Assembly: GCA_902792815.1 (NCBI GenBank)
Contig: CADBAY010000010.1
Span: forward strand, 16,261-80,260
DNA: 64,000 bases
Origin: an uncultured Bacteroidia bacterium
Lineage (GTDB): Bacteria; Bacteroidota; Bacteroidia; Bacteroidales; UBA932
Direction of reading: 5' to 3'
Shown here: in pieces, positions 1 to 64,000 of the stretch
How positions within the stretch are numbered: position 1 is the stretch's first letter
Layout of the letters: each line of letters opens with the position of its first letter
Program-made: the position numbers and the translations under genes
Notes under the pieces: generated by a model
Told to the model about the DNA's origin: nothing
Seen by the model: the letters and a program-made list of their open reading frames with translations, nothing else
Databases searched by the model: none

Positions 1-1
1 C

Positions 2-1900
2 GTAATGGAAGGCAACCAGCCTACCGTAATCATTAACGACGAAGGCGCCCGCACCACTCCGTCAGTGGTTGCGTTCACCGATGGCGGAGAGCGCAAAGTC
101 GGCTCCCCTGCCAAGCGTCAGGCTATTACCAACCCTAAGAACACTATCTTCAGTATCAAGCGTTTCATGGGCGAGACCTACGACCAGGTGGGCAAAGAAG
201 TGGCCCGCGTACCTTACAATGTGGCCCGTGGAGACAACAACACTCCCCGCGTGGACATCAGCGGACGTCTGTACAGCCCTCAGGAAATATCCGCAATCAT
301 TCTCCAGAAGATGAAGAAGACCGCGGAAGATTATCTCCGTCAGCCTGTTACCGAGGCGGTCATTACCGTTCCCGCATACTTCTCCGACAGCCAGCGCCAG
401 GCCACCAAGGAGGCCGGCAAGATTGCAGGCCTCGATGTGAAGCGTATCATCAACGAGCCTACCGCAGCCGCTCTTGCATATGGTCTTGACAAGAAGAACA
501 AGAATATGAAAGTGGCCGTTTACGACCTCGGCGGCGGCACCTTCGATATCTCCATCCTGGAGCTCGGCGACGGTGTGTTCGAGGTACGTTCCACCAACGG
601 CGACACCCATCTGGGAGGCGACGATTTCGACCAGGCCATCATCGACTGGCTCGCCGGCGAATTTGCTTCCGAGAACGGCGGAATGGACCTCAAGAGAGAT
701 CCTATGGCCCTCCAGAGGCTTAAGGAAGCTGCCGAAAAGGCAAAGATCGAACTTTCCAACGCTGCCAGCGCAGAAATCAACCTGCCTTACATCACCGCAG
801 TTGACGGTATGCCCAAGCACCTTGTGAAGACCCTCAGCAGGGCCAAGTTTGAGATGCTTTGCGACGACCTGTTCCGCCGCAGCATCGAGCCTTGCCGCAA
901 GGCACTCGAAGATGCAAAGCTTAGCGCATCGCAGATCGACGAAGTTCTGCTCGTGGGCGGTTCGACCCGTATCCCCAAGGTACAGCAGATGGTAAAGGAA
1001 TTCTTCGGCAAGGAGCCCAACAAGAGCGTCAACCCCGACGAGGTCGTGGCTATCGGCGCAGCTATCCAGGGCGGTGTTCTTACCGGTGATGTGAAAGACG
1101 TTCTGCTGCTTGACGTTACTCCTCTTTCGCTGGGTATCGAGACCCTTGGCGGAGTGATGACCAAGCTCATCGAGTCCAACACCACCATTCCTGCCAAGAA
1201 GAGCCAGGTGTTCAGCACCGCGGCCGACAACCAGCCCAGCGTGGAAATCCGCGTGCTCCAGGGCGAGCGTCCTATGGCCAAGGATAACAAGCAGATAGGC
1301 GTGTTCCACCTCGACGGCATAGCTCCCGCACCCCGCGGCATACCTCAGATTGAGGTTAGCTTCGACATCGACGCCAACGGTATCCTGAGCGTATCGGCAC
1401 GCGACAAAGCCACCGGCAAGGAGCAGAGCATACGTATCGAAGCCTCCAGCGGCCTGAGCGATGCTGAGATCCAGCGCATGCGTGACGAGGCCAAGGCCAA
1501 CGAGGAGGCCGACAAGGCCGAGAAGGAAAAGGTCGACAAGATCAACAACGCCGACGCCATGGTATTCCAGACCGAGAAGAACCTCAAGGAGTACGGCGAC
1601 AAGATTCCTGCCGATAAGAAGACTGCTATCGAGAGTGCTTGCAGCGAGCTCAAGAAGGCTGTCGAGGCCAAGGACCTCAACGCTATCGAGCGCTACAACA
1701 GCGAGCTTGAGGCAGCATGGCACGCCGCTTCAGAAGATATGGCTAAGGCTGCCCAGGGCGGCGCCCAGGGCCCTCAAGGCGGCGGTTTCAACCCCGGTGA
1801 CGGCGGCTTCAACCCCGGCGGCTTCGGCGGCGGTCCTCAGGGAGGCCCTCAGGGCGGTCCCGGCCCCGACTACGGCAACGGCCAGCCCGACGAGCAATAA
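2..1900 (+). CDS. dnaK: Molecular chaperone DnaK (Hsp70), 5'-truncated by the window edge
   Basis: Cytoplasmic ATP-dependent Hsp70 chaperone working with DnaJ and GrpE. The frame is already open at base 2. The first visible Met belongs to the conserved VMEGNQPTV stretch, so about 20 N-terminal residues with the first phosphate loop lie outside the window. Visible ATPase motifs include [19 protein letters not shown] and YDLGGGTFD (visible residues 173-181). The substrate-binding domain ([14 protein letters not shown], then ATGKEQSI) and a helical lid follow. The tail is rich in Gly, Pro and Gln and ends PDEQ, as is usual for DnaK of this phylum. A clear terminator follows within 30 bases, so the gene ends its transcript. 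Identification is secure; only the start is missing. Confidence 0.98.
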
Positions 1901-1923
1901 AAGCACTATATCTACACTCCCGA

Positions 1924-1956
1924 ACGGAGCCCGGCTAATCCCGGACTCCGTTTTTT
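1924..1956 (+). terminator. Intrinsic terminator of dnaK
   Basis: ACGGAG pairs with CTCCGT and the inner CCGG pairs with CCGG across one C/A mismatch, with loop CTAATC. Six T residues (1951-1956) follow directly. It lies 24 bases after the dnaK stop codon. Confidence 0.9.
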
Positions 1957-2008
1957 ATCCCCCCGCCCGCAGCTGGCAGCCTGCTGGCAAAAGGCCGTGT
2001 GCAGGAAG

Positions 2009-2045
2009 GCCCAAGGGCGGAGAGGCAGCCCGCCGCCGACAGACA
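2009..2045. repeat. Dispersed GC-rich repeat, copy between dnaK and the AraC gene
   Basis: This stretch (GCCCAAGGGCGGAGAGGCAG and onward) matches 35489-35525 with about four differences over 37 bases. Part of it recurs near 35070. The AraC gene downstream ends 40 bases away, and no coding function is visible. It appears to belong to the composite repeat family that fills 34.8-35.8 kb. Confidence 0.6.
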
Positions 2046-2087
2046 AGGGCCCAGACAAGAGAGAGGCGAAAGCCGGAGCGAGCGGAG

Positions 2088-3071
2088 TTACGAGCGGCCT
2101 GCGGCGGAAGGCAGGCGGCTGGCCTTAAGAGAGCGGGAGTATTCGCTGGGAGTCATACGCTCGTTGAGCTTGAAAGCCATATTGAACGATACAACCGTAT
2201 GGAACCCGCACATCTGCGACAACTCTGTCATCCGCAGGCCGGAATCTTTCTTCAACAACTCCACCGCATATTTAATACGGTAGTAATTAACGAGCTGATT
2301 AAAGTTACGCCCGGAATGGAAATTAATCGAACGAGAAAGATACATGCGGTTGGTATGAGTCATTCTCGCCAGATCCTCCACGGCAAAATCGTCCTGAAGA
2401 TATGGCTTTTTGGTCTCCATAATACGCACCACATCGTTAAACAACTCCGCCGAACGGGAATCGGAATCAACATACTGCACCGGCGACTTAAATCCGGCCC
2501 CCTTCTGCCCGCGGCGTATCTGCTCCTCCTTCTGCACGCTGATAATCAAAGTGGTACGCGTATAAACCCGGTAATACTCCAGCACATACAGCACCGACAG
2601 CAGCCCCAGGCAAATCCGCGAGCCAATCGCCCAACTCCCCGACACAAACACCCAGGTTCCGGCGAACATAAACACACAGGTATGGAACAGCGCCGCATAC
2701 TCCTCGACACCTGCCCACACCGCCGAACTGTGGAACAGTGGCAGTACATCTTTCAAGCGCTTACGCGTGTGCCACAAAACAAAAACAAGCAGAATCAACC
2801 CGCTCACCGGAACTGGAGCCCAAAGAGGCAAAGGAAGCAACCTGAGCGGGACAAACAACGCCAGAGAAACCACCTGCGCAATCAGCGGCGCTTTAACCCC
2901 CGACTTGGAGCAAGGATAAAGCATCAGCAGATGCAGAGCGCAATACAGGTCAACACACAAACGGGGGCACAAATCCCCCTCCCCAAACAGGACATCAAGC
3001 AGCGAGAGCAACACCCCGGAGGCAATCGAAAAAATCCGCAGAGTCCTGTGAACACATATTTTTAGTTTCAT
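2088..3071 (-). CDS. Membrane-anchored AraC-family transcriptional regulator
   Basis: The 327-residue protein starts with about 190 residues of hydrophobic segments, probably six or so membrane helices. A short cytoplasmic linker and a C-terminal AraC DNA-binding domain follow (about residues 225-320). The recognition region contains FAVEDLARMTHTNRMYLSRS and the second helix-turn-helix MTELSQMCGFHTVVSFNMAF. This membrane plus AraC layout is common in Bacteroidales and suggests a regulator sensing an envelope or extracellular cue; the signal is unknown. The last residues (SRLPSAAGRS) run into repeat-like DNA, so the original C-terminus may have differed. A TATTTTTG -7 element sits just ahead of the start codon. 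Confidence 0.85.
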   Translation of the reverse strand: MKLKICVHRTLRIFSIASGVLLSLLDVLFGEGDLCPRLCVDLYCALHLLMLYPCSKSGVKAPLIAQVVSLALFVPLRLLPLPLWAPVPVSGLILLVFVLWHTRKRLKDVLPLFHSSAVWAGVEEYAALFHTCVFMFAGTWVFVSGSWAIGSRICLGLLSVLYVLEYYRVYTRTTLIISVQKEEQIRRGQKGAGFKSPVQYVDSDSRSAELFNDVVRIMETKKPYLQDDFAVEDLARMTHTNRMYLSRSINFHSGRNFNQLVNYYRIKYAVELLKKDSGLRMTELSQMCGFHTVVSFNMAFKLNERMTPSEYSRSLKASRLPSAAGRS

Positions 3072-3079
3072 AGCGAGAC

Positions 3080-3087
3080 CAAAAATA
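3080..3087 (-). promoter_or_regulatory. -7 promoter element (TATTTTTG) of the AraC gene
   Basis: The minus strand reads TATTTTTG, matching TAnnTTTG. Its last base is 9 nt from the ATG at 3071, which implies a nearly leaderless mRNA. Confidence 0.6.
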
Positions 3088-3137
3088 TATATTCACCACA
3101 ACTATGCGGTAGTCAGATAAGGGGTATTTTTAAGAGT

Positions 3138-4100
3138 TTACGATTCTTTCGGTAAATCTTTTTTTACCTTGATCTTTTCCTTGATTTCCTCGAACCCCTT
3201 GCCATATACGCCGGTCACTGAAGACACCGACAGGAAGGCATTGGGATCGATACTCTTGACAAGTCTCAAAAGCAGGCTGAGGTCGGATTTGCGGGTAAGG
3301 ACCATGAGCACTTCGGTACTCTGCTGCGTGTACCAGCCCTTTCCGTCAAGCACGGTAACACCGCGGTGAAGGTTATGCGTAATCCCGTCGGCGATTTCGG
3401 AATACTTGCTGGACAAGATGAACAGCTGCACCGACTGGCGCGAACCGGACAGATACATATCTATAACGGTACTGTTCACCACCACCAGTATGAAACCATA
3501 CACAACCGTAGTGATCTTTTCTGTCCAGGGAAGCAGCTGCCCCTCGGCCGAATAAGACGGAACCAACATGGAGGACAGGATGATGACCACATCCATCCAC
3601 ATAATCATACGGCCGGGCGAAACATTACGGTACTTATTGACTATCAACGCAATAATATCCGTTCCTCCGGTACTTCCGCCTTGCGACATGGTCATTCCTA
3701 TACCCACGCCCACAAGAATGCCGCCCATGATGGTACTCATCAACTTGCCGTTATCCACGGCCAGGGTCTGGCAAATCTCATGAGGGATGAGCCCCTGAAG
3801 AGCATTCAGGCCGACAGAGGCCAGAATCACGGCGAACACCGTCTTGCCTCCGAAACTCTTGCCGAGTATGAACAATGCCACGATGAGCAGTACGGCATTA
3901 ACGAAGAAGTAGGTAGTACCAATCTTGATGAAGCCCTTGGTAGCATACTGCACTATTGCAGCCACACCGGACACTCCACCGCCCACCAGGTTGTTGGGGA
4001 TGAGGAAGAGGTTCCAACCCGTCACATACAGGAGTATACCCAGCGCTATGAGCGCGTACTCCTTGACAACAATCCATACATTTTTTTTAGTCTGCGGCAT
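3138..4100 (-). CDS. YitT family membrane protein (downstream copy)
   Basis: The 320-residue protein has an N-terminal YitT/DUF161 membrane region of five to six helices, with the conserved NNLVGGGVSGVA and [17 protein letters not shown] stretches. A C-terminal cytoplasmic DUF2179-type domain follows (about residues 225-315, with HRGVTVLDGKGWYT and DPNAFLSVSSVTGVYGKGF). The molecular function of the family is not established; substrate export or transport has been suggested. Its start overlaps the end of the upstream paralogue by 14 bases, so the two are co-translated, and both sit behind leuS. No terminator is evident after it. Confidence 0.88.
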   Translation of the reverse strand: MPQTKKNVWIVVKEYALIALGILLYVTGWNLFLIPNNLVGGGVSGVAAIVQYATKGFIKIGTTYFFVNAVLLIVALFILGKSFGGKTVFAVILASVGLNALQGLIPHEICQTLAVDNGKLMSTIMGGILVGVGIGMTMSQGGSTGGTDIIALIVNKYRNVSPGRMIMWMDVVIILSSMLVPSYSAEGQLLPWTEKITTVVYGFILVVVNSTVIDMYLSGSRQSVQLFILSSKYSEIADGITHNLHRGVTVLDGKGWYTQQSTEVLMVLTRKSDLSLLLRLVKSIDPNAFLSVSSVTGVYGKGFEEIKEKIKVKKDLPKES

Positions 4101-5016
4101 TTTTCTTTCGACTTGTTTTAATTCCGGTTTTTATCTCGTCAAAGCCCTCGCCATACACGTTGTGGGTAGGCGACACCGACATAAAGGCCTTAGGATCGAT
4201 CTCCTTGATAACCTTGGACAGGGCGGGAAATTCCTTCTGGCTGATAAGAATCACAAGCACGTTCTTGTCGTTCTTCGTGTACCAGCCCATCGCCTTGAGC
4301 ACGGTGACTCCCCTCTCCATCTTGTGTACTATATGGTCGGCAATCTGCTCATATTTCTCAGAGAACACCATAAGCTGGTAAGACGACCTGTTACCGCCCA
4401 CCACCAGATCGATGATCATCATAAAGGTCACTATCTCCACAAGACCGTAGCAAGCGTCGGCAAACACCTTGTCAGGGAGCAGGAGCAGGAGCGAGACCAC
4501 CACGAAATCGAGCACGAAGAACGCGGTGCTGAGCGACACGGGCCAGTATTTGTTGATCATCAGGGCCACGATATCCGTACCTCCAGTACTGCCGCCGTAG
4601 CGTATCACCAGCCCGATTCCGACCGCCTCCAGCACACCGGCGATAACCGGAATCAGCAGGGTCTCGTGGACGAAAAAGAACTCGCCGGGTATGCAATGCA
4701 TGAAGGTCAGGCCCGACACGATCTGCATGGCAAGCGACGACATGGCTATACAGTACAAGGTCTTGGCGCCGAAACCTATACCCATGGCAATAACGGCAAC
4801 CAGTATAAGCAATACATTGATGACAATGTAAGAATACTGGGCCTGGATTACGCCTACCGTGGCATACTGGATAACGGTGCAAAGACCCATCAGCCCGCCG
4901 GCCGACATGCCGTTAGGTATCATGAAGCACTCCCAACTGATGGCGAAAATAAAGCACGCCACAGTCAGCGCCAAGTACTCCCAGATGAGCTTTAAGACTT
5001 TCTTACTCTTTGTCAT
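4087..5016 (-). CDS. YitT family membrane protein (upstream copy)
   Basis: The 309-residue paralogue of the next gene has the same layout: membrane region with [11 protein letters not shown] and [19 protein letters not shown], then a DUF2179-type domain with [20 protein letters not shown] and [19 protein letters not shown]. The start codon shares ATGA with the leuS stop, a 4-base overlap that implies translational coupling. The two copies are clearly diverged and probably form a stable tandem pair, perhaps a hetero-oligomer. The biochemical role is unknown. Confidence 0.88.
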
Positions 5017-7742
5017 TTCACAACGATGTTCACGATGCGTCCGGGGACTACGATAACCTTGACTATCTTCTGTTCCCCTACATATTTAGGAGTCTGTTCG
5101 GCAGCGCGCACGGCCTCTTCCACCTGAGCGGGCGAGAAAGAACGCGGCAGATCGACGGTAAAGCGCATCTTGCCGTTGAACTGCACGGGATAAGTCACAT
5201 TGTCCTCGGCAGCATAGGCGGCGATGAATTCAGGGAAACGGGCGTCAAACACTGATCCGCTGTTGCCGAGCCTCTCCCAAAGCTCCTCGGCGATATGGGG
5301 AGCGAAGGGACACAGAAGCACTACCAACGGCTCAAGGATGGCCCTCTTGCTGCACTTAAGCGCCGTCAAGTCGTTTACGGCAATCATAAAGGCGCTGATG
5401 GTAGTATTGTAGGAGAAGCTCTCTATGTCTTCCTGCTCCTTGCCGATGAGCTTGTGAAGCACCTTAAGCTCTTCAGCGGAAGGTTCCTCGTCGTTTACCA
5501 GCCACTCATCTTTGAAGTAGAACAGGCGCCAGAACTTCTTGAGGAAACGGTTCACGCCGTCGATACCCTTGGTGTCCCAGGGCTTGCTCTGCTCAACAGG
5601 GCCCAGGAACATCTCGTAAAGGCGCAGAGTATCAGCGCCATAGGTATCGCAGATAAGGTCCGGATTGACCACGTTGAACATCGACTTGCTCATCTTCTCG
5701 ATGGCCCAGCCGCAGCGGTATTCGCCGTCTTCGAGCACAAACTCGGCGTCGGCGAACTCGGGCCTCCAGGCACGGAACGCCTCAAGGTCGAGCTTGTCGT
5801 TGTAAACGATATTCACGTCCACATGGATCTCCGTGGTTTCGTACTGGTCTTTGAGCCCGGCGGACACGAAAGTGTTGGTGCCTACGATACGGTATACAAA
5901 GCTAGAGCGTCCCTGTATCATACCCTGGTTGACCAGCTTGCGGAAAGGCTCATCCTCGCACACATAGCCAAGGTCGTAGAGGAACTTGTTCCAGAACCGG
6001 GAGTAGATAAGGTGGCCGGTAGCGTGTTCGGTGCCGCCCACATACAGATCGACGGAGCGCCAGTATTCATTCGCACTGCGCGACACCAGCGCCGAGTCGT
6101 TCTGAGGGTCCATATAGCGCAGATAATATGCGCTCGATCCGGCAAAGCCGGGCATGGTGGACGTCTCGAGCGGCCAGCCCTTGTAGGTCCAGTTCTCGGC
6201 GCGCGAAAGCGGAGCCTCGCCGGTAGGCTTATACGAGCTGATTTCAGGCAAAGTGAGAGGCAGGTCCTCCTCGGCTACAGGGCAAGGAATACCGTCCTTA
6301 TAATAGATGGGGAAAGGCTCCCCCCAATAACGCTGGCGTGAGAAGATTGCATCACGAAGGCGCCAGTTGGTCTTGCGGCGCCCCAGCCCGTGCTCTTCCA
6401 CATATACCTTTGCAGCCTCTATGGCGTCCTTGACATCCATCCCGTCCAGGAAACCGGAATTGCACATACGGCCCTCCTTGGCGTCGAACGACTCTTCCGA
6501 TACGTCGCAGCCCTCGATGATAGGCACGATGGGAAGGTTGAACTTGCGGGCGAATGCGTAGTCACGGCTGTCGTGCGCCGGCACTGCCATAATGGCGCCC
6601 GTGCCGTAACCGGAGAGCACATACTCCGAAATCCACACAGGGATCTTCTGTCCGGTAAGAGGATTGATGCCGTAAGCTCCTGAAAATACTCCGGTTACGC
6701 TCTTGCCGCCGGCAATCCTCTCGCGCTCGGTCTTCTTCTTGACTTCCTGCAGGTATGCCTCGACCTCGGCCTTGCGGTCGGCAGAAGTAAGTTCCTCTAC
6801 CAGCTCGCTCTCGGGAGCCAGAACCATAAAGGTCACGCCGAAGATAGTATCTACCCTGGTCGTAAATATGGTTATGGGCTTCACCCTGCCGTCGCATTCG
6901 GTGTTGAACACCACCTCGGTACCGTCAGAGCGGCCTATCCAGTTGCGCTGCATCTCCTTGAGCGAATCGCTCCAGTCAAGGCTGTCAAGAGACGCAAGCA
7001 GGCGCGGAGCGTAAGCCGAAACGCGCAGCTGCCACTGGGTCATCTTTTTCTGCTCCACAGGGAAGCCTCCGCGCACCGACAAGCCGTCCTTGACCTCGTC
7101 GTTGGCCAGGACAGTGCCCAGGCCCTCGCACCAGTTAACGGATGTTTCGCCCTGATAGGCAATACGATAGCGCATCAGGATGTCGGATTTTTCCTTTTCC
7201 GAAGCGGCGGCCCAGACCTCAGGAGTGACATCTTCGTACCCTTCGGTCTCGAACTTGGCTATGAGTTCCTCTATGGGACGGGCCTTGTCGGCGGCCGGAT
7301 CATACCAGCTGCCGAACATCTTGAGAAATGCCCACTGGGTCCACTTATAGAACTTCGGATCGCAAGTGCGAACCTCCCTGTCCCAGTCGTAAGAAAAGCC
7401 TATCCTGTCGAGCTGGCTGCGGTAACGGGCGATATTGTCGGTTGTGGTCTTCTCGGGGTGCTGGCCGGTCTGGATAGCATACTGCTCAGCCGGAAGCCCG
7501 AAGGCATCGTACCCCATAGGATGCAGCACATTGAATCCTTTGAGACGCTTGTAGCGCGAATAAATGTCGCTTGCTATATATCCGAGCGGATGTCCGACGT
7601 GAAGTCCCGCTCCGGAAGGATACGGGAACATATCCAGCACATAATACTTCGGCCTGGAGGGATCCTCCACAGCCTTAAAGGTTTTGTTGGCGGCCCAATA
7701 AGCCTGCCACTTACTCTCAACCGACTTAAAATCGTACTCCAT
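5013..7742 (-). CDS. leuS: Leucyl-tRNA synthetase
   Basis: Class I aminoacyl-tRNA synthetase that charges tRNA-Leu in the cytoplasm; 909 residues, full length. The HIGH signature appears as HVGH (residues 48-51, in [16 protein letters not shown]). A CP1 editing domain follows, containing [18 protein letters not shown] and [17 protein letters not shown]-like segments. KMSKS lies at about residues 682-686, followed by the anticodon-binding helical domain. It follows the M28-like gene by 6 bases and runs into two YitT genes with an ATGA overlap, so it sits in the middle of a five-gene minus-strand operon. Confidence 0.98.
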
Positions 7743-7748
7743 ATAGTT

Positions 7749-9071
7749 TTACTTTTTCTTTTCCAGACGGAACTCCACATTGAGTGATATTTCCGACTTG
7801 ACCTTCTGGCCTCTCACCTTGCCTGGTTTCCAGTCAGGCGAGGCCTTGATGACCCTCAGAGCCTCCGCCTCAAGCAACGGGTGGCTGCTCTTTTCGGCCT
7901 TGACTTCGGTCACGCGGCCTTTCTCGTCAATTATGAAATCCACCAGCACACGGCCCTGGATGCCCTGCTCCACGGCCTCCTTAGGATATCTCAGATATAC
8001 ATACACCCACTTCTTGAGGAACAGCGCCGGATCGGAGCTGCCCAGGAAGCTGGGCTTAACATCACATTCATAATAAGGCACGGCTCCGTGACGGCCGGTC
8101 AGATACAGCTCCCTCGCTGCCTCGGAAGGGTCGAAATCAGGCTTGGCGCCGCAGGAAAGGGATACAACGTAATTGTAAATGTATTCCAACTCCCGCTCCA
8201 TCGAATCGTACTCCAGCACCGAAGGGGTGTCCCTGGGGCTGTTGTACTCGGGGTACATCCCCGTGGTAAACATTGCGCAGGGTATCTTGCCGTCGTAGAA
8301 CACGCGGTGGTCGGACGGGCAAGGCTCGGCTGCCACAAGATTGGGAAGTACCGGCTGAAGCGTTGCCGAAAGGCTCGTTACAACCTTATTCAGGTCAGCA
8401 TTGGAAGCCGTATAGACGTAGAAGCCTCCCGAGGCTGTGCCAAGCATATTCAGCTCCACAGCGGCGTCGATATCATCTTTGGCGCCGAACGAACGGTTGA
8501 GGAAATACCAGCTTCCCGCACCGTCCCTCAGCGACGCTCCGACAGCGAGCAGTATCACAGAACGGCCAAGCAGCACTTTGTTGGTCTGGAGGCGCGATGC
8601 AAGCTGCAGGAGCATGGCTAGCCCGGAAGCGTTGCCGTTGGCCCCGTAATAGGTGTGCATCACATTCTCGCCGTCCACGTTTACGCTGGCTGTACCAAGA
8701 TTGTCCAGCCTGGCGCATACTACCACGTACTTATCTTTAAGCTTCTTGTCGTAGCCGGGAATGAATGCGGCCACATTGCGGGAGCGCAGCGTATCGGCGC
8801 TCTGCTGAATGCCGAAAAGGTCGCCGTCGCTTCCGTAGAGCAGGTCAACGCCCATTTCCTGGAAGCGTGAAGACATATAACGCGCCGCTTCAAGTTCACC
8901 TTCCGACCCGGCGGCACGGCCCTCCATAGCGGCCGAAGCAAGGTAACCCACATCGGCCTTCATCTCCCTAACAACTTCACTTTCGGTAAGTTCCGACCAA
9001 GGAGAATTCTTGTACTGGGCAGCGGCTGCCAAAGGCAGGAGCAGCAGAATAAAAACAGTCAGTCGTCTCAT
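7749..9071 (-). CDS. Degenerate M28-like peptidase fused to a TonB C-terminal domain
   Basis: The 440-residue protein has a Sec signal peptide (MRRLTVFILLLLPLAAAAQ). An M28 zinc aminopeptidase fold follows at about residues 25-335, then a TonB C-terminal domain at about 355-438 (YPKEAVEQGIQGRVLVDFII through WKPGKVRGQKV). The usual M28 zinc ligands look mostly lost: the AHxD motif reads ARLD, GxNDNASG reads GANGNASG, the EE catalytic pair is replaced in GASLRDGAGS, and NxDM reads ELNM. Only the last His (SDHRVF) remains. I infer a non-catalytic envelope protein, perhaps ligand-binding. The domain assignments are firm; inactivity is an inference from motif reading. Confidence 0.8.
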   Translation of the reverse strand: MRRLTVFILLLLPLAAAAQYKNSPWSELTESEVVREMKADVGYLASAAMEGRAAGSEGELEAARYMSSRFQEMGVDLLYGSDGDLFGIQQSADTLRSRNVAAFIPGYDKKLKDKYVVVCARLDNLGTASVNVDGENVMHTYYGANGNASGLAMLLQLASRLQTNKVLLGRSVILLAVGASLRDGAGSWYFLNRSFGAKDDIDAAVELNMLGTASGGFYVYTASNADLNKVVTSLSATLQPVLPNLVAAEPCPSDHRVFYDGKIPCAMFTTGMYPEYNSPRDTPSVLEYDSMERELEYIYNYVVSLSCGAKPDFDPSEAARELYLTGRHGAVPYYECDVKPSFLGSSDPALFLKKWVYVYLRYPKEAVEQGIQGRVLVDFIIDEKGRVTEVKAEKSSHPLLEAEALRVIKASPDWKPGKVRGQKVKSEISLNVEFRLEKKK

Positions 9072-9074
9072 AAG

Positions 9075-9599
9075 CTATTCTTTTACAATAACCCAAGTCT
9101 CTTTTGATGCAAAGGGAAGACGTTTAACCTCCCGGAAAGCCTTCATAGCATCAGAAATAGTGCCACAAGGAGCTACAACCAGGATGTTCATACCGCTGCG
9201 GGTACGGGTAATGCGTGCGCGATAGCCTGCGGCCTCATACTTGGAGGCCAGCTTACGAGCGTTACTGTCGTTGGCGAATACTCCTACCACCAGGCCCCAT
9301 CGCGCATCCAGCCACGATTTGGGGATGCTTTTCACCTCGGATGCCTTGCGCAGCTTGCCTACTTTGAGCAGGCTGTCCACAGCATGCAGCGAGTCTGCCT
9401 CGGCCTGCAGAGCCAGGCGGACAGAGTCACGGCGGGCGCGCTCGACAGAGTCGCGCCTCTGCTCAGCCAGCTCCAAACGGGCTTTCTTGGCGCTTATCCA
9501 CGCTGAGTCGGGACGGCCCGCCATGTGACGGAAAAAGTCACACGACTGCACCAGAGCAAGCGCGAGCAAAACTGCAACCAGGGTAGGAACTTTATTCAT
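9075..9599 (-). CDS. SPOR-domain lipoprotein
   Basis: The 174-residue lipoprotein has a lipobox ending LVQSC, so the mature Cys is near residue 20. A charged, probably coiled-coil stretch follows (SAKKARLELAEQRRDSVERA and onward), then a SPOR-like peptidoglycan-binding domain at about residues 100-172 (RWGLVVGVFANDSNARKLAS, YRARITRTRSGMNILVV). SPOR domains bind denuded glycan strands at division sites. ATG at 9599 is chosen over an upstream in-frame TTG because it gives a normal signal peptide and lies 7 nt after a TAACTTTG promoter element. It heads the operon with the M28-like gene, leuS and the YitT genes. Confidence 0.8.
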   Translation of the reverse strand: MNKVPTLVAVLLALALVQSCDFFRHMAGRPDSAWISAKKARLELAEQRRDSVERARRDSVRLALQAEADSLHAVDSLLKVGKLRKASEVKSIPKSWLDARWGLVVGVFANDSNARKLASKYEAAGYRARITRTRSGMNILVVAPCGTISDAMKAFREVKRLPFASKETWVIVKE

Positions 9600-9605
9600 A
9601 AAACG

Positions 9606-9613
9606 CAAAGTTA
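9606..9613 (-). promoter_or_regulatory. -7 promoter element (TAACTTTG) of the SPOR-leuS operon
   Basis: The minus strand reads TAACTTTG and ends 7 nt before the ATG at 9599. It is divergent with the plus-strand element at 9625-9632, only 11 bases away. Confidence 0.65.
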
Positions 9614-9624
9614 AATAAAAATCT

Positions 9625-9632
9625 TATATTTG
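9625..9632 (+). promoter_or_regulatory. -7 promoter element (TATATTTG) of the CapA-like gene
   Basis: TATATTTG ends only 3 bases before the proposed GTG start at 9636. This is the tightest promoter-to-start spacing in the window. Confidence 0.65.
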
Positions 9633-9635
9633 CGA

Positions 9636-10694
9636 GTGCGAAAAACGATAATCATACTGACCGCAATACTGCTGGGATGCCCTTTCGCCCACTGCCAGTA
9701 CATCTACAAACTGCCTCCGCCTCAGGCACTTTACGCTCCTTGTGATACCGCCACGCTCTTCATAATCGGAGACGTGATGATGCATTCCAAGCAGCTCGGC
9801 TACGACCATAATACTTTCCTCCAATACATCCGTCCCCGCATGCAGGAGGCCGATTTCTGCATAGCCAACATGGAATTTCCGCTGGGCGGTCCGCCGTACA
9901 CCGGATACCCCGCCTTCTCGACCCCCGACTGGTATGCGGAATACCTTGCCCAATGCGGTGCCGACGTGTTCCTCGTCGCCAACAACCACGTGCTCGACAG
10001 GGGCCTTGCCGGACTGCGCCGCACCATCAAGGTTTACGACTCCATGTGCGACTCCCACGGCATACGCTACACCGGAATAGGCGACGAGCCGCTGATCATA
10101 CGCCGAAGGGGCCTCACGGTGGCCCTTGTCAACTTCACCTACGGCACCAACACCGGTCCCGAGACGTCAAAACCCGACGTGCTGAGAATGCGCCGCGACG
10201 ATGTGGCCAGATCCATCAGCAAGGCAAAAGAAGCCGGAGCCGACTTTATAGTGGCGCTCCCCCATTGGGGCACGGAATACTCCCTCAGGCACGACCAAAG
10301 CCAGGAATCGTGGGCTCGCTGGCTGGTCGCTCAAGGCTGCTGCGCCGTAGTGGGCAGCCATCCGCACGTAGTACAGGACACGACGCACATCGCCGGCGTA
10401 CCTGTAATCTACTCCCTCGGAAACGCCATTTCGAATATGAGCGCCGAGAACACCAGGCTCGAGCTTGCAGTGACCCTGCGCTTCATTTACGACCGTAACA
10501 GCCAGGTCAAAACCATGCTGGAGCCGCAGCTCGACTTTATGTGGTGCACCCTTCCGGAGCGCCTCACCGCAAGCTATGCCACAATATTCGTAGATGAATG
10601 GAAGGAGCGGCGCGGCGAGTGGATCGAGCCCGCCGACTTCGACAACATGATGGCAACTCTCAAACGGGTCAAATCAGCCACAGGCATTAAATAA
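9636..10694 (+). CDS. CapA-family (PGA_cap) metallophosphatase-like protein
   Basis: The protein of about 352 residues has a short signal peptide (ILTAILLGCPFAHCQ). One CapA/PgsA domain of the calcineurin-like superfamily follows: FIIGDVMMHSKQ, ADFCIANMEFPLGG, DVFLVANNHVLDRGLAG, IVALPHWGTEYS and CCAVVGSHPHVVQ. In Bacillus, CapA takes part in poly-gamma-glutamate synthesis or export, but related single-gene proteins in Bacteroidales have no assigned substrate. GTG at 9636 is preferred to TTG at 9630 because TTG lies inside the promoter element. The gene is monocistronic, with a hairpin terminator just behind it. Family is clear; function is uncertain. Confidence 0.82.
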   Translation: MRKTIIILTAILLGCPFAHCQYIYKLPPPQALYAPCDTATLFIIGDVMMHSKQLGYDHNTFLQYIRPRMQEADFCIANMEFPLGGPPYTGYPAFSTPDWYAEYLAQCGADVFLVANNHVLDRGLAGLRRTIKVYDSMCDSHGIRYTGIGDEPLIIRRRGLTVALVNFTYGTNTGPETSKPDVLRMRRDDVARSISKAKEAGADFIVALPHWGTEYSLRHDQSQESWARWLVAQGCCAVVGSHPHVVQDTTHIAGVPVIYSLGNAISNMSAENTRLELAVTLRFIYDRNSQVKTMLEPQLDFMWCTLPERLTASYATIFVDEWKERRGEWIEPADFDNMMATLKRVKSATGIK

Positions 10695-10697
10695 AAA

Positions 10698-10717
10698 CGG
10701 CAGGCCGAAGCCTGCCG
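10698..10717. terminator. Bidirectional hairpin terminator between convergent genes
   Basis: CGGCAGGC and GCCTGCCG form an 8-bp stem with a CGAA loop. The minus strand has a run of five T residues directly after the stem, serving the TPR gene. The plus side has the T-rich CTATTTGTTT. Confidence 0.85.
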
Positions 10718-10740
10718 CTATTTGTTTATGTGCCAAGCGC

Positions 10741-12063
10741 CTACTGCTGTGCGCCAGCTACCATTGCTGAATACTTTTCGTACTTCTGCTGATAAGACTC
10801 GTCAGCGGTACGGAAGCGGAAGCATGCATTCTTAAGATACTCTGCCACAGCCACTTTGGTATTCTCATCCTTGAGCACGTCAAGAGCTTTCTCGAAAGGC
10901 TCGATGCAAGCCTTGAGGCTGCTCTCGAACTTCTCTACCAGAGCCATGTACTTGGCGTCATCCATCTCGTTGCTTGCCTCCTCGGAGTACTTGATGGCCT
11001 GGTTGTAGAACATCTGGCCCTTGCCGATAAATCCGTAAGCGTAGTTAGGATCGATCTCGGCGCACTTGTCATAAGCTGCCACTGCGTCTTCGATCTTGCC
11101 CAGCTGGTTGCAGATGTTACCCTCGACATAGTAGAGAGAAGCATTGTTGGGCTCGTTCTTCTTGGCCTCGCCGAGCAGCTCAAACAGACGGTCGGTGCTG
11201 CCATTGTTGCTCAGGTAGTAGTTGATAAGGCCAACCAGGATGCTCTGGCTCTGAGGGAACTTCTGGAAGCCCTCCTCGAGGTAATCTTTGCTCTTCTCGG
11301 CATCACCGGCCTTCTCGGCAATGTCTGCCAGCTTGGCATAAGTCTCACCGTCCTCGCCGTAGTAGCCGATCTCCACGCTCTTCTCAAAGAATTCCTTTGC
11401 GCGGTCGTTGTTGCCGGCGAGCCATGCGGTGAAACCGGCGTTGTAGATGGAGTTGCTGTCCACCTGGCAAACAGGCTCGGCAGCGTTGGCGCGAGCAGCC
11501 TTCTCAAAGTAGTCGGAAGCCTTTGCGAGGTCGCCGAGAGTGTAGGCGGTGTAAGCCTCGTCGATGTACTTGCCGGCTATGGAGAGGATGGCTCCGGTGA
11601 TGTCTTTGGTCTTGGCGTGCTTGACATCCAGCTCGTTAGCCTTGCTGTAAGCTTCCAGGGCCATATCCAGTGCATTCTCGTACACAGGTTTGGTGATCTC
11701 AATCAGCCCAAGCTGACCGGCAGCGTTGAAGTAGTAGTTGCGGGTAGGATAGACCTCCTTGTCCCACTCCTGTCCACCAAGGGTGACCTTCTCTACGGAG
11801 ACGGGCTTCTCGTTGCCGGACACAAGCTGAAGCTCCTGACGGCTTGCGTTGATCCAGCCGTTGCCGGCGGGAGCATCGTAAGCATCGACCAAAGCCTTGC
11901 CGTACTTGATCCAGGTTGCGAACTTGGTGTTCTTCTTCGGATTCTCCACATCCTTCTTGGCGTTCTCCACTGCGTTCTGGGCTGCAGAGACTGATTTGAC
12001 CTGTGCGTTAACTGCCGAGGTCATCACGGCCAAAAGGGCCAAAACTGTAAAAATTCTTTTCAT
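10741..12063 (-). CDS. Secreted tetratricopeptide-repeat protein
   Basis: The 440-residue protein has a Sec signal peptide (MKRIFTVLALLAVMTSAVNAQ). A region of about 100 residues specific to this group follows, then several TPR units, for example DLAKASDYFEKAARANAAE, DNDRAKEFFEKSVEIG-like and KIEDAVAAYDKCAEIDPNYA. TPR proteins act as scaffolds; no enzymatic motif is seen. It lies 18 bases behind gyrA on the same strand and is probably co-transcribed or driven by a promoter inside gyrA. Binding partners cannot be deduced. Confidence 0.82.
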   Translation of the reverse strand: MKRIFTVLALLAVMTSAVNAQVKSVSAAQNAVENAKKDVENPKKNTKFATWIKYGKALVDAYDAPAGNGWINASRQELQLVSGNEKPVSVEKVTLGGQEWDKEVYPTRNYYFNAAGQLGLIEITKPVYENALDMALEAYSKANELDVKHAKTKDITGAILSIAGKYIDEAYTAYTLGDLAKASDYFEKAARANAAEPVCQVDSNSIYNAGFTAWLAGNNDRAKEFFEKSVEIGYYGEDGETYAKLADIAEKAGDAEKSKDYLEEGFQKFPQSQSILVGLINYYLSNNGSTDRLFELLGEAKKNEPNNASLYYVEGNICNQLGKIEDAVAAYDKCAEIDPNYAYGFIGKGQMFYNQAIKYSEEASNEMDDAKYMALVEKFESSLKACIEPFEKALDVLKDENTKVAVAEYLKNACFRFRTADESYQQKYEKYSAMVAGAQQ

Positions 12064-12081
12064 CGCTATAAGATTTTTGTA

Positions 12082-14601
12082 TTATTCAACGTTCTCTTCG
12101 CTAGTATTATCCGATTCTTCTCCGGAATCCTCGGCTCCAGCCACCGGGCAGACTGCTGCAATTGAATCTCCCTCGCGTATGGCTATCAGCTTGACGCCTT
12201 GTGTGGCGCGGCCAGCAACCCTGATGTCCTGAACTGCCATCCTTATGGTCAGACCGGATTTGTTGATAATCATCAGGTCATTATCTTCAGTTACGGACTT
12301 AATTGCAACAAGCGGGCCAGTTTTTTCGGTGATGTTGATGGTACGCACTCCCTTGGCTCCGCGGGCAGTCTTGCGGTACTCCTCGGGGGCGGTCCTCTTG
12401 CCGAAGCCGTTCTCGCTGACTACCAGCACGGTACGCTGTGCTGCATCCTCAGCTGAAGGGTCCAGTGAGATGGCGCCGATGACCTCGTCGTCATCGTCGA
12501 TATTTATTCCGCGCACACCGCTCGAACCGCGGCCCAGGCTCCTGAGCTCCGCCTCGTCGAAGCGGCAGCAGCGGCCCTTGCGGGCGGCGATCATAATCTC
12601 GTGGCGGCCGTCGGTAAGCAGGGCGTCGAGAAGCTCGTCTCCCTCGCGGATGTTGATGGCTATGATACCCTTGTTGAAGCTGCGGGAGTTGGTGTAGTCG
12701 GCCAGGTCGGTCTTTTTGATCACACCCCTCTTGGTCACCAGGATCACGTAACGCTCGGCATCCATATCGGCATTCTTGGGCAGAGGGATGTTGAGGTAGG
12801 TGCGGATCTTATCTTCAGCGTCGATGGCAAGGAGGTTCTGGACGGCGCGGCCCTTGGATGTGCGGGTGCCCTCGGGCAACTCGTACACCTTCTTGCAGTA
12901 GCGTACGCCCTTGTCGGTGAAGAACAGCATCACCGAATGCATATTGGCCACATAGATGTGCTCTATGAAGTCCTCGTCGCGCGTGGAGCTGGCCTTCTTG
13001 CCCACTCCGCCGCGGCTCTGGGTACGGAATTCGGCCAGAGGGGTGCGCTTGATGTAACCCATGTGCGATATGGTAATGACCACATCCTCGTCGGGATAGA
13101 AATCCTCGGGGTTGAACTCGTCGGCGCTGAGGGTGATTTCGGTACGGCGAGGGTCGCTGTACTTGGCCTTCATCTCGGCGGATTCCTGCTTGACTATGGC
13201 AAGCTGCTCGGCCTCGCTGGAGAGAATCTGGCGGCAACGGGCGATGAACTTCTCGAGCTCGTCGTATTCTGCCTGCAGACGCTCTTTTTCGAGTCCGGTG
13301 AGCTGGCGCAGACGCATCTCCACGATGGCCGTGGCCTGAATCTCGGTAAATCCGAACGTTGCCATAAGCTCGGCCTTGGCGTCATCGACGCTCTTGGAGT
13401 GGCGGATTATGGCTACGATCTCGTCGATTACGTCGATGGCTTTGAGCAGGCCTTCCAGGATGTGGGCGCGCTTGAGAGCCTTGTCGAGCTCGAACTTGGT
13501 GCGGCGCACCACAACCTCGTGGCGGAATTCCACGAAGTTCTCTATCATCTCCTTGAGGGAGAGAGTGCGGGGACGGCCTTTCACCAGAGCCACGTTGTTT
13601 ATGGCGAAGCTCGACTGAAGGGCGGTGTACTTGAACAGGGTATTCAGCACCACGTTGGAGTTGGCGCCCATCTTGAGAGGAATTTCGATACGTATGCCCT
13701 CGCGGTTGGTGAGCTCGAGCAGGTCGGCTATGCCCTCTATCTTCTTGTCACGCACAAGCTCGCCGATGTGGGCGATCATGTCGCGCTTGTTGACCATGTA
13801 CGGGATTTCGGTGACGACTATGGTCTCGCGGCCGTTGTCGGCGACTTCGATCTCGGTCTTGGCGCGGACCACCACCCTGCCGCGGCCGGTGCTGTATGCA
13901 TCAACTATGCCCTGACGGCCCATGATAATACCTCCGGTGGGGAAATCGGGGCCCTTGACGTATTCCATCAGCTCCTCGGTGGTAATGTCGGGATTGTCGA
14001 TGTAGGCACAGATAGCGTCACATATTTCGCCAAGGTTGTGCGGGGCCATGTTGGTGGCCATACCGACGGCGATTCCGCTGGAACCGTTGAGAAGGAGCAA
14101 AGGAAGCTTGGTGGGCAGCACGGTGGGCTCCTGGAGGGAGTCGTCGAAGTTGAGTGCCATATCCACCGTATCTTTGTCGATGTCGGCAAGAATATCTTCC
14201 GTCATTTTGGCCAGCTTGGCCTCGGTGTATCGCATCGCCGCCACGGGGTCGCCGTCCATGGAACCGAAGTTACCCTGTCCGAAAATAAGCGGATAACGCT
14301 GGTTCCAAGGCTGCGCCAGACGCGCCATGGCGTCGTAAACGCTGGAGTCGCCGTGGGGATGATATTTACCCAGAACTTCACCTACAATACGGGCGGACTT
14401 TTTGGTCTGGCCGCTGAAGTTCAGGCCCAGGCCGTCCATTCCGAAAAGAACGCGGCGCTGCACGGGCTTAAGGCCGTCCCTCACGTCCGGGAGGGCACGT
14501 GACACTATGACGGACATCGAATAATCGATGTATGCAGTGCGCATTTCGTGGTCTATTTCAACAGGCTCTATATAGCCATGCACGATTTCTTCACTATCCA
14601 T
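12082..14601 (-). CDS. gyrA: DNA gyrase subunit A
   Basis: The 839-residue breakage-reunion subunit introduces negative supercoils together with GyrB. The N-terminal winged helix carries the catalytic Tyr125 ([10 protein letters not shown]). The quinolone-resistance region reads [17 protein letters not shown] with Ser86 and Asp90, the residues usually found in susceptible strains. A coiled-coil tower and the C-terminal beta-pinwheel follow. The GyrA box, QRRGGKG in E. coli, reads as the looser QSRGGVGKK. The C-terminus ends in an acidic tail ([16 protein letters not shown]). The start has a TAACTTTG element about 25 nt upstream. Confidence 0.98.
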
Positions 14602-14625
14602 AAATTAACTATGCTTATAAACATA

Positions 14626-14633
14626 CAAAGTTA
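14626..14633 (-). promoter_or_regulatory. -7 promoter element (TAACTTTG) of gyrA
   Basis: The minus strand reads TAACTTTG. It lies 25 nt from the gyrA ATG, giving a leader of about 20 nt, longer than most in this window. Confidence 0.6.
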
Positions 14634-14655
14634 ATAAAAATTTAGGAAAAATTGC

Positions 14656-14663
14656 CATATTTG
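14656..14663 (+). promoter_or_regulatory. Probable -7 element (CATATTTG) of the Clp-N protein gene
   Basis: CATATTTG matches TAnnTTTG except for the first base and ends 4 bases before the ATG at 14668. It is divergent with the gyrA promoter. Confidence 0.45.
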
Positions 14664-14667
14664 CGGC

Positions 14668-15228
14668 ATGGATTTAAGCTTTTCGGAAGAATTTCTGCAA
14701 GTTCTCGAAGTGAGCCGTGACGAGGCTCTGCGCACCGGCTGGCACAACATCTGCCCCGACCATATAATGCTCGCAATTTTACGGCTCGGCAGCCCCCGTA
14801 TCAGCGCTGCGCTGGAGGGTGCCGGTGTCGATCCGAGTCTCTTTAAGGAGAGCATAGACGAGGCCATTTTCATCAGCGAGCAGGTACCTTGGAGCGAGCG
14901 CGGAACCATCAACCTGTCGGACTCTTCCCTCTCGATGCTCCAGCACGCATCGCTTGAGGCCGCACGCTGCCACGACAACAGCCTCTCGCCCCTGCATTTC
15001 CTGCTGGCGGTATGCCGCATAGCAGGATGCTACAGCCACGACTTCCTGAGCACGCACGGCGTAGGCCTGAGGCCGCTCATAGAGGGCGCCGGAGAAGATT
15101 GGAGCCTCTACGGGCTCGCCCCCATGGAGAAAAGCGAAGCCGCAGCCCCGGACCCTCAGGCCCTGGCCGCGGCTATCGAGCAACGCATCCGCGAAGGTTA
15201 TACAACCGACAATCCTATAGTCAGTTAG
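14668..15228 (+). CDS. Stand-alone Clp N-terminal (ClpC/ClpB N-type) repeat protein
   Basis: The 186-residue protein has two Clp_N repeats (FSEEFLQVLEVSRDEALRTG with PDHIMLAILRLGSPRI, then LSMLQHASLEAARCHDNSLS with HFLLAV) and a tail of about 50 residues. No AAA+ module is present. In ClpC and ClpB this domain binds substrates or adaptors. A free copy could act as an adaptor, a decoy or a binding module for an unfoldase encoded elsewhere; this is inference. It is divergently transcribed from gyrA. Its stop codon overlaps the stop of the convergent uridine phosphorylase gene by 4 bases. Confidence 0.75.
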   Translation: MDLSFSEEFLQVLEVSRDEALRTGWHNICPDHIMLAILRLGSPRISAALEGAGVDPSLFKESIDEAIFISEQVPWSERGTINLSDSSLSMLQHASLEAARCHDNSLSPLHFLLAVCRIAGCYSHDFLSTHGVGLRPLIEGAGEDWSLYGLAPMEKSEAAAPDPQALAAAIEQRIREGYTTDNPIVS

Positions 15229-16094
15229 GCTGTCATACGGTCCAGCGCCAGCTGAACCAGCTGTGCCACGCGGGGCTTATAATCGGTGTTGGCATCTTTG
15301 AGATACCTGTGAGCGATGGCGCAGCACACGGTACCGGCATTGTGCCCGAGCTTGGCAGCCATACCCGCCAGAGCCGAACCTTCCATCTCGAAATTGGTAA
15401 TCTTGTACCCCTTGAAAGAGAACGACTCGAAGTCTTCGAGCATATTGGGCATTGCAAGGCCCTGGCGTACCACGCGCCCCTGAGGCCCGTAGAAGCCGGA
15501 AGCGGAGATGGTCATACCCTTGACCGTGCAGTCGATGAACCTGTCGATGATGGCCTGCCCGGCACGCACGAAGTAAGGATCGGGAAGGTGCTTGTTCCAG
15601 TGCACATGCTCTTTGAAAGCATCTTCAAAGTCCTGCAGGGCGATGCTCTCACGGTTTTCATACCAGTTGAGAAGGCCGTCGCAACCTACGGAAATATGTG
15701 AGAAGATAAACGATCCGAGGGGAATCTCGGGCTGAATGGCGCCGCAGGTGCCGATGCGAAGGATGTTCAAGGTCTTGTGCTCGGGCTTTACCTCGCGGGT
15801 ATTGAAGTCAACGTTGGCCAGGGCATCCAGCTCGGTCATCACAATGTCGATATTGTCGGTGCCTATACCGGTAGAGAGAGCGGTCACCTTCTTGCCGTTG
15901 TAAATGCCCGTAGCCCAAACGAACTCGCGGGACGCACCTTCACACTCAATGGAGGAGAAATAAGACTTGACCATGGCCACGCGGCCGGGGTCGCCGACCA
16001 GGATAACAGTGTCGGCCAGCTGCTCGGGACGGATGTGCAGATGGAATACAGAACCGTCGCCGTTGATAATGAGTTCAGATTCGGGAATACGCAT
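15225..16094 (-). CDS. udp: Nucleoside (uridine-type) phosphorylase
   Basis: The 289-residue protein of the PNP/UDP phosphorylase superfamily splits a pyrimidine nucleoside with phosphate to free the base for salvage. Motifs are VILVGDPGRVAMV (phosphate loop), VTALSTGIGTDNIDIVMTEL, ILRIGTCGAIQPEIPLGS and NFEMEGSALAGMAAKLGH (ribose-contacting Glu-Met-Glu). ATG at 16094 is used; an upstream in-frame start would add 26 residues unlike the family and would overlap the preceding gene. It is third in an operon behind the LytTR and DUF4293 genes. Exact nucleoside preference cannot be read from sequence. Confidence 0.85.
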   Translation of the reverse strand: MRIPESELIINGDGSVFHLHIRPEQLADTVILVGDPGRVAMVKSYFSSIECEGASREFVWATGIYNGKKVTALSTGIGTDNIDIVMTELDALANVDFNTREVKPEHKTLNILRIGTCGAIQPEIPLGSFIFSHISVGCDGLLNWYENRESIALQDFEDAFKEHVHWNKHLPDPYFVRAGQAIIDRFIDCTVKGMTISASGFYGPQGRVVRQGLAMPNMLEDFESFSFKGYKITNFEMEGSALAGMAAKLGHNAGTVCCAIAHRYLKDANTDYKPRVAQLVQLALDRMTA

Positions 16095-16105
16095 AATATT
16101 GAATT

Positions 16106-16510
16106 TTAGTGTTTTCTGCGATTTGAAGAACGAAGGCGCGAGGAACTTCTGACCAGAAGCTCGTCCGCCCAAATGGCACGTGCGGCAAGCACATCAAGTA
16201 TGATGGCCACGAAGGGGAATATCGCCGGGACGTGAAAAACCGGATTGTTGCCGGTGATGATGAAGTCTACCACAAGCCAAGCCTGGAAAGCCAGGGTAAT
16301 GAGGGCGGCCAGCACGGTGGTACGCACCTGGAATACCCTGAAGCGCCAGGTAGTGAGGGCAAGGAGATGGAGCAAAGTGACTACAGAGAGGAGCACGGCG
16401 TAAGGCCAATAAGACACAAAGCTTATATCTCCTGCCTTGTCACAAAAGAACATTGCGCCCAGAAGGGCGGTGGAAATAGCCAGATAAAGGGTTTGAACTC
16501 TCTGCCACAT
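16106..16510 (-). CDS. DUF4293 family membrane protein
   Basis: The 134-residue membrane protein has four hydrophobic helices, the usual DUF4293 opening (MWQRVQTLYLAIS) and a basic tail (SSSRLRSSNRRKH). DUF4293 is found almost only in Bacteroidota and has no known function. It begins 2 bases after the LytTR gene ends and precedes the phosphorylase by 11 bases, so the three are one transcript. Confidence 0.8.
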   Translation of the reverse strand: MWQRVQTLYLAISTALLGAMFFCDKAGDISFVSYWPYAVLLSVVTLLHLLALTTWRFRVFQVRTTVLAALITLAFQAWLVVDFIITGNNPVFHVPAIFPFVAIILDVLAARAIWADELLVRSSSRLRSSNRRKH

Positions 16511-16512
16511 AA

Positions 16513-17397
16513 TCAGATACGCGAATTGAAGCGGGCCAGAACGGCCTGCTCGTAAGTCTTTGAAACCGGGATTTGCGGAGTGGCGTCGCTCTCCAGGTCG
16601 AGGATGTACCCATCACGCGAGGAACTTAGCAGACGCACCTTCCGTATGTTAACTATAAATTTTCGGTGACAGCGAACCAGGTCGCTGTCGGCAAAACTGT
16701 CTTCAACCGTCTTGAGACGGCAACGGAGCATGTATTTCTTCATCGTGCCCGTGCTGTCGGTGTACCACACCTGGATGTAATTGTCGTCCGACTCGATAAA
16801 GTACAGATTATCCGAGTGAATGGAGAACTTGAGCACTCCGGAGTTATCGAAAAGGGTTATGCGCCTGTCGGCCACGGGGTAAGCGGGGGCATCGCTCACC
16901 ACATTGTCGTAGTTCATCAGGCGTATGGTATTGTCTTTCTCTTCAAGCATAAAATACTGCCCCGAAAGCACGTAGGGAATGGCCAGCGAGATGGTGGTAT
17001 AGACCACGGCGCTGAGGAACAGCGGCCAGAAGCTTGTATGCTCCAGGTTGATGATGCCGAACTTGTGCCCTTCCAGCGTGAAAAAGGTGTAAAGCAAAGC
17101 TATTACCAGCACCTCGGCAACATCCCACAGGATAAAATGCAGGTAGGTAAAATTCTCCGAGTTCCGCATGATGTACTGCCCTACTTTGCTGAAGCACACT
17201 ATGGCAAGCGAGATGGCGTAAAACACCACGGTAAAGAGGAAGGCCTCGCTGCGCCCGAGGTTAAACCAGGCGTTGTGCGAAAAAGGCACGCTCACCAGCA
17301 GGAACACCAAAGAGAAAAAGGCCGCGAAAGTCACGGTCATTATCAGCTGGTGTTTACCCAGAAGCACCTTTGGAAACTGGTCCTTGAGTGAGTGCAT
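16513..17397 (-). CDS. Membrane-anchored LytTR-domain regulator
   Basis: The 294-residue protein has six probable membrane helices in residues 15-160. A C-terminal LytTR DNA-binding domain follows at about residues 195-292 (NLYFIESDDNYIQVWYTDST, RCRLKTVEDSFADSDLVRCHRKFIVNIRKV). LytTR domains bind short direct repeats upstream of targets. With no receiver domain, the membrane part probably senses directly. It heads the operon with DUF4293 and udp, and a -7 element ends 9 nt before its ATG. Target genes are unknown. Confidence 0.85.
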   Translation of the reverse strand: MHSLKDQFPKVLLGKHQLIMTVTFAAFFSLVFLLVSVPFSHNAWFNLGRSEAFLFTVVFYAISLAIVCFSKVGQYIMRNSENFTYLHFILWDVAEVLVIALLYTFFTLEGHKFGIINLEHTSFWPLFLSAVVYTTISLAIPYVLSGQYFMLEEKDNTIRLMNYDNVVSDAPAYPVADRRITLFDNSGVLKFSIHSDNLYFIESDDNYIQVWYTDSTGTMKKYMLRCRLKTVEDSFADSDLVRCHRKFIVNIRKVRLLSSSRDGYILDLESDATPQIPVSKTYEQAVLARFNSRI

Positions 17398-17405
17398 AGC
17401 TTCTG

Positions 17406-17413
17406 CAAATATA
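17406..17413 (-). promoter_or_regulatory. -7 promoter element (TATATTTG) of the LytTR operon
   Basis: The minus strand reads TATATTTG, 9 nt from the ATG at 17397. It is divergent with the fabF promoter 11 bases away. Confidence 0.6.
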
Positions 17414-17424
17414 TGAAAAATTTG

Positions 17425-17432
17425 TATATTTG
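17425..17432 (+). promoter_or_regulatory. -7 promoter element (TATATTTG) of fabF
   Basis: TATATTTG lies 21 nt before the fabF ATG and gives a leader of about 15 nt. Confidence 0.6.
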
Positions 17433-17452
17433 CGGCCTAATACAAACCCGTT

Positions 17453-18697
17453 ATGAGCAAAAGAGTAGTCGTCACCGGACTGGGCGTCCTGTCATGCGTC
17501 GGAAACGATGTAAAGAGTTTTTGGAGCAACCTTAAGAACGGTGTATGCGGTATTGATTATATAAACGAATTCCCCACTGACGGCCTTCCAGTAAAGATCG
17601 CCGGCAAGATACGCAACTTCAATCCCGAAGAATACGGCATGGACAAGGCCTTTGTCCGCAAGCAGGATCCCTTCACGGTTTTCGCCATGGCCTCCGCCTG
17701 GCAGGCCATGAACGACTCCGGACTGGTGTCGGGAGAGAACATCGAGCCCGGCAGGCTATCGACCTACGTAAGCTCCGGAATCGGCGGATTCGAAACCATT
17801 CAGCGTGAAGTGACCAAAATGGTGGAAGATCCCAGCGGACAGTGGATTTCTCCCCTCTTCGTCCCTACCATGATTGCCGATATGGCAGGAGGCCAGATTG
17901 CCATTAAATACGGTGCGCAAGGCTCATGCATCGGTATCGTCACCGCCTGCGCCACCGCCACCCACTCCATCGGAGAAGCTTTCAGGGCCATCAAGCACGG
18001 CTACACCGACGCAGTCATTGCTGGAGGCACCGACCATTGCGCCATTCCCATAGGAGCCGCGGCATTCGGTAACGCCCGAGCGCTTACCCGCGCCGAGGAT
18101 CCCCAGCGCGCCAGCCTGCCCTTCAATGCCAACAGGGGCGGATTCGTAATGGCCGACGGCAGCGCCGTCCTCATCCTTGAAGAGCTTGAGCACGCACTCA
18201 AGCGCGGTGCGCATATATATGCCGAGGTTACCGGTTACGGGAGCACCTGCGACGCATACCACGCCACGGCACCACGTCCGGACGGAAGCACCCAGGCTGC
18301 CTGTATCAGGGAGGCCCTCGACCAGACCGGCTACGACCCCGAGAAGGACTGCGTGTATATCAATGCCCACGGTACCGGTACCAAGCTGAACGACGTGGCC
18401 GAAACCGCGGCATACAAAATCGCCTTCGGGGAGAGCGCCTACAAGATTCATATCAGCAGCACCAAGTCGATGCACGGGCATATGTTCGGAGCATCGGGCG
18501 CAGCGGAGGCCATTGCGGCCATCCTGGCGCTCGAAGAGGGCATCGTACCCCCGACCATCAACCTTGATACTCCCGATCCGGAGTGTGACCTTGACTATAC
18601 GCCCAACAAGGCGGTGAAGGCTCCGCTTACGCTCAGCCTTTCCGACTCTTTCGGGTTCGGCGGACATAACGCCTGCCTGGCGTTCAGGAAGCTATAA
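17453..18697 (+). CDS. fabF: Beta-ketoacyl-ACP synthase II
   Basis: The 414-residue condensing enzyme of type II fatty acid synthesis extends acyl-ACP with malonyl-ACP. The catalytic Cys166 lies in IGIVTACATATHS. The two active-site His residues lie in INAHGTGTKLND and STKSMHGHMFGASGA. The C-terminal glycine-rich SDSFGFGGHNACLAFRKL is intact. No acyl carrier protein gene is adjacent, so this copy is outside the usual acpP-fabF pair and could serve a special pathway, though all motifs look canonical. It converges on prfA across a long perfect inverted repeat. Confidence 0.92.
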   Translation: MSKRVVVTGLGVLSCVGNDVKSFWSNLKNGVCGIDYINEFPTDGLPVKIAGKIRNFNPEEYGMDKAFVRKQDPFTVFAMASAWQAMNDSGLVSGENIEPGRLSTYVSSGIGGFETIQREVTKMVEDPSGQWISPLFVPTMIADMAGGQIAIKYGAQGSCIGIVTACATATHSIGEAFRAIKHGYTDAVIAGGTDHCAIPIGAAAFGNARALTRAEDPQRASLPFNANRGGFVMADGSAVLILEELEHALKRGAHIYAEVTGYGSTCDAYHATAPRPDGSTQAACIREALDQTGYDPEKDCVYINAHGTGTKLNDVAETAAYKIAFGESAYKIHISSTKSMHGHMFGASGAAEAIAAILALEEGIVPPTINLDTPDPECDLDYTPNKAVKAPLTLSLSDSFGFGGHNACLAFRKL

Positions 18698-18700
18698 TAC

Positions 18701-18776
18701 AGTCAGAAACAGAAGCAGTGCCGGCGCCCCATAGAACTTGGTAAAAGGGGCGCCGGCACTGCTTCTGTTTCTGACT
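18701..18776. repeat. Perfect 30-bp inverted repeat between fabF and prfA
   Basis: The left arm 18701-18730 and right arm 18747-18776 are exact reverse complements over 30 bases, separated by a 16-base loop (ATAGAACTTGGTAAAA). The arms contain GTGCCGGCGCCCC. The hairpin fills almost all of the 87 bases between the two convergent stop codons. There is no T-run on either side, so it is not a standard intrinsic terminator. Confidence 0.95.
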
Positions 18777-18784
18777 CCAGCTGT

Positions 18785-19870
18785 TTATTCGCCGGCTTCC
18801 TTGAGGCGCTCGGCGTTCTCGGCTATCTGAAGCTGGTCGATACAATCCTGGATATCACCGTCCATAAACACGGGCAGATTGTACATGCTCCAGTTGATAC
18901 GATGGTCGGTCACACGGCCCTGGGGATAATTGTAGGTGCGGATCTTGGCACTGCGGTCGCCGGTGCTTACCATGGTCTTACGCTTGGCTGCGATACCGTC
19001 GAGATACTTCTGATGCTCCAGATTGTAGAGTCGCGTACGGAGTTCTTCGAAAGCGCGGTCTTTGTTCTTGAGCTGCGAGCGCTCCTCCTGGCACTGGACC
19101 ACCAGGCCGGAAGGAATATGGGTAAGACGGACAGCCGAATAGGTGGTGTTGACGCCCTGTCCGCCCGGGCCTGACGAGCAGAAAAGGTCGAGGCGGATAT
19201 CGTCCCAGCTAAGGTCGATATCGAACTCTCCCGCCTCGGGAAAAACGGCCACGGACGCCGCCGAAGTCTGGATCCTGCCCTGGGTCTCAGTCTGGGGGAC
19301 GCGTTGCACGCGGTGCACTCCCGACTCATACTTCATTACGCCGTAAACACCGTCTCCGCTAAGCTTGAAAACTATCTGCTTAAAGCCTCCGGAGGTGCCG
19401 GGAGCCTGGTCGGTAACCTCGAGCTTCCATCCGCGATTCTCGGCAAAGTGCTGGTACATACGGAAAAGGTCGCCCGCAAAGATAGCGGCCTCGTCTCCTC
19501 CGGTACCGCCGCGGATTTCCACGATAGCATTCTTGCCGTCGTCGGGGTCGGCAGGAATGAGGAGAAGCTTGATCTCCTGCTCCAGGGCAGGCACCTTAGG
19601 CTCCAGCTCGGAGATCTCTTCACGGGCCATCTCGCGCAGCTCGTCGTCTTTCTCGTTCAGAAGTATGTCCTTGGCCGACTGGAGGTTGTCAAGCAGCTTC
19701 TCGTACTCATGCCCCTTGGCAATAATAGGTTCGAGCTCCTTGTAATCCTTGTTGAGCTGGACATATTTCTTCATGTCGGACATCACACCCGGGTCCGACA
19801 ATTGGTCCTGTATAGACTTGAACTTTCCTTCGAGGGAAAGCACCTTTTCGAGCAGCGTATTCTCCGCCAT
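18785..19870 (-). CDS. prfA: Peptide chain release factor 1
   Basis: The 361-residue class I release factor recognises UAA and UAG in the ribosomal A site. The GGQ motif that triggers peptidyl-tRNA hydrolysis is at residues 236-238 ([12 protein letters not shown]). The RF1-type recognition region precedes it ([20 protein letters not shown]). Its start is 3 bases after the stop of the GNAT gene, so the two are co-transcribed. The hydrolase co-factor methyltransferase PrmC is not adjacent. Confidence 0.97.
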
Positions 19871-19873
19871 AAA

Positions 19874-20992
19874 TCAGTCTCCTATTTTCTTGATGTAGCA
19901 ACGGCGCCTCATAAACGGCTCGTGCTCATAACTGTTCCATATATTCACCGCGCTGTTGGACTCAACCTGCGGGTTGGAAATGGCCCAGCGGTTGCCAATC
20001 TTGGCCGCCTTGTCCGCCATTTCTTTGTAATAAACCGCCGACACGCCCTTGTTCTGCCACTCGGGCACGGCTCCGTTGATCATGAGGTCGGTGACCTCGA
20101 AGTTCTTCATCGCCTTCATCAGATAGTACCACCCGAAGGGGAAGATACGCCCGCGGGCCTTCTGAAGGGCCTTGGAAATGCTGGGGAAAGAAATACCGAA
20201 AGCCACGATCTCGTCGTGCTCGTCCAGCACCACGCAGCTCACCTTGTCGGATATGAAGCGCCTCGACATACGGGCTTCCTCTTCGATTTCCTCGTCGGTG
20301 AAGGGGATGAAATTATATACCGTCTCCGAGAAACTGTCGCTGTAAACCCTGAAGAACTTATGAACCATCTTCTTGTCTTTGCGCAGCTCGTCGAGGCTGC
20401 CGAAATGCAGGTTGTAGCGCTCTTCCACCAACTTGGCCACACGCCTCGCCTTGTCGGGTACGCCGTGGTTGGCGACCATCTTGTACTGCACCCAGTCGCA
20501 TTCTTTCTCGAAGCCGAGGGCGGTGACAAGGTCGTTGTAGTAAGGGAAATTGTACAGGCAGTTGAAGGGCGGAATGTTCTCGTAGCCCTCTACCAGCATA
20601 CCCTGCTTGCCGAGCGTATTGTAATACAGAGGGCCGTGGATCTCGGTCATCCCCTGCTCGCGGGCCCACTTCTCGGCGGTGCCGATGAGGAGGCGCGCAA
20701 CTTCGATGTCGTTTATGCAGTCGAACCAGCCGAAGCGTACGCGCTTGGTGCCGTAACGCTCGTTGTAGCGGGGATTGATAATGGCGCAGATGCGTCCTAC
20801 CACTTTACGCCCGTCCAGGGCGAGCCACATCTTACGCTTGCAGTACAAAAGACTTGCACATTTGGTAAGCGAGTGTACCTGATCGATATGAAGTGCAGGG
20901 ACATACTGGGGGCAGTCCTTGTAGAGCGTATCGGGGAATTTGACAAAGCGCATCAATTCCGCCTTGGTTTTGACTTCTTGCACATTAAACAT
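19874..20992 (-). CDS. GNAT-superfamily-like protein, uncharacterised
   Basis: The 372-residue soluble protein appears to hold two acyl-CoA N-acyltransferase-like folds. The N-terminal half has RKMWLALDGRKVVGRICAII and FGWFDCINDIEVARLLI. The C-terminal half has EIVAFGISFPSISKALQKAR and ENKGVSAVYYKEM-like segments (EWQNKGVSAVYYKEMAD). Similar proteins of this length occur widely in Bacteroidota without a known substrate. ATG at 20992 is chosen because it lies 7 nt after a TAACTTTG element. It forms an operon with prfA. Confidence 0.65.
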   Translation of the reverse strand: MFNVQEVKTKAELMRFVKFPDTLYKDCPQYVPALHIDQVHSLTKCASLLYCKRKMWLALDGRKVVGRICAIINPRYNERYGTKRVRFGWFDCINDIEVARLLIGTAEKWAREQGMTEIHGPLYYNTLGKQGMLVEGYENIPPFNCLYNFPYYNDLVTALGFEKECDWVQYKMVANHGVPDKARRVAKLVEERYNLHFGSLDELRKDKKMVHKFFRVYSDSFSETVYNFIPFTDEEIEEEARMSRRFISDKVSCVVLDEHDEIVAFGISFPSISKALQKARGRIFPFGWYYLMKAMKNFEVTDLMINGAVPEWQNKGVSAVYYKEMADKAAKIGNRWAISNPQVESNSAVNIWNSYEHEPFMRRRCYIKKIGD

Positions 20993-20998
20993 AGCCTG

Positions 20999-21006
20999 CA
21001 AAGTTA
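20999..21006 (-). promoter_or_regulatory. -7 promoter element (TAACTTTG) of the GNAT-prfA operon
   Basis: The minus strand reads TAACTTTG and ends 7 nt before the ATG at 20992. It overlaps the tcdA stop codon. Confidence 0.6.
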
Positions 21007-21732
21007 GCAATTAACTTCCATTCCCACAATATGCCGTACTATACCTTGCGCGCACACGCACCCGAAAACGGCGGGAAGGTACGAAACCGTACCGTTCTGG
21101 GACTTTTTATTACGGCTCTCCTCCAGCACCACCGAAGAACGGTCGGGCCGTTCGGAAGAAAAGACAGCGGAAAAGCCGGTGGTTATGCCCAGCTTGTGCA
21201 GGCGCTTACGGAGCATATGCGCAAGGGGGCACTGGAAAGTGGCAGAAATATCCGCGATTCGCACCTTGGTAGCATCGGTCTTGGAACCGCTTCCCATAGA
21301 ACTCACCAAAAAGATGCCTTTGGCAAGGCAGAACTGGATAAGGGCGATCTTGGGGCTAAGGGTGTCGATTGCATCCACAACGCACTCCGGAGCCGCCTGG
21401 TCCATAATGGCGGGGATGCTCTCTTCGTTGAGATACTGTTCTATGCACAGCACGTCAAGACCGGGGTTGATGTCCAGCAGCCTCCGGCGCATAACCGAGC
21501 ATTTGCTCAAGCCGATGGTGGAGCGCAGGGCCGGCAACTGGCGGTTGAGATTGCTCTCAGCCACCGTGTCGGAGTCGATGAGCACTATATGCCCGACGCC
21601 GGCGCGCACCAGCATCTCGGCCGCCATAGCGCCCACGCCGCCGAGACCGACCACCGCAACCCGGGCACCGGAGAGACGCTCAAGTCCCTCCTCGCCGAAC
21701 AACATTGCGCTTCTTTCCTGCCAGGGCTCCAT
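21004..21732 (-). CDS. tcdA: tRNA threonylcarbamoyladenosine dehydratase (TcdA/CsdL)
   Basis: The 242-residue ThiF/MoeB-family enzyme cyclises t6A37 of tRNA to ct6A using ATP. The nucleotide-binding loop is VAVVGLGGVGAMAAEMLVRAG, followed by LIDSDTVAESNLNRQLPA and the Asp-rich CVVDAIDTLSPKIALI. The PLAHMLRKRLHKLGI segment is typical of TcdA rather than of ThiF or MoeB. ATG at 21732 overlaps the stop of the S9 peptidase gene by one base (TGATG). It closes the lemA-DUF2207-S9 operon. Confidence 0.85.
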   Translation of the reverse strand: MEPWQERSAMLFGEEGLERLSGARVAVVGLGGVGAMAAEMLVRAGVGHIVLIDSDTVAESNLNRQLPALRSTIGLSKCSVMRRRLLDINPGLDVLCIEQYLNEESIPAIMDQAAPECVVDAIDTLSPKIALIQFCLAKGIFLVSSMGSGSKTDATKVRIADISATFQCPLAHMLRKRLHKLGITTGFSAVFSSERPDRSSVVLEESRNKKSQNGTVSYLPAVFGCVCAQGIVRHIVGMEVNC

Positions 21733-23924
21733 CAATGCATCCAGCGGTCAAGCCAGTCAAAGAATGTCCTGTGCCAGTACAGGGCGTTCTGGGGCTGCAA
21801 AATCCAGTGATTCTCTTCGGGGAATATAACGAGCTTGCTGGGGACTCCCATCATCTGAGCGGCATTGAAAGCCGCCATGCCCTGCTCATAAGGGATACGG
21901 TAATCCATCATACCGTGGATACACAGAATGGGCGTATGCCACTTGGTAACCATCGATTTGGGAGAATTGGCATAGTGCCTCTGCGCCTTGGGCGTAGACG
22001 CGTAAGGAGCTCCGGCCTGCTGCATGCCGCCGAAGGTAACTCCGTCGCCGCGGGGCCCCTGCTCTCCGGGAGTATAGGCGTACTCGGTCAGTCCGCCGTT
22101 ATCCCAGTTGGCAAACCACATCTCCTCGGTGGTGTACCACAGATTCTCCTCGTCAAAGATACCGGCGTGCGCTATGAAGCAGTCGTACAGGTCGCCGTGA
22201 AGCCCTTCGAGCATATAGGCCGAATAGCCGCCGTAAGAAGCGCCCACGCAGGCGAGCTTGCCCACGTAAGGCTGGCTCTTGATGTAGCGTCCGGCGCTGA
22301 GGTAGTCCTGCATGTTAAGCCCGGGATAATCGCCGCTGATCTGCTCTTTCCATTCCTGTCCGAAGGCTGTGGTGCCGCGGCGGTTGGGCATGATGACGAT
22401 ATAGCCCTGCTGCGCCATGAGGCGGTAGCACCAACGGTAGCTCCAGTCCTGCGAATTGGTCCCCTGAGGGCCTCCGAGCACTATTTCAATGGCGGGATAC
22501 TTGGCGGAAGGATCGAACTGCGGAGGATACATCACCCAACACTGCATCTGCTTGCCGTCCACCGTGGGCACCATCACGCTCTCGGTGGTTACGTCGTCAA
22601 GCGCCGCGAAGATATGAGTGTTTACCCCCGTTATGGGATCGTATTTTTGAGCCTTCAGATCGACGGCCACCAGCTCAAGCGGGAAATGCAGCGAATAGTA
22701 GCTGGTAAGCAGGCGGTCGCCCTCGAAGCCAAACGGAGTGAAGAAGTCGCAAGGCCATTCGGGAGGAGTAAGGCGGGTCAGATTGTCTTCCATATCCACC
22801 TTGAATATGGCCTGCACACCGTCGATCAGGGCGTTGAAGTACAATTCACCGTCGTGCCAAACAAGCCCGGCTGCATCCCTGTCGAGGGACGCAGCAAGCT
22901 GACGGGCAGGACCGAAGGACAAACCGAAGCACTGGCCTTCCGGATCTGATACGGCTTCCACGTCGCAGACCATAATCCTCTGGGCGTCAGCCTCATAACC
23001 GTCGCGGGGCATAGATATCCAGGCGAGGTGCTTGCCGTCAGGGCTCCAAACGGGGTCGGTGTCGTAGCCGCCGTCGGCTTTCACTGCGACGGTCTCCCCC
23101 GTCAGCAGGTCATATACATAGATGCCGGTATTCGTACTGAATGCATACTGCTTGCCTGTAAGCTTACGGCAGGAATAGGCGATGTGCCTCCCGTTGGGGG
23201 CCCAGTCAAGCTGCTCGGCTCCGCCGAAAGGCTCGGTGGGCAGTTCCCACGGCTCGTCGCCTAGGATGTCCAGAGAGTTGTCCGGCGTGATGGGCGCGCC
23301 GCTGAGGACTGCCACGTAACTGCGCGGCGTTTCGGTCACCCAGTGGTCCCAGTGGCGGTACATAAGGTCCTCGGTGGCATAGGCTTTAGCCTTGTCAAGG
23401 GCAGGGTCTGAATCGGCCGGCTGCTGCAGCTTGGGGGTCTTTACCGTCGAAAGATATATCAGCATGTCCTGTTCCGGTGACAGCTTGAATTCGCTGACGC
23501 CGGCGGGGACGTCGGACAGCTTGACTTTCTTGCCAAGCTTATTGCCGGCAAGCGGAGCTTTCCATATCTGGCCGCCCTGGATGAAGAATATGGCCTTGCC
23601 GTCTGAAGACCAGCGTGCGCAGGAGACGCTCTTGGCATAGCGGGTGAGCTGCACGTTGCCGCTTCCGTCCGTATTGCAGAGCCACAAGTTGCGGCAGCTG
23701 CGGTTTTCGGCGATGTCGTTCCACGAGACTCCGTAAAGGATACGGCTCCCGTCAGGACTCAGCTGCGGGTCGCTCATGCGGCCAAGCGACAAAAGCACCT
23801 CGGGAGTCATCACTCCGTTCTGGATATTCACTTCGGAACGGCCAACATAGCCTTTTCCTTCATCCGTCTTTCCACAACTCATAAGTACAACAAAGGCCAG
23901 CAGGCCTATAAAGCATTTTTTCAT
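21732..23924 (-). CDS. S9-family (dipeptidyl/acylaminoacyl) peptidase lipoprotein
   Basis: The 730-residue lipoprotein has lipobox LLAFVVLMSC. An N-terminal seven-bladed beta-propeller (about residues 40-440, WD/PD40-like repeats such as DPQLSPDGSRILYGVSWND and DPVWSPDGKHLAWISM) gates an alpha/beta-hydrolase domain (about 470-730). The nucleophile Ser is in GASYGGYSAYM, the Asp in HGMMDYRIP and the His in FPEENHW. Such enzymes remove dipeptides or acyl residues from peptides in the periplasm. The gene lies 17 bases after DUF2207. Confidence 0.9.
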   Translation of the reverse strand: MKKCFIGLLAFVVLMSCGKTDEGKGYVGRSEVNIQNGVMTPEVLLSLGRMSDPQLSPDGSRILYGVSWNDIAENRSCRNLWLCNTDGSGNVQLTRYAKSVSCARWSSDGKAIFFIQGGQIWKAPLAGNKLGKKVKLSDVPAGVSEFKLSPEQDMLIYLSTVKTPKLQQPADSDPALDKAKAYATEDLMYRHWDHWVTETPRSYVAVLSGAPITPDNSLDILGDEPWELPTEPFGGAEQLDWAPNGRHIAYSCRKLTGKQYAFSTNTGIYVYDLLTGETVAVKADGGYDTDPVWSPDGKHLAWISMPRDGYEADAQRIMVCDVEAVSDPEGQCFGLSFGPARQLAASLDRDAAGLVWHDGELYFNALIDGVQAIFKVDMEDNLTRLTPPEWPCDFFTPFGFEGDRLLTSYYSLHFPLELVAVDLKAQKYDPITGVNTHIFAALDDVTTESVMVPTVDGKQMQCWVMYPPQFDPSAKYPAIEIVLGGPQGTNSQDWSYRWCYRLMAQQGYIVIMPNRRGTTAFGQEWKEQISGDYPGLNMQDYLSAGRYIKSQPYVGKLACVGASYGGYSAYMLEGLHGDLYDCFIAHAGIFDEENLWYTTEEMWFANWDNGGLTEYAYTPGEQGPRGDGVTFGGMQQAGAPYASTPKAQRHYANSPKSMVTKWHTPILCIHGMMDYRIPYEQGMAAFNAAQMMGVPSKLVIFPEENHWILQPQNALYWHRTFFDWLDRWMH

Positions 23925-23941
23925 ATTTAAATTATTGATAA

Positions 23942-25669
23942 TTATCTACTTCCACCGCCATGACCGCCACCGGAGAAGCCCCCGCCGCCTCCGTACGACG
24001 AGTGACCGCCAAAGCCTCCGGAAGAGCGTCCGCCTCCCGAATAGCCGCCTCCCGAAGAATAAGAAGGAGTGGATGCCAGCCTGTAGGCGCTGCGGGTGAT
24101 GCGTCCGAACGAGTCGGAGAATATGACAAGGTCAGAAAGGTTGGATACCGGCAGAGAACTGAATGCCTTCAGATTAGGAGCCATGGTCTTCATCTCGGCG
24201 GCAACCTTGTCGGCAATGCCGAACACCGACGCCATAATCAGATAGTCTCCCCACAGGGCAACCTCAACCGAATAGCGCTCGCTGACCAAGGTGAAATCTT
24301 GCAGGAACTGCCTGAAACGAAGTGCATTGAGCGCTTCTTCATTCCCCCTTGTGGTCAACTGCAGGGTATCATAAGACGAGCGGCCTCCAATCAGATGCGA
24401 GGCCTTGAAATTGTCGACGGCCTGGCTTTTGATTTCCTTTACGAAGGAGCGGATCTTGGACTCATGCGAATTAGCCCAGCTCTTGAATTCCTGTTCCTGG
24501 AGTATGCCGTCCTTGCCGGAAGCCTCGTCGAGAATAATGAGGAGCTGCCTCTCGGCAGTATTCATATAGTCTATGGAAGCATTCTCGTCGAAATAGAATT
24601 CATTCTTGCCGTCAGCGTCGGTGCGCATTTCTATCACCCGGTGCATTATCATGCGCAAGAGCATCGCCGACACCACCGTATAGCTACCGCTGTCGGTACC
24701 TTTGAGGTGTGATGCAACGTAGTATGTTTCAAAGATATCGCCCTCGAACGGAAGATCCCTCGACCACTCAAACTCCTTGGGGAGCTTACGGACTCCGAAA
24801 ATGTCTTTGATACGCTTGCGGTCGGTAGAACTGCCAAGGCCCATTCCGGACAAGAAAGACTTGATGGGGCGCCATACGCAGAGCCATCCGAGGCCTATGA
24901 ACATCAGGAAGCCAAGCAGCGAATAATACCAGGGCTCTGGCTCATCGTCGGGGTAGAAACTGCCTTCCTTAGCCCTTTTCAAAACTGCATCAAAATCACG
25001 GTCCTGCACGCTCTGCGACTCGAAGATGCCTTTATCGAAGCGCATAAGCAAAATCATAGAGGATTCATAATCAAAGGCTTCCGTCGATTCCGCCACCACG
25101 GAACCATCTTCTTGCCAGTTAATGGTTCCGTTGTAGCCGAAGGCCCAGATACGCGAATTCTCCTCGCCAAGAGCTACGGGAGCGCTCAAGCTCAACCGGG
25201 CGTGCTGAGGAGGGGAGGAAAGTTCGTCGCTGATGAACTGGAGGTGTAGCATGTCGTAGTCGTTGAGCGACTTTACCGAATTTGTAAAGTCGTAGCTGAC
25301 GGTGAATACGTGGGGGCCGTAACTGCCTACGCCCCAGCATATTTCAAAGCCTGACCCGGTAGAGTTGAGCCCGCACTTGTTCGTCTTCCACTCAAGGCTC
25401 CTGTCCACTTCCCAACTGCCGATATTCGTATATTCCGTGCCCGACTCGTCGTGCACGGCAAGGTTCTGAATCTTTATGTCTCCGAGGTTGCTTCTCACCA
25501 GGTACCACTCGGTCCCCTTGGCCACTACCACATCCCAGACCTCCACTATGTGGGCGGTACCGTCAGCAGAAAGAGTAACCCGTATGTCTATGTCCTTGAT
25601 GGAAGGCTCGTAGGCATATAGGCAAATTGCCGACATTGCTGCCAGCAGGCTCAAGAGGCATTTTTTCAT
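23942..25669 (-). CDS. DUF2207 membrane protein with glycine-rich tail
   Basis: The 575-residue protein has a signal peptide and an exported DUF2207 domain (about residues 20-240) with the typical DIRVTLSADGTAHIVEVWDV start. A single membrane helix (YSLLGFLMFIGLGWLCVW) and a cytoplasmic domain follow. The tail of about 40 residues is almost all Gly and Ser and ends GGGHGGGSR. DUF2207 is regularly found next to LemA, as here (11-base gap), and the pair is thought to act at the envelope. The biochemical function is unknown. Confidence 0.85.
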   Translation of the reverse strand: MKKCLLSLLAAMSAICLYAYEPSIKDIDIRVTLSADGTAHIVEVWDVVVAKGTEWYLVRSNLGDIKIQNLAVHDESGTEYTNIGSWEVDRSLEWKTNKCGLNSTGSGFEICWGVGSYGPHVFTVSYDFTNSVKSLNDYDMLHLQFISDELSSPPQHARLSLSAPVALGEENSRIWAFGYNGTINWQEDGSVVAESTEAFDYESSMILLMRFDKGIFESQSVQDRDFDAVLKRAKEGSFYPDDEPEPWYYSLLGFLMFIGLGWLCVWRPIKSFLSGMGLGSSTDRKRIKDIFGVRKLPKEFEWSRDLPFEGDIFETYYVASHLKGTDSGSYTVVSAMLLRMIMHRVIEMRTDADGKNEFYFDENASIDYMNTAERQLLIILDEASGKDGILQEQEFKSWANSHESKIRSFVKEIKSQAVDNFKASHLIGGRSSYDTLQLTTRGNEEALNALRFRQFLQDFTLVSERYSVEVALWGDYLIMASVFGIADKVAAEMKTMAPNLKAFSSLPVSNLSDLVIFSDSFGRITRSAYRLASTPSYSSGGGYSGGGRSSGGFGGHSSYGGGGGFSGGGHGGGSR

Positions 25670-25680
25670 GGCCGGAAGCC

Positions 25681-26232
25681 TCAGATTTTGAGCGAAGGCA
25701 TATCCGACTTTGCGGTATTCTCCTTGAGGTACTGCTTTTCGGTAAAGTGGAACAATGCGGCCACGAAGCTGTCGGGAATCTGACGGATCTGGCGATTGTA
25801 GCGGGTAACAGTGTCGTTATAGGTCATACGGCTCAGACGGACCTGGTTCTCATAGGTGTTGACAGAATCCATGGTCTTGATATACATAGCGTCGGCCTTA
25901 AGGTCGGGGTATTGTTCCGATATGGCCCTCACCTGCACCAATGCTTGCTGCAGCAGGTCTTCCTGCGCCTGGGCCTGTTCTGCAGTACTGTTGGAATCGA
26001 TGCCGGCACGGGCGGCGATGACGCTCTTGAGAGTGATGTACTCATGCTCGTTGTAAGACTTGATGAGTTCCACCAGACCGGTAAGGGCATCCCAGCGGCT
26101 CGACTGCTGAACACCTATCTGGCTCATGGCGTTCTTGGTAAGCTCCTCTGCATTGACGAGCTTACGTTGTACAGAAATAACCCAAAGCACCAAAAGTGCA
26201 ATGACAACGATAACGATAATTGTTGCAATCAT
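25681..26232 (-). CDS. lemA: LemA family protein
   Basis: The 183-residue protein has an N-terminal membrane anchor (MIATIIVIVVIALLVLWVIS). A LemA helical bundle follows: NAEELTKNAMSQIGVQQSSRWDALTGLVEL, AISEQYPDLKADA and ENQVRLSRMTYNDTVTRYNR. The terminal helix FTEKQYLKENTAKSDMPSL is also typical. LemA proteins are membrane-attached with the bundle outside; their role is poorly defined. It is the first gene of the lemA-DUF2207-S9-tcdA cluster, 31 bases behind recG. Confidence 0.92.
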   Translation of the reverse strand: MIATIIVIVVIALLVLWVISVQRKLVNAEELTKNAMSQIGVQQSSRWDALTGLVELIKSYNEHEYITLKSVIAARAGIDSNSTAEQAQAQEDLLQQALVQVRAISEQYPDLKADAMYIKTMDSVNTYENQVRLSRMTYNDTVTRYNRQIRQIPDSFVAALFHFTEKQYLKENTAKSDMPSLKI

Positions 26233-26263
26233 AGTATTTAATTTTTGTGCAATATAATAAAAA

Positions 26264-28363
26264 TCAAGATATATTACTGTAATCTTTGATGTTATACTTG
26301 TCTTTCCGGAGCTCCCTCACCAGCGATGCGTTTTGCGGCTGCTCCAGGCCGGGGTCTTTGTCGAGCACGCCCTGGGCGCAGTGGCGCGCCTCCTCGAGCA
26401 GCAGGCCGTCCTTGGCAAGTGACGCTATGTTAAGCGTTACCGGAAGGCCGCTCTGCTGAGTTCCCTCCAGGTCACCGGGGCCTCGCATCTTCATGTCCTG
26501 CTCGGCTATCTCAAAGCCGTCTTCGGTAGAGCACATCAGCTCCAGCCTGCGCAGTGCCTCCGCCCCTGTCTTGGGGTCACGCACAAGTATGCAGTACGAT
26601 TTTTCGGCACCCCTTCCCACACGTCCACGAAGCTGGTGAAGCTGGCTGAGGCCGAAACGCTGGGCGCTCATTATTACCATCACGCTGGCGTTGGGCACGT
26701 CAACACCGACTTCTATCACCGTGGTAGATACCAGGATATTGGCCCTGCCTTCAACGAAAGCCTGCATATTGAATGCCTTGGTCTCGGTGTTCTGCTGCCC
26801 GTGCACTATGGCCACCTTGTAGCCCTCTTCGAGGGGAAAGGCGCGGAGAATGTCTTCGTACCCCTGCTCTACATTGCTCACATCCTCCATCTTTTCGTTG
26901 ATAAAAATCATCGGGTACACCACGAACGCCTGACGCCCGAGGGCAATCTGCTCCCTTATGAAACGGTACATCGCAGGCAGGCGGTTCTCCCCTATCAGCA
27001 TGGTCTGCACCGGCTTGCGCCCCGGGGGCATCTCGTCGATGACCGACACGTCAAGGTCGCCGTAAAGGGTCATTGCCAGCGTTCGCGGAATGGGAGTCGC
27101 GGTCATAACGAGTATGTGCGGGGGCACACTTCCCTTGCCTTTGTTCCACAATGACGCTCGCTGGTCAACCCCGAAGCGGTGCTGCTCGTCAATGACGGCA
27201 AGTCCGAGGGCGTGATACTGCACCGTATCTTCAATCAGCGCATGGGTACCCACAATAATGTCAAGAGTGCCGGATGCGAGGCCGGCAAGCAGAGGCCTGC
27301 GGTCTTTGCGGGAGGTGCTCCCAGTAAGCAGGGCGCAGCTCACTCCGGTGGGGGCTAGGTACTTTTGAATATTGGCAAAGTGCTGCTGGGCAAGCACTTC
27401 GGTAGGAGCCATAATGCACGCCTGATAGCCATTGCCCACGGCAATCAGGCAGCTTAGCACCGCCACCATGGTCTTGCCGGAGCCCACGTCGCCCTGCAGC
27501 AGACGGTTCATCTGGTGACCGCTGGAAAGGTCGGCGCGTATCTCTTTAATCACCCTCTGCTGGGCGCCGGTAAGGGCATAAGGGAGGGCGTTGTAGCAGG
27601 CATGGAAGGCAGCGCCCACGCGGGGCATGGGGATGCCGTTCTCGGCGCTGCTGCGTACATAACGCTGCTTGAGAAGGCTGAGCTGCAGGAAAAAGAGCTC
27701 CTCGAATTTGAGCCTGCGCGTTGCCAGCTCAAGTGCCCTCATATCGTCGGGGAAATGGATGTTCTTGATGGCGTAAGGCAGAGGGCAGAGGCCGTGGGTA
27801 CGGATTATAGGCTCCGGCAGCGTCTCCCCTATTTCCTGAAGGCACAGCGCAAGGGCAGAGCTCTGCAGCTTGCACATCACCTTGCCTGTGATTCCGCCCG
27901 ACTTAAGTTTTTCGGTGCTCGGATAAACGCCGGTAAGCACGCCCTTGGAGAGCGGACCGTCCTGGGGTGCATCCACCTCGGGGTGGACGATGTTGAGCTT
28001 GCCGTTGAAGAGTTGCGGCTTGCCGAAGAAGATGAACTCCCGGCCGGGCTCGAGCCTCTCCCAGGTCCACTTGACGCCCTTGAAAAACACCAGCTCAAGG
28101 GTGCCTGTGCCATCATCCACAATCACGCTCAAATGCTTGATGTTTATAAGGTTGCGGCTTACCACGCGGGCCTTTATCTGCACATAGGCCACGTCGGGGC
28201 TGATGGACGAAATGGGAACTATGGTGCTGCGGTCGATGTAGCGGAACGGGTAGAAATGCAGCAATTCGTCAAGGGTGTTGATGCCCAGCTCCCGTTTGAT
28301 GAGAGCGGCCCTCTTGGGTCCCACGCCGGGCAGGAACTGTATGTCGTTCTTCAATTCACCCAT
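26264..28363 (-). CDS. recG: ATP-dependent DNA helicase RecG
   Basis: The 699-residue superfamily 2 helicase remodels stalled forks and Holliday junctions. The N-terminal wedge domain (about residues 60-160) contains an OB fold. Walker A is LLQGDVGSGKTMVA, the DExH box is VIDEQHRFG and motif III is MTATPIPRTLAMTLYGDL. The C-terminal helicase half has the TTVIEVGVDVPNASVMVI and QLHQLRGRVGRG motifs. The ATG lies 6 nt from a TATATTTG element. Confidence 0.97.
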   Translation of the reverse strand: MGELKNDIQFLPGVGPKRAALIKRELGINTLDELLHFYPFRYIDRSTIVPISSISPDVAYVQIKARVVSRNLINIKHLSVIVDDGTGTLELVFFKGVKWTWERLEPGREFIFFGKPQLFNGKLNIVHPEVDAPQDGPLSKGVLTGVYPSTEKLKSGGITGKVMCKLQSSALALCLQEIGETLPEPIIRTHGLCPLPYAIKNIHFPDDMRALELATRRLKFEELFFLQLSLLKQRYVRSSAENGIPMPRVGAAFHACYNALPYALTGAQQRVIKEIRADLSSGHQMNRLLQGDVGSGKTMVAVLSCLIAVGNGYQACIMAPTEVLAQQHFANIQKYLAPTGVSCALLTGSTSRKDRRPLLAGLASGTLDIIVGTHALIEDTVQYHALGLAVIDEQHRFGVDQRASLWNKGKGSVPPHILVMTATPIPRTLAMTLYGDLDVSVIDEMPPGRKPVQTMLIGENRLPAMYRFIREQIALGRQAFVVYPMIFINEKMEDVSNVEQGYEDILRAFPLEEGYKVAIVHGQQNTETKAFNMQAFVEGRANILVSTTVIEVGVDVPNASVMVIMSAQRFGLSQLHQLRGRVGRGAEKSYCILVRDPKTGAEALRRLELMCSTEDGFEIAEQDMKMRGPGDLEGTQQSGLPVTLNIASLAKDGLLLEEARHCAQGVLDKDPGLEQPQNASLVRELRKDKYNIKDYSNIS

Positions 28364-28368
28364 AACTA

Positions 28369-28376
28369 CAAATATA
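28369..28376 (-). promoter_or_regulatory. -7 promoter element (TATATTTG) of recG
   Basis: The minus strand reads TATATTTG, with its last base 6 nt from the ATG at 28363. It sits in the 18-base gap after the radical SAM gene. Confidence 0.6.
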
Positions 28377-28381
28377 ATGAT

Positions 28382-29641
28382 TTACTGCATCATTACAAGG
28401 GCGGGAGCCTTGCCTTCTTCGAGAAGGGCCTTCATACGGCGCATGGCCGGTGCGCTTCGGGTGAAGAACATATGATAACCCTCGCACAAAGCGTTGAGGC
28501 CGGTCTGTCCCGAGTCGGTGATGTTGAACCTGTGCTTGGGGCATCCGCCGTGGCACAGCTGCCACACTTCGCAGCGCAGGCACTTGCGCGGCAAGGCATT
28601 GCGTTTGTCGATGCCGAACTTAACCGCCATTGGCGAAGACATCATTGCGGCCAGATCGTCTTTGTAGATATTGCCCAGAAGGTACTGGGGATACACGAAA
28701 TGGTCGCAGCAGTACACATCGCCGTTGTGCTCCACCACCGCATTGCCGCCGCAAGTCTGCGCGAAGCTGCAAGTGCCGGGCTGCACTCCACACCAGTTGG
28801 CAAGTGTACAGTCGAAGAAATTAACGAAGGTCCGGCCTACGTCGTGCGCAACCCAGTAGTCGAAGATATCGCAGAGGAACCTGCCGAGGCCCACGGGACT
28901 TACGGACCAGGGAGCGAGCGTGGCGCCCTCCACCGACGGGTCCACTATATGCGGACGGGCGCTCTTGTCGGGCTTCCCGTTACGCTGAGGATACACCACA
29001 TGCTCCACCACCGGAGAGAACTGTATGTAATTGCTTCCCAAGCCCTTAAGGAACTGATATACTTGCAGTCCCCTGCCCTCGGAAGCGCTGTTTACGGTGG
29101 CCATAATGTTGTACTGCGCTCCGGCTTGATAGAGTTTGCGTATGCCTTCCACCACCCTGTTCAAGGTCGGAGCGCCGCCGCGGTCGCGCCTGTAGCGGTC
29201 GTGCACCTCGGCGGGGCCGTCCACCGATACGCCGAGGAGGAAATTCTCGCGGACAAAAAAGTCGGCCCACTCAGGGGTTATGAGGGTGCCGTTGGTCTGA
29301 AGGGTATTGTGGATGCGCTTGCCGGAGGCATAATTCTTTTCGAATTCAACCGCTTTGCGGTAGAAGTCGAGCCCGAGGATGAGAGGCTCTCCCCCGTGCC
29401 AGTTGAAGGTCACGTCCTCGATTTCGCAGGCGGATATGTAGGTTTTTACATACTGCTCCAGGCCGTCTATGCTCATACGAGGCTCGCGCCCGCCGTAGAT
29501 TTCCGACTTGTCGAGATAGTAGCAATATGAGCAGTCCAGATTGCACAGCGAACCGGCTGGCTTAAGCATCAAATTGAACGCTGCAGGGCCTGTCAGGCGC
29601 TCTGCATCTTGAAGGGTAATAGTATCCTTGATCGTTCTCAT
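28382..29641 (-). CDS. Anaerobic sulfatase-maturase-type radical SAM/SPASM enzyme
   Basis: The 419-residue protein binds the radical SAM 4Fe-4S cluster through CNLDCSYCYY (CxxxCxxC). Downstream lie WHGGEPLILG and a C-terminal SPASM region with Cys-rich motifs (CGVQPGTCSFAQTCGG, YCCDHFVYPQ, KCLRCEVWQLCHGGCP). Enzymes of this type oxidise a Ser or Cys of a sulfatase to formylglycine under anaerobic conditions; related members modify peptides. No sulfatase gene is in the window, so the substrate is inferred from family only. ATG at 29641 is used because the upstream TTG would add only four residues. Confidence 0.85.
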   Translation of the reverse strand: MRTIKDTITLQDAERLTGPAAFNLMLKPAGSLCNLDCSYCYYLDKSEIYGGREPRMSIDGLEQYVKTYISACEIEDVTFNWHGGEPLILGLDFYRKAVEFEKNYASGKRIHNTLQTNGTLITPEWADFFVRENFLLGVSVDGPAEVHDRYRRDRGGAPTLNRVVEGIRKLYQAGAQYNIMATVNSASEGRGLQVYQFLKGLGSNYIQFSPVVEHVVYPQRNGKPDKSARPHIVDPSVEGATLAPWSVSPVGLGRFLCDIFDYWVAHDVGRTFVNFFDCTLANWCGVQPGTCSFAQTCGGNAVVEHNGDVYCCDHFVYPQYLLGNIYKDDLAAMMSSPMAVKFGIDKRNALPRKCLRCEVWQLCHGGCPKHRFNITDSGQTGLNALCEGYHMFFTRSAPAMRRMKALLEEGKAPALVMMQ

Positions 29642-29650
29642 ATACAAACA

Positions 29651-29658
29651 CAAAAATA
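29651..29658 (-). promoter_or_regulatory. -7 promoter element (TATTTTTG) of the radical SAM gene
   Basis: The minus strand reads TATTTTTG, 10 nt from the ATG at 29641. Confidence 0.5.
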
Positions 29659-29710
29659 CGACAAAAGCCAGATTTTTTTATAATAAGGTGGATAATTTCG
29701 AAAAACTTAT

Positions 29711-29718
29711 TACCTTTG
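29711..29718 (+). promoter_or_regulatory. -7 promoter element (TACCTTTG) of tRNA-Ser
   Basis: TACCTTTG lies 9 bases before the mature tRNA 5' end. Confidence 0.65.
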
Positions 29719-29727
29719 CCCCCGAAA

Positions 29728-29815
29728 GGAAAGATGCTCGAGTGGCTGAAGAGGCACGTCTGGAAAGCGTGTGACCGCCCAAAGCGGTTCCAGGGTTCGA
29801 ATCCCTGTCTTTCCG
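29728..29815 (+). tRNA. tRNA-Ser (anticodon GGA)
   Basis: The acceptor arm GGAAAGA (29728-29734) pairs with TCTTTCC (29808-29814), with discriminator G at 29815. The anticodon loop reads TCTGGAAAG with anticodon GGA. A long variable arm (class II, ACCGCCC/AAGCGGTT region) and the T arm CAGGGTTCGAATCCCTG fit tRNA-Ser. CCA is not encoded. A promoter element precedes it and a hairpin terminator follows. Confidence 0.97.
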
Positions 29816-29837
29816 CGCAATGGAATGACACCGCAGG

Positions 29838-29866
29838 CGCCGCACGCAAGTGCGGCGTTTGTTTTT
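29838..29866 (+). terminator. Intrinsic terminator after tRNA-Ser
   Basis: CGCCGCAC and GTGCGGCG form a perfect 8-bp stem with a GCAA loop, followed by TTTGTTTTT. Confidence 0.92.
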
Positions 29867-29868
29867 AG

Positions 29869-29906
29869 GGGTCCCCGGTCGCAAGCCAGTTTGTGACCTG
29901 GGACCC
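29869..29906. repeat. Imperfect inverted repeat behind tRNA-Ser
   Basis: The arms GGGTCCCCGGTCGCAAG and TTTGTGACCTGGGACCC pair over 17 positions with one mismatch and two G-T wobbles around a CCAG loop. It begins right after the tRNA terminator and has no T-run. It may be a small structured element or the remains of an attachment or repeat sequence. Confidence 0.6.
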
Positions 29907-29995
29907 TCCGTACACATCACGCCATCCTGCTTCCCTGCCCGACTCTCCCATAGCTAGATGGTTCACAAGGGGCTTGCAGCAAAGAGATAAATGAT

Positions 29996-30003
29996 TATCT
30001 TTG
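29996..30003 (+). promoter_or_regulatory. -7 promoter element (TATCTTTG) of the HExxH lipoprotein
   Basis: TATCTTTG ends 17 nt before the ATG at 30020. Confidence 0.55.
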
Positions 30004-30019
30004 CAAAAACCCTGTTACT

Positions 30020-32260
30020 ATGAGCATTAAGACCACTTTGCACGCACTGGCGGCCATAGCGCTGCTGTGCGGAAGCACCGCCTGCATAAACGACATTAAG
30101 CCTGAGACTGCCGTCAAGGCGGCAGACTGGCAGAATGTCTCCTCTTCCGATGGCATTATCGAGAAGGACGACCTTAGCATAGAATTCCCTTCCGGCACCT
30201 TCCCCGACGGAGAGAGGGTGGCCATATCCACAGTCAAGAAAGGCCTGGTGGGAGGAGAGCGCGAGGTCTCCGATTTCTACCAGATAACTCTGCCTAAGTC
30301 AGGCACTTCCAAGCCTTCCACAATCTACATCAAATGTCCGGAAGCCAGCGCAGACAAGATGGTGGTGGCCCGCACACCCTCGTGGAACAGGCACAAGGGC
30401 AAGAACGAGTATATGACTGCCGCCATCCTTGCCATGTTCAATTCAGACAAGGGATATATGAAGGTCACTCTCCCCGAGGTGGACCCTTGCGAAGAAGAGA
30501 ATCCTTACTTCAGCATCGGCATAATCCAGGGCTATACCGAGGAGGATACAAAAGCGGGAGAGGCGTCCAGATTCGCTTATGTCTCCGACCCCGAAGACAT
30601 GCCGCAGACCAAGGCCGCCTCTTATAACTTCAGGTACACCTGGGCAATGGACACCTTCTCCCACGCGGCCTTTCTGGTCTATTCCCAAAAGTATTCGTAC
30701 ATAAACAATTTCCTCAGCACCAACATACCCGCGGCGCATAAGGTCCTGGAAGACCTCAAATTCCGGCTCCCCTCCAATACTATCATCTACAAGATTGAAG
30801 AATTCCCCAAGGACGACAACGCCTGGGGGTTTATGCAGAGTAGTAAATTCATTACCAGCTGGGGATATATCCGCTTGAATGCCAAGATGTTATACGAATT
30901 TGCCAATTCTGCCGGAACCGATTCTTTCACCACTATGCAGGGGCAGATCCAGCAGACCCTCGTACACGAGACCAGCCACGCCGTCCACGAATTCTCCTAC
31001 GACCCCAGGACCGCCCCGGTCAGGAATGCCCAAGGCCTGTTGGGAGACGAGTGGGCCATGATGTCGGAGGCCATCGGATGCTGGACGGAAAAATTCACCG
31101 GCGACAGGAGGATAAGCGAGAACACCCCCTTCTTCTGCCTGCCCTTCACCAAGGAGTTCTGGCCTCACGAGAAGAGTTGGAGTACTTACCAGAGTCATGG
31201 CTACGGTATGGGATTCTTCATCGACCACCTGGCATCCAAACTTGGAAACAGCGTAGTTGCAAAACTCTACCAAAACCAGCACGACGGTACGGCGAAGAGT
31301 GTACTTGAGGACTTTGACAAAGTTATGGCCGGCACCAAGATGGCAACATTCCTGACAGACGCGACCGAGTACAGAGAGTTCCTTCAGGACATATACACCG
31401 GAAAGAAAGACAACCGCACGGAAATCCAGACTTTGGTGGACACACGTAAATTCGCCGGAAGCTCAATGACGCTGGAAGGCGGCGTATTCCAGCGCGGGGT
31501 TCTCCTGCACAAAATAAGCATCACCAAAGATGCCTTGGAGAAGAATATCGACTACGACCTGTCTATCAACCAGCCAAGCGGCGATTTCATCACTTTTGTT
31601 TACGTCCGCAACGGACCGGCGGATTACTCCATAGTAGGCGTAACTTCCGATGATATGCCCGACGAGATTCCCGTCAAGGACATCCAGAAATTCGGCGGCA
31701 TTCTATATTTTGCAACGTTCGTAAACGCTGTCAACAGCATCGACTTCAATTATGACCTGAACAAGCGGAATGGCGCACACACTAACATAGAGATCGAATT
31801 TACCAAACCAGAAGCCGTTCCAAAAATCAAGTCCATCAGTTTTACCGGCGACTACCACGAAAAGAGCAGTTACACAGGCGAAACCGGCGTATCCTTCTTC
31901 AATGCCGGCTGGTGGGACGGTGTAGGCACGATCAAGACAACTAAATCGGGTAACAACTATAAGGTCTCCGCAACGACTTCAGATGATCTTCAGCATCTGG
32001 AACTCACGATAGAGGCCAAAGGTAAAGCGTTCGGAGACATCCTTGACCTGAAATACTGGGTACTGACAAAAGATGTTGACGAAGTCTTTACCGCCTCCCC
32101 CCTGAAGCGCAAGTCTTATTCGTCCGAGTCAGCACGCTGGGAAGCGACGCCAGCAGACTCGGAGTTCTACCTAAAGAACGAGCAGAAATGGATAGGTATT
32201 ACATACACCTACGTAAAAGACAATTCCGACAAGATAGAAGTAGAGATGACATTTTATTAA
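30020..32260 (+). CDS. Large lipoprotein with zincin-like HExxH motif
   Basis: The 746-residue lipoprotein has lipobox AALLCGSTAC followed by a Bacteroidales-type mature start. The N-terminal part looks beta-rich. A helical region carries TLVHETSHAVHEFSYD with HETSH at residues 316-320. Glu350 in MMSEAIGCWTEKF, 30 residues later, is a candidate third zinc ligand, which fits a gluzincin-type metallopeptidase. The last 250 residues are beta-rich and end in a short aromatic tail. I do not recognise a named family. Protease activity is inferred from the motif alone. It stands between tRNA-Ser and the nuclease lipoprotein, with a terminator behind it. Confidence 0.7.
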   Translation: MSIKTTLHALAAIALLCGSTACINDIKPETAVKAADWQNVSSSDGIIEKDDLSIEFPSGTFPDGERVAISTVKKGLVGGEREVSDFYQITLPKSGTSKPSTIYIKCPEASADKMVVARTPSWNRHKGKNEYMTAAILAMFNSDKGYMKVTLPEVDPCEEENPYFSIGIIQGYTEEDTKAGEASRFAYVSDPEDMPQTKAASYNFRYTWAMDTFSHAAFLVYSQKYSYINNFLSTNIPAAHKVLEDLKFRLPSNTIIYKIEEFPKDDNAWGFMQSSKFITSWGYIRLNAKMLYEFANSAGTDSFTTMQGQIQQTLVHETSHAVHEFSYDPRTAPVRNAQGLLGDEWAMMSEAIGCWTEKFTGDRRISENTPFFCLPFTKEFWPHEKSWSTYQSHGYGMGFFIDHLASKLGNSVVAKLYQNQHDGTAKSVLEDFDKVMAGTKMATFLTDATEYREFLQDIYTGKKDNRTEIQTLVDTRKFAGSSMTLEGGVFQRGVLLHKISITKDALEKNIDYDLSINQPSGDFITFVYVRNGPADYSIVGVTSDDMPDEIPVKDIQKFGGILYFATFVNAVNSIDFNYDLNKRNGAHTNIEIEFTKPEAVPKIKSISFTGDYHEKSSYTGETGVSFFNAGWWDGVGTIKTTKSGNNYKVSATTSDDLQHLELTIEAKGKAFGDILDLKYWVLTKDVDEVFTASPLKRKSYSSESARWEATPADSEFYLKNEQKWIGITYTYVKDNSDKIEVEMTFY

Positions 32261-32266
32261 TCTGAT

Positions 32267-32292
32267 GGGGCCGCCGCTGTGCGGCCCCTTTT
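32267..32292 (+). terminator. Intrinsic terminator after the HExxH lipoprotein
   Basis: GGGGCCGC and GCGGCCCC form a perfect 8-bp stem with loop CGCTGT, followed by TTTT. It lies 6 bases behind the stop codon. Confidence 0.9.
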
Positions 32293-32312
32293 GAATTCTC
32301 CCAATTAATCCC

Positions 32313-32320
32313 TAAATTTG
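32313..32320 (+). promoter_or_regulatory. -7 promoter element (TAAATTTG) of the nuclease lipoprotein
   Basis: TAAATTTG ends 7 nt before the ATG at 32327. Confidence 0.6.
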
Positions 32321-32326
32321 TCCGAT

Positions 32327-34780
32327 ATGAAAATTGGACACATAATCATAGCACTTGCCGCTGCGGCCCTCGCAGCCTCTTGCTCAATAGGCACTATAGA
32401 CGAAAGCCAGGCCCCTCTGGTATATCGCGAATTCACAGCAACCCTCGACCCATCGACACGCACCGGCCTCGACGCCAACCTCAAAGTCCTCTGGGACCAG
32501 AGCGGCGAGAGCATCACCATAGTTGACGAGCAGGGCATAGGCTACAAGCTCAACCAGCAGAGCGTCAGCTCCGACCGCCGCACCGCCACATTCAGCGGAG
32601 CGGTTCCCGCAAGCGGCTGCATCCTGGCCGTTTACCCCTCGCAAGACAACATTGACTACGACGACGGCGCCCTTACCCTTACTCTCCCCCACGAGCAAGC
32701 CCCGGTTGAGGGCAGCTTCGCCTCCGGCGCCAACATCACCATATCGAAAGTCAGCGGCAACAATCTGTCTTTCAAGAACATCTGCGGCATCCTATCGTTC
32801 ACCGTCAATGCCGACAACGTTACTTCCATAAGCCTCAGCGCCGAGGAGCAGAGTGGCGGAGCCCTCACGGGAGCAGCCGTCGTGGGCTTCGAGGGCGAGA
32901 ATCCGTATGCCCTTTCAGATTCGCAGAGCGGCAAGAAGCACGTGGAGCTCAAAGGCACCGTCGCTCGTGGAAAGCGCTACATGGCCATAGTCTATCCCGG
33001 CACTTACGGCAATCTTAAGCTTATCTTTACCGACAGCAAAGGCCGCACTGCATCTTTCGACCGCAGCACCCCCATCACCGTGCAGCGCAGCAAGATTGTA
33101 AACATTTCTCCCATAACCATCAACGAGAGTGACTGGAAAAGCGACACAAGCAGCGACGGAACATTTAAACTTGTAACAAGTGCATCTTCGCTTCAGGAAG
33201 GCGATGAAGTGCTTATAGTGTACAATAGTGGAAGCAAAGCTCTCGGAGCAATCAGCAGTAACGGCAATTACCGGACAGAAGCAAACGTAACCATATCCGA
33301 CAATACTATTGCCGACCCCTCCACTGCCGTTATCTTAACTCTTGAAGCCGGCAGCAGCGGTTCCACCTGGTCTTTCAAGGACGGAAGTAACTACCTTTCA
33401 AGCTCATCGTCCGGTAATAATCTCCAGAACTCAACATCCAAGAATGCCTATTCTAGCTGGAGCGTGAGTATTAATTCATCCAATGATGCTGATATTAAAG
33501 CACAAGCGGGAGCCAGTTCCTACATCAGATACAATATCAGCGCCACCCGTTTCAGTTGTTATAATAGCAATACCAATCAACAAGCTGTATCCATCTATCG
33601 CCGTGATGGGGCTTCCAGCGGTCCTGTCCTGCCCACCGTCACCACTCTGGCAGCCGACAATATAAGCATGGCCGACGCCACCCTCTACGCATCATTCAAG
33701 GGCATCCCCACCACCCCGGCTCCCGTGGCAGCATTCTTCCGCTACGGCACTTCGAGCAGCAACCTCAATCAAGAAGTTTACGATAACGAGACCCTGCTCA
33801 ACAGCAATTCCGGCAATTTCAGCGCCGCGCTCGTCGGCCTCTCCGAAGCTACCACCTACTACTACCAGGCCGTCATTACCCTTGGCAACGGTAACGATGT
33901 GGAGGGCAGCGTTTTGAGCTTTACCACCCGCTCGGCACAGCAGGCAAGCAGCAACGGTTACCTCGACTGCTACGAGGTCCCGGCAGTAGCTACTACCGGC
34001 GTACTTACCGCCGGCAACGAAACCAGCGGACGTGGATACAAGTGGTACAGGTTCTATACCACCAACTCCAACCGCAGGGTTGTAACGCACACCTTCAACG
34101 ATGGTGGCCGCCAGTTCAGGAATTACACGGTAATGGTCGACAAAGACCGCAAGGCTCCCATATGGGACGCTTTCATCATGCACAAAACCGTGTTCTTCGA
34201 CTCCAATCTGGGGCGTGGCAGCTGGACCACCGATCCGTCCATCCCTTCCGACTGGCAGAACAGCGAAACCCTGGGTGATTACCATAAGGGGCATCTGGTG
34301 GCATCCAACTACCGCCAGAACTACTCCTCCGCCCGAAACCAGACCTTCTACTATACCAACCAGGCACCTCAATACCAGACAAAGTTCAACGACGGCATCT
34401 GGAATCAGATGGAACAAAGGATCGTGGCGGTAGCGCCAACCGGCAGGGATACCCTGTACGTAGTCGCAGGTGTACTATATGAAGGAAAATTCGTGAGCGG
34501 AAAGTTTGTTGAAGGAGAGCCGGAATATATATCAGGAGTGCCCATCCCCAGCCACTTCTACACCTGCCTTATGAAGTGTTCGTTCGATAACGGCGGCACC
34601 ATCAACGGCGCCTCGGGATGTGCTTACCTGTTCAACAACCAGCCTTACTCCGACGGCAAGTACAACGACCACAAAGTCACCATCGACTCCGTCGAAGAGC
34701 GAGCCGGCCTGGACCTCTTCCACAACGTCCCCGACCTATTCGAGAACACCGCAGAAAGCCAAACCGCCGCAATACTCTAG
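32327..34780 (+). CDS. Fimbrillin-like lipoprotein with C-terminal DNA/RNA non-specific endonuclease domain
   Basis: The 817-residue lipoprotein has lipobox AALAASC. Residues 25-265 resemble fimbrillin-like N-terminal modules (TATLDPSTRTGLD, VLWDQSGESITIVD). A middle Ser-rich beta region and a fibronectin-III-like segment (about 430-530, ATTYYYQAVI) follow. Residues about 560-815 form an NUC1-type nuclease of the beta-beta-alpha-metal group. The DRGH-like motif reads DYHKGH with His656 as general base, followed by FYYTNQAPQYQTKFNDGIWNQME holding the metal-binding Asn and Glu. I infer a surface-attached nuclease for nucleotide scavenging or competition. ATG at 32327 is preferred to a TTG lying inside the promoter. 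Confidence 0.85.
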   Translation: MKIGHIIIALAAAALAASCSIGTIDESQAPLVYREFTATLDPSTRTGLDANLKVLWDQSGESITIVDEQGIGYKLNQQSVSSDRRTATFSGAVPASGCILAVYPSQDNIDYDDGALTLTLPHEQAPVEGSFASGANITISKVSGNNLSFKNICGILSFTVNADNVTSISLSAEEQSGGALTGAAVVGFEGENPYALSDSQSGKKHVELKGTVARGKRYMAIVYPGTYGNLKLIFTDSKGRTASFDRSTPITVQRSKIVNISPITINESDWKSDTSSDGTFKLVTSASSLQEGDEVLIVYNSGSKALGAISSNGNYRTEANVTISDNTIADPSTAVILTLEAGSSGSTWSFKDGSNYLSSSSSGNNLQNSTSKNAYSSWSVSINSSNDADIKAQAGASSYIRYNISATRFSCYNSNTNQQAVSIYRRDGASSGPVLPTVTTLAADNISMADATLYASFKGIPTTPAPVAAFFRYGTSSSNLNQEVYDNETLLNSNSGNFSAALVGLSEATTYYYQAVITLGNGNDVEGSVLSFTTRSAQQASSNGYLDCYEVPAVATTGVLTAGNETSGRGYKWYRFYTTNSNRRVVTHTFNDGGRQFRNYTVMVDKDRKAPIWDAFIMHKTVFFDSNLGRGSWTTDPSIPSDWQNSETLGDYHKGHLVASNYRQNYSSARNQTFYYTNQAPQYQTKFNDGIWNQMEQRIVAVAPTGRDTLYVVAGVLYEGKFVSGKFVEGEPEYISGVPIPSHFYTCLMKCSFDNGGTINGASGCAYLFNNQPYSDGKYNDHKVTIDSVEERAGLDLFHNVPDLFENTAESQTAAIL

Positions 34781-34837
34781 CTCCTCCTCCCTACTGCCGG
34801 GTCACGGTCGTCCCGCTGCACGTGGACTTGCATCCGT

Positions 34838-34874
34838 CGGGCCCTCCCCCTGCCCGTGTCCGAGGGTGGACACG
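34838..34874 (+). repeat. Dispersed GC-rich core element, intergenic copy A
   Basis: CGGGCCCTCCCC (34838-34849) is followed 14 bases later by GGGTGGACACG (34864-34874). The same two blocks at the same spacing occur inside aroB and aroE. The match is weaker than that of the other copies. Confidence 0.55.
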
Positions 34875-34927
34875 CCCGCCCGCCGCCGCACCCCGCCGTC
34901 TCACGGCCCTGGCCGGCTCACGCCCTT

Positions 34928-35080
34928 CCCGTGTGCAAATCAGCCCTTCCTGCTCACGGCACAGGCCCGTCACCCCCTCCCGTGTGCAAATCAGCCCTCC
35001 CTGCCCCCGGGACAATCCCGCTGCGGCCTCCCGTGTGCAAATCAACCCTCCTTGCCCCCGGCACAGTCCCGCCACCGACG
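34928..35080. repeat. Three tandem 51-bp repeats
   Basis: CCCGTGTGCAAATCA starts at 34928, 34979 and 35030, exactly 51 bases apart. Each unit continues with a CCCTTCCTGC- or CCCTCCCTGC-like stretch. The period equals 17 codons, so both strands give 17-residue repeat translations, but no plausible start precedes them. The units differ at several sites, so this is an old or exchanging array. Confidence 0.9.
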
Positions 35081-35110
35081 GACACCAGCGAACGGGGCGG
35101 TTAAGACCGG

Positions 35111-35212
35111 TCGGAAAGCTGCTGGCGGGCCCAGAAAAGACGATAATTGTCCCGGGGAGCCTCGGAAGGCTGCTGGCGGGCCCAGAAAAGACGAAAACTG
35201 TCCCGGGGCCAG
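35111..35212. repeat. Two tandem 51-bp repeats of a second family
   Basis: The two units start at 35111 and 35162, again 51 bases apart. They share GCTGCTGGCGGGCCCAGAAA and then AGACGAxAAxTGTCCCGGGG. They are not obviously homologous to the first 51-bp family, although both contain a TGTCCCGGGG-like string (in opposite orientation). Confidence 0.88.
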
Positions 35213-35418
35213 CGGGATGCTGCAGCGAGCGGGCCTGCAGAGCAAAGTTAAAGCGCTGACTAATAGGAACTTAATTGATTCAGGGGGCCCGGTTTTCTGG
35301 CACCCTGAATTGCTTAAAGCCCTGCCTATCACCAACTTGGTTTTGCGCCCCCGCCCCCGGACACACACGGAAAGAAAGGTCAAAAGGGCGCTGCGTCAGG
35401 AGGTGGCGGTGCTGTTTT

Positions 35419-35457
35419 GGAGCCGTAAGCACCCTCGCTTGTAGAGGGAGGGGCCCG
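35419..35457 (-). repeat. Dispersed GC-rich core element, intergenic copy B
   Basis: On the minus strand CGGGCCCCTCCC (35446-35457) is followed 11 bases later by GGGTGCTTACGG (35423-35434). The first block is identical to those inside aroB and aroE, and the second differs from the aroB copy at two of twelve bases. Confidence 0.75.
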
Positions 35458-35488
35458 ACGCGCAGCGGTGGGAGGGCGAGGGCCGAAC

Positions 35489-35525
35489 GGCCCGAGGGCG
35501 GAAAGGCAGCCCGCCACCGACTGAC
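35489..35525. repeat. Dispersed repeat shared with the dnaK downstream region
   Basis: This stretch matches 2009-2045 at about 33 of 37 positions. The continuation CCGACTGACACCAGCG also recurs near 35075-35091, so part of the segment exists three times in the window. Confidence 0.7.
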
Positions 35526-35527
35526 AC

Positions 35528-35724
35528 CAGCGGACGGGATGGGGCGGCTAAGACCGGACGGGAGAACCACCAGCGGACAGGGCGGCGAAGTCAGGAAGGG
35601 AGATCCGCCATCGGAAGGGGCTGCTAGGACCGGACGGGAGAGCCGCCAGCGAACGGGACGGCGAAGTCATGATGGGAGAGCCCCCCAGCGGACTGGGTGC
35701 GAGAGCAAAAGACGTGACGGGAGC
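35528..35724. repeat. Five degenerate 38-43-bp repeats
   Basis: Units anchored on CAGCGGA or close variants begin at 35528, 35571, 35609, 35647 and 35686. They share GACGGGAGAGCCGCCAGCGG-like sequence followed by GGCGGCGAAG. Spacing is 43, 38, 38 and 39 bases. Not divisible by three, so unlikely to be coding. Confidence 0.75.
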
Positions 35725-35769
35725 GGCGAGAGCCAGACAGCCCAAAGCCTCCCCCGCTACACCCGAAAA

Positions 35770-37083
35770 CTACCTGGAATTAAGGGCGATGCGCGCCTGG
35801 AGCTCCCAGGTGCGGATGCGGTCTTTGTAAAGGTTGTTGCGGTTGACGGCCTCGATGTCGAGGGCACCGTCGGAATTACCACCCCAGCGGCGGCAATTGT
35901 ACATCACATCAAAGATACGGCCGATACGATACTCGCGGCTCACACGAAGCGCCACCGCATAGTCTTCGCCATACTTGGTGGTAGGGAAATTGATCTCCCG
36001 AAGAAGCGGAGTCCAGAAGCCGCGCGGAGCCCCCAAGCCATTGATCCTCAAAGCATTGTTGCGCCCGTTATCGGGCGTCCACTCGCGATGGTCGATAATT
36101 CCCGGAGGAAGCTCGTTAAGGTCAAAATCGGTAATCCGGTAAGTCCCCACCACCATAGCGCACCCCTGCTCGCGGAAAGCATCCACAAACTTCTGCACCG
36201 TATCGCTGCCCGAATACATATCGTCAGAGTCGAGCTGCAACGCAAAGCGCCCGCAACGCGGATGATGCAAAGCGGCGTTCCAGTTGCCGCCTATGGCGTG
36301 GTAAGTCTTATCCTGGGCAATATAAATGAGCTTAGGATCATCGAGGAATGACTTGATCACGTCCACCGTACCGTCAGTGCTGTTATCATCCACAACTATC
36401 ACATTGTACGGGAAATCCGTCTCCTGGCTCAGCGCCGAACGCAGGGCATCGCCGATGGTCTTAACCCTGTTGCGGCAAGGAATCACCACCGAAGCCTCAA
36501 CCTCAAACGGCACGCTGTTCAAATCGACCTCCTTGAACTTGGGCTCCAGATAGCCCCCGATACGCTTCAGATGCGCAGTACAAGCGGCCTCCATCTCCAC
36601 CTGCACCCCACGGTTGCGGGGATCCACATAGTCGAAAAGCTTCTCCCCCGACTTGCGGCGGTCGGTCTCCAGCTCATAATACAAGAACTCGTTGACATGC
36701 ACCAGAGGACCGATCTCAGATACCCGGAGCCGCAGGTCGTACAGACCAGCAAACTCATACTCGGCATCCATCTTCGAGGCAGCCTCCTTAAGCGCCGAAG
36801 TGCGGTAGAGCTGCACGCCGCCAAAGTCAAAATCATCACGCAGTGAACCCTTCTGATAATCAATCACAGGCGCGGGCGCATCACCGTCGAAATGGTCGGC
36901 ATAAATCATCGCCGCGCCGCTGTCGGAAGCAATCTGCTCCAGGCGCTCCAGCCCGAAACGCACCCACGACAGCTCGGTTTGACGGGTGTAAATGAGAGTA
37001 TATTCAGTGTCGGCGGCATCGGCCACCTGCTTTACACTTTTAGTCGATGCCCTCAGAGGCAAGTCAAATCGCTTGATATCCAT
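35770..37083 (-). CDS. Family 2 glycosyltransferase with an extra N-terminal domain
   Basis: The 437-residue protein has a GT-A domain at about residues 205-400: VEASVVIPCRNRVKTIGDAL, VIVVDDNSTDGTVDVI and the metal-binding LQLDSDDMY. A downstream WTPLLREINFPTTKYGEDYA fits the acceptor loop. The first 200 residues have no clear family and themselves look GT-A-like (YTLIYTRQTELSWV, AMIYADHF), perhaps a degenerate second transferase fold. The donor and acceptor are unknown. It overlaps the cstA stop by one base and is last in the FAD-galM-cstA transcript. Confidence 0.82.
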   Translation of the reverse strand: MDIKRFDLPLRASTKSVKQVADAADTEYTLIYTRQTELSWVRFGLERLEQIASDSGAAMIYADHFDGDAPAPVIDYQKGSLRDDFDFGGVQLYRTSALKEAASKMDAEYEFAGLYDLRLRVSEIGPLVHVNEFLYYELETDRRKSGEKLFDYVDPRNRGVQVEMEAACTAHLKRIGGYLEPKFKEVDLNSVPFEVEASVVIPCRNRVKTIGDALRSALSQETDFPYNVIVVDDNSTDGTVDVIKSFLDDPKLIYIAQDKTYHAIGGNWNAALHHPRCGRFALQLDSDDMYSGSDTVQKFVDAFREQGCAMVVGTYRITDFDLNELPPGIIDHREWTPDNGRNNALRINGLGAPRGFWTPLLREINFPTTKYGEDYAVALRVSREYRIGRIFDVMYNCRRWGGNSDGALDIEAVNRNNLYKDRIRTWELQARIALNSR

Positions 37084-38540
37084 TATTGACTACGACGATG
37101 TTTAACGACAAAAATAACAAGTATCACAGCGGCCACGGCTGCCCACATAGGCCCCATCCACGTAGTCCACTCCATAGGCAGCCCCAGGCAAGTCTTATCA
37201 ACGCAGAAGAAGGTCACGCACACCGAGAACATAAACACAGCGGGAATGCCGGCGATAAGGAATTGCCAGCCACGGGGATACTTACGCACCAGCCACACGG
37301 TGATGGTGGCGAGGAAGAACACCGCCAGCGTCTGGTTAGACAAACCGAAATAACGCCAGATGATGTTGAATCCGTCTTCATTGCTGATGTTGAACCACAG
37401 GAGCAGCGCCACACCCGCAAAGATGGGGATGCTGATCATCAGGCGCTTAAGTATCTTATCCTGCTTGACGTGGAAGAAGTCTGCGATATTCAGGCGAGCT
37501 CCGCGAAGGGCCGTATCGCCCGAAGTGATAGGCGCAGCCACCACACCGAGGATAGCCAGTATGCTGCCCACGATGCCCAGCCAGTGCTTGCTGATGGCCG
37601 TGACCACCTGGGGGGCCGAAGCGCTCTGCAGACCGCACTCCGACATTCCTCCGTCGAAGAAGAAATAAGAACTCACGGCAGCCCAGATGAGCGCCACTAC
37701 GCCCTCGGTAATCATAGCGCCGAAAAAGATGGGACGGCCCATCTTCTCGTTCTTGAGGCAGCGCGCCATCAGCGGGCTCTGGGTGGCATGGAAGCCGCTC
37801 ACCGCACCGCAGGCCACGGTAATAAACAGGCAGGGGAAGATATTCTGCCCCTTGACTCCCACCGACGCAGCCCTGTTTTGCAGGCCGTCCCAGAACTCGG
37901 GGATGCCGGGCCATTTGATAAACAGGCACACCATCATCGACACTGCCATAAACAGCAGAGCTATAGCGAACAGCGGATATATACGGCCGATGAGTTTATC
38001 GATGGGGAGCAGAGTTGCAATGATATAATAACCCAGGATAACCAGGGCCCAGATGAGCACGTGATTCGACGAGCCGTTACCTGCAATATCTCCCAGGATG
38101 AGAGCGGGACTGTACACGAACACCGTGCCCACCATAAGCAGCAACACGGTGGTAAAGAACAAGATAAGCAACCTGCTGCCCTTGATCTCGGAACCTATTA
38201 TCTCGGGATACGTAGCTCCTCCCTTACGAATGGAAAGCATACCCGAAAAATAGTCGTGGACCGCACCCGCAAAGATACTGCCCAGCACTATCCACAGGTA
38301 GCACGAAGGGCCGAACTTGGCGCCCATAATGGCTCCGAATATAGGCCCGGTGCCTGCAATGTTCAGAAACTGGATCATATACACCTTCCACGAGGGCATG
38401 GGCACATAGTCCACACCGTCGCGCATCGACACGGCCGGCGTAACCCGAGCAGGATCCGCCCCGAAAATCTTCTCGACCACCTTGCCGTAAATGAGGTAGC
38501 CGATGATCAGGGCGGCGATACTGATAAGAAACGAGAACAT
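37083..38540 (-). CDS. cstA: Carbon starvation protein CstA-type transporter
   Basis: The 485-residue protein has about 13 membrane helices. Family signatures include QFLNIAGTGPIFGAIMGAKFG, GAVHDYFSGMLSIRKGG and HATQSPLMARCLKNE. E. coli CstA is about 700 residues and takes up peptides or pyruvate; this shorter form lacks the C-terminal extension and is typical of Bacteroidota. It lies directly between galM (1-base gap) and the glycosyltransferase. The transported substrate is not decided by sequence. Confidence 0.92.
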   Translation of the reverse strand: MFSFLISIAALIIGYLIYGKVVEKIFGADPARVTPAVSMRDGVDYVPMPSWKVYMIQFLNIAGTGPIFGAIMGAKFGPSCYLWIVLGSIFAGAVHDYFSGMLSIRKGGATYPEIIGSEIKGSRLLILFFTTVLLLMVGTVFVYSPALILGDIAGNGSSNHVLIWALVILGYYIIATLLPIDKLIGRIYPLFAIALLFMAVSMMVCLFIKWPGIPEFWDGLQNRAASVGVKGQNIFPCLFITVACGAVSGFHATQSPLMARCLKNEKMGRPIFFGAMITEGVVALIWAAVSSYFFFDGGMSECGLQSASAPQVVTAISKHWLGIVGSILAILGVVAAPITSGDTALRGARLNIADFFHVKQDKILKRLMISIPIFAGVALLLWFNISNEDGFNIIWRYFGLSNQTLAVFFLATITVWLVRKYPRGWQFLIAGIPAVFMFSVCVTFFCVDKTCLGLPMEWTTWMGPMWAAVAAVILVIFVVKHRRSQ

Positions 38541-38541
38541 A

Positions 38542-39585
38542 CTATTCTACACCAAATGCAAAAACGATAGCTTCGTGGAATACCTTGCCGGGCTTGAGCA
38601 CCACGGGAGGATAGTCAGGCTTGTTGGGGCTGTCGGGGAAATGCTGGCACTCGATGGCCACGCCGTAATAGTCGTGATAGACCTTGCCCCTCTTGCCCTT
38701 GGGGCATCCCTCAAGCCAGTTGCCGGTATAGACCTGCACGCCCGGCTGGGTCGTGAACACCTTGAGCGTACGCCCGCTACGGGCACCTTTGAGCAAAGCA
38801 GCCTCCTGCAGCTGGCCGGGCATATAACCGTCTATAAGCCAGCAGGCATCGTAACCCTTGCCCGTCTTGAGCGCAGGGAAATCCTTGCGTATATCCTTAC
38901 CCAGGCGCTTGGGATTCAGGAAGTCCATGGGCGTTCCGGCCACGGGCTCCGAAGGGCCGAGCGGAATAAGGGTCGAATCGGTAGGCAGATACTCCGATGC
39001 GTTGAGCTTCAGGGTGTGACGCAGCACCGAGCCGCCGCAGTCGAGGTTGAAATATGCATGATTGGTAAGGTTGACAACCGTCTTCTTGTCCGAACGGGCG
39101 CTGAAAGTAAGGCGCAGCACGTTCTCGTCGCTCCACTCGTAATGGGCCACCACCACCATACGTCCGGGATAACCCATCTCGCCGTCGGCGGCCACATACT
39201 TGAATTCCACCGCGCCCTTGTGCTTACGCGACTCCCATACCTGGTTCTGGAAGCCGTCGGGGCCGCCGTGAAGATGGTTGGGACCATTGTTGACCGGCAG
39301 CTCGTAAGTTACACCGTCGAGGGTAAAACGCCCCTTGGCGATACGGTTGGCAAAGCGCCCGGGACACTTGCCGAAGCACGGTCCGTCGTGGAAATAATGC
39401 TCCGCCTTGCCGTAGCCAAGCACCACGTCGCCGAGGCGCCCGGCCTTGTCGGGCACGTTAACCGCCACTATTGCGGCTCCGTAATTGCTGAGCACCACAG
39501 AGGCGCCGGAAGCATTTGTAATGGTATAACGATAGATTGGAGTACCATCGGGAGTCCTTGCCCAGATCATTCTTGTAACTGTCAT
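38542..39585 (-). CDS. galM: Aldose 1-epimerase (galactose mutarotase)
   Basis: The 347-residue cytoplasmic enzyme interconverts alpha and beta anomers of hexoses. Motifs are LSNYGAAIVAVNVPDKAGRL, NRIAKGRFTLDGVTYELPVNNGPNHLHGGPDGFQ (His of HLHGG), LTNHAYFNLD with the general-acid His, and QVYTGNWL near the C-terminus. No signal peptide is present. It follows the FAD oxidoreductase gene by 25 bases and precedes cstA. Confidence 0.93.
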   Translation of the reverse strand: MTVTRMIWARTPDGTPIYRYTITNASGASVVLSNYGAAIVAVNVPDKAGRLGDVVLGYGKAEHYFHDGPCFGKCPGRFANRIAKGRFTLDGVTYELPVNNGPNHLHGGPDGFQNQVWESRKHKGAVEFKYVAADGEMGYPGRMVVVAHYEWSDENVLRLTFSARSDKKTVVNLTNHAYFNLDCGGSVLRHTLKLNASEYLPTDSTLIPLGPSEPVAGTPMDFLNPKRLGKDIRKDFPALKTGKGYDACWLIDGYMPGQLQEAALLKGARSGRTLKVFTTQPGVQVYTGNWLEGCPKGKRGKVYHDYYGVAIECQHFPDSPNKPDYPPVVLKPGKVFHEAIVFAFGVE

Positions 39586-39610
39586 AATTATGTGTGTTTT
39601 ACGTTATATG

Positions 39611-41008
39611 CTAAATAAGTGCGCCCATGGAGCGCAGAGTTTCTATAAGGGCGTCGGTGTTGATGTCCTGCACCGCGCAGCCAGCCCTGAGGCTCCTTGC
39701 CGCAGCCACTCCGGCTGCCTGTCCCAGACCCATACAGCTGGCCTGCACGCGCAGCGAAGCCAGGGCCTTGCGGTCGGCCGATATGCATCGTCCGGCCACC
39801 AGAAGGTTAGGGAAACCCTTGGCTATCAGAGCCCTGTACGGCACCCAGGCAGCCTGTTTGAGCTTGATAAGCACCTGCCCCGTGCCCTTGCCGGAATGCA
39901 TGTCAATCTGGTGGGCGCCGCGAGAGATGCTGTCGGGATAACGCTCTCCGGACACGTACTCCTCGGCCGTAACAGTATGTACGCCAAGGATACGGCGGCT
40001 CTCGCGTATGCCCGCCTGCGGAGCGGTACTGGCCACGTAACAATCCTTGAACTCGGGAGCAATCTTGCGAAGGGCCTCGGTAAAGGTGAAAATATCTTCC
40101 CGCAGGCGGCACTCGGCCGCGGTAAAGTCGCGGTTGTCGGTAGAATCGGTTGAAGCTCGGGTGATATTGACTGCGACGCTCCCCTTGTGCATCACGCTGT
40201 TGAACCAGGGGCCGCCGAAGTCGGGCAAAGGCTCGCCCGCGGCCTTGAGCTCCAGAAGCCGCTCCCTTATGGGCTTGCACTCGCTCGAGCCCTTCTTGCC
40301 GCTGTGGTACATATAGCGCTGCAGCAGTGCGCTGTCGGTATCGACTCCCGATAGCACAAAACAGAACGACGAGGGCTGAAGGTCCCCGGCCTGCTGCATG
40401 GGCACACCCGCAAGAAATGCAAGGTCACCGTCGCCGGTAGCGTCGATAAAACGCCCCGCCGAGAGCGATTCCAGGCCGTTTTTATTTTCGATGATGACGC
40501 GGAGTATCTTGCCGTCCTCGACCTCGCAGCCGATGAGCGAAGAGTGCATGTAAAGGTCAACGCCGGCCTCGAGCACCATCCGCTGAGAGCAGAGTTTATA
40601 GAGCTCGATGTCAAAATCTACATTGCCCTTGGGCCATTCCACAAAGGCGCCGCCCATGGCCTCGAGCCTCTGGACGAACTCCCACGGAATGCCGCCTATC
40701 ACCCTCTCCCCTCCGAAGGCAAACTCGCTGATGGGGGCCACGTAGCCCATGGTAGCCATGCCTCCAAGGAAGCCGTAACGCTCTATTATAGCGGTTTTTG
40801 CGCCGTTACGGGCAGCGGCAATTGCGGCAATGAACCCGGCAGGGCCGCCGCCGCAAACCACCACATCGTAGCTGCCGGCAAGCGGAGCCGCCTTTGACCA
40901 ATCTTCTCCGGCAGCAAGGCGTGAAGACGCGCCGTAAACTTTTCCCGAAGAGAGAGCGAGGGCCAGAACTCCGGCCGCGCCCTCCTTCAAAAACAGTCTT
41001 CTATCCAT
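39611..41008 (-). CDS. FAD-dependent oxidoreductase with Tat-like signal
   Basis: The 465-residue protein has an N-terminal MDRRLFLKEGAAGVLALALS, which matches a twin-arginine signal. A GMF/PF12831-type Rossmann fold follows: YDVVVCGGGPAGFIAAIAAARNGAKTAIIE, then GGMATMGYVAPIS. A later FAD site reads RFIDATGDGDLAFLAGV, and there is a C-terminal ASLRVQASCMGLGQAAGVAAA. Such enzymes are often linked to sugar catabolism in Bacteroidales; neighbouring galM agrees with that. ATG at 41008 is chosen since it starts the Tat motif and lies 6 nt from a -7 element. The substrate is unknown. Confidence 0.85.
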   Translation of the reverse strand: MDRRLFLKEGAAGVLALALSSGKVYGASSRLAAGEDWSKAAPLAGSYDVVVCGGGPAGFIAAIAAARNGAKTAIIERYGFLGGMATMGYVAPISEFAFGGERVIGGIPWEFVQRLEAMGGAFVEWPKGNVDFDIELYKLCSQRMVLEAGVDLYMHSSLIGCEVEDGKILRVIIENKNGLESLSAGRFIDATGDGDLAFLAGVPMQQAGDLQPSSFCFVLSGVDTDSALLQRYMYHSGKKGSSECKPIRERLLELKAAGEPLPDFGGPWFNSVMHKGSVAVNITRASTDSTDNRDFTAAECRLREDIFTFTEALRKIAPEFKDCYVASTAPQAGIRESRRILGVHTVTAEEYVSGERYPDSISRGAHQIDMHSGKGTGQVLIKLKQAAWVPYRALIAKGFPNLLVAGRCISADRKALASLRVQASCMGLGQAAGVAAARSLRAGCAVQDINTDALIETLRSMGALI

Positions 41009-41013
41009 AATCA

Positions 41014-41021
41014 CAAATATA
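41014..41021 (-). promoter_or_regulatory. -7 promoter element (TATATTTG) of the FAD oxidoreductase operon
   Basis: The minus strand reads TATATTTG, 6 nt from the ATG at 41008. It is divergent with the trp leader promoter. Confidence 0.6.
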
Positions 41022-41056
41022 ATCAAAAAATCTCTTGCATTTTTAAAATTAGTACT

Positions 41057-41064
41057 TATATTTG
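41057..41064 (+). promoter_or_regulatory. -7 promoter element (TATATTTG) of the trp leader
   Basis: TATATTTG ends 8 nt before the ATG of the leader peptide at 41072, which makes the leader mRNA itself nearly leaderless. Confidence 0.65.
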
Positions 41065-41071
41065 CCAAAGA

Positions 41072-41146
41072 ATGCGTTACAACTCAAGCATATTCGAGTC
41101 CAAGTTCTGGTGGCGCCTGAAGGATATCTCCGGTCAGGCCCGTTAA
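41072..41146 (+). CDS. trpL: Putative trp operon leader peptide (24 aa) with tandem Trp codons
   Basis: The small frame encodes 24 residues, including FWWRLKD with adjacent Trp codons at 41108-41110 and 41111-41113, and ends with TAA at 41144-41146. It begins 8 nt after a promoter element and lies upstream of a tryptophan synthase beta gene. The Trp codons sit just before the first arm of a pause hairpin, and the stop codon lies 3 bases after the second arm, as in ribosome-mediated attenuators. The peptide itself probably has no function beyond sensing charged tRNA-Trp. It is too short for routine gene calling. Confidence 0.8.
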   Translation: MRYNSSIFESKFWWRLKDISGQAR

Positions 41147-41219
41147 CACGTATATTAAGTAGATATATACCATTATGATACATAAAGGCTGTCCGGAGAA
41201 TGGGCAGCCTTATATTTTT
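41112..41219 (+). promoter_or_regulatory. trp attenuator: alternative pause, antiterminator and terminator helices
   Basis: Three mutually exclusive helices are visible. The 1:2 pause helix pairs GGCGCCTGA (41112-41120) with TCAGGCC (41134-41140), with GGA/TCC inside. The 2:3 antiterminator pairs TCTCCGGTCAGGCC (41127-41140) with GGCTGTCCGGAGA (41187-41199), twelve pairs with one mismatch and one bulge. The 3:4 terminator pairs AAGGCTGTCC (41185-41194) with GGGCAGCCTT (41202-41211) and is followed by a T-rich tract. A ribosome stalled on the two Trp codons would mask arm 1 and favour 2:3, allowing readthrough into trpB. One that reaches the stop codon would cover arm 2 and favour termination. 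Confidence 0.8.
41185..41219 (+). terminator. Attenuator terminator upstream of trpB
   Basis: The stem is ten pairs long (one G-T), with loop GGAGAAT and tail ATATTTTT. It lies 27 bases before the trpB start and between promoter and gene, so it can only act as a regulated terminator. Confidence 0.85.
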
Positions 41220-41246
41220 GCAATCATCAATCAAATCCATACAATT

Positions 41247-42611
41247 ATGAAACAGAAAAAGTTCATGCTTCCGGAATCTGAGATTCCCACCCATTTCTTC
41301 AACATCCAGGCGGTTATGCCCAACAAGCCTCTGCCCTTCCTGAACCCGGCCACCAAGGAGCCCCTCAAGAGCGAAGACCTGTATCCGATCTTCTGCAAGG
41401 CCTGCGCCGACCAGGAACTCAACCAGACGGATGTGTGGATCCCCATTCCGGAGGAAGTGCGCCAGCAGTATGCGGCATACCGATGCACACCGCTCGTGAG
41501 AGCCTACGAGCTCGAAGCCGCCCTGGGCACGCCCGCTCACATTTACTACAAGAACGAGAGCGTCTCGCCCGCAGGAAGCCACAAACTCAACTCCGCCATA
41601 GCACAGGCATATTATGCCAAGGAGCAGGGAGTTACCAACCTCACCACCGAGACCGGAGCCGGCCAGTGGGGAGGAGCATTGAGCTATGCCACCAAGAAGT
41701 TCGGCATCGAGTGCGCAGTGTATATGGTCAAGGTAAGCTATGAGCAGAAGCCCTTCCGAAGGAGCATAATGCAGACTTTCGGTGCCGCCGTAACTCCTTC
41801 TCCTTCAATGTCAACTCGTGCGGGTAAAGATATCCTGACCATCAATCCCAACGACCGAGGGTCACTCGGATGCGCCATTTCCGAGGCCATCGAGCTCGCA
41901 GTGTCCACTCCCAACTGCAAATACGCCCTCGGATCGGTGCTCAACCATGTCTGCCTGCATCAGACCGTCATAGGCCTGGAGGCCGAAAAGCAGATGGCCC
42001 TCGCCGGCGAGTATCCCGACGTGGTGATTGCCTGCTTCGGCGGAGGATCCAATTTCTCGGGCCTGGCATTCCCGTTCATGAGGCACACTATCCAGGAAGG
42101 CAAGAAGACGCGCTACATTGCCGCAGAGCCTTGCTCCTGCCCCAAGCTCACCAAGGGCAAATTCGAGTACGACTTCGGCGACGAAGCAGGTATGACTCCC
42201 CTTCTGCCCATGTACACCCTGGGACATACTTTCAAGCCGGCGTCGATCCACGCAGGCGGCCTGCGCTACCACGGAGCCGGCGTAATCCTGTCGCAGCTGA
42301 TGAAGGACGGATATATGGAAGCTGTTGATATCGACCAGCTTGACTCATTCAAGGCAGGCGTGCTGTTTGCCCGCACCGAGGGTATAATCCCCGCTCCCGA
42401 GTCCTGCCACGCCATTGCAGCCACCATCAACGAGGCGCTTAAATGCAAAGAGACCGGCGAGGCCAAGACTATACTCTTCAACCTCTCCGGCCACGGTATG
42501 GTGGATATGGCGGCATACGACAGCTACTTCTCCGGCGAGATGCAGAACTATCACGTAACGGAGGAAGAGCTCGCCCGCTTCATCGGCAGCGCCGACGCTC
42601 TTAACCGCTAA
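41247..42611 (+). CDS. trpB: Tryptophan synthase beta subunit, TrpB2-like
   Basis: The 454-residue PLP enzyme joins indole and serine to form tryptophan. The PLP lysine is Lys113 in SPAGSHKLNSAIAQ. The substrate region is TTETGAGQWGGALS and the phosphate-binding loop is CFGGGSNFSGLAFP. Length and the long N-terminal extension mark it as the TrpB2 type, which can work without TrpA. No trpA or other trp gene is next to it. ATG at 41247 is chosen since the upstream in-frame ATG lies before the attenuator stem. It converges on aroG with a 4-base overlap of the stops. Regulation is probably by the attenuator just upstream. Confidence 0.93.
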   Translation: MKQKKFMLPESEIPTHFFNIQAVMPNKPLPFLNPATKEPLKSEDLYPIFCKACADQELNQTDVWIPIPEEVRQQYAAYRCTPLVRAYELEAALGTPAHIYYKNESVSPAGSHKLNSAIAQAYYAKEQGVTNLTTETGAGQWGGALSYATKKFGIECAVYMVKVSYEQKPFRRSIMQTFGAAVTPSPSMSTRAGKDILTINPNDRGSLGCAISEAIELAVSTPNCKYALGSVLNHVCLHQTVIGLEAEKQMALAGEYPDVVIACFGGGSNFSGLAFPFMRHTIQEGKKTRYIAAEPCSCPKLTKGKFEYDFGDEAGMTPLLPMYTLGHTFKPASIHAGGLRYHGAGVILSQLMKDGYMEAVDIDQLDSFKAGVLFARTEGIIPAPESCHAIAATINEALKCKETGEAKTILFNLSGHGMVDMAAYDSYFSGEMQNYHVTEEELARFIGSADALNR

Positions 42612-43636
42612 AGCAGATCGGCGAGCTCGAGAATGAGCCGCTCGGTCTTTTCCCAGCCAAGGCAAGGGTCGGTGATGGAGCATCCGTAGATGTTCTCCCC
42701 GGCTTTCTGGGAGCCGTCCTCGATGTACGACTCTATCATCAGACCCTTCACCAGGCGGGCGATATCGGCAGAATGGCGCGCGCTGTGGAGGACTTCCTTG
42801 GCGATACGTCCCTGCTCGATGTATCGCTTGCCAGAATTGGAGTGGTTGCAATCTACAATTACTCCGGGATTCTGGAAATTGCCTGCGGCATACAGGTCCG
42901 CCAGGCGCCTGAGGTCTTCGTAATGATAATTGGGATGACTTGTGCCGTGGCTGTCAACATAGCCGCGCAGGATGGCGTGGGCGTAAGGATTGCCGCTGCT
43001 CTCCACATCCCAGTTGCGGTACACGAATGAATGGCCGTGCTGGGCGGCGAAGATAGAATTCATCATCACCGACAGGTCTCCGCCGGTGGGATTCTTCATT
43101 CCCACGGGGATATCGAGGCCGCTCGCCACCAGGCGGTGCTGCTGGTCCTCTACGCTGCGCGCTCCCACCGCCACATACGACAGCAGATCCGACAGGAACA
43201 GGTGATTCTCGGGGTACAGCATCTCGTCGGCACAGGAGAATCCGCTCTGTTCCAGAGCCTTAAGATGCAGGCGGCGTATCGACACCAGGCCCTTGAAAAG
43301 GTCGGGACTGGCAATGGGGTCGGGCTGATGCAGCATGCCCTTGTAGCCGGCGCCGGTAGTGCGGGGCTTATTGGTGTAGATGCGGGGCACTATCACAATC
43401 TTGTCCGCAACCTTGTCCTGAAGGGGACGCAGGCGGAGAATGTAATCGAGTACGGCATCCTCGCGGTCGGCCGAGCAGGGGCCCACTACAATCAGGAGTT
43501 TGGGGGACGAGCCATCCAGGACGGCCTTTATCTCTTTATCGTTCTGCTCTTTATGCGCGGCGCCCTCAGGGCTTACGCTGTACATTCTTTTAAGTTCCTG
43601 CGGGCTGAACAGCTCGCGGTTGAAACGCATATTCAT
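42608..43636 (-). CDS. aroG: 3-deoxy-7-phosphoheptulonate (DAHP) synthase, class I AroG type
   Basis: The protein of about 342 residues catalyses the first step of the shikimate pathway from phosphoenolpyruvate and erythrose 4-phosphate. Visible motifs are IVVGPCSADREDAVLDY, PRIYTNKPRTTGAGYKGML, VGARSVEDQQHRLVASGL, KNPTGGDLSVMMN and VDCNHSNSGK. The absence of a fused chorismate mutase differs from many Bacteroidales DAHP synthases. ATG at 43636 is used, 7 bases after the tyrA stop; ATG at 43630 is also possible. It is the last gene of the aromatic operon, although it encodes the first reaction. Confidence 0.93.
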   Translation of the reverse strand: MNMRFNRELFSPQELKRMYSVSPEGAAHKEQNDKEIKAVLDGSSPKLLIVVGPCSADREDAVLDYILRLRPLQDKVADKIVIVPRIYTNKPRTTGAGYKGMLHQPDPIASPDLFKGLVSIRRLHLKALEQSGFSCADEMLYPENHLFLSDLLSYVAVGARSVEDQQHRLVASGLDIPVGMKNPTGGDLSVMMNSIFAAQHGHSFVYRNWDVESSGNPYAHAILRGYVDSHGTSHPNYHYEDLRRLADLYAAGNFQNPGVIVDCNHSNSGKRYIEQGRIAKEVLHSARHSADIARLVKGLMIESYIEDGSQKAGENIYGCSITDPCLGWEKTERLILELADLL

Positions 43637-43643
43637 ATTACGG

Positions 43644-44495
43644 TCATTTATCAAACAGGGCCCGCTTGGATGTAGAAAGCCTCATAAGTGAGCGAAGCAG
43701 CTCAGAGTCGCCCTGGGCGATAGCTTTGCGCAGGATCTGCATCTGGGCTTCAAATAAGTCAATCTGCTCCAGCAGCTTGTCGCGGTTGAGCAGGAAAAGC
43801 TCGCTCCACATCTCGTCGTTGATACGTGCTATACGGGTAAGGTCGCGGAACGAGTCGCCGGTGTAGGCCGACAGGTGCTCCACGTCGCGGCAGGTCATAA
43901 GGACCACCGCTATGCAGTGCGTGAGCTGGCTCAGGAATCCTATCATCTCGTCGTGACGCTCGGGGCTGAGGCGCGAGATGCGGGCAAATCCAAGCAGCCT
44001 TCCAAGCTCCTCGGTAGCTTCCACAGCGGCGGGAGTATTGCTTTCGGTGGGAGTTACTATATAATTGGCTCCCTGGAAGATAGAGCAGTCGGCATTGCGC
44101 ACGCCGTAGACCTCTCGGCCGGCCATGGGGTGGGCGCCTACGAATTCAAGGGCTGGGCGCAGCATGGCCTGTACCTTGTACACCACCGGTCCTTTGATGC
44201 CGGTTACGTCGGTGAGCAGGGCGCCGTCTTTAAGGTACTGCTGGTTGTCCTCCAGCCAGCGTAGGAGCACATTGGGGTAAAGGGCAAAGATCACAATGTC
44301 GCAGGTGCCCAGTTCCACGGGATCGACGGTGGTACTGCCCCAGTCGATCCATCCGCGCTCAAGGGCGTAGTCGATACTGCCTTGCGAGCGGGTTATAGCA
44401 TCTACCGTGAAACCCTGGCGCTTCAGGGCCTGGGCGTAGCTGCCGCCCATCAGGCCAAGGCCCACAATGAGTATCTTCTTGTCTTTAGTCAACAT
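43644..44495 (-). CDS. tyrA: Prephenate dehydrogenase
   Basis: The 283-residue NAD(P)-dependent enzyme decarboxylates prephenate to 4-hydroxyphenylpyruvate for tyrosine. The Rossmann loop is ILIVGLGLMGGSYAQALK. The catalytic His region is FVGAHPMAGREVYGVRNAD, and the dimerisation helices contain HDEMIGFLSQLTHCIAVVL and YTGDSFRDLTRIA. The start overlaps the end of aroE-aroK by 11 bases. Confidence 0.95.
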   Translation of the reverse strand: MLTKDKKILIVGLGLMGGSYAQALKRQGFTVDAITRSQGSIDYALERGWIDWGSTTVDPVELGTCDIVIFALYPNVLLRWLEDNQQYLKDGALLTDVTGIKGPVVYKVQAMLRPALEFVGAHPMAGREVYGVRNADCSIFQGANYIVTPTESNTPAAVEATEELGRLLGFARISRLSPERHDEMIGFLSQLTHCIAVVLMTCRDVEHLSAYTGDSFRDLTRIARINDEMWSELFLLNRDKLLEQIDLFEAQMQILRKAIAQGDSELLRSLMRLSTSKRALFDK

Positions 44496-45825
44496 AGGCT
44501 AAGAGTTGGGCAATGGTGTCCTCCAGAGGACCGTTGTTATCGATGCAAACTTCCGCGGCCCTAAGATAGGCGGCGCGGCGCGAGGTCCAGAGCGATTCGA
44601 GCTCGGCGCGGCTGCGCGAAAGGGGCCTGCCGGAGCCAGGCGAAAGCAGATGGAGGTCTCTCTCGATGAGGCAGATCAAGCCGTTGTGCCTGAGGAGTTT
44701 GACATTATGTTCCTTAAGCGGGGCTCCACCTCCGGTGGCTATCACCAGACCCTGCTCCGGAGCTATAGATTCGATGGCTATGGTCTCACGTGTGCGGAAG
44801 CCGGCCTCGCCTTCGAGTTCGAAAATGCGGGGTATGTCCATTCCGGCCTGCAGGGCTACTATCTCGTCGGTATCTACAAACCGGCGGCCGCAAGCATCGG
44901 CAAGGGCACGGCCCAGCGTGCTTTTGCCGCAGGAGGGCATGCCGCAGAGGACGATGTTGCGTTTGGAGTGGAGGAGGTGACGGTATTCGCGTTCGATTAT
45001 CTCGTCGGGGAGAGCCTCTCCAGTGAATAGTTCACGCGCCCTTACGGCCTGCGCCACAAGCATATACAGCCCTCCTTCCGCCGCCGGACACCCTGGAACG
45101 CTTGGGAACTTCGCTTCGCTCATCCCTCCCGTCGCGAGCGACGGGCCCCTCCCGTTCACGCGACCACGGGCGGCCACGGTTCCCTGCGCGTCCGCAGGGC
45201 ATCCGGCGGCATCAAGGACGAGGGATGTACGCAGCGGGTTGTAGATGCAGTCCAGCACAGCACGAAGGGGCCGCGAAGGGAGTTTTATGGGAGAGCCTTG
45301 CCAGCAGGGGAACATTCCCACGGGAGTGGCATTGACAATTATATCGCAATCTTCAAGAGAAGCAGGGTCGGAAAGCAACAGGTGTTCCGGCTCGGAAGGG
45401 TGCCTCACGGCATTCACCACCGACGCCGCACCCATTGCCAGAGAGGCCGCGCGCACCGCCTTGGCGGCTCCGCCGGCACCAAGGATCACCACCCTGGCGC
45501 CCGAGAAATCGGCTCCGGCGTGCTTTGCAAGGGCTATAAAGCCGTCATAATCGGTATTATAGCCATAGAGCTTGCCGCCACGGTTGACTATGGTATTGAC
45601 GGCTCCCGCTCCCCTTGCCGACTCCCCTATCTCATCGAGATAAGGCATCACGGCCTGCTTGTAGGGAATGGTTACATTGATGCCGCGGAAGTCACGCCGC
45701 TGCAGAAAAGCGGGGAGCTGGTCGGGACTCAGTTCAAAAAGCTCGTACGAATCAGACGAGAGCCTCCCGTGAATCAAGCGGGAGAAACTATGTCCGAGCT
45801 TTTCGCCTATGAGTCCGTACTGCAT
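44485..45825 (-). CDS. aroE/aroK: Shikimate dehydrogenase-shikimate kinase fusion carrying an in-frame GC-rich insert
   Basis: The 446-residue bifunctional protein covers steps 4 and 5 of the shikimate pathway. Residues 1-285 are AroE: GEKLGHSFSRLIH, the catalytic Lys in NVTIPYKQAV, NTDYDGF, nucleotide loop ILGAGGAAKAV and GGLYMLVAQAV. Residues about 288-446 are AroK: P-loop GMPSCGKST (295-303), VDTDEIVAL and IATGGGAPL. About 40 residues between NPLRTSLVLDA and GGLYMLV (about 208-248) replace what is usually a short loop. They are encoded by the palindromic element at 45081-45209. ATG at 45825 is one base from the aroC stop; an upstream in-frame start would overlap aroC. Confidence 0.9.
   Translation of the reverse strand: MQYGLIGEKLGHSFSRLIHGRLSSDSYELFELSPDQLPAFLQRRDFRGINVTIPYKQAVMPYLDEIGESARGAGAVNTIVNRGGKLYGYNTDYDGFIALAKHAGADFSGARVVILGAGGAAKAVRAASLAMGAASVVNAVRHPSEPEHLLLSDPASLEDCDIIVNATPVGMFPCWQGSPIKLPSRPLRAVLDCIYNPLRTSLVLDAAGCPADAQGTVAARGRVNGRGPSLATGGMSEAKFPSVPGCPAAEGGLYMLVAQAVRARELFTGEALPDEIIEREYRHLLHSKRNIVLCGMPSCGKSTLGRALADACGRRFVDTDEIVALQAGMDIPRIFELEGEAGFRTRETIAIESIAPEQGLVIATGGGAPLKEHNVKLLRHNGLICLIERDLHLLSPGSGRPLSRSRAELESLWTSRRAAYLRAAEVCIDNNGPLEDTIAQLLAYVD
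45081..45209 (-). repeat. In-frame palindromic GC-rich element inside aroE
   Basis: The 129-bp element (43 codons) is bounded by near-perfect inverted repeats CCGCCGGACACCCT (45081-45094) and AGGGCATCCGGCGG (45196-45209), 12 of 14 pairing. Inside lie TCGCTTCGC, CCCTCCCG, CGGGCCCCTCCC (45142-45153) and GGGCGGCCACGGT (45168-45180). The last two blocks are 14 bases apart, exactly as in the aroB element. A smaller internal hairpin, CCCGTCGC/GCGACGGG, surrounds 45128-45145. The length being a multiple of three keeps the aroE frame open. Confidence 0.75.
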
Positions 45826-45826
45826 T

Positions 45827-46918
45827 CTATTTGAGATAATCGGTTCCGAACCTAAGGGCAAGCAGGTCGCAGAGCACTATGGCCACAAGGCTGCTCACCA
45901 CTATACAAACGCGCCTGACTATGGCAGGGTCGTGACGCCCGGTTATAGTCAGCTGCGCGGCCTCGCCGGTATTCATATCCACCGAATCCTGAGGCCTTGC
46001 GATGGAAGGGGTGGGTTTAACTACAGCGCTGAAAATCAGCGGCATGCCATTGGATATGCCGCCGTTTACACCGCCGCTGTGATTGGTCTTCGTGAGCACT
46101 TTGCCACCGCTCACGCTATAGGCGTCGTTGGCCTGTGAGCCCTTCATTGAGGCAAGGGCAAAGCCGCTGCCGAACTCCACTCCCTTAATGCCGCCGATAG
46201 AGAACAGGGCATTGGCGAGCACACCTTCGACCGAGCTGAACCAGGGTTCGCCTACTCCGGCGGGAAGGCCGCAGACCGCAGTCTGCACTATGCCGCCCAC
46301 GGAATCAAGTTCCCCTTTGGCAGCAAGGATCCGTTCTTCCATGGCTTCGCGGACTGGCGAAAGGACGGGGAAATCCATCCCCTGAAGGGAGCGGACCTGC
46401 TCCGAGGTGTCGGTAGGATTGAAGGGTGTGTCTTTTACTCCGGCGCATTCAAGTATGTGAGTGCCAATGCTTATGCCTTTGGCTTCGAGTGCAGCCGCGG
46501 CAATGGCACCGGCCGCAACTATGCCTGCCGTTACCCGGCCGCTGAAATGGCCTCCGCCGCGCCAGTCTTCACAGCCGCCGTATTTGATATGGGCGGCGTA
46601 GTCGGCGTGCGAGGGGCGCGCCAGGGCGTGGGTGCGTTCGTAGTCGGCACTGCGTACATCTTCGTTGGGGATGAGTATGGTGATGGGGGCGCCGGTGGTG
46701 CGGCCTTCGAATACGCCGCTTACTATGCTGAATGCGTCTTTTTCGCGGCGGGCGGTGTCGGCGGGGCCTTTGGGGCGGCGGAGGGCGAGGCGCGATGCTA
46801 TGAACTGCTCGTCTACGGGGATACCGGGAGCAAGGCCGTCGAGTATGGCGCAGAGCATGCTGCCGTGCGATTCGCCGGCGAGGGTGAGGATTACGCTGGT
46901 GCCTATGCTATTTTTCAT
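45827..46918 (-). CDS. aroC: Chorismate synthase
   Basis: The 363-residue FMNH2-dependent enzyme forms chorismate from EPSP. The three family signatures are present: TLAGESHGSMLCAILDGLAPG, a GGHFSGRVTAGIVAAGAIA segment, and the C-terminal RHDPAIVRRVCIVVSSLVAIVL. His residues in GESHG and the GRHDP motif are intact. It overlaps aroB by 11 bases and lies one base from aroE-aroK, deep inside the operon. Confidence 0.96.
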   Translation of the reverse strand: MKNSIGTSVILTLAGESHGSMLCAILDGLAPGIPVDEQFIASRLALRRPKGPADTARREKDAFSIVSGVFEGRTTGAPITILIPNEDVRSADYERTHALARPSHADYAAHIKYGGCEDWRGGGHFSGRVTAGIVAAGAIAAAALEAKGISIGTHILECAGVKDTPFNPTDTSEQVRSLQGMDFPVLSPVREAMEERILAAKGELDSVGGIVQTAVCGLPAGVGEPWFSSVEGVLANALFSIGGIKGVEFGSGFALASMKGSQANDAYSVSGGKVLTKTNHSGGVNGGISNGMPLIFSAVVKPTPSIARPQDSVDMNTGEAAQLTITGRHDPAIVRRVCIVVSSLVAIVLCDLLALRFGTDYLK

Positions 46919-48077
46919 TTTTGCGGGCTTGGATTAGCTGCAGTAGCTCGGTGTCGGTGAGGCTGCGGAAGTTGTATGTTCCTATGGTGCTGACGGTTAC
47001 GATGCGGGTGGCGGCGGCGTTGCGTTTTTTGTCGGAGAGGGCGTAGTGGTGGAGTTCGGCGGCCGTGTAGGGGTCGGTGACGGGGAGGCCGTACTTTAGG
47101 AGGAGTTGTTGTATCCGCTGCCTGGCTTCTCCTTCTGAAGTGTATAGCATACCTACCGCTACCGCCTCACCATGATAATAGGTACCGCCAGCGATGTGGG
47201 ACAGCTCCCGGACGTCGCTTCGCGACCCCTCCCGCTCCGCGGGCCCCTCCCTCTTACGGAGCCGAGGGTGGCTACGGTCCGGGAGCTGTCCCCCACCGCT
47301 AGCGGCCACGCATCCCGGGGCGTCAGCAGCCCCACCGCTGGCTCCCGCGCTTTCTATCGCGTGACCGATCGTGTGGCCGAAGTTAAGGACGGCGCGGAGG
47401 CCTTTCTCGCCGGGGTCGCGGGTGACGATGTCGAGTTTAATCTGCAGGGCGGCGGCTATGATTTCGGGGAGTACGGGCTTGATGTCCGTGACTTCTTCGA
47501 GGCGGCGGAAGAGGGGTTCGCTGCAGGTGGCTGCCATTTTGATTACTTCGGCAAGGCCTTCGGCGAAGAGGCGCGGAGGCAGGGTGTCCAGTACGGCGGA
47601 GTCGATAAGGACTCCCGAGGGGTGATGGAAGGCGCCGACCAAGTTTTTGATTCCGTTGAAGTTGACGGCGGTCTTGCCGCCCACCGAAGAATCTACCTGG
47701 CTGAGCAGCGTGGTGGGCACGTTGTAGTAGTCGATGCCCCGCTGGTAGCAGGCTGCGGCAAAGCCCGACACATCGCCTACCACTCCCCCGCCCACTGCCA
47801 CGATGGCATCGCGCCGGGTAAAGCCACGCTCCTGCAAGGCCGAAAGTATGGTCTGAAGAGTGGCGAAACTCTTGGCTCCTTCGCCCTGCGGAATCACCAG
47901 GAGCGAAGCGTCGGGGCACTGGGGGAGGACAGCGTCCGCATACTGCGGGGGCACGCCCTCGTCGGTGATTACCAGCACTTTACGGTCAAACGCAAAAAGC
48001 TTTCCGGCATCGCCAAGGATGCCGGTGCCTATAGTAATGTCGTAGGAAAGCCCCGCGCTCCGGTACCGTAGAGTCAT
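46908..48077 (-). CDS. aroB: 3-dehydroquinate synthase with an in-frame GC-rich insert
   Basis: The 389-residue NAD- and zinc-dependent enzyme is the second step of the shikimate pathway. Motifs are VGGGVVGDVSGFAAACYQRG, PTTLLSQVDSSVGGKTAVNF, the zinc Glu in GLAEVIKMA, and zinc His in NFGHTIGHAIE (His235) and YHGEAVAVGM (His302). These two His residues are 67 apart, against 17 in E. coli AroB. The extra 50 residues (about 243-298, Gly/Arg/Ser-rich) come from the palindromic element at 47190-47300 and its flanks. The insert lies beside the active site, so activity could be altered. All other catalytic residues look intact. Confidence 0.92.
   Translation of the reverse strand: MTLRYRSAGLSYDITIGTGILGDAGKLFAFDRKVLVITDEGVPPQYADAVLPQCPDASLLVIPQGEGAKSFATLQTILSALQERGFTRRDAIVAVGGGVVGDVSGFAAACYQRGIDYYNVPTTLLSQVDSSVGGKTAVNFNGIKNLVGAFHHPSGVLIDSAVLDTLPPRLFAEGLAEVIKMAATCSEPLFRRLEEVTDIKPVLPEIIAAALQIKLDIVTRDPGEKGLRAVLNFGHTIGHAIESAGASGGAADAPGCVAASGGGQLPDRSHPRLRKREGPAEREGSRSDVRELSHIAGGTYYHGEAVAVGMLYTSEGEARQRIQQLLLKYGLPVTDPYTAAELHHYALSDKKRNAAATRIVTVSTIGTYNFRSLTDTELLQLIQARKNEK
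47190..47300 (-). repeat. In-frame palindromic GC-rich element inside aroB
   Basis: Arms of 24 bases (47190-47213 and 47277-47300) pair at 22 positions, including a perfect 16-bp core GGGACAGCTCCCGGAC. The 63-base interior has TCGCTTCGC, CCCTCCCG, CGGGCCCCTCCC (47240-47251) and GGGTGGCTACGGT (47266-47278). The order and the 14-base spacing of the last two blocks equal those of the aroE element. The 111 bases are divisible by three. A second palindromic stretch (CCGCTAGCGG and on to about 47340) continues the insert. Confidence 0.8.
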
Positions 48078-48080
48078 GGT

Positions 48081-49175
48081 TCAGATTTTTAAACTGTGGT
48101 ACGACCCCACCATCTTGAGGCGGTCGCAGACGGTGTCAAGCTGGCGCAGAAGATCCTGCCCGTTCTCGCCGCTCACGCATCCTTCAAGCTCCGCAAAGAA
48201 ATAATGGTGCCAGAGAGGACCCGCCACCGGACGGCTGTGCAGGCTGCTCATGTTGAAGCCGTGCGAGCCGATGATATTCAGTATCTTGGCCAGGGCGCCG
48301 GCCTCGTTGCGGACGGTAAAGACCAGTATAAAATGCTCCCCGTCGGTCTGCGGAAGGGTGGCTTTGTTGAGCGCCCTCGAGAACACGGCGAAGCGGGTAG
48401 TATTGACAATAGATGAGTTGATATTGGCCTCGAGTATCTCCAGCCCGTAAAGGGCGGCAGTATCGCGCGAGGAGATGGCGGCAACGGTCTTGTCGCCGGC
48501 AGCGGCAACCTGCTTGGCGGCCTCGGCGGTGTTGGAGCACTCCTTTGCCTCAAAGCCACGGTCGGTGATAAATTTGGCGCACTGGGCCAGGGCCTGTGGG
48601 TGGCTGATTACGGTGCGGATATCCTCGATACGGGCGCCCGGAACTCCCATAAGGTTCTGGGACACATCCATGTCGAGCATCAAGTTGATGTACAGTGTGC
48701 CGCCGAAGCAAAGGTCCATCACTCCTCCCACATCGCCGGCAAAGCTGTTCTCCACCGGCAATATGGCAGTATCGGCCTCTCCCGTCTCGCAAGCCTTATA
48801 GGCGCTTTCAAAGTCGGGATAAGGCACAATGTCGGCCTGAGGGAACACGCTGTGGGCGGCAATGTGGGCAAAAGCCCCGGGAGAGCCGCAGTAGGCTATT
48901 TTCATGCCGTCCATCAGGCGCGCCTGATAGGCCTTCGATATCTTCATCATATCCCGCAGGAAGAGCACATAGTACTCCTGGATAGCGGGATCGTTGATAT
49001 TGGAAATATTATTGGCAATCACCCGCTCTTCCTGGGCAGCATCAAGAATCGGCAGGCCGTTGCCCTTCTTGTAGTCAAGAATACGCCCGGCCAGCCGCAT
49101 GCGCTCCTCAAAAAGAGACGCTATTTTTTTGTCAACCGCGCCTATCTCCAGGCGGGCTTCCTCCAAATCATTCAT
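48081..49175 (-). CDS. pheA: Bifunctional chorismate mutase-prephenate dehydratase
   Basis: The 364-residue protein has an AroQ-type chorismate mutase at residues 1-90 ([27 protein letters not shown]). Prephenate dehydratase spans about 95-275 ([48 protein letters not shown] with the Thr-Arg-Phe motif). A C-terminal ACT domain (about 285-364) contains [14 protein letters not shown] and SLHSRPVAG, equivalent to the GALV and ESRP feedback motifs, so phenylalanine inhibition is expected. ATG at 49175 overlaps the rubredoxin stop by 8 bases, implying coupled translation. Confidence 0.95.
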
Positions 49176-49302
49176 CAGGCTCAAAAAGCTCTTTGCCTAC
49201 CCCGCACAGAGGGCACACCCAATCGTCTGGGAGCTTGTCGAAAGGAACTCCCTCCACGGCCTCATCGTAAACATGGCCGCAAACAGTGCAAATGTACTTC
49301 AT
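49168..49302 (-). CDS. Rubredoxin
   Basis: The 44-residue protein has the two iron-binding Cys pairs CTVCG (residues 5-8) and CPLCG, with DDWVCPLCG before a short acidic tail (ELFEPDE). It is a small electron carrier with one Fe(Cys)4 centre. It is the first gene of the aromatic amino acid operon and overlaps pheA by 8 bases, an unusual place for a redox carrier. The promoter element at 49330-49337 serves the whole operon. It is short and easily missed, but the motif spacing is complete. Confidence 0.95.
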
Positions 49303-49329
49303 ATCGCTGTTCAATTAAACGTTGTTTTG

Positions 49330-49337
49330 CAAATATA
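49330..49337 (-). promoter_or_regulatory. -7 promoter element (TATATTTG) of the rubredoxin-pheA-aroBC-aroEK-tyrA-aroG operon
   Basis: The minus strand reads TATATTTG 28 nt from the rubredoxin ATG. A TTG about 20 bases further upstream could be the -33 element. No leader peptide or attenuator hairpin is seen here, in contrast to trpB. Confidence 0.6.
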
Positions 49338-49349
49338 ACGTATTAAGTT

Positions 49350-50123
49350 CTAATACCCAAGTTCAAATTCATCTACATACAGCACGCTGCCGGAGGCCCC
49401 GGTGCCGAAGCCGCCAAGGCGGCTGCTGGCAATGGAGAACATTATGTAGCGCGGAGTTTTGCCACTGCGGTACTCAAAAGGCACATCGAAATGAACATAG
49501 TCGGAAGTGCCTTTTTTAACAATTACCTGGGCTCGGCCAATGATGTGCGGATCTTTGTCAGAGTCGATGAATCCGTCCACGTGGCTCAGCTGCCTGCGGG
49601 GCTTGTCCCAGTCCATAAGGAGCACCTCAATGAGAGCCTCGTCGGTGCGGCCCTTGTATGCCTCGTGATCGTCATCGGTAAAGTTGATCTTGCCGGGCTT
49701 ATAATGATAATATCCGCTCAGCTTCTTGGGCCGTGCGGTGAACGGAGTACCCAGTTCGGTCTCCACCCCGGCCATATCCACCAGCTTAATAAAATGCCCG
49801 TTGAACAGGCTGCCCGACACAAAGGCCCAAGCCACTTTCTTGCTCTCGATACGGGCTGCAGCCTTGCCCTCTCCTTTTACCGCAACGTGCTCATATTCAG
49901 GGGTGGTGCTGTTGATTCCCAACTTTCCGAGCCCGGGATTGGCAGTGTCCCAGATGCGTTTTGCAGCGGGAGCGTCTTTGTCATAGACGCGCCACACCCC
50001 GCCCTGCTTGGACCAGGCGTCGAGGCTCAGATTATAAAGCTGAGGCCCGCTTTGGGCACTCAGCGAGAAGGCCGCCAGCAAAGGCAGCAACAGGCAGATC
50101 AGTTTGGGTGAGAAGTGTTTCAT
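49350..50123 (-). CDS. PCMD-domain (putative carbohydrate metabolism) secreted protein
   Basis: The 257-residue protein has signal peptide MKHFSPKLICLLLPLLAAFSLSAQ. A jelly-roll-like PCMD domain follows (LYNLSLDAWSKQGGVWRVYD, WDTANPGLGKLGINSTTPEYE, PKKLSGYYHYKPGKIN) and ends SVLYVDEFELGY. The family is widespread in gut Bacteroidales; carbohydrate binding is suspected but unproven. The ATG is 5 nt from its -7 element. It is transcribed divergently from the phosphoesterase gene. Confidence 0.85.
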   Translation of the reverse strand: MKHFSPKLICLLLPLLAAFSLSAQSGPQLYNLSLDAWSKQGGVWRVYDKDAPAAKRIWDTANPGLGKLGINSTTPEYEHVAVKGEGKAAARIESKKVAWAFVSGSLFNGHFIKLVDMAGVETELGTPFTARPKKLSGYYHYKPGKINFTDDDHEAYKGRTDEALIEVLLMDWDKPRRQLSHVDGFIDSDKDPHIIGRAQVIVKKGTSDYVHFDVPFEYRSGKTPRYIMFSIASSRLGGFGTGASGSVLYVDEFELGY

Positions 50124-50127
50124 ATCG

Positions 50128-50135
50128 CAAAAATA
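50128..50135 (-). promoter_or_regulatory. -7 promoter element (TATTTTTG) of the PCMD gene
   Basis: The minus strand reads TATTTTTG followed by CGAT and the ATG at 50123. Confidence 0.6.
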
Positions 50136-50149
50136 CGCAAAATCTTTAG

Positions 50150-50157
50150 TACATTTG
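50150..50157 (+). promoter_or_regulatory. -7 promoter element (TACATTTG) of the phosphoesterase gene
   Basis: TACATTTG is followed by CAAT and the ATG at 50162. The two divergent -7 elements are only 14 bases apart. Confidence 0.6.
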
Positions 50158-50161
50158 CAAT

Positions 50162-52030
50162 ATGCTCAACAAACTATTGACGGCCGCAGCGTTGCTGCTC
50201 ACTCTTAACCTGCAGGCGCAGGAAGAGCCGCTGCGCTTTGCCTTCCTCACCGACACGCACCTCGCCCTCGGATCACACTCCTTCAGCGACCTGCGCCTTT
50301 GTATCCAGGACATCAACAAGCAAGATTCGCTCGACTTTGTAATACTTGGAGGAGACATTACCGACTTCGGCACCGACGAGGAGATAGGAGCCGCCAAAGC
50401 CCTGCTCGACTCGCTCCGCAAGCCATATTACCTCGTTGCCGGCAACCACGACGCCAAGTGGTCCGAGAGCGGCTGCAACACATTCAAGAACGTGTTCGGA
50501 TACGAGCATTTCGAGTTCGAGGCGGGCGGATGGAGGTTTCTTGGATGCAACTGCGGGCCCGACATGCGCATGGCCCCGGCGCTGCTCCCCCGCGAGAGCA
50601 TGACCTGGCTGGAGGGCCTTTCGAGCGGGAAACCCAGCATCTTCATAAACCATTATCCGCAAGACACTTCGGTACTCAACTACTTCGATGTCACAAGAGC
50701 TCTCAAGAAGGCCGGCGTGCGCTTTGAGATAGGAGGCCACTGGCACCAGAACCGGCCTCTCAACTACGACGGCATACCGGCAGTGCTCGGACGCTCGTCG
50801 CTCGCCGACTCCCGCGTCCCTGCCGGGTATAATGTGTTCCGCCTGTGGAGAGACAGCGTAAGCGTGAGCGAACGCCGCCCCAACGCCGGAGGGGCCGAGG
50901 TAATCAATTGGTATTCAGCGCCCTTGCCGCCGGTGGTCGATACTACTAAATATGACCCCCACGGACTCCCCTCTTCTTACCCCTGGCTGCGCTACGATAT
51001 TAACGAGCGCTATCCGCAGGTGCGCGAGCTCTGGAAGATACAGGAAGATGCCAACATTGTGTCGGGCTTTGCACGCAAAGGCGCGAGGGCCTGGTACGCC
51101 ACCTCTTCGGGCAGCGTGCGCTGCATACGTTTGCGCGACGGCAAGCGCCTGTGGAGCAAAGACTTGCCGGGCAAGATCTTCTCCACCCCCGCCGTCAGCG
51201 GCAGCACCCTGGTGGTGGGATGCACCGACGGAGGCATATACGCCCTCAACGCACGCAACGGGCGCATCCGCTGGTGCGTACGCGCAGGCAAGTCGGTGCT
51301 CGCCTCGCCTGTTATCTACGACGGGAAAGTGTTTGCGGGCGCCTCCGACGGAGTGTTCAGGGCGCTGGACCTGCGCAGCGGAAAGACAGTGTGGGAATAC
51401 GCAGGAGTGGAAGGATTCGTAGAGTGCCGCCCTATGGTCGACGCTCAGCAGGTAGTGTTCGGCAGCTGGAGCGGGAGGCTCTATTCGCTCGACACCGGCA
51501 CCGGGGAGCTCCAGTGGGTATGGCGCTGCAGCCGGAGTTCACGTATGTATTCCCCCGCAGCGTGCTGGCCCGTCAAAGCGGCGGGGCGCATATTCTTTGC
51601 CAATCCCGACCGCAAAGTGTACGTCCTCGACGCTGCCAGCGGGCAGGAACTGTTCGTGCTCGACGGAGGGCGCGAGGCCATAGGGCTCTCGTCGGACGGC
51701 ACAACGGTGCTCGTCAAGACCATGTTCAACAGTTCCTACGCCTTCAGGGCCGATGCAGCAGGGCCCGAACTGCTATGGAACGTGCCCAACGGCACCCATT
51801 ACGAGATAGGCCCCACGCAGATAATAGAAATCGGCGGGCAAGTTCTCACGCCCACCGATAAAGGCAATCTGTTCTCGCTTTCGCTCAAGGACGGCTCGCT
51901 GCAATGGATTCACAAGTTCTCCGTCGCCCTCATCAACCCGCTCCAGGCGTGGACTCACAAGGGCCGCACCCGCATACTTGCGTCCGCTATGGACGGAACG
52001 ATAGTCCTGCTGGAAGTCAGTCCCGTTTGA
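50162..52030 (+). CDS. Metallophosphoesterase-PQQ-type beta-propeller fusion
   Basis: The 622-residue secreted protein has signal peptide MLNKLLTAAALLLTLNLQAQ. A calcineurin-like phosphoesterase occupies about residues 22-240: LTDTHLALG, ILGGDITDFG, VAGNHDAKW, FINHYP and IGGHWHQN, all five metal-binding blocks. A PQQ/quinoprotein-like propeller follows at about 290-620, with repeats such as LWSKDLPGKIFSTPAVSGST, GGIYALNARNGRIRWC and GRLYSLDTGTGELQWV. The propeller may bind a substrate or protein partner. Its end overlaps aspC by 14 bases, tail to tail. Confidence 0.85.
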   Translation: MLNKLLTAAALLLTLNLQAQEEPLRFAFLTDTHLALGSHSFSDLRLCIQDINKQDSLDFVILGGDITDFGTDEEIGAAKALLDSLRKPYYLVAGNHDAKWSESGCNTFKNVFGYEHFEFEAGGWRFLGCNCGPDMRMAPALLPRESMTWLEGLSSGKPSIFINHYPQDTSVLNYFDVTRALKKAGVRFEIGGHWHQNRPLNYDGIPAVLGRSSLADSRVPAGYNVFRLWRDSVSVSERRPNAGGAEVINWYSAPLPPVVDTTKYDPHGLPSSYPWLRYDINERYPQVRELWKIQEDANIVSGFARKGARAWYATSSGSVRCIRLRDGKRLWSKDLPGKIFSTPAVSGSTLVVGCTDGGIYALNARNGRIRWCVRAGKSVLASPVIYDGKVFAGASDGVFRALDLRSGKTVWEYAGVEGFVECRPMVDAQQVVFGSWSGRLYSLDTGTGELQWVWRCSRSSRMYSPAACWPVKAAGRIFFANPDRKVYVLDAASGQELFVLDGGREAIGLSSDGTTVLVKTMFNSSYAFRADAAGPELLWNVPNGTHYEIGPTQIIEIGGQVLTPTDKGNLFSLSLKDGSLQWIHKFSVALINPLQAWTHKGRTRILASAMDGTIVLLEVSPV

Positions 52031-53219
52031 GCGCCGCCAGCGCACATTTGATACGGTCAACCGCCTCCATGATATTCTCGTCAGAGGTGGCGTATGAGAA
52101 GCGCAGGCAGTCGGGAGCGCCGAAGGCCGAACCGGGCACAGTGGCCACATGTCCCTCTTCGAGCAAATACATGGCAAGGTCGGTAGAGTTCTCAATCACC
52201 CTGTCTCCCGCTCTGGTGCCATAGTAGCCGGAGCACTTGGGCAGCAGATAGAAAGCGCCCTGCGGCTCGTTAACCTCCAGGCCCGGGATCTCACGCATCA
52301 GTTTCACCAGCAAGTTGCGCCGGCGCAGGAACGACAGGCGCATCTGCTCGACGCATTCCTGCGGCCCCATCCAAGCCGCCTCGGCGGCCTTCTGGCTAAT
52401 CGAGCAAGGACCGCTGGTATATTGGCCCTGAAGTATGTCGCAAGCCGAAATAATCCACTTGGGAGCCGCCAGGAAGCCTATTCTCCAGCCCGTCATGGCG
52501 TAGGCCTTGGACACGCCGTTCACCACCAGGGTCCTATCACGCATACCGGGCACCGCGGCAATGGAAGCGTGGCTTCCGATGTAATTGATGTGCTCGTAAA
52601 TCTCGTCCGAGAGCACCAGCAAGTCGTCGTGCTCCTTAACAACTTCGGCAAGAGCCTCGAGCTCCGCGGCCGAATATACGGCGCCCGACGGATTGCAGGG
52701 CGAGCAAATAATAATCAGGCGCGTCTTAGGAGTAATGGCGGCGCGCAGCTGGGCGGGAGTGATTCGGAAGCCCTGCTCGATGGGGGCATCCACAAACACC
52801 GGCACACCCCCGGCGAGCTTGACCATCTGCGGATAGCTCACCCAGTAGGGAGCGGGGATTATCACTTCGTCCCCGGTATCCACCAGGGCCTGTATGGCGT
52901 TGCAGATGCTCTGCTTAGCCCCGGAAGATATCACAATCTCCGATGGAGAGTATGTTAAACCGTTCTCTACCTGCAGCTTATGCACCACCGCCTCCTTGAG
53001 CGAGCCGAAGCCCGACACGGGCGAGTACTTGGTAAAATTATCCTCTATGGCGGCCTCTGCCGCTTCTTTTATAAACTGGGGCGTGTGCAAGTCGGGCTCA
53101 CCCACAGCCAAATCGATAACCGAAACACCCCGCGAGGTCAACTCACGGCTCCTGCGCGACATTTCAAAAGTCGCCGACGGAGACAAACTCCTGATTCTTG
53201 AAGATAAAACCTGATTCAT
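52017..53219 (-). CDS. aspC: Class I/II aminotransferase (aspartate aminotransferase type)
   Basis: The 400-residue PLP enzyme has LAVGEPDLHTPQ, the PLP-contacting NPSGAVYSAAELEAL, DEIYEHINY and the Schiff-base Lys in VNGVSKAYAMTGWRIGF. The C-terminal Arg in CLRFSYATSDENI binds the substrate carboxylate. The 1-beta subgroup also transaminates prephenate or aromatic keto acids, which fits the aromatic cluster 3 kb away; this is inference. The start overlaps the AGCS stop by one base (TAATG). Confidence 0.92.
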   Translation of the reverse strand: MNQVLSSRIRSLSPSATFEMSRRSRELTSRGVSVIDLAVGEPDLHTPQFIKEAAEAAIEDNFTKYSPVSGFGSLKEAVVHKLQVENGLTYSPSEIVISSGAKQSICNAIQALVDTGDEVIIPAPYWVSYPQMVKLAGGVPVFVDAPIEQGFRITPAQLRAAITPKTRLIIICSPCNPSGAVYSAAELEALAEVVKEHDDLLVLSDEIYEHINYIGSHASIAAVPGMRDRTLVVNGVSKAYAMTGWRIGFLAAPKWIISACDILQGQYTSGPCSISQKAAEAAWMGPQECVEQMRLSFLRRRNLLVKLMREIPGLEVNEPQGAFYLLPKCSGYYGTRAGDRVIENSTDLAMYLLEEGHVATVPGSAFGAPDCLRFSYATSDENIMEAVDRIKCALAALKRD

Positions 53220-54532
53220 TAACTATATTCCTTAAGCGCCTTCACCACCTTGGGCGACAGGCGGAAAACTGCATACATAGTGGGGACCGACATAAGGGCG
53301 AACGCCAGGTCCATTATACTCACCACAACATCGAGGGTCACCACACTGGCTATCAGCAACATAAGCAGATAGAACCAGTTGTAGTAACGGGCCTTGTCCT
53401 TACCGAACAGATACTCGGCGCAGGTGCGCCCGTAGTACGAATACGAGAACATGGTGGAGAATGCGAACACGGTAACCAGCGCCATCAGGAGGTACTTACC
53501 TGCCACGGGGATCAGCGCATCGAACGACCCGAGCGCTATGGACAGCCCCTGTATGGCCTCCACATTGTAATTACCAGCAATGATTATGGGAATGGCGCTC
53601 AGCGTGCACACCAGGCCCGAATCGATGGCCGGTCCCAGCATGGCCACAAAGCCCTCGCGCACAGGCTCGGCATTGCGTGAAGCACCGTGCATCATCATGG
53701 CCGTACCCACGCCCGCCTCGTTGACGTACATAGCACGCCGCGCCCCGGTAATGGCTACCCCGGCAAGCCCTCCCAGGCCGGCCTTGAGGCTGAACGCGCC
53801 GCTTACGATAGACGCGAATACGCGCGGTATCTCCCTGATATTCAATACTATAATCACAAACACCAAGATAAAGTACACCGCTACCATGGCGGGCACTATC
53901 TTGGACGCAACCTTGGAGATGCGGTTAAGGCCGCCTACCACCACGAGCGACACGATTGCCGTAACGGCCACTCCTATCATAAGCTTCACCCACCATAGCC
54001 CGGCAGATCCGGGCAGGAAGACCGTAGTAACGGCCTCCACAAACTGGTTGGCCTGCATAATGCACAGGCACCCGATGAGTCCGGCGCAGGCAAAGAACAC
54101 CGCCAGCGGCTTGTACTTCCGCCCCAGGCCTTCGGTGATGACGTACATCGGCCCGCCCTTGGCCTCCCCCTTCTCGTTGCGCCCCTTGTACATTATGGCA
54201 AGGGTGCCTTCGAAGAACTTGGTGGCCATGCCCAGCAGGGCGCTAACCCACATCCAGAATATGGCGCCGGGGCCTCCCACCACCAGCGCAATGGCCACGC
54301 CTGCAATGTTGCCCATGCCCACGGTGGCGCTGATGGCGCTCATAAGCGCCTGGAACGAGCTAATCTCCCCCGCCCCGGTCTTGCGGGTGCGAAGCGAGCG
54401 CACCGCAGTTCCGAAGCGGCGCAGAGGCACGGCGCGGGAGTAGATAAACAAGAACAGCCCGCCGCCTATGAGCCAGCAAAACAGCGGATAACCGCAGATG
54501 AAATTGGTAACACCAACAATAATATCACGCAT
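53219..54532 (-). CDS. Sodium:alanine/glycine symporter (AGCS family)
   Basis: The 437-residue protein has about 10-11 membrane helices. Signature parts are SAISATVGMGNIAGVAIALVVGGPGAIFWMW, KGGPMYVITEGLG, TGARRAMYVNEAGVGTAMMMHG and FSYSYYGRTCAEYLFG. It imports alanine or glycine with sodium. It is co-transcribed with aspC downstream and overlaps the GNAT gene upstream by 8 bases. Confidence 0.94.
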   Translation of the reverse strand: MRDIIVGVTNFICGYPLFCWLIGGGLFLFIYSRAVPLRRFGTAVRSLRTRKTGAGEISSFQALMSAISATVGMGNIAGVAIALVVGGPGAIFWMWVSALLGMATKFFEGTLAIMYKGRNEKGEAKGGPMYVITEGLGRKYKPLAVFFACAGLIGCLCIMQANQFVEAVTTVFLPGSAGLWWVKLMIGVAVTAIVSLVVVGGLNRISKVASKIVPAMVAVYFILVFVIIVLNIREIPRVFASIVSGAFSLKAGLGGLAGVAITGARRAMYVNEAGVGTAMMMHGASRNAEPVREGFVAMLGPAIDSGLVCTLSAIPIIIAGNYNVEAIQGLSIALGSFDALIPVAGKYLLMALVTVFAFSTMFSYSYYGRTCAEYLFGKDKARYYNWFYLLMLLIASVVTLDVVVSIMDLAFALMSVPTMYAVFRLSPKVVKALKEYS

Positions 54533-54992
54533 AACTACTAACTATCGCCTTGTCGCGCCCCCGCCTGATCTTCAGGCGGTAAAAATTGGTCTCCCGCCTT
54601 TCGAATCCAAGCGACTGATAGAGCGCATTGGCCGCCACCCGCTGCGGGCGCGACGTAAGGTGCAGGTCCACATCGCCAAGCTCATTGCCGGCAAAGTCGA
54701 TGATGGCTTCCAACAGTTTACGCCCGAGCCCCTGTCCGCGGTGGGTCTGCGCCACCACCACATCCTCCACTGCGCCCTTGTAGCCCGTGGGCGAGCAGTA
54801 AACGCCAAGAGTTGCGCAGCCCACAATGCGTCCCGCATTGTCAACTGCCGCAAAAAGATGCGTCCCTGGAGTTTCGACCGTTCGCCGTAGCATCTCCGCG
54901 GTGACTTTGGTTTCCGCCGTCAGTTCTCGCATCAAGCCCAGCAGATCTGCAATCTGGGCCTCGCTAAGGGTATGGAGTTGAGTGATGTCCAT
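54525..54992 (-). CDS. GNAT-family N-acetyltransferase
   Basis: The 155-residue protein has a single GNAT fold: GRIVGCATLGVYCSPTGYKGAVEDVVVAQTHRGQGLGRKLLEAII contains the acetyl-CoA-binding Q/RxxGxG/A loop (HRGQGLGRKL). YQSLGFERRETNFYRLKI closes the fold. ATG at 54992 is chosen because the longer frame would start inside the upstream gene, and a TATCTTTG element ends 8 nt away. The acceptor substrate is unknown. Confidence 0.85.
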   Translation of the reverse strand: MDITQLHTLSEAQIADLLGLMRELTAETKVTAEMLRRTVETPGTHLFAAVDNAGRIVGCATLGVYCSPTGYKGAVEDVVVAQTHRGQGLGRKLLEAIIDFAGNELGDVDLHLTSRPQRVAANALYQSLGFERRETNFYRLKIRRGRDKAIVSSYA

Positions 54993-54996
54993 TTGA

Positions 54997-57966
54997 TTAC
55001 AAAGATAAACTTTTATACAGTATCTCAATAGGATGAAGCGTTTTAACTCCTGTTCCGTCGAGAATTTGCTGGCGGCAGGAGGTTCCGGGGGCGGCCACAA
55101 GCACCTTTTTCTGCTTGTCTGAGGTGGCCTTGCGAACGGCCGGGAAAAGGACCATCTCGCCTATTGCCATGGAGGTTTCGTAGTGCTCCTTCTCGTAGCC
55201 GAACGAGCCTGCCATGCCGCAGCAGCCACTGGGAATCACATTCACCTTAGCTCCGGGAATGAGCCTGAGCATCTCGGCACACTTCCCCACCCCTATCAAC
55301 GATTTCTGGTGGCAATGGCCGTGAAGGTAAATCTCGCCGTCAAAGGCCCTGAACGCATCGGCGCTTATCCTTCCCGCCTCATACTCCCGCACAATGAACT
55401 CATCAAAGAGCAAGCAGCCTGCCGCCAGCTTCTTTGCCTTTTCTCTCATCTGCGGCGGCACCAGGTCGGGATATTCGTCTCGGAAAGAGAGGATGCACGA
55501 GGGCTCGATGCCCACGAGGGGCACGTCTTCCGTAACGAGGCCCGAGAGCAGCTCAACGTTACGCACGGCGTACTTACGGGCTAGCTTCAGGCAGCCCTTG
55601 GACAAAGCTGCACGGCCGCTCTCGGCGTGCTTGGGCACCTCTACGCAGTAGCCGAGCTTGATAAGCAAGCGCGCAAACGTGAGCCCAAGTTCGGCCTCCT
55701 GATGATTGGTGAACTCATCGGCGAACAGGTACACTTTCCTGCCGCCGGCGGGATTCTTACGGCTCTCCATCTCAACCAGTTTACGCATGCTGTAGCGGCT
55801 CAGGGTGGGGATGTTGCGGTGGATGGAGAAACGTATGATCTTCTTTATAAGCCGGGCAGACGGCTGCCAGGTGGCAAAGAAATTATAGAGCGGGCGCAGC
55901 TTTGCCCCCAGCGCCTCCACGCTTGCCATACGCGCCACCATCCAGGAGCGGAACGGAGTGCCGTGGCGGTCGTATTTCTGCTGCAGGACTTCGCTCCGCA
56001 GCTTGGTCATATCCACATTGGAGGGGCACTCGGAGAGGCATCCCTTGCAGGCAAGGCAGCTGTCAAGCACCTCGGAGAGTTCGGGGATGTCAAAAACGCT
56101 CCTGCCCCCGCTGACGCTTGCAAACGCTTCGCTCTCAAAGCCCCGCGTCAGTATCTCCCGGAGCACATTTGCCCGGGTGCGGGTTGACCGGGTCTCGTCG
56201 CCAGACACCTTGTAGGCCGGGCACATCGTGCCTCCTATCAGGTTCGACTTGAGGCACGCTCCGGCGCCGTTGCACTGCTCGATGGAGCACATAAGGGCGT
56301 GCGCCTGACTGCGCACCCCACTAGCGCCTTCCACCTTGCATTCGTCGAAGGCCGCCCGCCAATTGTAGTACGTATTATCGGCGCGGAGTTCCTCCTCCAC
56401 GGAGTACTTCAGCCCCACCGCAAAGCGGAGCCATTCGTCCATCGGAGGAGTGTCGACTATCTTGTTCACGTTGAACACCCCGTCAGGGTCCCAGGCCTTC
56501 TTGACCTCCCGCATAAGGGAGTAAACCTCGGCGCCGTACATCAGCGGGATGAATTCGCCCCGCAGGCGCCCGTCGCCGTGCTCGCCGCTCAGGCTCCCCT
56601 TGTGCTTGCGGACGAGTTTTGCAGTTTCTTCCGCTATCTCGCGGAACAGCTTGCGGCCTTCCGGAGTCTTGATGTTGAGGATAGGCCGCAGGTGCAGCTC
56701 GCCGGTGCTGATATGGCCGTAATAAACGCAGGAAGTATGCAGCCCCCGGAGCATTGCGCCAAAGTCCTCCATATACGCGGGCAGACGCTCGGGGGCTACG
56801 GCAGTATCTTCTATCACACCTATGGGCTTGGCGTCGCCCTTCATGCCGCTGAGCACGCCGAGGCCCGCCTTGCGCAGGTCCCACACCTTGGCCACGTCGG
56901 CGCCGTACACGCGGGTGTTGGTATATACCAGGCCCGACGCCAGGGCATCCTTTTCGAATGCATCAGCCTGAGTATCAACGGCTTCCCTGCTATCGCCCCA
57001 GAATTCGGCAATCAGAAGCGCCGCCGGGGAGCCGTCCACGAAGAAGGAGTTGCGCTTCTGCTCTATGTTCTGGAAGCTCAGCTCCAGTATCTTTCCGTCC
57101 ATCAGTTCCACGGCGGCGGGCTTGTGCTTCAGGGCAATGAGGTTGGCCCGGAAGCTGCCCTCCAGAGTATTGCAATGCGCGCAGACCACCATCTTCTCTT
57201 TGGGCGGAAGAGGGTCGAGGGAGACTTTGATTTCGGTGATGAACGCCAGGGTGCCCTCGGAGCCGGCAAGCAGCTTGCACAGGGCAAGGCCCGGGTTATT
57301 CTTGACAATCTCTATGGCCTCGTCAATAGCGTAACCGCAGCTGCGGCGCTTCAGAGCTTTGTCGGGGTAGTTATCTTCGATTTGGGCCCTGGTCCGGGCA
57401 TCTGAGGCCCATGCTTCCAGCTGCTTCAGAATGGCATCCAGCAGCGGGTTAGCATCCCTGGCCGCGGCTTGCTCCGTATCGAACTCCGAGCCGTCGGAGA
57501 GCACCCCCTTGCAAGAGAGCACGTGATGGCGGGTGCTGCCGTAGATCAGCGAATGCGTGCCGCAGGAATTGTTGCCGAACATTCCGCCTATGCAGCAGCG
57601 GTTGCTGGTGGATGTCTCCGGGCTGAAATGCAGCCCGTACGGCTTGAGGGCAAGGTTGAGCTCGTCCCTCACCACGCCCGGCTGCACGCGTGCCCACCGC
57701 TCTTGCTGGTTGATCTCCAGGATCTTGTTCCACCCTTTGATGTCAACCACAATCCCCTTGCCCACGACCTGTCCGGCCACGGAAGTCCCGGCCGCACGTG
57801 GGATGAGGCAGGTGTTCAGGCGCCGGGCTTCCTTCACCAGTTCAACTATATCCTGCGTGCTTTCGGGATACGCCACGCCCCGCGGCACCTCCCGATAGAT
57901 GGAGGCATCCGTCGAGTAGGCAATCTTATGGATTCGGTCTGTATGAATGACAGGCATTGAGCACAT
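54997..57966 (-). CDS. FAD-linked oxidase/Fe-S dehydrogenase fusion (D-lactate or glycolate type)
   Basis: The 989-residue protein has an FAD_binding_4 domain (about residues 20-230; IPRAAGTSVAGQVVGKGIVVD, GMFGNNSCGTHSLIYGST). An FAD-oxidase C domain follows (about 240-530; STGELHLRPILNIKTPEGR, SGEHGDGRLRGEF). Next comes a [4Fe-4S] ferredoxin-like module (CLACKGCLSECPSN and a preceding Cys-rich CNGAGACLKSN). The C-terminal CCG-type domain has YLHGHCHQKSLIG and GCCGMAGSFGYEKEHYE. This layout oxidises D-2-hydroxyacids and passes electrons to the quinone pool. ATG at 57957 is an alternative start. Its stop lies 4 bases before the GNAT start. Confidence 0.92.
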   Translation of the reverse strand: MCSMPVIHTDRIHKIAYSTDASIYREVPRGVAYPESTQDIVELVKEARRLNTCLIPRAAGTSVAGQVVGKGIVVDIKGWNKILEINQQERWARVQPGVVRDELNLALKPYGLHFSPETSTSNRCCIGGMFGNNSCGTHSLIYGSTRHHVLSCKGVLSDGSEFDTEQAAARDANPLLDAILKQLEAWASDARTRAQIEDNYPDKALKRRSCGYAIDEAIEIVKNNPGLALCKLLAGSEGTLAFITEIKVSLDPLPPKEKMVVCAHCNTLEGSFRANLIALKHKPAAVELMDGKILELSFQNIEQKRNSFFVDGSPAALLIAEFWGDSREAVDTQADAFEKDALASGLVYTNTRVYGADVAKVWDLRKAGLGVLSGMKGDAKPIGVIEDTAVAPERLPAYMEDFGAMLRGLHTSCVYYGHISTGELHLRPILNIKTPEGRKLFREIAEETAKLVRKHKGSLSGEHGDGRLRGEFIPLMYGAEVYSLMREVKKAWDPDGVFNVNKIVDTPPMDEWLRFAVGLKYSVEEELRADNTYYNWRAAFDECKVEGASGVRSQAHALMCSIEQCNGAGACLKSNLIGGTMCPAYKVSGDETRSTRTRANVLREILTRGFESEAFASVSGGRSVFDIPELSEVLDSCLACKGCLSECPSNVDMTKLRSEVLQQKYDRHGTPFRSWMVARMASVEALGAKLRPLYNFFATWQPSARLIKKIIRFSIHRNIPTLSRYSMRKLVEMESRKNPAGGRKVYLFADEFTNHQEAELGLTFARLLIKLGYCVEVPKHAESGRAALSKGCLKLARKYAVRNVELLSGLVTEDVPLVGIEPSCILSFRDEYPDLVPPQMREKAKKLAAGCLLFDEFIVREYEAGRISADAFRAFDGEIYLHGHCHQKSLIGVGKCAEMLRLIPGAKVNVIPSGCCGMAGSFGYEKEHYETSMAIGEMVLFPAVRKATSDKQKKVLVAAPGTSCRQQILDGTGVKTLHPIEILYKSLSL
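55000..55007 (-). promoter_or_regulatory. -7 promoter element (TATCTTTG) of the GNAT-AGCS-aspC operon
   Basis: The minus strand reads TATCTTTG, 8 nt from the ATG at 54992. It lies inside the end of the FAD/Fe-S gene. Confidence 0.55.
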
Positions 57967-58001
57967 ATAGTATCAGCGACTCACCAAGTAGCGGGAGCCG
58001 C

Positions 58002-58274
58002 TTACTCTGAGCGCCAGCGCTTGAGCATTGGGAAGTTCTGACGCATGGACTCTATGTATTGCTCCTTGGTAACAGGCTGCGGCAGGTTTTTGTTCACCTC
58101 GTCCACGAATTGGGCGCAGAACTGTATCATTTCCTCCATAGTGCACTCTTGCGTGAACTTGCCATCCTTGAAGCAATAGATGCAATAGTCCTCGTTCTTA
58201 GATCCGTCTTCGTTCGTACCTTTCAGCTCTTCAGTGAGCGGCATGCCACAGCTCTGGCAAAAATTCGGTTCCAT
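58002..58274 (-). CDS. Small zinc-ribbon protein (putative Zn_ribbon_2 family)
   Basis: The 90-residue protein begins NFCQSCGMPLTEELKGTNEDGS and has a second Cys pair in DYCIYCFKDGKFT, so CxxC pairs flank a 20-residue loop. The helical rest (MEEMIQFCAQFVDEVNK, TKEQYIESMRQNFPMLKRW) is typical of the zinc ribbon family annotated as putative transcriptional regulators. Its actual role is unknown. It lies 35 bases upstream of the FAD/Fe-S gene on the same strand. Confidence 0.82.
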   Translation of the reverse strand: MEPNFCQSCGMPLTEELKGTNEDGSKNEDYCIYCFKDGKFTQECTMEEMIQFCAQFVDEVNKNLPQPVTKEQYIESMRQNFPMLKRWRSE

Positions 58275-58365
58275 ATTGTTGTGATTTGCATGTAAAAATA
58301 CGAAAAAAATAAATATTTAACCATGGTCCCATAAAATGACTCCAGGGTCTTATGCCAGGATACGA

Positions 58366-58387
58366 AAAAGGCGTCCCGATGGACGCC
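58366..58387 (-). terminator. Intrinsic terminator of hicA
   Basis: On the minus strand GGCGTCC and GGACGCC pair perfectly (58370-58376 with 58381-58387) around a 4-base loop, and TTTTT follows. It lies just behind the hicA stop codon. Confidence 0.85.
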
Positions 58388-58392
58388 CTGAT

Positions 58393-58629
58393 TCATTTTG
58401 TATTCTTCAAAAGATCTTCGAATTCTTTTTTTGAGATTCCAATCGTACGAAGATTGTTCAAAATAATATCTTCAGGGATTGGTTCTTCATGAGTCTGGAA
58501 AACTGCATTTCTCAACATACCTTCCTTATACCACATTTCATGGTCTCCTCGTGTCCGCACACATGATAAACCCAACGCAATAAGCAACCTGCGAAACCTA
58601 GCAACAGATATGTTACTAAAACGGCCCAT
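58393..58629 (-). CDS. hicA: HicA-family toxin (mRNA interferase)
   Basis: The 78-residue protein has the double-stranded RNA-binding-like HicA fold: SVARFRRLLIALGLSCVRTRGDHEMWY with the conserved His (GDHE), then FQTHEEPIPEDIILNNLRTIGIS. HicA cleaves mRNA unless held by HicB. ATG at 58629 shares one base with the hicB stop (TGATG), so the toxin is translated by coupling. The pair is more AT-rich than its neighbours, which suggests recent acquisition. Confidence 0.8.
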   Translation of the reverse strand: MGRFSNISVARFRRLLIALGLSCVRTRGDHEMWYKEGMLRNAVFQTHEEPIPEDIILNNLRTIGISKKEFEDLLKNTK

Positions 58630-59009
58630 CAACAAGCAGTAACGGTATGATTAACGGGAACTGAAAGCTTCCGAAAATCATAATTAAAAATGTCTTGAAA
58701 CTTCTTGTTAGACTTGATAAGCTGAGGATTTTTAGGAGGCACAAATCCAAGCCGTGTCTGATTTGCCACCCATGCGTGCGTCAATAAATACTCATCCAAC
58801 TTACCATTCTTTATAGCACAATCAAAGAAGTCTTCAACAACAACTTCAAAAGAGGCCTTTGCATCCTTGATGGTTCTACCATAGCCCATAAGATCCAAAG
58901 CAGGAGAATAAGCAATCTGAAAGCCATCATTTTTATAGATATAAACATCCAGTTTTGCTTCAATTACTCCGTTCCGGATTGTGATGAAATTTGTGGCCAT
59001 AGTTCTCAT
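58629..59009 (-). CDS. hicB: HicB-family antitoxin
   Basis: The protein of about 126 residues has an N-terminal partial RNase H-like HicB domain (VIEAKLDVYIYKNDGFQIAYSPALDLMGYGRTIKDAKASFEVVVEDFF). A C-terminal part (KFQDIFNYDFRKLSVPVN) probably binds DNA or HicA. Antitoxin-first order is one of the two known hic layouts. The start could also be ATG at 59000; 59009 is given because it is the first ATG after the promoter. Autoregulation by HicB is expected from the family. Confidence 0.8.
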   Translation of the reverse strand: MRTMATNFITIRNGVIEAKLDVYIYKNDGFQIAYSPALDLMGYGRTIKDAKASFEVVVEDFFDCAIKNGKLDEYLLTHAWVANQTRLGFVPPKNPQLIKSNKKFQDIFNYDFRKLSVPVNHTVTAC

Positions 59010-59027
59010 AATTCTTAATACGCACTG

Positions 59028-59035
59028 CAAATATA
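59028..59035 (-). promoter_or_regulatory. -7 promoter element (TATATTTG) of hicBA
   Basis: The minus strand reads TATATTTG, 19 nt from ATG 59009. Confidence 0.55.
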
Positions 59036-59067
59036 TAAACAATTTGTAAAATCATAACAAGCGTTTC

Positions 59068-59583
59068 CTAAACATCCCTCGTCACCAACTCCTCCACCGG
59101 CTTCCGCACACCGTGCATGGCCGAAGGCTTGCTATCCGGGGCGGGATAACCCACATTGATCATTGCCACCAGCTCATACCCCTCAGCCCCCGGGAGAATC
59201 TCCCGCAACAGGGCCGGATCGAAAGAGCCAACCCAGAGCGTAGCCAGCCCCTCGTTCTCCGCCGCCAGCATCAGATACGTGGCGACGATGGCGGCGTCCA
59301 CCTCAGCGCCGTTCTTGCCGTCGTAGCGTCTCACCCACGCGTCGGCAAGCCGACAGCCCACAACGAGCAGCAGCGGAGCGCCATAGTTAGACCGCGTGAC
59401 GCCCTTGATGGCCTCCAGCGTCTCCGGACGGGAGACCGCCCAGATATGCACCGGCTGCTTGTTCACCGCCGTTGGCGCTATCCGCCCAGCTTCCAGGATG
59501 CGGTCCACCTTCTCCTGCTCAACACTACGCACCGCAAACGCACGGCAGGAGTAGCGGCGATTCAGTACGTCATTGAATTCCAT
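59068..59583 (-). CDS. Nitroreductase family protein
   Basis: The 171-residue FMN-dependent reductase begins FNDVLNRRYSCRAFAVRSVEQEKVDRILEAGRIAPTAVNKQPVHI, the classic NfsA/FRP start. GLATLWVGSFDPALLREIL and VAMINVGYPAPDSKP follow. Substrates in vivo are unknown; members reduce quinones, nitro groups or flavins. It stands alone between hicBA and the capsule genes. Confidence 0.92.
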   Translation of the reverse strand: MEFNDVLNRRYSCRAFAVRSVEQEKVDRILEAGRIAPTAVNKQPVHIWAVSRPETLEAIKGVTRSNYGAPLLLVVGCRLADAWVRRYDGKNGAEVDAAIVATYLMLAAENEGLATLWVGSFDPALLREILPGAEGYELVAMINVGYPAPDSKPSAMHGVRKPVEELVTRDV

Positions 59584-59615
59584 AGGCTAATCACCATTCT
59601 AATACAATCAAGCAG

Positions 59616-59647
59616 AAAAAAGGGGCAGAAGAAATCCTTCCACCCCT
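59616..59647 (-). terminator. Intrinsic terminator after capG
   Basis: On the minus strand AGGGG...CCCCT with inner GAAG/CTTC (59621-59647) is followed by six T residues. It lies 6 bases behind the capG stop. Confidence 0.75.
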
Positions 59648-59653
59648 ATTCTA

Positions 59654-60814
59654 TCAGAACTTCCTCCAAACCATTTTGTTGACCACGCCGACGTAGCTCT
59701 GGATGATGCGGACGACCTTGGTGGAGACGTTTTCGTCCACGTAGTCGGGCACGGGGATGCCGGGGTTGCCGTCGCGGATGAGCTCCACGGCCACATCGAC
59801 GCTCTGCAGGAGCCCCTGGGTGTCGATGCCGCTGAGCACGAAGCAACCCTTGTCGAGGGCCTCGGGGCGCTCGGTACTGGTGCGGATGCAGACGGCGGGG
59901 AAAGGATGGCCGATGGAAGTGAAGAACGATGATTCTTCAGGCAAGGTGCCGCTATCGCTAACCACGCAGAATGCGTTCATCTGCAGGCAGTTGTAGTCGT
60001 GGAAACCGAGAGGTTCGTGCTGGATGACGCGAGGGTCCAGCTTAAAGCCGGAGGCCTCCAAACGCTTGCGTGAACGCGGATGGCAGGAATACAGGATAGG
60101 CATATCGTACTTCTCCGCCATCTTGTTAATAGCGTTGAACAGCGAGAGGAAGTTCTTCTCCGTGTCGATATTCTCCTCGCGGTGCGCCGAAAGAAGGATA
60201 TACTTACCCATCTCCAGGCCAAGGCGCTTATGGATGTCGCTTGCCTCAATCTCCGCAAGGTTATTATGCAGCACCTCAGCCATGGGCGAACCGGTCACAT
60301 ACGTGCGCTCCTTGGGCAGTCCGGTATCCGCCAAATACCTGCGCGCATGCTCGCTGTAGGCCATATTCACATCGGAGATGATGTCCACGATGCGGCGGTT
60401 GGTCTCCTCCGGCAGGCATTCGTCCTTACAGCGATTGCCCGCTTCCATGTGGAAGATAGGAATATGGAGCCTCTTGGCGCCAATCACCGAAAGACACGAA
60501 TTAGTGTCCCCAAGCACCAGCACGGCATCGGGCTTTACTTCCACCATCAGCTGATAGCTCTTGGCGATGATGTTGCCCATGGTCTCACCGAGGTCAACGC
60601 CCACGGCATCCATGTACACGTCGGGATCAGCTAGCTTCAAGTCTTTGAAGAACACACCATTAAGATTATAGTCGTAGTTCTGCCCGGTGTGCGCCAGCAG
60701 ACAGTCGAAGTACTCGCGGCATTTGTTAATCACTGCCGCCAGGCGGATAATCTCCGGCCTTGTACCCACGATAATCAGAAGCTTAAGCTTCCCGTTATTT
60801 TTGAATTGTGCCAT
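59654..60814 (-). CDS. capG: UDP-N-acetyl-2-epimerase of UDP-L-FucNAc synthesis (CapG/FnlC/WbjD type)
   Basis: The 386-residue enzyme of the WecB superfamily has LLIIVGTRPEIIRLAAVI, AHTGQNYDYNLNGVFF, VLVLGDTNSCLSVIGAKRL, FHMEAGNRCKDECLPEETNRRIVD and VVSDSGTLPEESSF. Position behind capE and capF shows it is the 2-epimerase that finishes UDP-N-acetyl-L-fucosamine rather than a UDP-GlcNAc epimerase. The product is used for O-antigen or capsule. It is followed by a terminator. Confidence 0.92.
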   Translation of the reverse strand: MAQFKNNGKLKLLIIVGTRPEIIRLAAVINKCREYFDCLLAHTGQNYDYNLNGVFFKDLKLADPDVYMDAVGVDLGETMGNIIAKSYQLMVEVKPDAVLVLGDTNSCLSVIGAKRLHIPIFHMEAGNRCKDECLPEETNRRIVDIISDVNMAYSEHARRYLADTGLPKERTYVTGSPMAEVLHNNLAEIEASDIHKRLGLEMGKYILLSAHREENIDTEKNFLSLFNAINKMAEKYDMPILYSCHPRSRKRLEASGFKLDPRVIQHEPLGFHDYNCLQMNAFCVVSDSGTLPEESSFFTSIGHPFPAVCIRTSTERPEALDKGCFVLSGIDTQGLLQSVDVAVELIRDGNPGIPVPDYVDENVSTKVVRIIQSYVGVVNKMVWRKF

Positions 60815-60819
60815 ATCGT

Positions 60820-62025
60820 TTACTTTACAGGTTCAAAATAAGTATCCGGTTTGTCGGGGTTGAAGACCTCGTTGCAGTACATCACCGTCACCAGTTCTTC
60901 GGTGTCGGATAGGTTGATAATGTTGTGCGTGTAGCCGGGGAGCATGTGGACGGCCTGGATGTGGTCGCCGGAGACTTCCCATTCGAGCACCTTGCCGTCG
61001 GGGTCGTTGAGGTTCCTCTGCTGGATGAGCCCGTGGCCCTTGACCACTATGAACTGCTCGAACTTGGTGTTGTGCCAGTGCTGGCCCTTGGTCACTCCGG
61101 GCTTGGAAATATTGATCGAAACCTGACCGGCGCCATGCGTATGCACAAGCTCCGTAAACGACCCCCGCTCGTCCACTTTCATAGTCAGCGGGAACGCCAC
61201 TTTGTCTTTGGGAAGGTAGCTGAGATAGGTGCTGTAGAGCTTCTTGGCAAACGATCCTGCGGGAATGTCCGGAATCATCAGTGTCTTGGGCTGGGCGGCA
61301 AAGCTGTCCAGCAGATTCACAATCTCGCCAAGCGTGGCGTGGTGCGTAGTGGGAACGTAGCAATAGCGGCCGTCAGCCATCGGGAACACTCCCAGCCCGT
61401 CGAACTCGCAGCGGTGCTCCTTCCCCTTGAGCGCGGCAATCATCTCGTCCACCAGATCATCGATGTACAACAGTTCCAGCTCCACCGACGGGTCGTTGAC
61501 CGTGTAGGGCAGGTCGTTAGCCACGGCGTTACAGAAGGTAGCCACGGCAGAGTTATAATTGGGCCGGCACCATTTGCCGAAGAGGTTAAGGAACCGGTAC
61601 ACCAGCACGCGTGCGCCAGTGTCGTCGCCGTACTTGAGGAACAGGTCCTCCCCCGCCTTCTTGCTGCGGCCGTACTCAGAATTGCCGAAGCGCCCCGCGA
61701 GGCTGGCCTGCTGGCTGCTGGAGAGCATAACCGGGCAGCGGTTGCCGTGCTTCTTGAGCGTGTCGAGAAGCGTGGATGCAAAGCCGAAGTTGCCTGCCAT
61801 AAACTCTTCCTGGTTCTGCGGACGATTCACTCCAGCCAGGTTGAACACGAAGTCCGCCGCAGCGCACCACGCATCCAGCTCCGCCGGAGTCGAATCCAGG
61901 TCATACTCGAAAATCTCCGACACTGTAACGCCATAATTCCGCGCCTTGCCGTCGCGAATGTTCTTCAATTGCGCACACAGGTTCTTACCCACGAACCCCT
62001 TTGCACCGGTAACAAGTATCTTCAT
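60820..62025 (-). CDS. capF: UDP-sugar reductase with C-terminal cupin (CapF/FnlB/WbjC type)
   Basis: The 401-residue bifunctional enzyme has an N-terminal short-chain dehydrogenase (ILVTGAKGFVGKNLCAQL, YGRSKKAGEDLFLKY with Tyr and Lys). A C-terminal cupin (about residues 275-400) has SFTELVHTHGAGQVSIN and GVTKGQHWHNTKFEQF, with zinc-binding His residues. It epimerises and reduces the keto intermediate made by CapE. It overlaps capE by one base and precedes capG by 5 bases. Confidence 0.94.
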   Translation of the reverse strand: MKILVTGAKGFVGKNLCAQLKNIRDGKARNYGVTVSEIFEYDLDSTPAELDAWCAAADFVFNLAGVNRPQNQEEFMAGNFGFASTLLDTLKKHGNRCPVMLSSSQQASLAGRFGNSEYGRSKKAGEDLFLKYGDDTGARVLVYRFLNLFGKWCRPNYNSAVATFCNAVANDLPYTVNDPSVELELLYIDDLVDEMIAALKGKEHRCEFDGLGVFPMADGRYCYVPTTHHATLGEIVNLLDSFAAQPKTLMIPDIPAGSFAKKLYSTYLSYLPKDKVAFPLTMKVDERGSFTELVHTHGAGQVSINISKPGVTKGQHWHNTKFEQFIVVKGHGLIQQRNLNDPDGKVLEWEVSGDHIQAVHMLPGYTHNIINLSDTEELVTVMYCNEVFNPDKPDTYFEPVK

Positions 62026-63074
62026 TATTTCACGATATTCGGCACGCCGTTGAGCTCATTCTGGATGTATTCCAGCGATGCAATCTTGGCCTTGGTCTCT
62101 TCTAGGTTGAGCCTGCGGGTGTTGTCGGAGTTGAACTCGTCGATTGTGGCACGCTTGGCGTCGCCCTCCTTGAAATACTTGTCGTAATTGAGGTCGCGGT
62201 TGTCTGCCGGCACGCGGTAGAAGTTGCCCATATCCACGGCTTTGGCCGCCTCCTCCTTGGTGAGCAGCGTCTCGTACATCTTCTCGCCGTGGCGGATGCC
62301 GATGACCTTGATTTGAGACTTATTGCCGCCGAAGAGCTCGCACACCGCCTCTGCCTGGGTGCCGATGGTGCAGGCTGGAGCCTTCTGCACGAGGATATCG
62401 CCGTTCTGTCCGTTCTCGAAGGCGAAGAGCACAAGGTCCACTGCCTCTTCGAGGCTCATGATGAACCGCGTCATCTTGGGCTCCGTCAGCGTGATAGGGT
62501 TGCCCTTGCGGATCTGGTCGATCCACAGAGGGATGACGCTTCCGCGGGAGCACATCACGTTGCCGTAACGGGTGCAGCAGATCTTCGTTTCGCCGGAGTA
62601 TCTTGATTTGGCAATCGCCACTTTCTCCTCGATGGCCTTGGTGATGCCCATCGCGTTGATGGGATAAGCGGCCTTGTCGGTGGAGAGGCAAATCACGCAC
62701 TTCACGCCGGCATCAATTGCAGCATCCAGCGTGTTGTCCGTACCGATAACGTTGGTCTTCACGGCCTCCATCGGGAAGAACTCGCAGCTGGGTACCTGCT
62801 TCAGCGCTGCCGCATGGAACACATAATCAACGCCTTGCATGGCATAATGCAGCGTGCTGCGGTTGCGGACGTCGCCGATGTAGAACTTGATCTTGCCCGC
62901 CACCTCCGGCATCCGAGCCTGGAAGTCGTGACGCATGTCGTCCTGCTTCTTCTCGTCGCGGCTGAAGATGCGGATTTCGCCTATGTCGGTACGCAGGAAC
63001 CTGTTCAGAACCGCATTGCCGAAGCTGCCGGTACCGCCCGTAATCAGCAGCGTCTTGTCTTTGAAAACACTCAT
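62025..63074 (-). CDS. capE: UDP-GlcNAc 4,6-dehydratase/5-epimerase (CapE/FnlA/WbjB type)
   Basis: The 349-residue extended short-chain dehydrogenase has nucleotide loop LLITGGTGSFGNAVLNRFL, then HAAALKQVPSCEFFPMEA and CLSTDKAAYPINAMGITKAIEEKV. This is the variant without the usual YxxxK, replaced by the Met-containing form seen in CapE-like enzymes. It starts the pathway to UDP-N-acetyl-L-fucosamine. It is the first gene of capEFG. A TAAATTTG element lies 38 nt upstream. Confidence 0.95.
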   Translation of the reverse strand: MSVFKDKTLLITGGTGSFGNAVLNRFLRTDIGEIRIFSRDEKKQDDMRHDFQARMPEVAGKIKFYIGDVRNRSTLHYAMQGVDYVFHAAALKQVPSCEFFPMEAVKTNVIGTDNTLDAAIDAGVKCVICLSTDKAAYPINAMGITKAIEEKVAIAKSRYSGETKICCTRYGNVMCSRGSVIPLWIDQIRKGNPITLTEPKMTRFIMSLEEAVDLVLFAFENGQNGDILVQKAPACTIGTQAEAVCELFGGNKSQIKVIGIRHGEKMYETLLTKEEAAKAVDMGNFYRVPADNRDLNYDKYFKEGDAKRATIDEFNSDNTRRLNLEETKAKIASLEYIQNELNGVPNIVK

Positions 63075-63111
63075 ATAGTTAATTCTTTATTGCTATTGTC
63101 CTTAAATCCTA

Positions 63112-63119
63112 CAAATTTA
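63112..63119 (-). promoter_or_regulatory. -7 promoter element (TAAATTTG) of capEFG
   Basis: The minus strand reads TAAATTTG, 38 nt from the capE ATG. Confidence 0.5.
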
Positions 63120-63151
63120 GTCATTTTCGGGGATATTATTAACTTCGCGCT

Positions 63152-63304
63152 ATGAAAGTATTACTCATCAACGGAAGTCCGCGCCAGAATGGCAATACCG
63201 CCACCGCGCTGGGAGAAGTAGCGGCGCAGCTGAAGAAAAACGGTATAGAAAGTGAAATAGCGTGGACCGGGATGAAAACGATGCGCATGCGCAGAATCAG
63301 TTAA
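63152..63304 (+). pseudogene. Flavodoxin-like NADPH-dependent FMN reductase, N-terminal fragment cut at a junction
   Basis: The frame encodes MKVLLINGSPRQNGNTATAL, the usual flavin-phosphate loop of this family. It continues to about GIESEIAW and then changes into unrelated residues (TGMKTMRMRRIS) and a stop. A promoter-like TAACTTCG lies 5 bases before the ATG, as in other Bacteroidales genes here. Family members have about 180-220 residues, so three quarters are missing. The break at about 63275 coincides with a change to Firmicutes-like sequence. Confidence 0.75.
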
Positions 63305-63847
63305 GGAGCCCTTTCAGATAACGTTGGCGGTATGGAAGAGCTTGTGTCCTATGCCTGTTCGATGGGGCACCGGAGAATTGCTTTCATCTATGGCGAGCCT
63401 ACCGCAGTAACCCAGAACCGGAAAATCGGTTTTCACCGGGCATGCGAAGCAAACGGTCTTCAGATTTCCAAGGAATATGTGGCGGAATCACGATTCTATG
63501 ATCCGGATACATGCTATTCCGTTACAAAAAAGATTCTGTCTCTACCGGAAAGACCCACCTGCATTCTCTTCCCCGATGACTTTTCGCTTGCCGGCGGCGT
63601 CCGAGCTATTCAGGAAGCCGGGCTTCGAATTCCGGATGATATCTCGGTGATCGGATACGACGGCATTATCGTCTCCCAGCTGATGAGCCCAAAAATCACC
63701 ACAATGCAGCAGGATACGGATCGTCTCGGAAAGGAAGCTGCGGTCAAGCTCATAGAACTGATCGAGCGTCCGAACACTACGCTGCTGGATCGTATTATCG
63801 TCCCGGGTAAGCTGCTGAAAGGTGACTCAGTCAAAAAACTGGTGTGA
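63305..63847 (+). pseudogene. LacI/GalR-family regulator, C-terminal effector domain only
   Basis: The open frame starts after a TAA at 63302-63304 and encodes about 180 residues of the sugar-binding half of a LacI regulator: LSDNVGGMEELVSYACSMGHRRIAFIYG, CILFPDDFSLAGGVRAIQEAGLRIPDDISVIGYDG and the C-terminal IIVPGKLLKGDSV. The helix-turn-helix and about half of the effector domain are absent, so the gene is cut at the same junction. Sequence character is clostridial rather than Bacteroidales. Confidence 0.8.
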
Positions 63848-63888
63848 TTAGCGGCAAAGCCGCAATAAAATATAATCACAAATTATTT

Positions 63889-63895
63889 AAGGAGG
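63889..63895 (+). promoter_or_regulatory. Strong Shine-Dalgarno (AAGGAGG)
   Basis: AAGGAGG lies 10 bases before the ATG at 63906. No native gene in this window has such a site, which supports a different source for the last part of the contig. Confidence 0.85.
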
Positions 63896-63905
63896 ATATT
63901 CCAAA

Positions 63906-64000
63906 ATGAAGAAAGTTCTCGCACTTGCTCTTGCTCTTTGCATGGTATTCAGCTTTTGTGCAATGAGCGCATCCGCTGATGGCAAAGCCACCATCAACGT
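63906..64000 (+). CDS. ABC transporter substrate-binding protein, 5' end only
   Basis: The first 31 residues are a Gram-positive type signal peptide (MKKVLALALALCMVFSFCAM) ending near SASADGKATIN. The regulator fragment upstream makes a sugar-binding protein likely. The gene runs out of the window, so the family is not certain. Confidence 0.6.
   Translation, partial: MKKVLALALALCMVFSFCAMSASADGKATIN

Follow-up and report, generated by a model that had tools for sequence, protein, structure and literature searches.

The window, by which we mean the whole stretch of 64,000 nt that was analysed, contains two genes on its minus strand, aroB and an aroE fused to shikimate kinase, that each carry an in-frame insert composed of a folded core between two inverted arms. 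Two related sequences lie in intergenic DNA of the same stretch. The features are the following:

34811..34885, minus strand: degenerate relative of the element, with hairpin 1 (GTGTCC-ACCCTC-GGACAC) and one G-block only
35395..35525, plus strand: intergenic copy (L016) of the AAGCACCCTCGCTT hairpin-1 subfamily, with imperfect arms (15 nt, 87%)
44485..45825, minus strand: aroE fused to shikimate kinase (aroE-aroK), host gene
45080..45109, minus strand: 3′ arm (element orientation) of the aroE copy, 30 nt
45110..45178, minus strand: core of the aroE copy (L017), with a CCCGT loop and its ACGGG partner
45179..45210, minus strand: 5′ arm (element orientation) of the aroE copy, 32 nt
46908..48077, minus strand: aroB (3-dehydroquinate synthase), host gene, with the insert at about residues 250–294 of the AlphaFold model
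47185..47213, minus strand: 3′ arm (element orientation) of the aroB copy, 29 nt
47214..47276, minus strand: core of the aroB copy (L018), with the CCCTC loop of hairpin 1, its GAGGG pseudoknot partner, GGGAGGGGCCC-hairpin 2-GGGAGGG and hairpin 3
47277..47305, minus strand: 5′ arm (element orientation) of the aroB copy, 29 nt, 90% complementary to the 3′ arm

In the aro copies, arm, core and arm together measure 121–131 bp. The first-pass annotation had described four sequence blocks common to both inserts, with inverted repeats at the insert boundaries and an unbroken reading frame, and this description was borne out: the blocks are present in aroB and aroE in the order given there, with the last two 14 bases apart in both genes, and arms of 29/29 nt (aroB) and 30/32 nt (aroE) enclose inserts that keep the frame. 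Its view that these are extra segments likewise agrees with the comparison across relatives, many of which lack them. The AroB loop between GHAIE and HGEAV comprises 59 residues here, as against 8–12 residues in 12 of 20 genus genomes (it is longer in the other eight), and the AroE loop has 48 residues in the source genome but 12 in L079 and L080, both of them named relatives. As had also been proposed, the AroB insert splits the zinc-site motifs, being located between the conserved GHTxxH and HGEA, whose histidines we take to be the zinc ligands. In the AlphaFold model of AroB (pTM 0.85, mean pLDDT 87.9), the insert residues 250–294 have a pLDDT below 50. Both insertions are also present in the nearest genome, G070, and are thus not specific to the source strain. 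The aroB insert of G070 (L205, L206) is larger and contains a tandem repeat where the assembly breaks into two contigs. In another genome, G140, it is a different palindromic repeat, CCCTGCGGG, that lengthens this AroB loop, to 46 residues (L058).

The two intergenic relatives that had been pointed out in the window fared less uniformly. The one near 35419 has a full core of the repeat, but it lies on the plus strand, opposite to the aro copies, and not on the minus strand as first assigned; it spans about 35395–35525, and its orientation and flanks are the same as those of L131 in G070. The other, at 34838–34874, is indeed related, but only as a degenerate sequence that comprises hairpin 1 plus a single G-block. 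Intergenic repeated units with CCCGTGTGCAAATCA.. occupy window positions 34920–35060, and similar CCCGTGTGCAGAA.. units flank the L010 site elsewhere in the genome.

The shared core and a pattern search of the source genome identify the aroB and aroE inserts as members of one repeat family. When run over the whole source assembly (2.37 Mb, 48 contigs), the strict pattern GGGAGGGGCCCG-N3-30-GGGAGGG matched 26 copies and its reversed control none, which excludes chance similarity and confirms the further genome copies that the first-pass annotation had anticipated. Among the 61 genomes searched, the strict pattern is found in 24 of 37 from the same genus and in 0 of 24 from other families of the order. 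A core pattern of the strict type that additionally includes the hairpin-1 CCC was found in 270 of 400 genus genomes sampled, and in 105 of 150 among the better ones, with no match for the control. The nearest named relatives of the source genome, several of which come from rumen or omasum, are bins assigned to Bacteroidales. A family-like motif is not confined to the genus, as the double-hairpin pattern matches 112 viral-contig stretches from other bacteria. Of 80 listed viral-contig loci, 21 also match a BoxC/TM-like pattern whose linker is longer; many of the rest are nearly identical to one another, being copies of a single stretch in Vibrio phages (e.g. Vf33) that carries no annotated feature. 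In high-GC viral contigs (L222–L301), GGGAGGGGCCC-hairpin-GGGAGGG is common, with up to five copies per ~10 kb.

Seven of the 26 strict source copies lie inside Pfam-matched ORFs, a count that covers spanning ORFs of at least 280 aa, in line with the proposal of a palindromic family that colonises coding and non-coding DNA in a manner analogous to the palindromic elements of Rickettsia. The Pfam matches of these ORFs are RrnaAD, ATP_bind_3, Methyltransf_4, Methyltrans_RNA, EamA, aroE-aroK and aroB, the first four of which, judging from the families, probably correspond to ksgA, tilS, trmB and rsmE, respectively. Four of the seven copies are in sense and three in antisense orientation. In relatives, in-gene copies occur in prmC and in genes for a Mur ligase, UvrD, a SAM methyltransferase, a histidine phosphatase, a YgiQ-type radical SAM protein and a THUMP protein. 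Two genomes have copies, L029 and L031, in YgiQ-like radical SAM genes, one in sense and the other in antisense orientation to the ORF. Selection for stop-free cores was considered and rejected, with a mean of 3.96 open frames out of six across 76 copies versus 3.85 in shuffles.

In each copy, inverted arms enclose a core of about 60–100 nt that has three hairpins and includes GGGAGGGGCCC-hairpin-GGGAGGG. The core features a pseudoknot in which the hairpin-1 loop CCCNN pairs with NNGGG, that is, with the two bases before the first GGGAGGG and its GGG. The NN positions are complementary in 74 of 79 scorable copies (seven matches without the CCC loop were dropped, and two were unscorable because of a nested second element or spurious overlap), in five types: GT/AC (34), TC/GA (19), AC/GT (15), GC/GC (4) and CC/GG (2). 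Further rows from 28 other genomes, taken as a subset of the 400-genome survey after manual removal of earlier-used genomes and some repeated rows, are complementary in 97 of 106 cases, compared with 31 on average and at most 48 in shuffles; the pseudoknot rows include orthologues and relatives and do not represent independent events. Pairing in the two helices reaches 94.9% over 44 distinct segments, versus 81.6% in shuffled and 32–58% in slid controls, and 64 double-change cells were counted against 13.2 in shuffles (0/500 shuffles). Two of the five covariation measures were weak: the number of pair types was matched in 121 of 500 shuffles, and one of the hairpin-1 pairs does not form in 18 of the 44 segments. 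At pair 4 of hairpin 2, G.T occurs 95 times and A.C never in 186 rows, indicating that the fold of the G-rich strand matters. At some sites, part of hairpin 1 is replaced by a second palindromic element (GCCCC..GGGCAAGTGTCCCC..GGGGGAC..AGGGGG), as at L002 and L020 in the source genome and L128 and L138 in G070; at L002 and L006 this element is present in one genome and missing from the orthologous copy of the other.

Inverted arms were found in 44 of 49 copies and are missing in five; in 30 of the 44 they are ungapped and 20–35 nt long. An arm score of at least 12 was reached by 56 of 68 copies, compared with 3 of 392 swapped-flank controls. The sequences of the arms are specific to the site: among 58 copies, 10-mers are shared chiefly by orthologues, and other pairs share one or two. 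Two accounts of the arms were set aside. One takes them from a donor copy, but no donor was seen among the arms of the 58 copies; the other, that they serve solely as terminator targets, fails as a general account because arms occur inside genes too.

Comparison with G070 reveals how copies change over time. This genome (87–88% DNA identity around the aro genes) contains 38 copies by a looser pattern. The 28 source copies yielded 21 orthologous pairs; six copies had no orthologue, and L013 was dropped, since the only flank of it that matches points to the G070 copy paired with L016. Between the two draft assemblies, the core is inverted at eight of the 21 shared sites (L007, L008, L009, L010, L014, L022, L026 and L212, all with unanimous flank k-mers) and has the same orientation at 13. 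In the alignments, the arms remain collinear around the inverted core, and at L007 an identical core is found with wholly different arms. The two arms of a copy change in concert: in 497 columns from 18 sites, with hand-delimited arms and with L010 entered in element orientation though its core is inverted, 360 columns are unchanged, 49 have changed alike in both arms (15 of them at L007 alone), 60 are one-sided and 28 show other patterns. Core and arms are missing from one genome at four sites, namely from G070 at L012 and from the source genome at L127, L130 and L154, through either insertion or loss; at L130, the source genome has a 10-bp palindrome in place of the element. Most of the arm sequence at empty sites was not found in the other genome, and thus simple inverted copying of the flank fails as the origin of the arms. 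The core can be lost, as seen in the source genome at L148, where arms stand without a core, and at L152, where the arms enclose a stub of hairpin 3. L220, the source counterpart (C22) of L140 in G070, has one G-block, as if hairpin 2 had been lost between two GGGAGGG blocks.

Taken with the conserved core, these changes make it probable, in our judgement, that the inserts are a non-autonomous palindromic element of mobile type, whose core is flipped by template switching of the arms. The G-rich strand would fold into hairpin 1 with its loop–linker pseudoknot, hairpin 2 and hairpin 3. A conserved fold combined with free orientation points to selection on propagation: the fold would help the element to propagate as single-stranded DNA, and would not be there for a function at each site. 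After a copy has settled, template switching between the arms during replication would homogenise them, such that both arms turn over together and the core may flip. Switching of this kind between inverted repeats would produce concerted arms and flips without a dedicated recombinase. An excerpt of PMC8604942 reports that template switching homogenises the arms and inverts the spacers of short inverted repeats, coding DNA included. Our elements resemble those cases in arm homogenisation, spacer inversion and occurrence in coding DNA; the cases in that excerpt are isolated yeast sites, whereas here a repeat family supplies the inverted repeats.

The element might be moved in trans by Y1 (HUH) transposases of a diverged RAYT type, whose genes lie elsewhere in the genome. 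We compared 29 high-copy genomes (at least six copies) with 30 of the 34 available zero-copy genomes, all at least 95% complete. Y1_Tnp (PF01797, E 0.001) was detected in 29/29 high-copy and 13/30 zero-copy genomes (Fisher p 6e-7, a value overstated because the genomes are related) and exceeded the Pfam cut-off in 24/29 and 10/30, respectively. For RVT_1, used as a control, the numbers are 13/29 and 13/30; as this family is also missing from the source genome and G070, reverse transcriptase was rejected as the mover. The best NCBIfam match of two Y1 proteins from the source genome and one from G070 is REP-associated tyrosine transposase (RAYT), with scores (32.8 and 34.9 bits in the source genome, 23.1 in G070) far below the cut-off of 80. 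A strict copy lies within 10 kb of none of the three source Y1 genes and of one of the five in G070. We tentatively regard RAYT-like Y1 transposases, acting in trans, as the best candidate movers, although they may well prove not to be responsible.

Among the alternatives, the elements could be phase-variable invertons, whose function would lie in the flipping of the core itself, brought about in living populations by a recombinase that reads either a specific site or a structure. Invertons are well described in gut bacteria, according to a portion of PMC11892184, and share with our elements the invertible DNA between inverted repeats, here seen between two genomes. Inversion with collinear flanks at the eight sites fits this idea, as do flips inside genes, namely trmB (L010), rsmE (L014) and the histidine phosphatase gene (L212/L137). 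The arms, however, differ between sites (the one or two 10-mers shared by non-orthologous pairs among 58 copies), and thus provide no common recombination site, unlike those of site-specific invertons; the recombinase would need to read the core or the hairpin shape. We consider this explanation unlikely.

It is also rather improbable that the copies are cis-acting structured RNAs (terminators, attenuators or riboregulators) kept for their function at each site. The strong structural covariation, with G.T but no A.C at hairpin-2 pair 4, is what such RNAs would show, and some copies (such as L005) have A- and T-runs beyond their arms and look like terminators that act in both directions. Yet orientation is not kept between species, in-gene source copies are nearly balanced between sense and antisense, and the window and seven loci gave no match in Rfam 15 at gathering score. 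Similarly, we strongly doubt that the inversions are assembly artefacts of metagenome bins. All compared genomes are fragmented drafts (48 and about 90 contigs), and hairpins are difficult to sequence and assemble, but an aro element with both arms is about as long as one short read (at an assumed read length), the k-mers of the flanks agree at every inverted site, and the spanning ORFs at trmB are open in both the source genome and G070. The last alternative, ancient conserved AroB and AroE extensions that only look repetitive, is refuted: source and G070 have the inserts in common, but most of the AroB proteins compared have only the short loop, members of this DNA family also lie between genes and within unrelated ones, and the AroB insert is modelled with very low confidence.

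Returning to the family as a mobile-type element, we found no recognised description of it among CC-licensed PMC papers. Rickettsia palindromic elements (RPEs) are palindromic repeats that occur in frame inside conserved genes and in intergenic DNA. Compared by description, our elements resemble RPEs in size and in combining in-frame insertion into conserved genes with intergenic copies, but their host belongs to another phylum, and we know of no loop pseudoknot, site-specific arms or core inversion in RPEs. The CGTC tag that an excerpt of Di Nocera 2013 (PMC3733652) reports for RPEs is found in only a minority of hairpin-1 sequences here.

The elements also have features of REP/REPIN sequences, being short structured repeats with strand-specific features, and, as with REPs, RAYT-like Y1 genes accompany high copy number. 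Part of PMC6006769 describes a Bacteroidetes TnpA-REP subclass (2.6) with atypical secondary structures on its flanks, of which the genome contains further copies, and gives as the REP hallmark a GT[AG]G located 0–2 nt 5′ of the hairpin foot. In our family, by contrast, GT[AG]G (columns 5–8, 33/44 sequences) is paired within the hairpin-1 stem, and the hallmark arrangement is absent. Further differences from REPs are the extra hairpins and long arms, the RAYT-like genes that are mostly not flanked by copies, and a distribution that is not extragenic only, with at least 7 of 26 source copies in Pfam-supported ORFs. BoxC/TM sequences, as presented in a section of PMC4666352, are similar in being G-rich hairpin repeats linked with instability, and have the intrastrand triplex consensus CCCTCNCCC-N3-6-GGGNGAGGG-N3-GGGNGAGGG; membership was rejected, as 0 of 68 copies fit it. 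Our preferred classification of the family is as a new variant among palindromic, REP/RPE-like repeats, outside REP and BoxC themselves.

Short, folded, mobile-looking elements have thus spread through a group of rumen bacteria without breaking the frames of their host genes. Within a single bacterial genus, they offer template switching at inverted repeats in hundreds of natural replicates, some in genes and others outside them, and they are a second, apparently separate, case of conserved enzymes that tolerate in-frame palindromic repeats. For single-strand mobility in Bacteroidales, they name a testable enzyme class together with a pseudoknotted substrate. It is conceivable, though not what we expect, that they constitute a class of structure-guided single-strand mobile elements, with a pseudoknotted core read by diverged RAYT-type enzymes and with self-renewing arms that would make each insertion, including those in essential enzymes, a flip-flop, such that in living populations the gene hosting it could be read with either of two loop sequences. 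Should flips be common within populations, they would have consequences for how genes are annotated and proteins clustered in these rumen bacteria.
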